Positions 1 to 35,522 of a DNA stretch of 35,522 nucleotides are shown piece by piece; the stretch's first letter is position 1, and each line of letters begins with the position of its first letter. This DNA is from Bacteroidales bacterium (GTDB taxonomy: Bacteria > Bacteroidota > Bacteroidia > Bacteroidales > UBA12170): assembly GCA_021157585.1 (NCBI GenBank), contig JAGGWH010000100.1, positions 1-35,522 of the forward strand. Direction: 5' to 3'. The notes under the pieces are model-generated. The model was given only the letters and a program-made list of their open reading frames with translations, had not been told where the DNA came from and searched no databases. The position numbers were made by a program, and so were the translations under genes.

Positions 1-144
1 GCTTTTGTCTTGAATAAATAGGTAGGCAAAATTACATAATGACTCATAATAAATATTAAATAGCTCTTCAAAAGAATCACTATCTCCATTTTTTATTCTG
101 TTAAAAATTTGGACTTCTCTTTCGTGTATTTTATTAATTTTCAT
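1..144 (-). CDS. ECF-type RNA polymerase sigma-70 factor, N-terminal fragment
   Basis: Reading the minus strand from an ATG at 144 gives 48 open codons running off the left edge of the window. The peptide begins MKINKIHERE and contains FEELFNIYYESLCNFA. The pattern F-x-x-L-(F/Y)-x-x-Y-Y-x-x-L-C-x-(F/Y)-A is typical of region 2 in Bacteroidota ECF sigma factors, which usually lie next to anti-sigma factors and SusC/SusD loci. Such factors direct RNA polymerase to specific promoters. Only region 2.1 or so is visible, so the regulon and the downstream partner cannot be judged. The assignment is by pattern, with no full-length check possible. Confidence 0.65.
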   Translation of the reverse strand, partial: MKINKIHEREVQIFNRIKNGDSDSFEELFNIYYESLCNFAYLFIQDKS

Positions 145-153
145 GAAGTATTT

Positions 154-168
154 TACCTTTCAAAGGTA
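154..168 (-). promoter_or_regulatory. Bacteroidota −7 box inside a palindrome upstream of the sigma factor
   Basis: The minus strand carries TACCTTTG (168→161), matching TAnnTTTG, about 16 nt before the ATG. The box is one arm of a 15-nt palindrome, TACCTTT-C-AAAGGTA (154–168). No TTG −33 element is seen at the usual spacing. The palindrome could be an operator or chance overlap with the box. Confidence 0.35.
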
Positions 169-274
169 GTAAATCCAACGGAATATAAAGATTAAGTTTT
201 TGCTCTTTTTTTAATGTAATTTGTGTCGGCAAGTATTCTTTATGCCGAATCAGGCTATTAGATAATGAAAGGAG

Positions 275-1603
275 TTAATCTTTCTTTTTTGAAAAAGATC
301 TGCGAGCTTTTGGCTTTGAGTTGTTTCCATATTTCTTTCGCCCTCCACTTCCTGTCTTTCTTCCACTTCCACCATGGTTTCGGTTGCTTGAATGTGATGG
401 TTTGGATGATTTGTGTTGTGGCTTTCTATGTTGCTGTGATGTTTTCTTAGAAGGAACAAAAGTACCATCATCTTCAAAGGGCTGATCTGATATTATCGGA
501 ATCTTTTGATCAATAAGCTTCTGAATATCTTTTAAATAAGACCTTTCTTCTCCATCGCAGAAAGATAATGCAATCCCACTTAAGTTTGCACGACCGGTAC
601 GACCTATTCTGTGAATATAAGTCTCCGGAATATTAGGTAAATCGTAATTGATAACGTATGATAGTTCTTCAACATCAATACCACGAGCAGCAATATCTGT
701 TGCAACTAAGATACTTACCTCGCCATTCTTAAAACTCTCTAAGGCTCTTTGTCTGGCTGCCTGTGACTTATTTCCGTGGATAGCCACAGCTTTAATCTGA
801 GCTTTTCCTAACAATCTTACAATTCTGTCTGCTCCGTGTTTTGTACGTGAAAAGATAAGTACAGAACCAAAGACTTCCGTTTGTAAAAGATGTTTTAACA
901 AATTTGTTTTGTTGCTTTTACTCACATAATAAACGGCTTGTTTGACTTTATCTGCGGTGGTTTGTTCGGGATTTATAGTAACCTTTTCGGGATTGCCCAA
1001 GATTTTTTGTGATAATGCAACAATTTCTGTCGGCATAGTGGCCGAAAAAAATAAAGATTGTCTTTTAGAAGGGAGTTTCCTAATGATTTTTTTAATATCA
1101 TGAATAAAACCCATATCCAACATATGATCGGCTTCGTCTAAGACTGAAAATTCAACGTCTTTTAAGGAAATATAACCTTGATCTATTAAGTCTAATAAAC
1201 GTCCGGGAGTGGCAATTAGAACATCAACTCCTCTTAGCAGAGCTTGTGTTTGTGCCAATTGTTTTACTCCTCCAAAAACAACGGTATTCTTAATTCCTGT
1301 GAATTTCCCGTAGGTGGTAAAACTTTCGCCAATTTGCAATGCTAATTCTCGTGTTGGAGTTACTATGAGTGCTTTAACTTTTCGCCTGCCTTTATCCGAT
1401 TTCTTATTTTGATATAAGTGTTGAATAATGGGAATAGCAAAAGCCGCTGTTTTACCTGTTCCTGTTTGTGCACAACCTAATAAATCTTTTCCTTTTAAAA
1501 GAATAGGGATAGACTGTTCTTGAATTGGAGTTGGGTTTTTATAGCCTTCGGCTTCGAGGGCTTTTAAGATAGGAGCAATAACTCCTAATGTTTCAAATGT
1601 CAT
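275..1603 (-). CDS. DEAD-box ATP-dependent RNA helicase, RhlE-like
   Basis: An ATP-dependent RNA unwinding enzyme of 442 aa, expected in the cytoplasm and involved in ribosome assembly, RNA turnover or cold adaptation. The motifs appear in order: Q motif (PTPIQEQ, about 24–30), motif I AQTGTGKT (45–52), PTREL (83–87), TPGR (132–135), DEAD (156–159), SAT (187–189), ARGID (306–310) and HRIGRTGR (331–338). After about residue 385 comes a low-complexity basic tail rich in Lys, Arg, Ser and Gly, common in Bacteroidota RhlE proteins and probably RNA-binding. Its ATG overlaps the stop of the upstream GH3 gene in an ATGA arrangement, so the two are probably co-transcribed and translationally coupled. 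The exact subfamily (RhlE rather than DbpA or CsdA) rests on overall appearance. Confidence 0.95.
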
Positions 1604-4548
1604 ATATTGTTTTTAATAGCATCATAAATTGCTTGATGAATTCGTGTGCGAAAATTAAATTTACTAATTTTATTGTTTTTGGCATCAGGATATACTCTGT
1701 TAGATAAGAAAATATAAACTAATTGTTGTTTTGGATCGACCCAGGCATAAGTTCCTGTAAAACCTGAATGACCATAACTTTCTAAGGAAGCACTTTTACA
1801 AACGGGACCCAAAGAATCGTAAACGGGATATGGTTTGTCGAAGCCTAATCCTCGTCTGTTTTCTACTTCTTCAAAGTCATATTGATAAGTAGTATATTGG
1901 TGGATAATAGAGGAATCAAGAAGCTGTGTACCTGCATAATATCCGTTTTGTAGAAACATTTGGAAAACAGCTGTCAGATCTTCGGCATTGGAGAATAAAC
2001 CTGCGTGACCACTAACTCCGCCTAACATTGCAGCTCCCGGATCGTGTACATCACCGTGGATTAACTGTTTGCGAAAGATGCTATCATATTCGGTTGGAAC
2101 TATTCTATCCAAAGCGAACTTTTGTCGAGCTAAGAAGCCTATATTGTGTAATCCCATTGGTTGATAAAACTTCTGCTGAACAAAATTTTCAAGTAATCTA
2201 TTGCTCTCTAATTCAATTATTTGTCGAAACCAATAAAATCCTAAATCGCTATATTTGTATTCATACTTTTTCCGTAAATCAGAGGTTGAAATTGTATCGT
2301 AAATTACAGATGCGTAATTTTTGTCGATATAAAGGTTTTTAGCTACTCTAACAGTATGCTGCTCATCAATTTTATCACTAAAATCTTTTGGATTTAAATT
2401 CCCTAAACTATCTAATTCAGATAAATAAAAAGGAATCCAAGGTGTTAGTTGTGCCTGATGGGTGAGAATAGCAGCAATTTTTATTTTTGCTTTATTGGTG
2501 TTTTTTAAATAAGGGAGATAATTGGAAATTATGTCATTTGGATCGAATTTATTTTCAGCTTGTAATTTCATTAGTGAGGCTGTTGTAGCCGCAATTTTTG
2601 TGATACTGGCTAAGTCGTAAATAGATTTACTGTTAATAGGTTTTTGTTTGGAATACGTCTGGTATCCAAAAGATTTTGAATAAATAATACGACCTTCTTT
2701 AGCAACAATTACCTGACACCCGGGAAAGGCTTTCATATTAATGCCTTCAATAACAATACTGTCAATAGTCTGTAATTTTTTACTATCAACTCCTAACTGC
2801 TCCGGAAGGGCAAAGCTCAAACGTTCGATACTCTTTAGTTTAAATCCATATCCGTTAGGATATGTTTTAGAAAGAGAAACAGGTAGTTTTCCTTTGATTG
2901 ATATTGCTCCAAACAGCTGTTGAGCAACTGCTTTAGCTGCAAATTCATTATCTTGATGTGCTATTACGCTTACATCAAATAAAGAATCAATTTCTGAAAA
3001 TTGTCTGTAGGCCAATGGCCCGCCAAAAAAGCTAAAGATTACTTTATGTTTTTTTGCCAATAGCTTTATGAATTGCCTACTTTCTTTTGTAACATTAAAA
3101 TTATTGTTGGGGAAAATAGATACTCCTCCAAGAGCAATAATTATCCGATTGTATTCAGCAAGTTGCTTTTCTGTTTTTTGAGCTTGTTCATTTGTAAATG
3201 TCTTTGGTAAAGAATAGCTATCAACGATTGAAAATTTACTAATTGTCTCTAAGAATGAATTTTCTGCTTTAAAACCAATATTTAGAACTGCAGTTTTTTC
3301 TGAATCTTGAGGAAGAATAGGAATAGTTTTATTATCATTTTTTAATAAAATATTAGCTTCTTCATATAATTGTTGATTTAGAGCAATTGCTTTTGGATTG
3401 TTTAAATCTGTTATGAGGTTTTTTAAATCAACCTCCTGTTTATTAAATAATCCTGCTCGGTATTTATATTTGAGGATTTTTTTTACTTTCTCCTCAAAAT
3501 ATGTATGCTCAATTCTGCCGTTATTAAGTGCTGATGAGATGCTTGTAATAGCTTTTGGGACATCTTTGGATAAAAGTAAAAGATCATTTCCGGCAAGCAA
3601 AGCCCTGACTTCAATCTCACCGGGCTCTACAAATTTAGTTACTCCATTCATATCTAAAGCATCGGTAACTACCAAGCCTTTAAATTGTAAAGAATTACGT
3701 AAAAGTCCATTTATGATTTTTGGCGAAAGGGTAGAAGCTAAATTTGTTTCGTTTTCTAAAGCGGGAATATATAAATGTGCTACCATTATTCCGCTTAGCC
3801 CGCTGTTTATCAACTTTTTAAATGGCACTAGCTCAATGGAATCCAGTCGTGCAAAAGAATGATTAATTATGGGCAATGTTTTATGAGAATCATTATCGGT
3901 ATCGCCATGTCCGGGAAAATGCTTGGCAGTAGCTAAAATATTTTGACTTTGCAATCCGTTTAAATAGGCTAAAGCTTTATCGCTGACTTTTTGTGGATTA
4001 TCGCCGAAAGAACGACTGTTAATAACCGGATTTTTTGGATTTACATTGATATCTACTACGGGTGCAAAGTTCATATGTAAGCCAATTCGTTGGCATTCTT
4101 TTCCGATTTCCTCACCCATTTTATATATCAGACTGTCATTTTCAATACTACCTAATGTCATATTAAAGGGAAAAGAAATAGTAGAATCCAATCGCATTCC
4201 TAAACCCCATTCTCCATCAATAGAAGTTAATAATGGAACTCGGCTTAGTTTTTGCCAGACATTGTTTTGCTTGGCCTGTTGCATAGCTCCGGATTTAAAA
4301 TAACATACTCCCCCTATACCATATTTTTCAATATAATCAGTAATTTCAGGGAGATATGCTTCTCCGGAATTATTGGCTCTTACCATTAAAAGTTGAGCAA
4401 TGCGCTCTGTTTGGTTTAGCGAATTATATACCGAATCTACCCATGCGGTTTCTGTTTGCGGAGATTTAATTAGGGTATCCACAGTTTGCTGTTGTGCTTG
4501 TGCAAAACTAAGTGTAAATATAAATAGGAAGCTAAATAGGTATTTCAT
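1600..4548 (-). CDS. Secreted GH3 beta-N-acetylhexosaminidase fused to a class C beta-lactamase-like domain
   Basis: A 982-aa two-domain protein with an N-terminal signal peptide ending near SFAQAQQ. The first part (about 30–360) is a NagZ-type glycoside hydrolase 3 barrel: KHFPGHG at 209–215 is followed by D220-S-H222, and TDALDM carries the presumed nucleophile D296. A GH3 C-terminal-like domain follows. The last part (about 590–980) is a serine beta-lactamase or penicillin-binding-protein fold with S648-I-T-K651 (SxxK), Y766-S-D768 (YxN-like) and H927-S-G929 (KTG-like). This fusion is known in Bacteroidota. It probably acts in the periplasm on GlcNAc-containing wall fragments, with the second domain as an esterase or peptidase. 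Substrate and activity of the second domain are inferred. All catalytic motifs are intact. Confidence 0.93.
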
Positions 4549-4565
4549 TTTTTGACTATCTTCTG

Positions 4566-4573
4566 CAAAAATA
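4566..4573 (-). promoter_or_regulatory. Bacteroidota −7 box for the GH3–helicase operon
   Basis: The minus strand reads TATTTTTG (TAnnTTTG) with its last base 17 nt upstream of the GH3 ATG at 4548. No convincing TTG −33 element is visible 17–21 bp further upstream. Confidence 0.4.
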
Positions 4574-4756
4574 AGATTATACTCGTTGAATTTTTAATGT
4601 TTTAAAGAAATTTGCTATGTTTTTGTGTTTTTGAGCTTTAGCGGAGGAAAAAAGCTAATAAAGAATATCAATTATTCAAATATCATAAAAAAGTTGCTAA
4701 ACAAAAACTTTGGTACGATTATGGTATTTTGCTGTACGAACTTAAACTTGAAAACT

Positions 4757-6070
4757 ATGAAAACGCAAAAAATAACCTTAGGATTTCTTTTCCTTCTTAC
4801 ACTTGTATTCTTCTCATCGTGTACAAAATATGACAGGCCAGCCGAACTTTCTGTAGATGCTCAATCTTTAGAATTTGATAATTATACATTGAATAGAAAA
4901 TTCAATATTGTAAATATGGGTGATGAGCTGTTAAGTGTTGCAGCCTATTCTGATGAAGAATGGGTTACTGTTATTGGTGGCGATGTCAGACTGTCGCATG
5001 CTCAATCAACCATTGTAAGTATTCAAATTAATCCTGAATTTTTTGAGGAATATGGTGTTTATTCGGCAAATTTATTTTTGCAATCAAACGGAGGGAATTA
5101 TACAATTCCCATTTCGGTTTATTATTATCAATCAGAAGAACCACAATTGGCAGTGGATTTAGATTATTTAAAATTCACATCAAATACAACACAAAATTAT
5201 TTTACCATTTATAATGATGGCGTAGGGGATATGAATTTTTTACTTGATACCGATGCTTCTTGGGTTCAGTTTTCACAAAATATCGGGACTATTGCTCAGG
5301 GCGAAGAACAACGGATTTATGTTGATGTGGACAGAGCAGGGTTGGATGCAGGAATATATTCAACCGAAATTAATATAATTTCTAATGGCGGAAATACTAT
5401 AATAGATTTGGATATGGATGTGGCAGTTTACAGTATTACATTTTTCAATCCTGTATTTACAACTATAGAAATTCTTAGTCCGGAATTTGACCCGGTACAG
5501 ATTGAAGCCGGCGAACATTATAGTTTTTTGTTTACTGATAATCCCGCATCTTTTGTTTATACGGCTTCTACTCAAGGAGTAACCGATAGTGGAACGCCTT
5601 TAGGAATAAATATTTTATGGGATGAAGAAATTGATGTTTCCGGTTACGATTCTCCTACTTTTAATCTGAATATTAGTGCTGATTATTTCTTTTTGGCGGT
5701 GAAAAATACAGGAAATTATTATCTCGATTTATGGAGTATAAATTATGGGAATGATTTTCAGATTGATGATGATTTTTCTATTCCTAATGATGCTATGGAA
5801 TATGGAGTGGCGTATTATGATGCTTTTGAAGATACAGATATTTATGCCAGATTATCGGGTACGGCTTATGACGTGAAATGGAGTCAGGGAGTGGAATTTG
5901 TTTTTCCATGGACTGAAAATCAATCTATTTTATTGGAGAATAATTTTAAGAAATCTACTCTTATACGTGATAATTTAAAATCGAGTTCAACAAAGAGTTT
6001 AATGGTGAAGCCATTTAAAAGGTCGGTTACAAAACCAAAAGGATCTATCGATTTATACAATAAAAGATAG
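4757..6070 (+). CDS. BACON-type repeat lipoprotein of unknown role
   Basis: A 437-aa predicted lipoprotein. The ATG at 4757 is chosen because it directly precedes a lipoprotein signal peptide (MKTQKITLGFLFLL…FFSSC); the open frame extends further upstream only through a GTG at 4625 and would bury the signal. Two consecutive repeats of about 90 residues follow (roughly 30–115 and 125–215). Each begins with L-x-V-D and a short hydrophobic strand, and contains a Trp in (E/S)WV and an SNGGN turn, as in BACON or related immunoglobulin-like surface domains. The second half (about 220–437) is Asp/Tyr-rich and not recognised. BACON domains are thought to bind glycans or mucins, but no glycosidase is fused here. 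It stands alone between a divergent operon and a convergent gene. Confidence 0.75.
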   Translation: MKTQKITLGFLFLLTLVFFSSCTKYDRPAELSVDAQSLEFDNYTLNRKFNIVNMGDELLSVAAYSDEEWVTVIGGDVRLSHAQSTIVSIQINPEFFEEYGVYSANLFLQSNGGNYTIPISVYYYQSEEPQLAVDLDYLKFTSNTTQNYFTIYNDGVGDMNFLLDTDASWVQFSQNIGTIAQGEEQRIYVDVDRAGLDAGIYSTEINIISNGGNTIIDLDMDVAVYSITFFNPVFTTIEILSPEFDPVQIEAGEHYSFLFTDNPASFVYTASTQGVTDSGTPLGINILWDEEIDVSGYDSPTFNLNISADYFFLAVKNTGNYYLDLWSINYGNDFQIDDDFSIPNDAMEYGVAYYDAFEDTDIYARLSGTAYDVKWSQGVEFVFPWTENQSILLENNFKKSTLIRDNLKSSSTKSLMVKPFKRSVTKPKGSIDLYNKR

Positions 6071-6103
6071 ATGCTTTAACATTCTTTAATTTAGCTCAAA
6101 ATA

Positions 6104-7009
6104 CTATTTTGGAATAGAAATAGTATAAGTACGACGAGATTTATTAGCCAAATAGGCTTGTCTAATCCAAGGATTATAAATTTTAAACTCCTTATAGTTT
6201 AAGTCGAAGGACTTGGCAAAAGCAGGTATATTGCTTATAGCGGTATCTACGGTTATTTTCTTTAGTTTATAAGGTTTGTAAAGGTCTTTTTTACGAAGAT
6301 AAAATCCGTAATCTTCGGGTTTTTCCAAGAGGGCTTTAATAGCTAATATTCTATAAACATAGCGTCCGGTTTCTTCACCAAAAATCATATCGTAATAATT
6401 GTCTTGTTGTTGGCGTTCGAGTTCTTTCGAGATTTTATTTGTTCCTGCATTATACGAAGCTGCAACTAAAGTCCAGTTGCCATATTTTTCATAAGCTTTA
6501 TTCAAATATTTACAAGCGGCTTCGGTGGCTAATTCCACATCATAACGTTGGTCTATATCGGCATTTATTTCTAAGCCTAATTCTCTACCCGTATGTTTCA
6601 TAATTTGCCATATTCCGGTTGCCCCTGCCGGTGAAACAATCTGACTTAATCCACTTTCGGCAACAGCTAAATATTTAAAGTCGTCGGGAATATTATTTTC
6701 TTTTAAAATGGGTTCAATAACAGGAAACCAACGCTGTGCTTTTTTAATAAGAAAAATAGAAGAAGAATGAAAATATGTATTTACTGTCATTTCTCGTTCT
6801 AAAGCTTCTTTAACGTAAAATTTGTTGAGGGGAACTTTCTCATCTGCAAATTTTATATTATGAGGGATTTCAACAGCAAATACCTTAATATTATCTTCAA
6901 ATCCGGATTGATATGTTTCATTATTGACTTCGTATTTATTGCTAAAACTAAAGCTGATAAGTATAATAATAAAAATACCGCTAACAATTGGGAATAATGT
7001 TTTTTTCAT
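6104..7009 (-). CDS. Lytic murein transglycosylase, SLT (MltD-like) domain
   Basis: A 301-aa peptidoglycan lyase that cleaves MurNAc–GlcNAc bonds to 1,6-anhydro products. An N-terminal hydrophobic segment (residues 5–23) exports or anchors it. The SLT domain spans about 90–220: catalytic E118 in AVAESGLS, then GATGIWQIM (129–137), and ASYNAG (184–189). The C-terminal 60 residues (YKLKKITVDTAIS… to the final SIPK) look like a short LysM-like or SPOR-like tail, but this is not certain. The gene lies 33 bp downstream of rfbC on the same strand, so co-transcription is possible. The length is below that of MltD proteins with several LysM repeats. Confidence 0.92.
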   Translation of the reverse strand: MKKTLFPIVSGIFIIILISFSFSNKYEVNNETYQSGFEDNIKVFAVEIPHNIKFADEKVPLNKFYVKEALEREMTVNTYFHSSSIFLIKKAQRWFPVIEPILKENNIPDDFKYLAVAESGLSQIVSPAGATGIWQIMKHTGRELGLEINADIDQRYDVELATEAACKYLNKAYEKYGNWTLVAASYNAGTNKISKELERQQQDNYYDMIFGEETGRYVYRILAIKALLEKPEDYGFYLRKKDLYKPYKLKKITVDTAISNIPAFAKSFDLNYKEFKIYNPWIRQAYLANKSRRTYTISIPK

Positions 7010-7042
7010 TTTAATGTGTTGATTAATTATGGTTTATATTAT

Positions 7043-7588
7043 TTAAAATGGACTGATAAAATCTTTGAATAATGGACTTATTTTATCTTTTTCTGAAAGT
7101 AATGGTTTAATATTGCTTCCCCAATTAATATTCAAATCAGGATCATTCCAAAGTATACTTCCTTCGGATTGTTTATTGTAAACGTTGGTGCACTTATAAA
7201 AAAATACGGTATTATCTTCTAAAGTAATAAAACCATGTGCCATTCCGGGAGGTATCCAATACATAAATTTATTATCTTCGGTTAATTCAATAGATTCCCA
7301 TTGCCCAAATGTTGAAGACGATTTTCGTAAGTCAACGGCAACATCTAAAACAGCACCTTTCATAACACGAACTAATTTTCCTTGTGCATAAGGTGGCTTT
7401 TGAAAATGTAGTCCACGTAATACTCCTTTCATCGATTTTGACTCATTATCTTGGACAAAATTTTGGTCAATACCTTTTGAGAGAAATAGTTCTTTATTAT
7501 AGGATTCGAAAAAGTAACCTCTGTCGTCTTTGTAAATGTTTGGTTTAAGAATTAGAAGGTTGGGGATTTTAGTTGTAATAATTTCCAT
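7043..7588 (-). CDS. rfbC: dTDP-4-dehydrorhamnose 3,5-epimerase
   Basis: Epimerises C3 and C5 of dTDP-4-keto-6-deoxyglucose on the way to dTDP-L-rhamnose for O-antigen or capsule. The 181-aa length is normal. Visible family features are DDRGYFFE (21–28), RGLHFQ with the catalytic H61, the ligand-binding stretch GKLVRV (70–75), PPGMAHGF (113–120) and FFYKCTNVY (129–137) bearing the conserved tyrosine. The other dTDP-rhamnose genes (rfbA, rfbB, rfbD) are not adjacent, so the pathway is scattered or this enzyme serves a related deoxysugar route. The upstream gap holds a terminator for the preceding gene, so rfbC starts its own unit, possibly with the transglycosylase. Confidence 0.95.
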   Translation of the reverse strand: MEIITTKIPNLLILKPNIYKDDRGYFFESYNKELFLSKGIDQNFVQDNESKSMKGVLRGLHFQKPPYAQGKLVRVMKGAVLDVAVDLRKSSSTFGQWESIELTEDNKFMYWIPPGMAHGFITLEDNTVFFYKCTNVYNKQSEGSILWNDPDLNINWGSNIKPLLSEKDKISPLFKDFISPF

Positions 7589-7637
7589 AATTGTTCAATT
7601 ATTTTATGTTTTTTTTTGTCACCTAATACTAAAATAG

Positions 7638-7671
7638 AAAGCGAGTGCGGCTTTATTGTCGCACTCGCTTT
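7638..7671 (-). terminator. Rho-independent terminator of the prolyl oligopeptidase gene
   Basis: A perfect 12-bp stem (7638–7649 pairs with 7660–7671; core GCGAGTGCG/CGCACTCGC) with a 10-nt loop, only 6 bp beyond the minus-strand stop at 7678. In the minus direction the stem ends in TTT and runs into CTATTTTAG. Confidence 0.8.
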
Positions 7672-7677
7672 TGTAAA

Positions 7678-9798
7678 TTAATTATAAAAAGGAGTTACTC
7701 CTAAATTTGCAAATACAAATGCCCATATATCGGTATATTCTTCAATAATTTGTTCTGTTGATTTACCGGCACCGTGACCGGCTTTTGTTTCTATACGGAT
7801 AATTACAGGGTTCGCACCACCTTGCTTGGATTGCAATTCGGCAGCAAATTTAAAACTATGTGCAGGAACTACACGGTCGTCGTGATCGGCAGTGGTTATA
7901 AGAGTTGCAGGGTATTTAGTTGTAGCATGTATATTGTGATATGGCGAATATTTTGCCAAATTAAGAAATTGAATAGAATCTTCTGATGTACCATAATCAG
8001 GAGCCCAAAAATATCCTATGGTAAATTTATGATAACGAAGCATATCCATAACGCCAACGGCAGGAAGAGCGACTTTAAATAGTTCGGGACGCTGAGTCAT
8101 ACAGGCTCCTACTAACAATCCTCCGTTAGATCCGCCACGAATAGCTAATTTATCACTATTTGTATAATTATTATCAATCAAATATTCAGCGGCAGCTATA
8201 AAATCGTCAAATACATTTTGTTTGTTTAATTTAGTTCCGGCCTGATGCCATTCTTCACCAAATTCGCCACCACCACGTAAGTTAGGCACAGCATAAACGC
8301 CGCCATTTTCCAAAAAAATCAAGTTCGCTATACTGAAACTGGGTTTAAGGCTAATGTTAAATCCTCCATAGCCATAAAGTAAAGTTGGGTTATTACCGTT
8401 TAGTTCTAAATCTTTTTTATGAGTAATAAACATAGGAATTTGAGTTCCATCTTTACTGCTGTAAAAAACCTGTTTTGTTTCATATTTATCAAAATCAAAA
8501 TCAATTTCAGATTTTCTGTAAACTGTACTTATGTTTGTTTCTATATCGTATTTATATGCAACATTTGGAGAGGTAAAAGAAGTAAAAGAGTAAAAAGCTA
8601 TATTACTATCTTTATCGCCGGTAAAACCACTAACACTTCCCAGTCCGGGAAACTCTACTTCGTGAATTTGTTCGCCATATAAATTAAAAACAAAAGCTTG
8701 CGAAGCCGCATTGTGCATATAGTTAGCAATAATTTTTCCGCCATTGATGCTAACACCATCTAAAACATCATCAGCTTCTGCTAATATTTCTTTACGAGAT
8801 TGAGTCTTATCTTCAATATTAAGTGCAAATAGTTTGTTTTTTGGAGCTTCTTTATTAGTCATAATAAAAAGTGTATTCCCTATATTGTTTACAATGTAAG
8901 TCTGATAATCGTAAGATTCTTCAATAGGAATGAACTCTCCTTTTTTATCTTTGGCCTTTTTGTAATAAAGTGAATTTCCGCGTGTTGAGGGTGTGCTTCC
9001 GCTAAGCACTATTATACTTTCGTCATCGGTAGTATATATACTCCACATATACATTGGGTTAGTAGGATCTTCATAAATCAATTCATCATCAGCCTGTTTT
9101 GTTCCTACTTTGTGGAAATAAACTTTGTTGTTTTTGTTTACACCTTTAAGCTTATCACCTTCGGCAGGTTCGTCAAAACGACCATAGAAAAAGCCATCGC
9201 CTAACCACGACATACCGGAGAATTTTATCCATTTAAGGTGGTCATCCATTTTTAATCCGCTCTCAACATCGATTACAAATATTTCGCGCCAATCAGAACC
9301 GCCCGAAGAAATGCTGTAAGCAGCGTATTTACCATTTTTTGAAAAAGACAAACCACTCAGAGCTACTGTCCCATCTTCGGAAAATGTATTTGGATCGAGA
9401 AAAACACGGGGCTCACCCTCTAAATCGTCCATTTGATAAATAACGGCTTGCTGTTGTAGACCGTCATTTTTGGAATAATACCAATAATCGCCTCGTTTGT
9501 ATGGTAAGCCATATTTTGGGTAATCCCAGATTTGGGTTAAACGTGATTTGATGCTTTCACGAAAAGGTATAGTTTTTAAATAATTGAAAGTAACTTCGTT
9601 TTCGGCTTTAACCCAAGCTTTAGTTTCTTCAGAATTATCATCTTCTAACCAGCGAAAAGGATCGGCAACTTCTGTGCCGAAATAATTGTCGACTACATAT
9701 CCTTTTTCTGTTATAGGATAATGAAGGCGATCTTTTGGCTGCGTGCATGAAGTAACAAGGAAGCCAATTAAAACAAAATAAAACAATACTTTTTTCAT
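7678..9798 (-). CDS. Prolyl oligopeptidase (S9A family), predicted lipoprotein
   Basis: A serine peptidase cleaving after proline in short peptides, 706 aa from the chosen start. The ATG at 9798 is preferred over 9822 because it begins a lipoprotein signal peptide (MKKVLFYFVLIGFLVTSC) and because a promoter box covers 9820–9827. Residues about 30–420 form the seven-bladed beta-propeller gate, and the C-terminal part is the alpha/beta hydrolase. The triad is visible as S557 in GGSNGG, an Asp in ADHDDRVVP (638–641) and H675 in KAGHGAGK. Numbering from 9798 lies close to that of the porcine enzyme. The Cys lipobox implies location in the periplasm or on the outer membrane, unlike the cytosolic eukaryotic homologue. 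A strong terminator follows directly. Confidence 0.95.
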   Translation of the reverse strand: MKKVLFYFVLIGFLVTSCTQPKDRLHYPITEKGYVVDNYFGTEVADPFRWLEDDNSEETKAWVKAENEVTFNYLKTIPFRESIKSRLTQIWDYPKYGLPYKRGDYWYYSKNDGLQQQAVIYQMDDLEGEPRVFLDPNTFSEDGTVALSGLSFSKNGKYAAYSISSGGSDWREIFVIDVESGLKMDDHLKWIKFSGMSWLGDGFFYGRFDEPAEGDKLKGVNKNNKVYFHKVGTKQADDELIYEDPTNPMYMWSIYTTDDESIIVLSGSTPSTRGNSLYYKKAKDKKGEFIPIEESYDYQTYIVNNIGNTLFIMTNKEAPKNKLFALNIEDKTQSRKEILAEADDVLDGVSINGGKIIANYMHNAASQAFVFNLYGEQIHEVEFPGLGSVSGFTGDKDSNIAFYSFTSFTSPNVAYKYDIETNISTVYRKSEIDFDFDKYETKQVFYSSKDGTQIPMFITHKKDLELNGNNPTLLYGYGGFNISLKPSFSIANLIFLENGGVYAVPNLRGGGEFGEEWHQAGTKLNKQNVFDDFIAAAEYLIDNNYTNSDKLAIRGGSNGGLLVGACMTQRPELFKVALPAVGVMDMLRYHKFTIGYFWAPDYGTSEDSIQFLNLAKYSPYHNIHATTKYPATLITTADHDDRVVPAHSFKFAAELQSKQGGANPVIIRIETKAGHGAGKSTEQIIEEYTDIWAFVFANLGVTPFYN

Positions 9799-9819
9799 AT
9801 ATTTAGGAATTAATTTTGA

Positions 9820-9827
9820 CAAAGATA
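9820..9827 (-). promoter_or_regulatory. Bacteroidota −7 box for the prolyl oligopeptidase gene
   Basis: The minus strand carries TATCTTTG, a perfect TAnnTTTG, 21 nt upstream of the ATG at 9798. It would lie at the alternative start 9822, which supports the shorter protein. No clear −33 TTG. Confidence 0.5.
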
Positions 9828-9934
9828 AGTTGACAAAAATTTCGTATAAAATTAATAAAAATTTACCTTGAAATAGGATTTTATTTTCTGCTTGAAATTA
9901 ATTGATTTTAATTTATTTGTAATTTTAACTTTCG

Positions 9935-10816
9935 ATGAAGATAGATATTCAAATTGATCCCGGTGCAGGGCCTTGCTTTGGTGTTCAGAGAGCTATTCAG
10001 ATGGCTGAAGAGCTTTTGAAGAAACAAGACAGTCTTGCTTGTTTGGGCGATTTGATTCATAATGAAGAAGAGGTTAATCGTTTGAAAAGTAAAGGTTTAC
10101 AAGTTGTATTCCATTGTAAAATAGTGGAGCAGAGTGGAAAAAAATTACTTCTTAGAGCACATGGAGAGCCTCCTTCTACATTTCGTATAGCAGAAAATTA
10201 CGATGTTGAATTAATTGATGCTACTTGTCCAATTGTTAGTAGATTACAGAAAAAAGTGGCAAAGGCTTGCGAACAAATGATGGTACAAAAAGGACAAGTA
10301 ATATTATTTGGCGATATAAATCATGCTGAAATAATTGCTCTGAAAGGATTTTGTAAGGGCGAACTTCATATTGTAAGAGATATTAGTGATTTAGAAAAAT
10401 TGAATCCGGCAAAACCTACCATATTCTTTTCGCAAACAACTAAATATAAGTCTGATTATCTTAAAGTTGTAAAGGCTTATAGGCAGATGAGAAAGAAAGG
10501 AGAATATACTGAATACCCTTTGAAAGTTGTTAGCTCTGTATGTAAGCAGATAGCTAAACGTGATTTGCAATTAATAGACTTTTTACAGAATAAAGATGTA
10601 TTGGTTTTTGTAAGTGGAAAAGAAAGCTCAAACGGAAATAATTTATTTAGAGTAGGGGCTAAGCAAGTGAAAAAAGCCTATTTTATTTCTAATTCAAATG
10701 AGTTGAAAGCTGATTGGTTTATGTCGGTAAAAAATATTGCTATCTCCGGAGCTACTTCAACACCACTGTGGCTTTTAAAGAAAACATATTCTCGTATAGA
10801 AGAATTGTTAAGTTAG
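9935..10816 (+). CDS. ispH: 4-hydroxy-3-methylbut-2-enyl diphosphate reductase
   Basis: Last step of the MEP isoprenoid pathway: HMBPP is reduced to IPP and DMAPP by a cytosolic Fe-S enzyme. The 293 aa show the three cluster cysteines C14 (GPCFGV), C98 (DATCP) and C203 (SSVCKQ). Substrate-binding residues correspond to H42 (LIHN), H76 (RAHGE), H130/E132 (INHAE), the QTT near 167–169 and SSN (231–233) in GKESSNGNNL. The short form without the RNA-binding S1 fusion is typical of Bacteroidota. It is divergent from the prolyl oligopeptidase gene and 74 bp upstream of recF, which has its own promoter box. Confidence 0.96.
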   Translation: MKIDIQIDPGAGPCFGVQRAIQMAEELLKKQDSLACLGDLIHNEEEVNRLKSKGLQVVFHCKIVEQSGKKLLLRAHGEPPSTFRIAENYDVELIDATCPIVSRLQKKVAKACEQMMVQKGQVILFGDINHAEIIALKGFCKGELHIVRDISDLEKLNPAKPTIFFSQTTKYKSDYLKVVKAYRQMRKKGEYTEYPLKVVSSVCKQIAKRDLQLIDFLQNKDVLVFVSGKESSNGNNLFRVGAKQVKKAYFISNSNELKADWFMSVKNIAISGATSTPLWLLKKTYSRIEELLS

Positions 10817-10860
10817 TTATAGTAGCCTGCATTTATACTCGTATCACATTCTAATTTTAT

Positions 10861-10868
10861 TATCTTTG
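10861..10868 (+). promoter_or_regulatory. Bacteroidota −7 box for recF
   Basis: TATCTTTG matches TAnnTTTG exactly and ends 22 nt before the recF ATG at 10891. No TTG is visible about 20 bp upstream, so the −33 contact is weak or absent. Confidence 0.5.
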
Positions 10869-10890
10869 ATGTAAAAATAAATAGACTTTC

Positions 10891-12012
10891 ATGTATCTTA
10901 AACGACTTAAATTCACCAACTTTAAAAATTATTCTGAAGCAGAATTGCAGTTGTCGCCTCGCATAAATTGTTTTATTGGGCAAAATGGTGCAGGAAAAAC
11001 TAATGTGTTGGATGCTATTTATTATCTTTCTTTTTGTAAAAGCTATTTTAATCCTATTGATTCTCAAAATATTCGTCATAAAGAGGAGTTTTTTGCCATT
11101 CATGGCGACTATGTCCGACAACAAAATGCAATAGATAAAGTACATTGCTTATTAAAACGTAATCAAAATAAGCAGTTTAAGTTAAATGAAAAGAAATACA
11201 ATCGCTTGGCAGACCATATTGGCCTTATCCCTTTAGTAATGATTTCGCCTTACGATAGGGATTTGATTAATAATGGGAGTGAGGTTCGTAGAAAATATAT
11301 TGATGGTGTTGTTTCTCAATTCGATAAGAAATATTTGAATGATATTCTGGACTATAATAAAGTTCTGCTACAGCGGAATACTCTCTTAAAACATTTTGCC
11401 GAACGTAGATATTTTGACGAAGCGGCACTAGACATTTGGAATGTGAAATTGGCAAAGCTGGGACATGAGGTTGTTGCTAAACGTAAGGCTTTTGTGGATG
11501 AGTTTATACCTATTTTTCAAGAATACTTTAAATTGATTAGTGGTGGAAACGAAACCGTTGAGCTAAACTACCGCTCTGCTCTTTGCAACTCTAAAATGGA
11601 GGATTTATTAAAAGAAAATTTGGCTAAAGATAGAGTTGTACGTTATACTTCGGTAGGTGCTCATAAAGACGATTTAGATTTTTTAATTGATGGTTTTCCT
11701 ATAAAGAAATATGGTTCGCAAGGACAGCAAAAATCGTATGTAATTGCAATCAGATTAGCTCAGTTTGAGTTTATGCGTAAAATAAAATCATATAAACCTA
11801 TTTTATTGTTAGATGATGTTTTTGATAAACTGGATATGCAAAGAGTTAAGCAGTTGATACGTTTGGTTAGTGAGGAGAATTTTGGACAAGTTTTTATTAC
11901 CGATACTCAAAGAGAGAGGGTGGAACGACTTTTTGATGCAACTAATTTAGACCATAGTTTGTTTGAAGTTGTAAAAGGAACAGTTAAAGAAATTGGTAAT
12001 GGGCGGATTTAG
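10891..12012 (+). CDS. recF: DNA replication and repair protein RecF
   Basis: An SMC-like ABC ATPase that helps load RecA at gapped DNA with RecO and RecR. The 373-aa length is normal. Walker A is GQNGAGKT (30–37), the ABC signature region is YGSQGQQKS (274–282), and Walker B is PILLLDDVFDKLD (303–315). The N-terminus MYLKRLKFTNFKNY is characteristic of the family. In this genome it lies next to ispH and a DUF721 gene rather than dnaA/dnaN; recF–DUF721 pairing is common in Bacteroidota. Its 3' end overlaps the start of the next gene by 14 bp, implying translational coupling. Confidence 0.96.
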   Translation: MYLKRLKFTNFKNYSEAELQLSPRINCFIGQNGAGKTNVLDAIYYLSFCKSYFNPIDSQNIRHKEEFFAIHGDYVRQQNAIDKVHCLLKRNQNKQFKLNEKKYNRLADHIGLIPLVMISPYDRDLINNGSEVRRKYIDGVVSQFDKKYLNDILDYNKVLLQRNTLLKHFAERRYFDEAALDIWNVKLAKLGHEVVAKRKAFVDEFIPIFQEYFKLISGGNETVELNYRSALCNSKMEDLLKENLAKDRVVRYTSVGAHKDDLDFLIDGFPIKKYGSQGQQKSYVIAIRLAQFEFMRKIKSYKPILLLDDVFDKLDMQRVKQLIRLVSEENFGQVFITDTQRERVERLFDATNLDHSLFEVVKGTVKEIGNGRI

Positions 12013-12298
12013 AAAAAATGATGAAAAGAAAATAGATGAGGTTTTTCATGAGCTTTTACGAGCTTATGGCATTTCGCGTAAATATGATGAACATCGACTG
12101 AAAAGCGAATGGGAAAATATCGTTGGTAAAACCATTGCTCATCAAACATTATCTTTGGTTATTGATAAAGAAATAATGTATGTTCGTCTAAAATCACCCG
12201 CATTACGTCAAGAGTTATCTTATTCCAAAGGTAAGTTAGTAGATAAGCTAAACGGTATTGTTGGAAAAGATCTGATTAGAGATATTATTTTTTTGTAA
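11999..12298 (+). CDS. DUF721 / DciA-like protein
   Basis: A 99-aa small basic protein. The ATG at 11999 gives MGGFRKNDEKKIDEVF; an in-frame TTG at 11993 adds only two residues and is less likely. The W in LKSEWENIVG and the later LRQELSY…LVDKLNGIVG are the hallmark of the DUF721 domain. DciA, the ancestral bacterial helicase loader, belongs to this family, so a role in replication initiation with DnaB is plausible but not demonstrated for this short form. It overlaps recF by 14 bp and is followed by a likely terminator, closing the recF operon. Confidence 0.85.
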   Translation: MGGFRKNDEKKIDEVFHELLRAYGISRKYDEHRLKSEWENIVGKTIAHQTLSLVIDKEIMYVRLKSPALRQELSYSKGKLVDKLNGIVGKDLIRDIIFL

Positions 12299-12307
12299 TC
12301 ATTCAAA

Positions 12308-12340
12308 GAAGAAGCTCCTGTTTTTGGGTTTCTTCCATTT
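12308..12340 (+). terminator. Probable terminator of the recF operon
   Basis: GAAGAAGCTC (12308–12317) pairs with GGGTTTCTTC (12326–12335) over 10 bp with two G·T wobbles. The loop is 8 nt and is followed by CATTTTG. It lies 9 nt after the stop at 12298. The T-tract is short, so strength is uncertain. Confidence 0.5.
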
Positions 12341-12430
12341 TGAATAAATTTATTTGTTATAGTCAAAATACTTAGTAATCATTGTTTATAAGTACAAAGT
12401 ATCCTCAATATACTGACTAAAGAAAAAACA

Positions 12431-12438
12431 TAAATTTG
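12431..12438 (+). promoter_or_regulatory. Bacteroidota −7 box for the sugar transporter
   Basis: TAAATTTG matches TAnnTTTG and ends 37 nt before the ATG at 12476. The surrounding sequence is very AT-rich, so a chance match is possible. Confidence 0.35.
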
Positions 12439-12475
12439 AAAAATATTTTTTAAAGTATTTCTTATAAATACAACT

Positions 12476-13735
12476 ATGACACAGAAAAAATCATCCTTAG
12501 GCCCACTTTTTATTATTGGAATATTATTTTTTATACTGGGCTTTATTACTTGGCTTAACGGAATGCTTATACCTTATTTACGCACAGCTTGCGAATTAAC
12601 TAATTATCAGGCACTTTTTGTGACTTTTGCATTTTACATTAGTTATACGGTAATGGCTTTGCCATCATCTTGGATATTGGAGAAAATTGGCTTTAAAAAT
12701 GGAATGTCTGTTGGTTTATGGGTAATGGCTGTTGGAGCTGTAATTTTTATTCCTGCTGCTTATACCCGAGTATTTTCTGTTTTTTTGATTGGTTTATTTG
12801 TACTTGGAACGGGAATGGCTATTTTGCAAACGGCTGTTAATCCGTATATTACTATATTAGGTCCAATAGAATCTGCTGCTAAGAGGATTAGTATTATGGG
12901 TATTGCAAACAAAACAGCCGGTGCTATGGCTCCTCTTGTTTTGGCTTACTTTATTGTTCATCCTGGCGATGATGAAGCAATTCGTAATTTAGTAAATCTG
13001 TCGCAAGAAGAAAGAGCTGTATTTTTAGATTCTCTTGCATCTAGAGTTATTATACCTTACGTTGTAATGGCTGTTATATTGCTTTTAGTAGGTTTGGGTT
13101 TAAAGTTCTCTAACTTACCTGATATTGATTCGGAAAATAACGAAGATATTCAGGATTCTACTAAGAAAGACCATAGTAGTATTTTTGAATATCCCTACTT
13201 AATTTTAGGCGTATTAACATTGTTTTTTTATGTAGGTGTTGAGGTTATTGCAGGTGATACTATTATTCGTTATGGACAATCATTGGGAATTTCTATGGAA
13301 TCGGCAAAGATGTTTACTACTTACACTATGCTTTCTATGTTGGTAGGATATATAATAGGTATTTTTACAATTCCACGCTATATTTCTCAACATCGTGCAT
13401 TACAGCTTTCCGCTGTTTTAGGAATAGTATTTTCTTTAGCTGCGCTTATTACTAATGGATTTGTATCCGTAATGTTTATTGCTTTTTTAGGTTTGGCTAA
13501 TGCATTAGTGTGGCCTGCTGTTTGGCCTCTCGCTATTAAAGGCTTAGGAAAGCATATTAAAACAGGTTCGGCTTTGCTCATTATGGCTATCTCCGGTGGG
13601 GCTATTATTCCTTTACTTTGGGGTAAGATGTCGGATATTTATGATACGCAGACGGCTTATTTAGTTCTAATTCCTGCCTATCTGTTTATTTTGTTTTATG
13701 CTGTTTATGGTTATAAGATAAAAAAATGGAGATAG
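12476..13735 (+). CDS. Sugar:proton symporter, MFS, FucP/GluP family
   Basis: An inner-membrane 12-helix transporter of 419 aa. The N-terminal GFITWLNGMLIPYL and the QTAVNPYITILGP segment (about 120–132) are characteristic of the FHS family (L-fucose permease, glucose/galactose and N-acetylglucosamine transporters). A hydrophilic central loop (about 215–235, rich in Asp, Glu and Lys) separates the two six-helix halves, as expected for MFS. The substrate cannot be read from sequence; fucose, glucose/galactose and GlcNAc are all possible. The gene stands alone between a terminator and the convergent methyltransferase, with no kinase or isomerase neighbours. Confidence 0.9.
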   Translation: MTQKKSSLGPLFIIGILFFILGFITWLNGMLIPYLRTACELTNYQALFVTFAFYISYTVMALPSSWILEKIGFKNGMSVGLWVMAVGAVIFIPAAYTRVFSVFLIGLFVLGTGMAILQTAVNPYITILGPIESAAKRISIMGIANKTAGAMAPLVLAYFIVHPGDDEAIRNLVNLSQEERAVFLDSLASRVIIPYVVMAVILLLVGLGLKFSNLPDIDSENNEDIQDSTKKDHSSIFEYPYLILGVLTLFFYVGVEVIAGDTIIRYGQSLGISMESAKMFTTYTMLSMLVGYIIGIFTIPRYISQHRALQLSAVLGIVFSLAALITNGFVSVMFIAFLGLANALVWPAVWPLAIKGLGKHIKTGSALLIMAISGGAIIPLLWGKMSDIYDTQTAYLVLIPAYLFILFYAVYGYKIKKWR

Positions 13736-13752
13736 TATAGAATTATGAGTGT

Positions 13753-14754
13753 TTAGTATTTTTCCAGTATATGTAAATACTCTTCAGTTTTATTGGCAGT
13801 ATGATTCCTATTTTTATCTTTATCGGCTTTAAATCGTTGATAGTTAGTAGATGATAAATCGTATTTGCCATAGCGACTCATTATCTTTCTGATATGCTCA
13901 ACCGACATCAGTCCTTCGTTATTATAGCTTAAAAAGATATATTTAAAATTGGCATTTTTAATTAATTCTTCAAACTCGCTACTCACAGAATTTGAACTGC
14001 AATATTTTGATTTATTATATGCTCTTAGACCCGTTTTACCCTTGGGAATAAATGAATCGTATTTGGCAATAGTATTTAAAATGTGATAATTCGCTCCGTA
14101 TTGTCTGGCATTGTATGGTGGATCAAGATAAAGGATATCACCTTCAATTTTATTTATTAGTTTATTACTGTCTGTATTATAAATATCGTTTTTATTATTG
14201 CTTATTTCAAAATTTGCAGGAGAGATAATTAATTCTTTTTGAGCCGATTTTTTTAAATGTTTTAAATACGCTCCGTAAACAGATGCTGTATTAGCCACCT
14301 TATCAGCACTTTCTAATAAGCTGGCTAAAAGAAAGTAATAAGTATCATCATTTATAGTATTGCTATTTTTCCATGCTTCAATCTGTAGCCTGACAGTATC
14401 TATCTTTTTTCCATTATCATCAGAAAAATATTGTCTTTCTCCATTCTTCCCTTTGCAATAGTTAGTATAAATAAATCCTTCTTTGGTTTTAAGCTTATTT
14501 AAGCTTGAAATAAACTTATCATTATTGGCTATTGCTAAATTGTTACCGATATAATTTCTATTTAATACATAGCTGTAATATTCAAAATCGTTACTAATTA
14601 CCTTTTTAACTTCTTGTTTAAAAATCCTGCCAACTATTCCCGTTCCGGCAAAAATATCACAGAAAACTTTCTCTGATAAGTCTTGACCTACGACGGAATA
14701 AACGGTGTTTTTTATAAAGCTTGATAATTTATTTTTAGAACCTATGTAATTCAT
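13753..14754 (-). CDS. D12-class N6-adenine DNA methyltransferase
   Basis: Transfers a methyl group from SAM to adenine in a specific DNA site; 333 aa. The alpha-type order is clear: N-terminal MNYIGSKNKL (motif X), FAGTG (35–39, SAM-binding motif I), ISNDFEYY (53–60), and the catalytic DPPY (211–214) in YLDPPYNARQYGANYH. The RQY…NYH stretch after DPPY is shared by a branch that, from memory, includes CATG methyltransferases such as the NlaIII/HpyI type; the specificity here is unproven. It lies 76 bp downstream of the candidate endonuclease gene on the same strand and convergent with the transporter. The pair looks like a compact type II restriction-modification module inserted between housekeeping genes. 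It may have its own promoter (see 14789–14807). Confidence 0.9.
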   Translation of the reverse strand: MNYIGSKNKLSSFIKNTVYSVVGQDLSEKVFCDIFAGTGIVGRIFKQEVKKVISNDFEYYSYVLNRNYIGNNLAIANNDKFISSLNKLKTKEGFIYTNYCKGKNGERQYFSDDNGKKIDTVRLQIEAWKNSNTINDDTYYFLLASLLESADKVANTASVYGAYLKHLKKSAQKELIISPANFEISNNKNDIYNTDSNKLINKIEGDILYLDPPYNARQYGANYHILNTIAKYDSFIPKGKTGLRAYNKSKYCSSNSVSSEFEELIKNANFKYIFLSYNNEGLMSVEHIRKIMSRYGKYDLSSTNYQRFKADKDKNRNHTANKTEEYLHILEKY

Positions 14755-14788
14755 TTATTTTCTCAGCTCATATTTATTTAATTCTATG

Positions 14789-14807
14789 CAAAAATAGCAA
14801 TCTGCTA
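14789..14807 (-). promoter_or_regulatory. Possible methyltransferase promoter with overlapping inverted repeat
   Basis: The minus strand has TATTTTTG (14796→14789, TAnnTTTG) 34 nt before the methyltransferase ATG. An inverted repeat TAGCA-ATC-TGCTA (14795–14807) lies across its upstream edge. This could let the methyltransferase be transcribed and repressed separately from the upstream gene. The region is short and AT-rich, so this is tentative. Confidence 0.3.
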
Positions 14808-14830
14808 ATTCTATTCGAATATATTTTTTG

Positions 14831-15460
14831 CTATTTAATTCTCTTTGTTATCCAGATAATATCAGATTGAATTTCTCCATTGCCAAAGTTAAATTTATAA
14901 AGTTTGTTCTCTGAGAAATTTTTTACATAATTATCTATAGCTAATTTTAGAAGTCCTATTTCTGATTTCATTTTCCAATGCTCTTTGTTTTTGTAATCAT
15001 ATAAAATAATGAATAATCTGTTTTTTAAGTGTTTTCTGCCTTCCTGACTTTGGTTATTGTAAAGCCATTGTATAAGTTCTCTTTCATGTGTTTTGGCATA
15101 TTGATAAGAATGTTTAAATCCTCTGGGGAATATGCTTGTTTTATGATCGAAAGGAATATTGTTTATTTTAAAGTCAACAAGCTTGTCGCTACGGTTTTTG
15201 TTTGCCTTAATGTTTGAATGTGAGGTAAACAGATACTCGACAGCCATAGCCGACCAAAAGTTATACCATCTGTTTAAGGCGTAGTTTCTCAGCGATTTAT
15301 CAAAATCATGAGTACGCTTTAGTAAAGTTTCAAAACTATATGTTTTATATATAAAATTTGTGGCTCTATCTTTAATATCTGTTTGTTTACTGCCCCAATT
15401 ATATGGATAAACTAAGCGTTTTTTTAATTCAATTTCAAGTCTGCTTAAATCCATAATCAT
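14831..15460 (-). CDS. Unrecognised protein, candidate PD-(D/E)XK restriction endonuclease partner
   Basis: A 209-aa basic cytosolic protein that I do not recognise by family. Seen in sequence: a helix-like segment WSAMAVEYLF with E75, then KLVDFKINNIPFDHKTS carrying D96 and D105-x-K107. The order Glu (helix), Asp, eight residues, D-x-K matches the active-site layout of PD-(D/E)XK nucleases. Aromatic and basic residues are abundant, which fits DNA binding. It sits directly upstream of a D12 methyltransferase on the same strand, as expected of a type II restriction enzyme gene. Function is inferred from context and residue pattern only. It could instead be an accessory or DNA-binding protein. 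ATGs at 15460 and 15454 are both usable. Confidence 0.55.
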   Translation of the reverse strand: MIMDLSRLEIELKKRLVYPYNWGSKQTDIKDRATNFIYKTYSFETLLKRTHDFDKSLRNYALNRWYNFWSAMAVEYLFTSHSNIKANKNRSDKLVDFKINNIPFDHKTSIFPRGFKHSYQYAKTHERELIQWLYNNQSQEGRKHLKNRLFIILYDYKNKEHWKMKSEIGLLKLAIDNYVKNFSENKLYKFNFGNGEIQSDIIWITKRIK

Positions 15461-15508
15461 TATTTATTTCAATAAAGTTAATGAATTTATGGCAGACTTG
15501 AGTTGTTT

Positions 15509-18103
15509 TTAGTTATGTGGATTATCAAAAACTAATTTGTCATTTCTGTAACTTATTTCAATACTTCCTTTAGAATCAATATCTCCTGATAATATTTGTT
15601 TGGATAATTCATTTAAAATTTCTCGTTGAATTACTCGTTTTATTGGTCTTGCTCCAAACTGGGGTTCAAAGCCAATATCAGCCAGATGCCTTATTGCTGA
15701 GTCATCAACTTTTAGATTAATTCCTTTTTTAGAAAGCATATTTTTAAGTAATGATATTTGAATCTCAACAATTTCTTTTACTTCGCTTTTATTTAGCGGT
15801 GTAAACATTACTATTTCATCAATACGATTTAGGAATTCAGGTCGTATTGTTTTTTTTAGTAGGCTAACAACTTCTTCTTTAGTTTGTTCAACAATAATAT
15901 CTCGCTTATTCATGTCTAAATTCTCAAATCGTTCTTGAATAATATGAGAGCCTAAATTAGAGGTCATTATTATTATAGTATTTCTAAAATCTGCAAGCCT
16001 TCCTTTGTTATCGGTAAGCCTTCCTTCATCTAATACTTGTAACAAAATATTAAAAGTGTCAGGATGTGCTTTTTCAACCTCATCGAGTAGAACTACAGAA
16101 TATGGTTTTCTGCGTACAGCTTCGGTAAGTTGTCCTCCTTCGTCATATCCAACATATCCGGGAGGAGCTCCAACCAGTCTGCTAACAGCGTGACGTTCTT
16201 GATATTCGCTCATATCAATACGAGTAATTGCATTATCGTCATTAAATAAATAATTGGCTAATGCTTTAGCTAGTTCTGTTTTTCCAACACCTGTCGTGCC
16301 GAGAAATAAAAAAGAGCCAATAGGACGATTACCATCTTGTAAATCAGCTTTTGAGCGACGAACAGCGTCCGAAACAACTTCTATTGCTTCGTTTTGTCCT
16401 ACAACACGTTTGTGTAGTTCTTCTTCTAATCGTAATAGTTTTTCTCTTTCGCTACTCAGCATTTTACTTACGGGAATTCCTGTCCAACGTGCAACTACTT
16501 CCGCTATATCTTCGCTTGTAACATCTTCTTTTATAAGAGCATTATCTTTATTTGCAAGTAGTTCGTTATGTAACTTTTCAAACCTAACTTCTTCTTCTTT
16601 TATTTTTCCGTATCTAAGCTCGGCTACCAGACCGAAATTTCCTTCTCGTTCTGCTTTGTCGGCTTCTTGTTTATATTCTTCAATTTTTGCTTTTGCAGTT
16701 TGTACTTTGTCAGCTAAATCTTTTTCGTTTTTCCACTTAGCATAAATATGATCTCTTTGCTCTTTTAAATTTGCAAGCTCTTTTTTTATTTGAGAAATCT
16801 TATTTTTATCATTTTCGCGTTTAATAGCTTCAAGTTCAATCTCAAACTGCATTATTTTTCTATCTAAAATATCTAATTCTTCCGGTTTAGAATTAATTTC
16901 TAAACGCAGTTTAGCTGAAGCTTCGTCCATTAAATCAATAGCTTTATCCGGTAAGAACCTGTCGGATATATAGCGTTGCGATAACTCAACAGCCGAAATA
17001 ATAGCACTATCCTGAATCCTAACTTTATGATGAGTTTCGTATTTTTCTTTAATACCTCTTAAAATTGAAATTGCACTTTCTCTGTCGGGTTCATCAACCA
17101 TTACCTTTTGGAATCTACGTTCAAGAGCCTTATCTTTTTCAAAATATTTTTGATATTCGTCTAAAGTTGTTGCTCCAATTGCACGTAGTTCTCCACGAGC
17201 CAGAGCAGGTTTTAGAATGTTAGCAGCATCCATAGCTCCTTCTCCGCCACCTGCTCCTACAAGAGTGTGGATTTCATCTATAAATAAAATAATTCTACCA
17301 TTTTCAGCGGTAACTTCTTTTACAACAGATTTTAAACGCTCCTCAAATTCGCCTTTATATTTTGCGCCTGCAATCAATGCCCCCATATCTAAAGAATAAA
17401 CTATTTTATCTTGAAGATTTTCAGGAACATCGCCCTTTACTAAACGATGAGCTAAACCTTCAGCGATAGCAGTTTTGCCGGTACCCGGTTCTCCCACTAA
17501 CATTGGATTGTTTTTTGTCCTTCGCGATAAAATTTGTAATATTCTTCTGATTTCATCATCTCTTCCAATGACAGGATCTAATTTGCCATCGTTAGCTAAT
17601 TTATTCAGATTTTTCGCATATTTATCAAGTGAATTATAGGTATCTTCCTGACTCTGAGATGTAACGTTTTTACCTTTTCTCAACTCGTTAATTGCTGCCG
17701 ATAAATCATTTTCGTTAATATTATTATCTTTCATCAACTGCGAAACAGTGTCTTTAGATTTTAACATAGCTAATAGTAAATGCTCAATAGAAACATATTC
17801 ATCTTTCATCTTTTTAGCAAGATTAGATGCGTTATTAAGCATTTTACCGGCATCGCGAGATAACATTATTTCTCCACCCTCTACTTTTGGAAAGCTTTGA
17901 ACAATGCTGTTTAAGGTTCTTTGAAAAACATCTACATTAACGCCTAATTTACCCAAAATAAAGGGTAATACGTTTTCATCAACCTCAAAAATAGCCTTTA
18001 AAATATGGGCGTTTTCAATTTGCTGATGCGAATAGCTTTGAGCAATCTGTTGTGATTGTTGTATAGCTTCTTGTGATTTTATGGTATAATTATTTAGATT
18101 CAT
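15509..18103 (-). CDS. clpB: ATP-dependent disaggregase ClpB
   Basis: A hexameric AAA+ chaperone that extracts polypeptides from aggregates together with DnaK. The 864-aa length is typical. In order: Clp N-terminal double repeat (about 1–145), AAA-1 with Walker A GEPGTGKT and Walker [10 protein letters not shown], the coiled-coil middle domain (about 400–530, Lys/Glu-rich heptads), and AAA-2 with GTTGVGKT and [13 protein letters not shown]. The presence of the middle domain and absence of a ClpP-binding tripeptide loop separate it from ClpA and ClpC. It lies 30 bp downstream of a Phe-rich lipoprotein gene, with a small heat-shock protein gene upstream, all on the same strand, so a heat-shock cluster is likely. 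Confidence 0.97.
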
Positions 18104-18133
18104 ATTGAATAGTTTTTCCTTTTTTTGTTAGTA

Positions 18134-18595
18134 TTATTTATTCTGTTGATTAAACTGTTGATTAAAGAAATAATTCTTTAACGAATCCATTTGTTCAAAT
18201 AAAGCATTCATTTGCTTTTGATCTTTCTCAAATCTTCTCAGAAAAAAATCGTTACTAAAAAAGGCCTGCTCTAATATGGAATCTTGGAAAAAGAAATCTC
18301 TAAAAAATTTGTCGTTAGAAAAATGATATTCTTGATTGAAAAAAGACTTAAAGTTTTTTATTACACTATCTCTCAACAAACTGTCGTTTCCAGAGTTTGA
18401 ATAGTAATAATATGTGGAATCATAACTAACTAGATTACCATTTTCATCGTATTTCTTATTTACTTTAATTTCAGTTTTAGGTTTTGTTTGCTTTAAAACA
18501 TCTGAGTTGTTATTGTTTTTTCTAACCTTATCTTGACCATCGCAAGATGAAAGAACCGACGAAAATAAAAGCAAACTTAAAATCATTTGTCGCAT
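18134..18595 (-). CDS. Small Phe-rich lipoprotein between hsp20 and clpB, unknown function
   Basis: A 153-aa protein with a lipoprotein signal (MRQMILSLLLFSSVLSSC, Cys18), so it should be anchored in the periplasm or outer membrane. After a polar Asn/Lys linker comes a KYDENGNLVSYDSTYYYY strand-like segment. The second half is very rich in phenylalanine and acidic residues, with repeated F-F-x-D/N motifs (for example DKFFRDFFFQDS and NDFFLRRFEKD) and probably forms an amphipathic helix. I do not recognise the family. Its position between a small heat-shock protein and ClpB, 30 bp from clpB, suggests a role in envelope protein quality control. This is inference from context only. Confidence 0.7.
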   Translation of the reverse strand: MRQMILSLLLFSSVLSSCDGQDKVRKNNNNSDVLKQTKPKTEIKVNKKYDENGNLVSYDSTYYYYSNSGNDSLLRDSVIKNFKSFFNQEYHFSNDKFFRDFFFQDSILEQAFFSNDFFLRRFEKDQKQMNALFEQMDSLKNYFFNQQFNQQNK

Positions 18596-18633
18596 AGTTC
18601 TAAATTTTAAAGATTAAACAATAAATAAATTTT

Positions 18634-18667
18634 AATCAAGTGCCGGAGTTAAGTGCGGCACTTGATT
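18634..18667 (-). terminator. Hairpin between hsp20 and the lipoprotein gene, probable terminator
   Basis: A perfect 12-bp stem (AATCAAGTGCCG, 18634–18645, pairs with 18656–18667) and a 10-nt loop. On the minus strand it lies 38 nt after the hsp20 stop and is followed by TTAAAATTTATTT. It probably ends or attenuates the hsp20 transcript. It differs from the CIRCE heat-shock element. Confidence 0.6.
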
Positions 18668-18705
18668 TCCAGACTGCGTTTTTTGCTATACACAGCTTAT
18701 TAGAT

Positions 18706-19143
18706 TTAAGAGATTTTAATCCTCTTAGCAGGTTTGGGCTTAGCCTCCTCCTTTTTTGGAATTGCAATACGTAAAATACCTTTTTCGTATTTTGCATTAA
18801 TTTTATCTCTTTCAACTAAAACAGGAAGTGTAAATGAGCGAGAAAAAGATTGATATGAAAATTCTCTCTTTGTTATTTTTTCTCCTTCTTTTTCTTCAAT
18901 TTCATCTTTCTTTTCCGATGATATTGTTAGTACATCATTATCTATCTCAATGTTAAAGTCTTTTTTATCAAAACCGGGTGCTGCAACTTCAACAAGAAAC
19001 TCATCGGTATTTTCTTTAACATTTACAGATGGTAATGTGGTGTTTGTTTCTGAAAAATGTCTGTTGTTCCAGTCAAATATACTGTTGTCAAAAAAACGGT
19101 CAAATACACTTGGGTGTTGATCTGAAAATCTTACTAAGTTCAT
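18706..19143 (-). CDS. Small heat-shock protein, Hsp20/alpha-crystallin family
   Basis: An ATP-independent holdase of 145 aa that binds unfolding proteins and passes them to DnaK and ClpB. The start at 19143 (MNLVRFSDQHPSVFDRFFDN) is chosen over a longer frame because a GGAGG ribosome-binding site lies at 19151–19155, 7 nt upstream. The alpha-crystallin domain spans about 35–135, with VNVKENTDEFLVEVAAPGF, the FTLPVLVERDKINAKYEKGILRIAIPKKE beta-strand region (A-x-x-x-G-I-L signature) and a C-terminal RIKIS tail. The strong purine-rich ribosome-binding site is unusual for Bacteroidota and suggests high expression. The upstream region is rich in palindromes that may control it. Confidence 0.95.
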   Translation of the reverse strand: MNLVRFSDQHPSVFDRFFDNSIFDWNNRHFSETNTTLPSVNVKENTDEFLVEVAAPGFDKKDFNIEIDNDVLTISSEKKDEIEEKEGEKITKREFSYQSFSRSFTLPVLVERDKINAKYEKGILRIAIPKKEEAKPKPAKRIKIS

Positions 19144-19185
19144 AATATATCCTCCATTTTTATAGTGAAACAATAAATAAAAAAT

Positions 19186-19250
19186 GAATTTCGAAATTCG
19201 TTGATAAGTCTACAAGCTTTATTCCATTGTAGTTTTTCGGACAAGTTGTC
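19186..19250 (-). promoter_or_regulatory. Cluster of three inverted repeats upstream of hsp20
   Basis: Within 43–107 nt upstream of the hsp20 ATG lie a perfect 14-nt palindrome GAATTTCGAAATTC (19186–19199), CTACAA-N11-TTGTAG (19210–19232) and GACAA-G-TTGTC (19240–19250). They are candidate operators or an mRNA structure. No standard TAnnTTTG box was found here. The same gap also receives the 3' end of rimO, so part of it may serve termination. Confidence 0.35.
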
Positions 19251-19413
19251 TGCTTTAATAGTCGCCTGCTGACACAATGTCTCGAAACTTAATTTTTTAT
19301 TACTGTTTTGCCTTAAAATACTGACATGCTTAAAAGATATTTAAGCTGTATTATTTAGGAATGGTGGTATATAGGTTTGGATGATTTACAGTTTTATACT
19401 TCGCTTTATTTAA

Positions 19414-20724
19414 CTAACTATCCATAACTTTTCCGTAGATATCAAAACTGTCGGCTTTTGTTATTAGAACATCGTAAAATGATCCTATTTGAAGTTCAGA
19501 TTGTTCTCCGCAAATTAAAACTTCATTATCTACTTCGGGAGAGTCGTATTCAGTACGACCTACATAATAAATATCTTCTTGACGGTCGATAATTACCTTA
19601 TAAGTTTCGCCAATACGTTCTTGATTAATCTCTTCTGAAATATTTTGTTGTAAATTCATTAACTGCTCTTTACGTTCTTGTTTTATTTCTTCAGGAACAT
19701 TATCTTCAATTTTAAAGGCAGCAGTATCTTCTTCCGGAGAATAGGTGAATACTCCCAATCTTTCAAAACGAGTTTCCTTTACATAGTCAAGTAGTTCGTT
19801 AAATTCCTCTTCTGTTTCGCCGGGATAACCAACAATAAAAGTTGTACGAATAGCCACGCCGGGTACTTTTTTGCGCATAGCTTTTACCAACTCTCGTGTT
19901 CCTTTTCCGGTATGTCCACGCTTCATCGAACGTAAAATACGATCGCTGATATGCTGCAAAGGAATATCAATGTAGTTTGTTACTTTAGGTTCGTCTCTGA
20001 TAAGGTCTAATACGTCTTCCGGAAAATTAGTGGGAAAGGTATAATGTAAACGTATCCATTCAATCCCCTCTATTTTAGCTAATTCTTTTACTAATTCTGA
20101 TAGGGTTTGTTTCTTATAAATATCAATGCCGTACCAAATTAAATCCTGAGCAATTAATATCAATTCCTTAACACCTTTATCTGCTAATTTTTGTGCTTCA
20201 ATAAGTAGTTCTTCTTGTGGAACCGATTTATGTTTTCCACGAATTAGTGGTATAGCGCAAAAAGAACATTTTCTATCGCAACCTTCCGATATTTTTAAAT
20301 AGGCATAATGAGAAGGTGTTGTTAATAAACGTTCTCCAACTAATTCTGTTTTATAGTCGGCTCCTAAATCTTTAACAATTTTTGGTAAATCATCAGCTCC
20401 ATAGTAGCCATCAACGCCATCAATTTCTTTAGGAAGCTCTTTTTTATACCGCTCAGAAAGGCAGCCCATTACATATACTTTCTCAACTTCGCCGGCTTTT
20501 TTGGCTTCCACAGCATCCAAAATCATATCAATCGATTCTTCTTTGGCATCTGCAATAAAACCACAGGTATTTATAATAACAATATCACTTTCTCCATCGG
20601 TTTCATGAACGACTTTTAAATCGTTTGCTTTTAGATGACCCATAAGGTGTTCGGAATCTACCAGATTCTTACTGCATCCCATTGTGATAATATTAATCGA
20701 TTTGTTTTTAGCTTTTGTTTTCAT
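19414..20724 (-). CDS. rimO: Ribosomal protein uS12 methylthiotransferase RimO
   Basis: A radical-SAM enzyme that adds a methylthio group to the conserved aspartate of ribosomal protein S12. The 436 aa show the N-terminal UPF0004 domain with cluster cysteines C17 (GCSKN), C54 (TCGF) and C88 (GCLSE). The radical-SAM motif is C149-x3-C153-x2-C156 (EGCDRKCSFCAIP). A C-terminal TRAM domain lies at about 370–436. The sequence TMGCSKNLVDSE near the start separates RimO from the tRNA-modifying MiaB and MtaB. It appears monocistronic, divergent from a haem-binding protein gene. Confidence 0.96.
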   Translation of the reverse strand: MKTKAKNKSINIITMGCSKNLVDSEHLMGHLKANDLKVVHETDGESDIVIINTCGFIADAKEESIDMILDAVEAKKAGEVEKVYVMGCLSERYKKELPKEIDGVDGYYGADDLPKIVKDLGADYKTELVGERLLTTPSHYAYLKISEGCDRKCSFCAIPLIRGKHKSVPQEELLIEAQKLADKGVKELILIAQDLIWYGIDIYKKQTLSELVKELAKIEGIEWIRLHYTFPTNFPEDVLDLIRDEPKVTNYIDIPLQHISDRILRSMKRGHTGKGTRELVKAMRKKVPGVAIRTTFIVGYPGETEEEFNELLDYVKETRFERLGVFTYSPEEDTAAFKIEDNVPEEIKQERKEQLMNLQQNISEEINQERIGETYKVIIDRQEDIYYVGRTEYDSPEVDNEVLICGEQSELQIGSFYDVLITKADSFDIYGKVMDS

Positions 20725-20821
20725 AAATAATTGACGCTGAATTTTGCTGCGAAATTAATTGAATTTTTTTGTTAGACGTGTTAAATATTTCTAAGCTTTC
20801 CCGATTATTTTTGATTTTAAT

Positions 20822-20829
20822 TATCTTAG
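20822..20829 (+). promoter_or_regulatory. Near-consensus −7 box for the haem-binding protein–cls pair
   Basis: TATCTTAG differs from TAnnTTTG at one position and ends 19 nt before the ATG at 20849. Confidence 0.3.
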
Positions 20830-20848
20830 CTTCAAACTAAGACTTAAA

Positions 20849-21322
20849 ATGATGAAAAAAGTGATTAAATATTTTCTTTGGGCGGTTCTGGTTATTTTGG
20901 TGGCAATTCAATTTGTTCCTGTTGATAGAGAAAATCCAGTTAGTGATAAAAACAATGATCTTTTGGTTGTTAGTCAAGCGCCCGAAGATGTTCAGCAATT
21001 GATGAGAAGTGCTTGCTATGATTGTCATTCAAACGAAACGGTATGGCCTAAATATGCTTATGTTGCTCCAATTTCTTTTGTAATTGTAGAACATGTTGAA
21101 GAAGGAAGAGAGCATCTGAATTTCTCGGATTGGGCTACTTACGATCGTGAGGATCACCCCTCTATTTTAAAGCATATGAAAAAAGCGATAAATAAAGGTT
21201 TTATGCCAATGGAGGGCTATATTAAGTTGCATGCTGATGCAGAAATGACTGAAGAGCGCAAAGCCTTACTTAATTCGTGGATAGATAGTGTATTAGAAAC
21301 GTACAATCCAGTTGAAGAATAA
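20849..21322 (+). CDS. Haem-binding domain protein with one CxxCH motif, membrane-anchored
   Basis: A 157-aa protein with a single N-terminal hydrophobic segment (about 7–24) that exports or anchors it, followed by a periplasmic domain. C56-Y-D-C59-H60 is a c-type haem attachment motif. The following SNETVWPKYAYVAPIS and HLNFSDW segments match the Bacteroidota Haem_bd domain family, whose role is not established. ATGs at 20849 and 20852 are equivalent. The gene is 12 bp upstream of cardiolipin synthase on the same strand, suggesting co-transcription, although no functional link is obvious. Cytochrome c maturation genes are not in the window. Confidence 0.85.
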   Translation: MMKKVIKYFLWAVLVILVAIQFVPVDRENPVSDKNNDLLVVSQAPEDVQQLMRSACYDCHSNETVWPKYAYVAPISFVIVEHVEEGREHLNFSDWATYDREDHPSILKHMKKAINKGFMPMEGYIKLHADAEMTEERKALLNSWIDSVLETYNPVEE

Positions 21323-21334
21323 TCGATAAAATTA

Positions 21335-22819
21335 ATGAGTTTGCTTGACCTATTGTTTGTAAATACTGTTGCTTGGAAATGGATTTCAATTTCCGGCTTG
21401 GTATTTATTTACCTTTTTGCAATTTTTATAATTATCCGTACTCTATTACAGAATAGGAATCCGTCTACAACATTAAGTTGGGTTTTGATTTTGGTATTGT
21501 TGCCATATCTTGGACTGCTATTTTATTTTTTCTTTGGACAGAGAATGAGCAAACGGTGGATTTTCAGACGCTTAAAGATACGGGAATTAGTGAAAATAAG
21601 TAAAGTAAGTGATTCTCAACTTAAAGCTCTGAGGAATGTAGATGATATTACAGAGCCTCAAGTATTGAGGAATTTGAAGTTAATCAGGCTTTTACTTCGT
21701 GAAAATTCCTCTTTTCTTTCGGTAAATAATTCCATAGATATTTATCATAATGGAACGGACGTTTATAGTCAGCTGTTTAAAGATTTAAGTTTAGCAGAAC
21801 ATTTTATTCATATCCAGTATTATTTATTCGAAGAAGGAAGTGTAGCCAATCGTATTCAAACAATTTTGTTGGACAGGTTGAAGTCCGGTGTGGAAGTGAA
21901 TTTAATGGTTGATGGTATTGGTAGCAGAAGCCTTTCCAGTGAATATATTGAAACATTAAGAGCCGCCGGGGCAGAAGTATTTGTATTTCGTCCTGTGCGT
22001 TTCCCTAGTTTAACGTCTAAAATTAATTACCGTAATCACCGGAAAATAGTGGTGATTGACGGCGCGATTGGATATACAGGTGGAATTAATATTGCCGATA
22101 AATATATTTATGGTGATGGTGATTTGGGTTTTTGGAGGGATACACATATTCGGATTTTTGGTGATGCGGTTAAAATGCTAGAAGCTGTTTTTTTAGTCGA
22201 TCGTTATTTTGTAACCAATAAGTTTGATAAAAGTCCTGCTAAATTCTTTCCAAGTGTAAACTTTAAAGGTGATAAATATGTACAGATTGCCAATAGCGGT
22301 CCTGAGTCTTCTACGCAAAATATATTGAATGCATATTTTATGGCCATTAGTTCGGCACAAAAAAGTATCTGTATTACAACGCCTTACTTTGTTCCAAACG
22401 AGAGCCTTTTAATTGCACTAAAAACAGCTGCGGCAGGTGGTGTTGATGTGCAGATTATTCTTCCGGGTCGTATTGATAGTAAGATCGTCCAATACAGCTC
22501 TCGCTCTTATATTTATGAACTTTTGCGCGCTAATATTAAGGTTTATTTTTATGAAGCAGGGTTTATTCATGCTAAGATTATGCTTGTTGATAGTCATCTA
22601 TCAATAGTTGGTTCTGCTAACTTCGATTATAGAAGTTTTTATCATAATTTTGAAATTAGTGCTTTAATTTATAATATCGAGGATAATAAGAAGCTGAGAA
22701 CACAATTTGAAAAGGATAAAAAGAATTCTATGCGGATTAAATTAGTTAAATGGAAGAAACGCCCTGCTAGCGATAAATTGAAAGAGTCTGTTTCTCGATT
22801 GCTATCGCCCTTAATTTAG
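21335..22819 (+). CDS. cls: Cardiolipin synthase (phospholipase D family)
   Basis: Condenses two phosphatidylglycerols to cardiolipin at the inner membrane. The 494-aa length and architecture are typical: two N-terminal transmembrane helices (about 10–33 and 42–63) with a PSTTLSWVLILVLLPYLG signature. Two HKD motifs follow: H235-R-K237…D242 (NHRKIVVID) followed by GGINIADKY, and H412-A-K414…D419 (IHAKIMLVD) followed by GSANFDYRSF. Its stop codon overlaps that of the convergent hydE gene by 4 bp, so there is no room for a terminator between them. Confidence 0.95.
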   Translation: MSLLDLLFVNTVAWKWISISGLVFIYLFAIFIIIRTLLQNRNPSTTLSWVLILVLLPYLGLLFYFFFGQRMSKRWIFRRLKIRELVKISKVSDSQLKALRNVDDITEPQVLRNLKLIRLLLRENSSFLSVNNSIDIYHNGTDVYSQLFKDLSLAEHFIHIQYYLFEEGSVANRIQTILLDRLKSGVEVNLMVDGIGSRSLSSEYIETLRAAGAEVFVFRPVRFPSLTSKINYRNHRKIVVIDGAIGYTGGINIADKYIYGDGDLGFWRDTHIRIFGDAVKMLEAVFLVDRYFVTNKFDKSPAKFFPSVNFKGDKYVQIANSGPESSTQNILNAYFMAISSAQKSICITTPYFVPNESLLIALKTAAAGGVDVQIILPGRIDSKIVQYSSRSYIYELLRANIKVYFYEAGFIHAKIMLVDSHLSIVGSANFDYRSFYHNFEISALIYNIEDNKKLRTQFEKDKKNSMRIKLVKWKKRPASDKLKESVSRLLSPLI

Positions 22820-23901
22820 GTCTCTTTTCTTCGTTTGAAATGTAAGGAATCACCCCATTCGTTGTACCCAACTGTGTTTCCTGTTCGATAAATGCGAGCT
22901 TCAAGGCAATTTTTGCATGCATCGGCTTCTTCATCAATACAAGGCTTGTCTTCGTACAGCAAATAATCTTCGCGGTATTTTAATGGTGTTAAGTTTGGCA
23001 TAATAACATTGGCTCCTGCCATTATTGCCTTTTCGCGTCCTTCTGCATCTATAGTTTGCATAGCTGTAGTAGCAACGATATTAATATCTTTCATTAAAAT
23101 TCGTAATAGCGCAACCATCTTCAGACTTAATTGAAAACGTTCTTTCAGTGGGAGTAGTGTGTCGCTGTATTTATAAAGCGGTGTTTGTTTGTGTTCAATA
23201 TAAGGTCCCATTCCTGCCATATCAATATCCAATTTTTTAAAAAATAATAAGTCGTTGGCTAAATCATCTATAGTTTGAAAGGGGAGACCTATCATTACGC
23301 CTGTTCCAACTTGATAGCCCGTCTCTTTCAAATCGTAAAGGGATTGAATACGCTTTTGAAAGTTGTGTTTTTTATTTCTTGGATGAATTTTATAGTACAA
23401 TTCTTCATTGCTTGTTTCTATCCGAAGTAAATAACGATGTGCGCCTGCATTAAGCCAGCGTTTATAGGTTTCTTTGCTTTGCTCTCCGCAAGAAAGAGTG
23501 AGTCTTAAACTTCCGTCTCCAATTTTTTTGATTTCTCGTATTAGATATTCAATTTTGTCAACAAAATCTTTATCATTTCTTTCGCCTGATTGAATTACCA
23601 TAGACGCAAAGCCTTGATTGTATGCGAATTGTGCGGCTTTTATAACTGTTTCATCATCTATTTTATAACGCTCTATATTCTTATTGCTCAGACGAAGACC
23701 GCAGTAAAAACAATCTTTTGAGCAAATATTAGAGTATTCTATCAAACCACGGAAGTATACTTTATTTCCTACTTCTACTTTTTTTACTTCAGCAGCATAA
23801 CGGAAAAGTTCCTTTTGATCTTCACCTTCTACTTTCAGTAAAGTAACTAAATCCTCTTTTGAGAACTGCTTTTGTTTTAAGATGTCAGTTACTTTAGTCA
23901 T
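22816..23901 (-). CDS. hydE: [FeFe]-hydrogenase H-cluster radical SAM maturase HydE
   Basis: A radical-SAM enzyme that takes part in building the dithiomethylamine bridge of the [FeFe]-hydrogenase H-cluster. The 361 aa include the cluster motif C60-x3-C64-x2-C67 (CSKDCFYC), the HydE-typical YLLRIETSNEELYYKIHP, then MIGLPFQT and DIDMAGMGPYIEH. A C-terminal C-x7-C-x2-C (CIDEEADACKNC) matches the second, non-essential cluster site of HydE proteins. These features separate it from BioB and PylB. hydF, hydG and the hydrogenase subunits are not adjacent, so the maturation genes are dispersed in this genome. It has its own −7 box. Confidence 0.93.
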   Translation of the reverse strand: MTKVTDILKQKQFSKEDLVTLLKVEGEDQKELFRYAAEVKKVEVGNKVYFRGLIEYSNICSKDCFYCGLRLSNKNIERYKIDDETVIKAAQFAYNQGFASMVIQSGERNDKDFVDKIEYLIREIKKIGDGSLRLTLSCGEQSKETYKRWLNAGAHRYLLRIETSNEELYYKIHPRNKKHNFQKRIQSLYDLKETGYQVGTGVMIGLPFQTIDDLANDLLFFKKLDIDMAGMGPYIEHKQTPLYKYSDTLLPLKERFQLSLKMVALLRILMKDINIVATTAMQTIDAEGREKAIMAGANVIMPNLTPLKYREDYLLYEDKPCIDEEADACKNCLEARIYRTGNTVGYNEWGDSLHFKRRKET

Positions 23902-23920
23902 TATGCTGTTATTTTATTCA

Positions 23921-23928
23921 CAAAGGTA
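23921..23928 (-). promoter_or_regulatory. Bacteroidota −7 box for hydE
   Basis: The minus strand reads TACCTTTG, an exact TAnnTTTG, 19 nt upstream of the hydE ATG at 23901. The nearest TTG is only 11 bp further upstream, too close for a standard −33. Confidence 0.45.
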
Positions 23929-23976
23929 TTTAAAATATCCAAATACGGTTTTAAAATGGATTTATTTAACAGTATT

Positions 23977-25920
23977 TTAAATCTTGGTAACTACAAATTC
24001 GGTACGGCGGTTTTCTGCGCGTCCTTCTTCAGACTGGTTATCGGCAATGGGTTTTGCTAAACCATAACCTCTATATGTTAATCGTTTGTTCTCAATTTTA
24101 TGCTCAATCAAGAAATCATAAACGGCTTTGGCACGAGCTATTGAAAGTTTTAGGTTATAAGATGCAGTTCCTACATTGTCAGTATGACCTTGAATTTCTA
24201 TGTGAATTGTAGGATTATTATTTAAGAATGAGATGAGTTTTTCTAATTCAATTTCTGATTTTTTCTTTAGCTCCGATTTATCTGTTTCAAAGAAAATATT
24301 TTTTAAGACAACTTTTTCTCCAATGGCAATAGGGTGTAGTGGAATATCTTTTAAAAACGGGTCTTGACTTTCGTAGGCTTTTTGCATTAGGAACTGGTCG
24401 GAATAGAATAAATAACCTTTTCTCGAAACATTTAGTAAATAGTCTTTTCCCAGATTTAAAGTCAATAAAAAGCTTCCGTCAAAAGCATCAGAAATAGAAT
24501 AGATAATTTGCTTTCCCGTTTCAATATCAATAAGCTCAAATTGTGCACTGAGGAGTTCTTGAGTTTTTGCATTGTAGACAACTCCTTTTAAGTAGGTAAT
24601 CTTTTCGGGTTGAATATTTTTTGGTAGCTTGAAAGAGTAGAGGTCAAGCTCGCCAAATCCTTCTTTCCTATCGGAAGCAAAATAGGCTAATTCCCCGTTT
24701 GGAGCAACTAAAATGCTGCTCTCGTCTTTGTTAGTATTAATGGGGTAGCCCAAATTAATCGCTTTTCCCCAATCTTGTTTTTCGTTATCCCATTTCGACA
24801 TATAAATATCTGTTCCTCCCATCCCGATATGTCCGTTAGAAGAGAAGTAAAGAGTCTGATTATCAGGATGGATAAAGACGGATTCTTCGTTTTTATCGGT
24901 GTTGATATTGGAATTTAACTTTACAGGTTTTTTCCAATAACCATTCTCATCAATATCTGCTCTAAAAATATCGGATTGACCTTGAGATCTTTTTGGTGCG
25001 CGGACAAAATAAATACTCTTTCCATCAGATGAAAGTGATGGTTGACTTTCCCAATGTGAGGTGTTGATGGGTGGCCCTAAGTTTTGTGGTTTACTCCAAA
25101 TATTTCCTTTCTTCCGAGAAAAAAATAAATCGCAGCTGCCATATCCTTTTCTTCCATTTCCATATTCTCCAAAATCCTCACAAACGGTAAAAACAAGCGT
25201 TTTCCCATCAGCCGAAAGGCTTGCCGCTCCTTCGTTAAATGGAGTATTAAGTTCGTAAATAGGGAAGCTCTTTCGCCAAAGACTATCATTAAGATTAATA
25301 GCTCCCATAAAATCTTCCTGTTCGCCTTTGCCTTGTCTATCAAGCCTTCGGGTAAATAATAGAAATTTATTATCGATAGTTATTGATGGGAAATATTCCG
25401 ATTTTTTAGTGTTGATATTCGATCCGAGATTTCTCAATTTAAAAGCAACCGGATGCTTTATGGCTTCCAAAGCAAAAAGGCAGTTTTGGATTTGAAATTC
25501 GGCATCTTCTTTTAAGTTTTTACTGATGTTTGAAAAGCTTAAATATTTTTTGAAAGACTGAAGAGCCTCTGTATAAAAACCTTCTTTTAGATATAATTTA
25601 GCCAAGTAATAGTGTTCGTCTGCTACGGCATTTGGGTTAATGGAAAGCCCTTGTTTATAAAAATCAATTGCTCTCAAAGGATAACCCAATTCTTCTTTAA
25701 TAAGGGCGGTTAATAAATAGGCTTCGATAAAATTCCTATCGGTTTTCATTGCTTTCATTAAAATAAGCTCTGCCTCAACTTTGTTTCCTAAGGTATATTC
25801 TATTGAAGCTTCTTTGTAATATTTTTTTGCTCTTTTTGATTGTGTGTGCAGATTTTGTGCTTCCGAAATATAGGGGAGAAGCATTAAAAAAACTACAAAT
25901 AAAAATAACCGTAAATTCAT
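23977..25920 (-). CDS. OmpA-family outer-membrane protein with TPR and PD40 repeats
   Basis: A 647-aa exported protein with a signal peptide ending near YISEAQ. TPR-like helices span about 25–150. Beta-propeller-type PD40/WD40-like repeats follow (about 175–425; repeated SxDGK…FxS/FVR and NTDKNE motifs). A carboxypeptidase-regulatory-like beta domain covers about 440–530. The C-terminal OmpA peptidoglycan-binding domain (about 535–645) has GHTDNVG and the NRRTEFVV ending. This architecture is common in Bacteroidota, and some members (for example PorE) belong to the T9SS and attach it to peptidoglycan. Since a T9SS substrate is encoded nearby, a T9SS or envelope-tethering role is plausible but not proven. 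Confidence 0.9.
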   Translation of the reverse strand: MNLRLFLFVVFLMLLPYISEAQNLHTQSKRAKKYYKEASIEYTLGNKVEAELILMKAMKTDRNFIEAYLLTALIKEELGYPLRAIDFYKQGLSINPNAVADEHYYLAKLYLKEGFYTEALQSFKKYLSFSNISKNLKEDAEFQIQNCLFALEAIKHPVAFKLRNLGSNINTKKSEYFPSITIDNKFLLFTRRLDRQGKGEQEDFMGAINLNDSLWRKSFPIYELNTPFNEGAASLSADGKTLVFTVCEDFGEYGNGRKGYGSCDLFFSRKKGNIWSKPQNLGPPINTSHWESQPSLSSDGKSIYFVRAPKRSQGQSDIFRADIDENGYWKKPVKLNSNINTDKNEESVFIHPDNQTLYFSSNGHIGMGGTDIYMSKWDNEKQDWGKAINLGYPINTNKDESSILVAPNGELAYFASDRKEGFGELDLYSFKLPKNIQPEKITYLKGVVYNAKTQELLSAQFELIDIETGKQIIYSISDAFDGSFLLTLNLGKDYLLNVSRKGYLFYSDQFLMQKAYESQDPFLKDIPLHPIAIGEKVVLKNIFFETDKSELKKKSEIELEKLISFLNNNPTIHIEIQGHTDNVGTASYNLKLSIARAKAVYDFLIEHKIENKRLTYRGYGLAKPIADNQSEEGRAENRRTEFVVTKI

Positions 25921-25934
25921 ATTTTGGTTTTAAA

Positions 25935-25942
25935 CAAAGATA
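25935..25942 (-). promoter_or_regulatory. Bacteroidota −7 box for the OmpA-family gene
   Basis: The minus strand reads TATCTTTG, exact TAnnTTTG, 14 nt upstream of the ATG at 25920. No −33 TTG is seen. Confidence 0.45.
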
Positions 25943-26040
25943 GGGATTTTGTATTAAATTGTAGAATATTTAAGATTTATGGAATAGGTCAAATATTCAC
26001 TTATTTTTAAACTGAAAGCTTATATTATTAAGCTCAATAA

Positions 26041-26053
26041 GCAGCAGAGCTGC
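26041..26053. repeat. Stem-swapped variant of the REP-like hairpin
   Basis: GCAGC-AGA-GCTGC forms a 5-bp stem with the AGA loop seen in the GGTGC-AGA-GCACC repeats. Two of the five stem pairs differ, and both changes are compensated on the other arm. The downstream GAAATATT also resembles the tail of the array units (GATAATATT). It lies 39 nt outside the left inverted repeat of the transposase element. Confidence 0.55.
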
Positions 26054-26091
26054 GAAATATTGATAGATAATATGGATAGTGAAAGAGTTTA

Positions 26092-26640
26092 AGGTGCAGA
26101 GCACCGAAACATAAAGTAATATTTGCTGTAAATCTTAATCGTCAAAAAAATTGAATATGTATTTGTCATTATATTGAGTATCATTTTTTCGTAAAATTTC
26201 TAGATATTCCACCTTAAATGATTCCTTTTTATGATGTTTCTCTTGATTTAATATGTATTTAACAACGGTATTTATTTGAGAATGTGAATGGGTAAATGCA
26301 CCATATCCTTTTTGCCATTCAAATTTATATTTTGATAATTTGTTTTGTTTTATCCAAGCATTGCTAGATGTTTTTATTTCTTCTACCAAATCAGGAATAA
26401 GCTGGTTCAAGTTGTAGCCAATAAAAATATGGATATGATCGGGCATTGAACTTATTGCCAGTACTTTATGCTTGTGGTTTTGAATAATTCCTGTAATGTA
26501 CTTTTCTAGTTCATTTTTCCACGATTTTTTTATTAGTGCCTCACGATTTTTCGGTGAAAAAACTAAATGAAAATAGGCTTGTGAATAGGTGTTTGCCATT
26601 TTTTTATTTTTAAACTTCAAGGTTTCGGTGCTCTGCACCT
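26092..26640. mobile_element. IS200-like / REP-associated (RAYT-type) transposase element with hairpin inverted repeats
   Basis: A 549-bp unit holding one Y1 transposase gene. The left end is AGGTGCAGAGCACCGAAAC (26092–26110), and its exact reverse complement forms the right end (26622–26640), giving perfect 19-bp inverted repeats. Each contains a 5-bp-stem, 3-nt-loop hairpin (26093–26105 and 26627–26639). The left repeat ends 24 bp beyond the gene's stop and the right repeat starts 22 bp before its ATG, so the frame is nearly symmetrical. Ordinary IS200/IS605 elements lack terminal inverted repeats. Paired inverted hairpins around a Y1 gene are instead typical of REP/BIME–RAYT loci. Element limits are set by the repeats, as no target duplication is expected. 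Confidence 0.75.
26135..26599 (-). CDS. tnpA: Y1 (HUH) transposase, IS200/IS605 or REP-associated family
   Basis: A single-strand DNA transposase of 154 aa that cuts and rejoins hairpin-marked DNA through a 5'-phosphotyrosine. The start at 26599 (MANTYSQAYFHLVFSPKNRE) is preferred; a longer frame to 26638 would run through the hairpin repeat. The HUH motif is H55-I-H57 in MPDHIHIFIG. The presumed nucleophile is Y115 in VVKYILNQEKHH. GYGAF (98–102) precedes it, as in Bacteroidota members of this family. The frame is intact, so the enzyme may be active. There is no tnpB or IscB gene next to it. It lies downstream of rdgB on the same strand, with a hairpin array between. Confidence 0.93.
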   Translation of the reverse strand: MANTYSQAYFHLVFSPKNREALIKKSWKNELEKYITGIIQNHKHKVLAISSMPDHIHIFIGYNLNQLIPDLVEEIKTSSNAWIKQNKLSKYKFEWQKGYGAFTHSHSQINTVVKYILNQEKHHKKESFKVEYLEILRKNDTQYNDKYIFNFFDD

Positions 26641-26674
26641 CGTTTTCCTTGCGGTATTTTCAACTATTAAGATT

Positions 26675-26770
26675 ATCGGTGCTCTGCACCTACAAATATT
26701 ATCGGTGCTCTGCACCTACAAATATTATCGGTGCTCTGCACCTACAAATATTATCGGTGCTCTGCACCTA
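26675..26770. repeat. Tandem array of REP-like hairpins, 26-bp period
   Basis: Four copies of GGTGCTCTGCACC occur at 26678–26690, 26704–26716, 26730–26742 and 26756–26768, exactly 26 bp apart. Each is preceded by TATC; the first three are followed by TACAAATAT and the last unit is truncated after CTA. Each copy folds to a 5-bp stem with a TCT loop (AGA on the other strand). The array lies between the right inverted repeat of the transposase element and the 3' end of rdgB. It is the same hairpin as the element ends, in the orientation of the right end. It may be a source or product of transposase activity and may also shape the 3' end of the rdgB mRNA. Confidence 0.85.
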
Positions 26771-26796
26771 AGTTACCAATTTTATTTTATCTATGG

Positions 26797-27381
26797 CTAG
26801 TATAGCTTATTCAAAAAAGCAATCAGCTTTTGGCTAGCCATGCCGCGATGACTAATCTTATTTTTCTCTTCTAAAGGCATTTGGGCAAAGGTTTGTGTAA
26901 AGCCTAAAGGACGGAAAATTGGATCGTAACCAAAACCTTTATTACCCTGGATAGGTTTTTCTGTAATCTCTCCTTCAACCACTCCTTCAAAACTATATTC
27001 CTTGCCATCGATTATAAGCGCAATAACCGTTTTAAAACGAGCCGTCCTTAATTTTTTCCCTTTCATCTCTTCAAGTACTTTATTTACATTGTCCTCAAAG
27101 CTGCAATTTTCTCCGGCATAACGTGCGGAATAAACTCCCGGCTTACCACCTAAGGCATCAATCTCTAAACCGGTATCGTCGGCAAAACAATTGTAGTGGT
27201 AGCGACTATTAACAAAACGCGCCTTTTCAAAAGCATTATCTTTTAATGTTTCGTGCGGTTCTTCAATTTCTTCAAAGCATTGTATATCAGATAGGCTAAG
27301 TAGCTCAAAATGAGATTGAATTAAAGGCGCAACTTCTTGGAGTTTATGTTTGTTGTTGGTCGCAAAAACAAGTTTCTTCAT
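26797..27381 (-). CDS. rdgB: Non-canonical purine NTP pyrophosphatase RdgB/HAM1
   Basis: Hydrolyses ITP, dITP and XTP to monophosphates, keeping deaminated purines out of nucleic acids. 194 aa from the ATG at 27381, chosen because MKKLVFATNNKHKL begins the family's first strand; a longer frame to 27402 adds seven residues. Key motifs are TNNKHK (8–13), ADDTGLEIDAL with the catalytic aspartates, GKPGVYSARYAG, FGYDPIF, and the C-terminal SHRGMA. It lies 66 bp downstream of ddl on the same strand. Its 3' flank is the 26-bp hairpin array. Confidence 0.95.
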   Translation of the reverse strand: MKKLVFATNNKHKLQEVAPLIQSHFELLSLSDIQCFEEIEEPHETLKDNAFEKARFVNSRYHYNCFADDTGLEIDALGGKPGVYSARYAGENCSFEDNVNKVLEEMKGKKLRTARFKTVIALIIDGKEYSFEGVVEGEITEKPIQGNKGFGYDPIFRPLGFTQTFAQMPLEEKNKISHRGMASQKLIAFLNKLY

Positions 27382-27447
27382 AAGATTTGAATATGTATTC
27401 AATAATCATTATTTTTTATTCATTAATCACTAATCTGCAATCTTAAA

Positions 27448-28425
27448 TCATTTTAGTGCTTCTTCAATTATCATAGAGTAAAATTCCTTTAAAGAATATC
27501 CCATAACTTGAATTTGTTTTGGAATAATACTTGCATTTGACATACCGGGAACTGTATTTACTTCTAAGAACCAAAGCCTATCATCGTTTAAAATATAATC
27601 GAAGCGAACAACCCCTTTGCAATTTAAAACACGATAAAGTTTAGCAGAGGTTTCTTGAATATTTTTCTTTTCTTCTTCCGAAATATTGGCAGGAGTAACT
27701 TCGTCGACCATATTTTCGTTATACTTGGCTTCGTAGTCGAAAAAATCTTTTTTAGGAATTATTTCTGTTACGGGAAAACGCATCACTTCACCCGCATAAT
27801 CGAAAACACCACAGGTTAATTCCCGACCTTTAATATATTCTTCAATCAGTATTTCATCGTCTTCGGCAAAAGCTTTGTCGATAGCCGGTTTTAGTTCTTT
27901 TATATCAGAAACTTTAGACATCCCTACACTGGATCCACCTTGATTTGGTTTAATAAATACGGGTAAATTAATATACTCAATCAAAGTTTCTAAATCGCAT
28001 TTATGGCGTTTAAACAAATGAATATCTTTTGCTACAGCCACTCCATTTTCTCTTACAATATGGTTACAATAAGCTTTGTTAAAAGTTAAAGCCGACGTAA
28101 CAGCATTGCTCGATGTGTAAGGAATATCAAGCATATCAAAATAGCCTTGCAGCTTTCCGTTTTCGCCAGGACTTCCGTGAATAAGATTAAAAACGAGATC
28201 GAACTTTATTTTATTATCTGCTATTTTCAGACTGAAATCGTTTTTATCTATCTGGATAATATTAGAATCAGAATTATTATAAATCCATTCATCTTTCTTT
28301 ATTTCAATAAGATAAACCTGATATTTCGAGCGATCGATTTCAGCTGAAACCATAGCTGCACTTTTAATACTTATGGGATATTCTCCGGAGTCTCCTCCTG
28401 CTATTAGGGCGATATTTTTCTTCAT
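27448..28425 (-). CDS. ddl: D-alanine–D-alanine ligase
   Basis: An ATP-grasp enzyme joining two D-alanines for the peptidoglycan stem peptide; 325 aa in the cytoplasm. The ATG at 28425 is chosen because MKKNIALIAGGDSGEYPISI is the normal N-terminus; a longer frame to 28500 adds 25 hydrophobic residues with no family support. Motifs: HGSPGENG, KPNQGGSSVG (glycine-rich loop), EEYIKGRELT, and EVNTVPGMSNASI with Mg-binding Glu and Asn. It is divergent from a PASTA protein gene; in many Bacteroidota ddl lies in the same direction as PASTA and rluD. Confidence 0.95.
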   Translation of the reverse strand: MKKNIALIAGGDSGEYPISIKSAAMVSAEIDRSKYQVYLIEIKKDEWIYNNSDSNIIQIDKNDFSLKIADNKIKFDLVFNLIHGSPGENGKLQGYFDMLDIPYTSSNAVTSALTFNKAYCNHIVRENGVAVAKDIHLFKRHKCDLETLIEYINLPVFIKPNQGGSSVGMSKVSDIKELKPAIDKAFAEDDEILIEEYIKGRELTCGVFDYAGEVMRFPVTEIIPKKDFFDYEAKYNENMVDEVTPANISEEEKKNIQETSAKLYRVLNCKGVVRFDYILNDDRLWFLEVNTVPGMSNASIIPKQIQVMGYSLKEFYSMIIEEALK

Positions 28426-28543
28426 TATGTTTAATAAATCAGTTACAATACTAATGAAAATAAAGCTTGAAAAAAAGACTTTTATAAGTTTTTTATACAA
28501 AAATTATGTCGAAAACTGCTCCTTTAATATTCAGCTTATTCAC

Positions 28544-28551
28544 TATCTTTG
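28544..28551 (+). promoter_or_regulatory. Bacteroidota −7 box for the PASTA–T9SS–rluD operon
   Basis: TATCTTTG, an exact TAnnTTTG, lies 60 nt before the ATG at 28612. No TTG lies about 20 bp upstream. The 60-nt leader would contain the ATG-rich ATGAGTTTTTAATGGG stretch. Confidence 0.45.
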
Positions 28552-28611
28552 CATAATATACAATATTAGACCTTAGAATGAGTTTTTAATGGGTCTAGCA
28601 AGAGTTGAGTT

Positions 28612-29478
28612 ATGAGTTTCGGTAGATTTATTATTAGTAAAACATTTTTTAAGCATTTAGGGATTATTATTGGATTAATAGTGATATTGATTTTTGTGGT
28701 TATTAAAGGTCTTGATTTTTATACTCACAAAGGAGAATATATTTTGGTCCCCAAATTAAAAAATCTTGATGGTGATAGCTTAGTGGCAAATTCAGATTCC
28801 CAGTTTCTTCAATACGTTTTAATTGATTCTATTTTTGATGCAAAGTCCCGTCCGGGAGGTGTTTCGCATCAGTATCCTTTGGCTGGTGCTAAAGTAAAAA
28901 AAGGACGAAAAATATATTTAACTATCGTTTCTAAAAGTCGTGAATATATTCCAATGCCTAATTTAGTCGATTTAAGTATTCGTAGGGCGATAGATATTGT
29001 TTATCAGTCACGTTTAAAAGTTAATCAGCTGATTTTTGTCGAAAATTTTGCTCGTAATGCAGTGCTTGCTCAGTTAATACGACAGGATACTATAGCTCCT
29101 GACTCTATGATTTTAATAGGATCGCATATCAATTTGGTAGTAGGAGATGGGCATAATCCTTCGGGGGTTCGTCCTCCGTTTTTAATTGGAAAAACTGCAG
29201 AAGAAGCAAAGGAAATTATTTATAAAGCGAGTTTGAATTTTGGTGGTGCAGATACTTTATGGGGAACATCGCACGAGGATCTAAGAGTGTTTGAGCAATA
29301 TCCGCTTTTCGATCAAAAAGAAGCTATTTTTCTTGGTGATGAAATGCGTATCTCTTTGCGTTCTGCTATCGACTTTAATTTTGATTCTTTGGTTTTTCAT
29401 ATGTTAAATGATACCATTTCTGCTGATACGCTTTTAGGTGATAGCTTATTGTTAAATGCTGATTTAGAGGGGTTTTAA
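28612..29478 (+). CDS. Membrane-anchored PASTA-domain protein
   Basis: A 288-aa protein with a short cytosolic N-terminus, one transmembrane helix (about 15–35), and an extracytoplasmic region of three PASTA repeats. Each repeat shows the P-x-L…A…G signature (VPKLKNLDGDS near 42, MPNLVDLSIRRAIDI near 114, PPFLIGKTAEEAKEI near 188). PASTA domains bind peptidoglycan fragments; here there is no attached kinase or PBP domain, as is normal for this Bacteroidota family. It lies divergently next to ddl and heads an operon with a T9SS-sorted protein and rluD. The next gene starts 1 nt beyond its stop. Confidence 0.92.
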   Translation: MSFGRFIISKTFFKHLGIIIGLIVILIFVVIKGLDFYTHKGEYILVPKLKNLDGDSLVANSDSQFLQYVLIDSIFDAKSRPGGVSHQYPLAGAKVKKGRKIYLTIVSKSREYIPMPNLVDLSIRRAIDIVYQSRLKVNQLIFVENFARNAVLAQLIRQDTIAPDSMILIGSHINLVVGDGHNPSGVRPPFLIGKTAEEAKEIIYKASLNFGGADTLWGTSHEDLRVFEQYPLFDQKEAIFLGDEMRISLRSAIDFNFDSLVFHMLNDTISADTLLGDSLLLNADLEGF

Positions 29479-29479
29479 T

Positions 29480-31351
29480 TTGAAATACAAGAGTCTTTTG
29501 GTTGTGGTTTTCATTGTGGGATTATTCTTGAATATTCAGGCGCAAGAGCAATTGTTGGGCTTAAATCAAAACCCTGAAATCAAGAAACGGAAACAACTTA
29601 AAGCAAGTCAGGAAATAGCAGTTTTCCTGCCTTTCTTCGATGATTTTAAACAAGATGAAAACCTTCCAAATCCAAATTTTTGGTCTGATGATTACACTTT
29701 TATAAATACTTCTTTTCAGAAATTTCCTGCAAATCTTGGAGTGGCAACTTTTGATGCTTTAGATGAAAATGGAGAGATTTATGAGCACGCAAATAGTTTT
29801 GGTTTTATAGCCGATTACCTGACTTCTAATGATATCCGTTTAGATAGTCTCGACAAGGAAAATAGAGCTTTGGTGATGGCAGATTCTCTATACTTTAGTT
29901 TTTATTATCAACCGCAAGGAAGGGGCAATGCTCCTGAAAGTTCAGACTCTTTGGTTTTGGAGTTTTATTCCGGTCGTGATAAGATTTGGTATCCTGTTTG
30001 GTCTTATGAGGGAATGCCGTTAGATAGTTTTTATGTTAAAAATCAAACTTATTGTAAACAAGTTTTAATACCAATAAAAGATAGTGCACGTTTTTATCAT
30101 CCCGATTTTAAATTTCGTTTTTACAATTATGCCAGTCTATCTTCTTCTATTCAAACCTCTTGGCAAGGCAATGCCGATCAGTGGAATATCGATTATGTAA
30201 AGCTTGATATCGGACGAAGCAGAAATGATATTTATTCCGAAGATTTGGTTTTTGTTAATCCTCCACCTTCATTCTTGAAAAATTATCGGGCTATGCCTTA
30301 TAATCAGTATAAGAATGATCCTACCAATTCTATGGTTGATAGTTTACATTCTATTTATATCTCTAACCTAAGTGCTTTGCCTTATACGGCTGAATACCGA
30401 TATACAATATCCAATCAACTACTTCAGGATTCTGTTTATTTGGGTGGCGCCGCAAATATTAATCCTTTTATTTTTGAAGGATATTCTGCTTTTCCTCGTT
30501 TTAGTGATCCAAAAGTGATTTCATTTTTCAGTTTGTTTAATGAAGATAAAATGGAATATACTATCACACATAGTGTCCGGACATTAGATGCTGAGTTTGG
30601 TGATACTTTAATTCAGAAACAAAGCTTTGGTAATTATTTTGCTTATGATGATGGATCGCCAGAGGCCGGATACGGATTGAGTGGCTCAGGAAATAGTGCT
30701 GCACTGCGCTTTAAACTCAATATGCCCGATACTTTAACTCAAGTTCAAATGTATTTTAACCCAACGGTATTAGGCAATGAAGATTATTTTTATTTAACGG
30801 TTTGGGAGAGTTTGGAGCCTGAAGTGATTTTATACGAAGAGCTTGTTCAGGTATCCTTATCGGATGATGCATCAGGATTTATAAGTTTTGATTTGGATGA
30901 ACTTATTGTGGTTTCTAATGAGTTTTTTGTTGGATTTACACAAACTTCTGATGCAAATCTTAATGTAGGTTTTGATTTGTCATTTTCGCCTCAAGAAAGT
31001 CTTTTTTACGATGCCGGTGATGGTTGGTATCCTAGTATTTTTGAAGGCTCTTTGATGATACGTCCTGTTTTTGCAAATTATAAAGGAGATGAAACACTAA
31101 CTGTCATAAATGACGAGGATGGAGTACAGATTTATCCAAACCCATTAAAATCGGGAAATTTGACGGTGGCTGTTGACGATGGTCGGAATTATTTAATACA
31201 TATTTATAGTTTATTGGGGAAGTTGGTATATTCTACACAATTCCAAGAACAACTTAATCTTGATTTTCTTAAAGAAGGAGTATATTTGCTTCGATTTGAA
31301 AATCAGATAAGTGGAGAAATTAAAAGTCAAAAATTAATAATTACAAAATAG
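29480..31351 (+). CDS. Secreted protein with T9SS type A C-terminal sorting domain
   Basis: A 623-aa exported protein. The TTG at 29480 is taken as the start because it directly begins a Sec signal peptide (MKYKSLLVVVFIVGLFLNIQAQ) and follows the PASTA stop by one base; no nearby ATG keeps the signal. The middle is Asp/Tyr/Ser-rich beta-strand sequence of no recognised fold, with adhesin-like character. The C-terminal about 75 residues (VQIYPNPLKSGNLTV … LGKLVY … EGVYLLRFE … KLIITK) form a T9SS type A sorting domain, so the protein should cross the outer membrane by T9SS and be attached to the cell surface or released. Its stop overlaps the GTG start of rluD by one base. Confidence 0.88.
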   Translation: MKYKSLLVVVFIVGLFLNIQAQEQLLGLNQNPEIKKRKQLKASQEIAVFLPFFDDFKQDENLPNPNFWSDDYTFINTSFQKFPANLGVATFDALDENGEIYEHANSFGFIADYLTSNDIRLDSLDKENRALVMADSLYFSFYYQPQGRGNAPESSDSLVLEFYSGRDKIWYPVWSYEGMPLDSFYVKNQTYCKQVLIPIKDSARFYHPDFKFRFYNYASLSSSIQTSWQGNADQWNIDYVKLDIGRSRNDIYSEDLVFVNPPPSFLKNYRAMPYNQYKNDPTNSMVDSLHSIYISNLSALPYTAEYRYTISNQLLQDSVYLGGAANINPFIFEGYSAFPRFSDPKVISFFSLFNEDKMEYTITHSVRTLDAEFGDTLIQKQSFGNYFAYDDGSPEAGYGLSGSGNSAALRFKLNMPDTLTQVQMYFNPTVLGNEDYFYLTVWESLEPEVILYEELVQVSLSDDASGFISFDLDELIVVSNEFFVGFTQTSDANLNVGFDLSFSPQESLFYDAGDGWYPSIFEGSLMIRPVFANYKGDETLTVINDEDGVQIYPNPLKSGNLTVAVDDGRNYLIHIYSLLGKLVYSTQFQEQLNLDFLKEGVYLLRFENQISGEIKSQKLIITK

Positions 31352-32385
31352 TGGAAAATAAAGACAATGATATAGAATTATCGGAAAACGAAGCGGAGAT
31401 GTATGAGCATTTTCGGTTTGTTGTAGATAAAGGTCAATCTGCTTTGCGCATTGATAAATTTTTGATGAGTAAGCTGGAGAATGCTACTCGTAATAAGATT
31501 CAGCAAGCTGCAAAAGCTGGCAATATTTTAGTAAATGATTTTGTTGTAAAATCAAATTATAAGGTTCGACCCGATGATATTATTTCCATTGTTTTGTCGG
31601 AACCACCGCGCGATACTAATATTTATCCCGAAGAAATTCCTTTAAAAATTTTGTTTGAAGACGATGATCTGATTGTTATTGATAAACAGGCCGGTTTGGT
31701 TGTACATCCCGGGCATGGTAATTATACAGGAACTTTACTCCATGGTCTTAAATATCATTTTCAGCAAGAGGGACTGGAAGATACCAATCCTTATTTGGCG
31801 CATAGGATAGATAAAAATACTTCAGGGGTTTTGGTTATTGCCAAAGATGAAATAATGTTAGCACATTTGGCAAAACAATTCTACGATCATAGCATAGAGC
31901 GGAAATATCAAGCTTTGGTTTGGGGCGATTTTGATGAACCTAATGGAACTATAGAGGGTAATTTAGCGCGGAATCCCAAGAATAGATTAGAAATGACTGT
32001 TTTTCCTGAGGGTGATGTAGGAAAACATGCGGTAACGCATTATCGTTTGTTGGAACGCTTTGGCTATGTTAGTTTAATTGAGTGTCAGTTAGAAACGGGT
32101 AGAACGCATCAGATTCGTGCACATATGAAATATATTGGGCATCCACTTTTTAATGATTCTCGTTATGGTGGCGATGCAATTTTAAAAGGAACAACTTTTA
32201 CAAAATATAAGCAATTTGTTCAAAATTGTTTCAAAATGATTTCGCGTCAAGCCTTGCATGCTAAAAGTTTGAGATTTGTTCATCCACGTACAGGCGAAAG
32301 TCTTTATTTTGAATCCGATTTACCCGAAGATTTTTCTTCTGTTATTGAAAAGTGGAGAGCTTATAGTCAGCATCAGCAGTTGTAA
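31351..32385 (+). CDS. rluD: RluA/RluD-family 23S rRNA pseudouridine synthase
   Basis: Converts specific uridines in 23S rRNA (helix 69 for RluD) to pseudouridine. The 344 aa hold an N-terminal S4 RNA-binding domain (about 28–90) and the catalytic domain with HRIDKNTSG (151–159, nucleophile D154), TGRTHQIR and HPLFNDSRYGG. The GTG at 31351 is the start because it overlaps the upstream TAG by one base and gives a normal N-terminus. The N-terminal about 25 residues are acidic and variable. RluD is favoured over RluA or RluC because an S4 domain is present and the PASTA neighbour is conserved, but specificity is inferred. Confidence 0.93.
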   Translation: MENKDNDIELSENEAEMYEHFRFVVDKGQSALRIDKFLMSKLENATRNKIQQAAKAGNILVNDFVVKSNYKVRPDDIISIVLSEPPRDTNIYPEEIPLKILFEDDDLIVIDKQAGLVVHPGHGNYTGTLLHGLKYHFQQEGLEDTNPYLAHRIDKNTSGVLVIAKDEIMLAHLAKQFYDHSIERKYQALVWGDFDEPNGTIEGNLARNPKNRLEMTVFPEGDVGKHAVTHYRLLERFGYVSLIECQLETGRTHQIRAHMKYIGHPLFNDSRYGGDAILKGTTFTKYKQFVQNCFKMISRQALHAKSLRFVHPRTGESLYFESDLPEDFSSVIEKWRAYSQHQQL

Positions 32386-32447
32386 ATTACCATATTGCAC
32401 ATCTTTCTAGTGAGTTTAGAAGGGGAATATTCTATTTAATACCAAGC

Positions 32448-32915
32448 TTAATTGTTAAAATGATATAGAAAAATAAGCGTACCTTCTAAAGCAGATTTTT
32501 TCTGATCTTTTATTTCAAGCATAACCTTTATTTCAGCTTTACTAATTCCTCTGAGATTTACTAATGATTTTAATTCGGCACGGAGGCGTACTTCACTATT
32601 TACCAATATGGCTTGGTTAAATTTTAACTTCTCAATACCATAATTTACTAGAAGTTTAATATTTTTTACTTCAATAATTTGTGTCCACAGATAAGGAAGA
32701 AGCGATAGGCTTAAATAACCATGTGCAATTGTACTTCCAAAAGGACTTTCTGTTTTCGCACGTTCGGGATCGGTATGTATCCATTGATGATCCATAGTTG
32801 CATCAGCAAAAAGGTTTATTTGATCCTGAGTAATTTGGAGGTATTCAGAAACTCCAATTTCTTTTCCTACATAGTTTGCAAACTCGTCGTAACTACTGAT
32901 AATTAATTTTTCCAT
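32448..32915 (-). CDS. MaoC-like (R)-specific enoyl-CoA hydratase
   Basis: A single hot-dog-fold hydratase of 155 aa. The hydratase-2 motif is complete: F-A-D-A-T-M-D42-H-Q-W-I-H47-T-D-P-E-R-A, followed by SPFGSTIAHGYLSLSLLP (57–74). D42 and H47 are the catalytic pair. The family hydrates trans-2-enoyl-CoA to (R)-3-hydroxyacyl-CoA, in fatty-acid breakdown or synthesis or in polyhydroxyalkanoate supply; nodulation protein N-like members have unknown substrates. The gene stands alone, convergent with rluD, with no beta-oxidation genes beside it, so the physiological substrate is open. Confidence 0.9.
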   Translation of the reverse strand: MEKLIISSYDEFANYVGKEIGVSEYLQITQDQINLFADATMDHQWIHTDPERAKTESPFGSTIAHGYLSLSLLPYLWTQIIEVKNIKLLVNYGIEKLKFNQAILVNSEVRLRAELKSLVNLRGISKAEIKVMLEIKDQKKSALEGTLIFLYHFNN

Positions 32916-33052
32916 AAGCCTTTTTAAGGGCGTGAAATTACTCCTTTTTTCGACTTGAAGGTAGATTAAGTTTAGAAAAATTAACTATTTATTCTTGTTA
33001 TTTTTAATGGGATTGTAATCATTATGATTCTTTAAACGTATGGTTATCACCT

Positions 33053-33496
33053 CTATTTATCTTTGTAAAAGGGATAAACCAAGTAATTGTATACCACACA
33101 ACCTATACAAAAGCTAAATACCGAGTCTATGATAGAAAGAATCATTAGTAACCCTGCAACGCTTATTGACGCAATATTATAGTCCAGTAACACTAATACA
33201 GTAGAAGAAAAAGCACAAAAGAACCCCAGCCTTGAAGCAAATACTTTCTGTGCCAAACCGATTGGTTTCCTTTTCGAATCAAGGATGCCTATTCCCATAG
33301 AAGCTACAAGCCAAAGGGGACTGTATTTAGCTTTCAAAGCTGCTCTAATAAAATAATCTAAAGTTACCACTATTATAAATATTGGATTCAATGTCCCCAG
33401 AAAAAGGGCCATCAATATAACGTTAAGGAATACTGTTAACCTACTCACGTTACTGTCAATCTCTTCAGTAGAAATAGGGCAAACTATATTTTTCAT
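33053..33496 (-). CDS. DUF4395 family membrane protein
   Basis: A 147-aa inner-membrane protein with about four hydrophobic segments (about 20–50, 62–75, 87–105 and 112–140). N-terminal CPISTEEIDSNVSR with C6 and the late SFCIGCVVY (C-x-x-C) match the DUF4395 family, whose function is unknown. The CP and CIGC cysteines could bind a metal or take part in redox chemistry. It is the last gene of a three-gene minus-strand group behind the DUF1858/DUF2249-like and DUF438-hemerythrin-PAS genes, 48 bp after the former. Confidence 0.8.
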   Translation of the reverse strand: MKNIVCPISTEEIDSNVSRLTVFLNVILMALFLGTLNPIFIIVVTLDYFIRAALKAKYSPLWLVASMGIGILDSKRKPIGLAQKVFASRLGFFCAFSSTVLVLLDYNIASISVAGLLMILSIIDSVFSFCIGCVVYNYLVYPFYKDK

Positions 33497-33544
33497 GGGT
33501 CATATTTTTATTTGTTATTATTTGTTGCTTTGAAACCTCAGATT

Positions 33545-34066
33545 TTAGGCTTTATAAAAGTATATCGTATATAACTTATCATTTTCTTTTACTACCCAAT
33601 GGGTAATTTGTAAGCTAGATGCTTTATCAATTAAAGGAGCCGTAATAAATGAAGAAACCAATTTGTAGATTGCTTTATTCTTCATTTGATTTAAATCCGA
33701 GATAACTTGATTTACGGGATGCTCACCAGCAGCTAACATTTCTCGAACATCAAACTCTTGGGCAATGATCTTTTCGTCGAACCACTCCGGTTTAACTGTG
33801 GTGTAAGGATTATCAAAGTCAATTGAAATTAAATCTTGACCAACTTCATTACGGAGAATGTTTATTAAATCGCCCACTTCGATATCACCAATACTCGCTG
33901 CTTGCTGCAATGTGGCAATCTTGGCTACGGTTTTTCTTAAAACAGGATTCTTAAGCTTTTTGAAAACCGGTACTTGGCTTATTAAAACATCTTCCAATTG
34001 GGGGTAAGTTTCAATTAATTGTGAAACTTTTGTTTTTGGACTTATCACTAAATTTCTGTTTTTCAT
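33545..34066 (-). CDS. DUF1858 plus DUF2249-like protein
   Basis: A 173-aa cytosolic protein. Residues about 10–75 (VSQLIETYPQLEDVLIS…TVAKIATLQQAASI) fit DUF1858, the small helical domain also found at the N-terminus of ScdA/RIC di-iron Fe-S repair proteins. Residues about 100–172 (FDVREMLAAGEHPVNQV … APLIDKASSL … YFYKA) resemble DUF2249, a TusA-like fold often near nitric-oxide and hemerythrin genes. The combination suggests a redox or Fe-S stress role, which is inference. It lies 5 bp downstream of the DUF438 gene, so co-expression is nearly certain. Confidence 0.75.
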   Translation of the reverse strand: MKNRNLVISPKTKVSQLIETYPQLEDVLISQVPVFKKLKNPVLRKTVAKIATLQQAASIGDIEVGDLINILRNEVGQDLISIDFDNPYTTVKPEWFDEKIIAQEFDVREMLAAGEHPVNQVISDLNQMKNKAIYKLVSSFITAPLIDKASSLQITHWVVKENDKLYTIYFYKA

Positions 34067-34071
34067 AATAC

Positions 34072-35301
34072 TTATTTGTATGATAATATTCTTTGTTCAC
34101 CTTCTAATTCTCGGTATACATTAACGTTATGAGAAACCTCAAGAGTTCCAAGATATTCTCCTTTATCGTTCCGCATGGCAAAGTATTCGATATGAATCAT
34201 TTTGCCACCCATATTGATCCAGAAAGGGGCTCTGTTTGCTTTTCCGGATTTAAAGTCATCAATAATTTTGTCCACAATATGAGCACTTGCTGGTGGATGA
34301 CAATTTCTTACATCTCTGTTTAAAATTGCTCTGTTGCGCTGAAAAATTCGTTCAGAACCTTGCGAAAAGTATTTTACTTTATCGTCTTTGTCAACGAAGG
34401 TCATATCAATTGGCAAGGTGTTTAATAGGGTCATCAATTCTTCAGGAGAAAAACTTCCAGAATGCAATTGAATATTTCCGCCTACTTTTTGAGCATCGTT
34501 AATGGATTCTTCTGCGGCCCCTTCAGGCTTCCATTCATCCTTAGGATCGTAAAGGCAATAGCCAATTTCGAGCGATTGTTTACTGATTTCATACCAATCG
34601 GCATCGGTGAGTTTATCATTTGACATAGGGAAAAGAATTTCTTCTTCTTTTACTGTCATTTCATCAACACCTATGGCTGCAGGGAGCAAAACTATTTCGG
34701 CAGAAGCCAATAATTCTTCGGCAGAAATATTTTCAGTTTTTAAGATCTCAATACCGCCTTTTATTAATTCGCGAATCTCATCATGTTTACCCCACATTAC
34801 TTTAGGTGGTCCGGTTATGCCTTGATTCTCTAAATAGGGAAAAAGTAAATATTCTTTTCTTTGATAATGTTTGTCAGCATCGAGCAAATCGTTAAAAAGT
34901 GCTCTTAGCGCCAATATATTTGTTTGAAAATTAGTTTCTGGATTATTCTCAATCGCTGTAAATAAATCTTTAACCTGCTGTACAACTTGTTTAAGCTCCT
35001 TATTTTCTTTAGTGAAAACATCAATTGGATGCCCGGGAGGAACATATTTGAAGCCAGACAGGTCAACATGCCCAGTCAGAACTTTCGAATGAGCGTCACA
35101 GAGTTTTAGTATTTCCTCTTCTGGAAGTCCTTCACTAATAAGCTCTTGCTCTACTTCAACAACTTCGCCATAAGGTATTTGACTTAGGCTCGAAAGCAAT
35201 TCCTCTCGAACATCTTCTTGAGAGCCACCTTCGTGAAGTTTTAATATCAACTCCTTTAATTGCTTCTTCCTTTCTGCAGAATTATTTATTAATTCACTCA
35301 T
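34072..35301 (-). CDS. DUF438–hemerythrin–PAS domain protein
   Basis: A 409-aa soluble protein. The ATG at 35301 is chosen: MSELINNSAERKKQLKELIL begins the DUF438 domain (about 10–80), while a frame extending to 35376 adds unrelated hydrophobic residues and overlaps the promoter. Residues 85–230 form a hemerythrin-like HHE bundle with H91, H145, E150, H173, and E219–E221 as likely di-iron ligands. Residues about 290–400 are a PAS domain with the family's NCHPPASAHIVD (333–344) and FWI motifs. The protein could sense oxygen, nitric oxide or redox state through iron or a PAS ligand; no kinase or DNA-binding output domain is attached. It leads a three-gene operon with DUF1858/DUF2249-like and DUF4395 proteins. 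Confidence 0.88.
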   Translation of the reverse strand: MSELINNSAERKKQLKELILKLHEGGSQEDVREELLSSLSQIPYGEVVEVEQELISEGLPEEEILKLCDAHSKVLTGHVDLSGFKYVPPGHPIDVFTKENKELKQVVQQVKDLFTAIENNPETNFQTNILALRALFNDLLDADKHYQRKEYLLFPYLENQGITGPPKVMWGKHDEIRELIKGGIEILKTENISAEELLASAEIVLLPAAIGVDEMTVKEEEILFPMSNDKLTDADWYEISKQSLEIGYCLYDPKDEWKPEGAAEESINDAQKVGGNIQLHSGSFSPEELMTLLNTLPIDMTFVDKDDKVKYFSQGSERIFQRNRAILNRDVRNCHPPASAHIVDKIIDDFKSGKANRAPFWINMGGKMIHIEYFAMRNDKGEYLGTLEVSHNVNVYRELEGEQRILSYK

Positions 35302-35345
35302 GTTTTTATTTTTATATATAGATATTGTAGTACTTAAATACCTGA

Positions 35346-35376
35346 CAAAAATAACGAGTTGTTTTTTAGATAACAA
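35346..35376 (-). promoter_or_regulatory. Full Bacteroidota promoter for the DUF438 operon
   Basis: On the minus strand TTG (35376→35374) is followed after 20 bp by TATTTTTG (35353→35346), giving both the −33 and −7 elements at standard spacing. The 5' leader to the ATG at 35301 is about 40 nt. Confidence 0.6.
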
Positions 35377-35522
35377 TCCCTATTATTTGGTATTTAATCT
35401 AAAGGATGTTTGTTTGAAATGGAATAAAATAAATTAAAAAGTGTCTATGAAGTTTCTGTATAGGTATGAACACTATTTGCTGCTGAGGGTAAATAATTTA
35501 CTCCAAACCAACAGATTAATAA
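35377..35522. other. Right-edge region without a confirmed gene
   Basis: 146 AT-rich bases upstream of the DUF438 promoter. A plus-strand ATG at 35447 stays open for 25 codons to the window edge (MKFLYRYEHYLLLRV…), with GTG at 35441 in frame. This is too short to tell a true gene start from chance, and no ribosome-binding site or −7 box is clear. Confidence 0.25.

Follow-up and report, generated by a model that had tools for sequence, protein, structure and literature searches.

The insert between an RdgB-like and an OmpA-like gene in this Bacteroidales genome is likely to be a REPtron-like unit, in which arrays of short hairpins surround their cognate enzyme, a Y1 HUH transposase (TnpA) of the IS200-type subclass 1.2. 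Transposases of this kind occur together with hairpins, the stems of these hairpins covary, and hairpin elements without the gene are dispersed in the genomes of relatives.

The transposase and its locus

The window, meaning the whole stretch of 35,522 nucleotides that was analysed, contains an intact tnpA ORF on the minus strand, with its ATG at 26599 and its stop codon at 26135-26137 (Table 1). The protein has the catalytic residues H55-I-H57 and Y115 (numbering counted by reading) and the Tyr motif YILNQEKHH, which displays the Y---Q--HH signature of TnpA-Y1 subclass 1.2; the Y..NP Tyr motif of RAYTs (TnpAREP, class 2) is absent. It matches the Pfam profile Y1_Tnp with 94.1 bits (cut-off 23), passes the NCBIfam IS200 profile (66.4, cut-off 55), and fails the NCBIfam profile REP_Tyr_transpos (27.8 bits, cut-off 80). 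Judged by its Tyr motif together with these profile scores, TnpA is an IS200-type enzyme of subclass 1.2 (class 1) and not a RAYT, contrary to the original prediction of a REP/RAYT-like unit. It also matches the sequences of the solved ISHp608 transposase (2a6m) and of 2xm3, which we take to be ISDra2. Most relatives (the best 80 of 410, see below) align up to residue 149-154, close to the C-terminal end, where subclass 1.2 enzymes have a conserved domain specific to them that the window protein may share.

As described in Quentin 2018 (PMC6006769), subclass 1.2 enzymes are, like the window TnpA, IS200-related proteins of about 150 aa with the Y---Q--HH signature, present in low copy number in Bacteroidetes or Cyanobacteria; their genes generally lack terminal IS200 structures. 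The window's own genome contains two Y1 genes, which are 51% identical, in agreement with this low copy number, and only one of them is of the window type; a single-copy gene is what the original prediction called for.

Table 1. Features of the tnpA locus, in window coordinates
Feature	Position	Strand	Evidence
TnpA (154 aa), Y1 HUH transposase of the subclass 1.2 type	26135..26599	-	Pfam, NCBIfam, Tyr motif
Left 19-bp arm, downstream side of tnpA; core hairpin GGTGC-AGA-GCACC	arm 26092-26110, hairpin 26093..26105	+	
Right 19-bp arm, upstream side of tnpA; core hairpin GGTGC-AGA-GCACC	arm 26622-26640, hairpin 26627..26639	-	
Tandem array, period 26 bp, 3.8 copies, 100% match	26672..26770	-	
Array hairpins	26678-26690, 26704-26716, 26730-26742, 26756-26768	-	
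Stem-variant hairpin GCAGC-AGA-GCTGC, then GAAATATTGATAG; GAAA tail	26041..26053	+	
Intergenic insert with REPtron-like unit, 876 bp, between RdgB-like and OmpA-like genes	25921..26796	.	

The perfect inverted pair originally noted around the intact Y1 HUH transposase gene was confirmed: both arms measure 19 nt, are 100% complementary, and lie 24 and 22 bp from the tnpA ORF. The extra hairpins reported nearby are also real, five being present besides the pair. The core GGTGCAGAGCACC occurs six times in the window, once on the plus strand and five times on the minus strand, as compared to 0.13 times on average and never more than 2 in 100 shuffles of the window (at most two mismatches). The tandem array lies on the rdgB side of tnpA and the stem variant GCAGC-AGA-GCTGC on the opposite side, which is also the side it occupies in the congener G001 (= G344; L152 position 48). 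The array and the seventh hairpin (26041-26053) fall outside positions 26092-26640, to which the unit had first been assigned; the unit should be taken as the entire insert that separates the RdgB-like gene from the OmpA-like one. Three of the seven hairpins, all within the tandem array, show a GT[AG]G foot (by reading), and the outer halves of the multi-hairpin element found in relatives (see below) are missing here.

In the closest relative, G001, the unit is likewise bordered by rdgB and the OmpA-like gene, with a whole element on both sides of tnpA; its OmpA side is on a second contig, the end of which overlaps the first by 17 nt (by reading). Several of the first 25 relatives carry a complete element to one side of the gene. 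In the congeners G347 and G353, rdgB and the OmpA-like gene are about 50 bp apart, versus 876 bp in the window, and this junction contains no TnpA and no hairpins. The unit must therefore have been gained or lost within the genus. The TnpA proteins of the window and G001 are 90% identical, and the dN of 0.056 and dS of 0.82 of their genes (26135-26599 versus L145 122-583) point to purifying selection. Compared with the same congener, the neighbouring genes have a dN of 0.197 and a dS of 2.24 (OmpA) and a dN of 0.15 with saturated dS (RdgB). Because TnpA is less diverged than its neighbours, joint vertical descent of the locus is not certain, and a later exchange is possible. The slow divergence of TnpA between congeners is unlike the rapid evolution reported for RAYTs.

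The presence or absence of gene and hairpins as a whole between congeners means that there was at least one gain or loss of entire units, and together with the IS200-like protein this would suit an ordinary insertion sequence of the IS200/IS605 type, the hairpins being its own subterminal ends. We nevertheless consider that explanation unlikely, given that the genome contains a single copy of this type and not the multiple whole copies with same-sense ends typical of IS200/IS605, that the hairpins are inverted about the gene with several on each side, and that elements without the gene occur elsewhere in relatives. Moreover, subclass 1.2 is stated not to share IS properties (Quentin 2018, PMC6006769).

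Elsewhere in the window (13753-15460), a gene resembles DNA methyltransferases of the adenine type, and the 209-aa protein encoded next to it may be the corresponding restriction enzyme (both by reading).

Hairpins beside related transposases

We scanned public genomes with the protein alone and kept the best 80 of 410 relatives. Titles of the Bacteroidota type accompany 77 of these 80; the others are Caldithrix, KSB1, and an FCB-group bacterium (read from titles). Adding the window and the second Y1 gene of its genome, on contig C177, resulted in 82 proteins, of which five with a frame below 140 aa were left out. All of the remaining 77 display Y---Q--HH and WQ, and 76 match the HUH pattern used, the exception being L035.

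We considered a locus usable if the gene had 200 bp or more of sequence on either side; with the window and C177 left out, the best 80 of 410 yielded 69 such loci. A hairpin with a 5-bp stem lies within 250 bp of the gene in 68 of these (280 hairpins in total), the sole exception being L079, where none was found within that distance. Hairpins are present on both sides of the gene in 47 of the 69 loci, and in 40 the same stem is found inverted on both sides; a gene between inverted palindromes is a trait of RAYTs and is likewise seen in the window. Including the window and C177, these numbers become 70, 48, and 41 of 71 loci, with 289 hairpins, and 100 dinucleotide shuffles of this 71-locus set gave a mean of 7.8 hairpins and no same-stem pairs.

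If hairpins are oriented by their loop (AGA, AGC, GGA, or GTA versus their complements), the one nearest to the gene faces it in 108 of 117 flanks. A strict tail match gives 53 toward the gene and one away, with 68 undecided for lack of a strict match on either side. The 14 commonest spacings comprise 78 cases of 49-55 bp and 12 of 25-26 bp. The unit of this clade comprises a perfect 5-bp stem and a loop that is AGA or AGC; in most cases it is preceded by an A (immediately 5' of 283 out of 321 hairpins), and it is followed by the tail consensus GNAATATTTGTAG, the last four positions of which hold in 37-58% of the 321 hairpins. Similar tails are found beside far relatives, such as L083 from a KSB1 bacterium. 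With a GT[AG]G foot in 16 of 216 cases, the hairpins are not canonical GTAG REPs.

At one locus (L084, 1120-2400), a subclass 1.2 gene accompanied by GCACTCC-GTA-GGAGTGC hairpins of its own adjoins the N-terminal piece of another tnpA (51 aa aligned), which follows hairpins of the GGTGC type; here, one unit may have landed inside another.

When sites were anchored on the tail in the 80 loci (best 80 of 410), 118 of 168 showed a perfect 5-bp stem, with 15 different stems, as compared to 1, 1, 2, 2, 3, and 5 of 168 for decoys at six offsets. With the window and 20 stretches of genome G044 added, the latter having been picked for the motif, there were 157 perfect stems among 216 sites versus 1-11 for the decoys. 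In this larger set, each of the four Watson-Crick pairs occurs at the third stem position, and the fifth is invariably C-G. The effect was kept when the main counts were repeated without the window and the motif-picked stretches. By the evidence of these covarying sequences, the stem is selected as a structure.

Stem type also follows the protein. With each protein labelled by the inner stem bases of its commonest hairpin, the inner two bases change 10 times on the tree of 75 proteins, versus a mean of 23.2 and a minimum of 18 after shuffling, and the full 5-nt stem changes 27 times, versus a mean of 33.4 and a minimum of 31, the tree being a quick one in which 33 of 73 inner branches are open.

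The same data speak to a role in regulation. Perfect palindromes close to promoters can be operators, and upstream hairpins could lower tnpA expression, as is described for REPs and IS200 (PMC3733652); the palindromes might be double-stranded operators of a dimeric regulator, or RNA hairpins controlling tnpA or its neighbours, and not transposition substrates. However, stems of different sequence at one locus covary although loops and tails change little, which fits a folded strand more readily than the half-sites of a dimer. In relatives, moreover, dispersed copies form symmetric elements, one of them with an empty site. No Rfam family was found in 25900-26850 at the gathering threshold. A purely regulatory role is therefore very unlikely.

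Dispersal of hairpin elements

The window's own assembly is a 2.93-Mb MAG of 183 contigs and 95.5% completeness. Across it, GGTGCAGMGCACC has no copy beyond the six at the locus. The single core-and-tail pattern used to cover other stem types in this genome, GCAGAGCNNNGAAA, yielded three hairpins, all at the locus, and one outside match on contig C182 that is not a hairpin. Canonical REPs have many dispersed copies in their host; here, the locus holds all that were found, six copies and a variant. Further copies may be missing where the MAG breaks into contigs. The GGTGC family in its own genome appears either to have remained unspread beyond its home locus or to have been lost elsewhere.

The second subclass 1.2 gene of this genome, on contig C177 (L010/L150, gene 254-730), also encodes Y---Q--HH and has three different hairpins upstream. 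The composite of these three hairpins recurs on C37 (L146) and on C63 (L147; one complete copy and one truncated where the contig ends), and the stretches taken around the C37 and C63 composites hold no Y1 gene. TCCCGTAGGGAY, a doubtful candidate for the hairpin of this second gene, has seven matches in the genome: one (C96) is without a 5-bp stem, two (C97) occur in a different context, and four are in three-hairpin composites, one of these four being cut by a contig end.

In the relatives, we analysed 48 genomes, reached via 50 of the 80 loci (best 80 of 410). GGTGCAGMGCACC is present in 42 of the 48, with up to 86 copies, and the reversed pattern has no copy in any of them. At least four copies were found in 34 of these 48 genomes, versus 7 of 296 genomes of the phylum, the window's own being among the seven; the corresponding Fisher p of 7e-29, uncorrected for relatedness, overstates independence because the 48 genomes are related and were reached via a TnpA relative and because some copies are located at tnpA. 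Copy-rich genomes with a species name include Marinifilum flexuosum (36 copies), Maribellus luteus (33), and Dyadobacter frigoris (86). Counting against the association of hairpins and TnpA, GGTGCAGMGCACC was not found in six of the 48 genomes with a TnpA relative, and at the TnpA loci of those six another stem is the commonest, with a tie with GGTGC (GTA loop) at L022.

Two genomes of one genus, from the same class as the window, likewise speak against it: they contain five copies of GGTGCAGMGCACC with no TnpA match (G120) and eight copies with a best TnpA match of 41% identity (G214); these may be orphan hairpins or chance matches.

Dispersed hairpins take the form of singles, arrays, and symmetric multi-hairpin elements, most of those examined being without a transposase. 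In Marinifilum flexuosum, 16 stretches contain the 36 copies. For 14 of these stretches, no TnpA is encoded within the 3-4 kb examined, and 35 of the 36 copies are outside ORFs of at least 100 aa. In Dyadobacter frigoris, four stretches were examined out of many listed sites, all without TnpA. Symmetric inverted doublets that are intergenic, dispersed, and free of a transposase, as is typical of REPINs, are thus seen in relatives only and not in the window's own genome.

In G044, 20 stretches chosen for inverted pairs hold elements of symmetric build, the hairpins being arranged as outer and inner ones with their tails pointing outward. Several Marinifilum elements share this plan; others are single or partial. 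The 40 outer ends in G044 are conserved from AA through the hairpin to GNAATAT, with 1.71 bits at +7, 0.5-1.0 at +8 to +12, mostly lower values beyond, and AT-rich flanks. In this genome, conservation has a sharp edge 7 nt past the outer hairpin, as expected of an element end. A Marinifilum element without TnpA (L129), about 170 bp long, has an empty counterpart: its flanking genes adjoin directly in two Labilibaculum genomes. The element is present in another Marinifilum (G374), and a third, G024, has different DNA there.

Tandem runs of roughly ten hairpin units each were observed in G044 (L099) and in Dyadobacter frigoris (contig C45 295454-296062); these expanded runs, with repeat lengths of 26 bp and mostly 54 bp, suggest slippage or serial copying.

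The resemblance of such 26-bp and 54-bp arrays to products of slippage or unequal exchange, and the occurrence of several matches to this protein in many genomes, raise the possibility that some other Y1 enzyme, or else replication slippage, spreads the hairpins, the subclass 1.2 TnpA being no more than a preferred neighbour. The stem type tracks the TnpA tree, however, and hairpins accompany TnpA at 68 of the 69 usable loci from the best 80 of 410, which makes this highly improbable. All three alternatives are weaker than the REPtron-like reading.

The original prediction of a system of the REP type rather than an ordinary insertion sequence thus holds in part. Inverted hairpins on both sides of the gene agree with it, as do the dispersed copies without the gene and the empty site, both in relatives; the solo copies of this hairpin that were to be sought in the window's own genome did not turn up. 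It had named several near-identical whole units combined with an absence of solo hairpins as the outcome that would speak against it, and this genome has neither solo hairpins nor further copies of the whole unit.

Proposed function and relation to known systems

Y1 HUH enzymes, including those of IS608 and ISDra2 and TnpAREP, bind a hairpin on single-stranded DNA and cut nearby via a tyrosine. IS608 and ISDra2 (IS200/IS605, subclass 1.1) share the HUH and Tyr core with the window TnpA; unlike the window unit, they have same-sense left and right hairpins and mobilise themselves. By analogy with such enzymes, and in agreement with the anatomy of the elements, TnpA would recognise the hairpin once it has folded in single-stranded DNA (probably in the template of the lagging strand), reading stem shape and loop. 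It would then cut near GNAATAT (the AATAT tail) and move or copy pairs of hairpins, not its own gene, to new intergenic sites. In this scheme, binding, cleavage, strand choice, copy mode, and transposition are all modelled on the better-known enzymes; association is in itself no proof that TnpA moves hairpins.

The closest parallels are REPtrons, that is, RAYTs with their REPs, BIMEs, and REPINs, which (Nunvar 2010, PMC2817692; Bertels and Rainey 2011, PMC3116915) likewise feature inverted hairpins flanking a Y1 gene, cognate pairs, and dispersed intergenic inverted doublets. The system described here differs from these RAYT (class 2) systems in its class 1 enzyme without Y..NP, in having a GT[AG]G foot at only 16 of 216 hairpins, in the conserved 3' tail, and in having often four hairpins. 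Its pattern copies number up to 86 in the 48 genomes, versus more than 100 in the RAYT paper. Perfect 5-bp stems are known from the Group 3 REPtron of Marinomonas, where they are TnpA substrates; there, the GTAG guide is 2 nt from the stem and the enzyme is of class 2 (PMC8266576). CGTC-tagged REPs, as presented in Di Nocera 2013 (PMC3733652), are similar in being palindromic repeats of Bacteroidetes, often as dimers, and differ in their stems of 8-9 bp and in that no dedicated transposase is reported for them. The idea that they are the repeats of subclass 1.2 was dropped in view of this stem length, no match having been shown.

REPtrons with REPIN-like elements are thus already known as a kind, as are 5-bp REPs (PMC8266576). 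The table in Quentin 2018 (PMC6006769) lists subclass 1.2 with the entry "REP: no", whereas here hairpins flank 68 of the 69 usable loci from the best 80 of 410. A literature search by title and start of abstract, with subscription papers mostly outside its reach, found no description of subclass 1.2 hairpins. As far as this search shows, the new aspects are the presence of hairpins at nearly every subclass 1.2 locus examined, their different foot, the conserved 3' tail, and the multi-hairpin elements. We lean toward the broader view that REPIN-like systems had a second origin, with IS200-type transposases (class 1) as the source. Throughout the Bacteroidota, TnpAs of subclass 1.2 would then be the dedicated enzymes of a large undescribed hairpin superfamily with a conserved GNAATAT end and often four hairpins per mobile unit, whose stems diverge clade by clade with the enzyme.

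A subclass listed as REP-less is thus flanked by hairpins of its own, the type of which tracks the enzyme tree. For an uncharacterised protein group, this provides a candidate substrate along with a function that can be put to the test. The copy-rich named genomes make the system directly testable. Unannotated intergenic palindromes in Bacteroidota may find their explanation here. If the enzyme does move hairpins, domestication for hairpin traffic would have occurred also outside the RAYT class, in a phylum with few described REPs.
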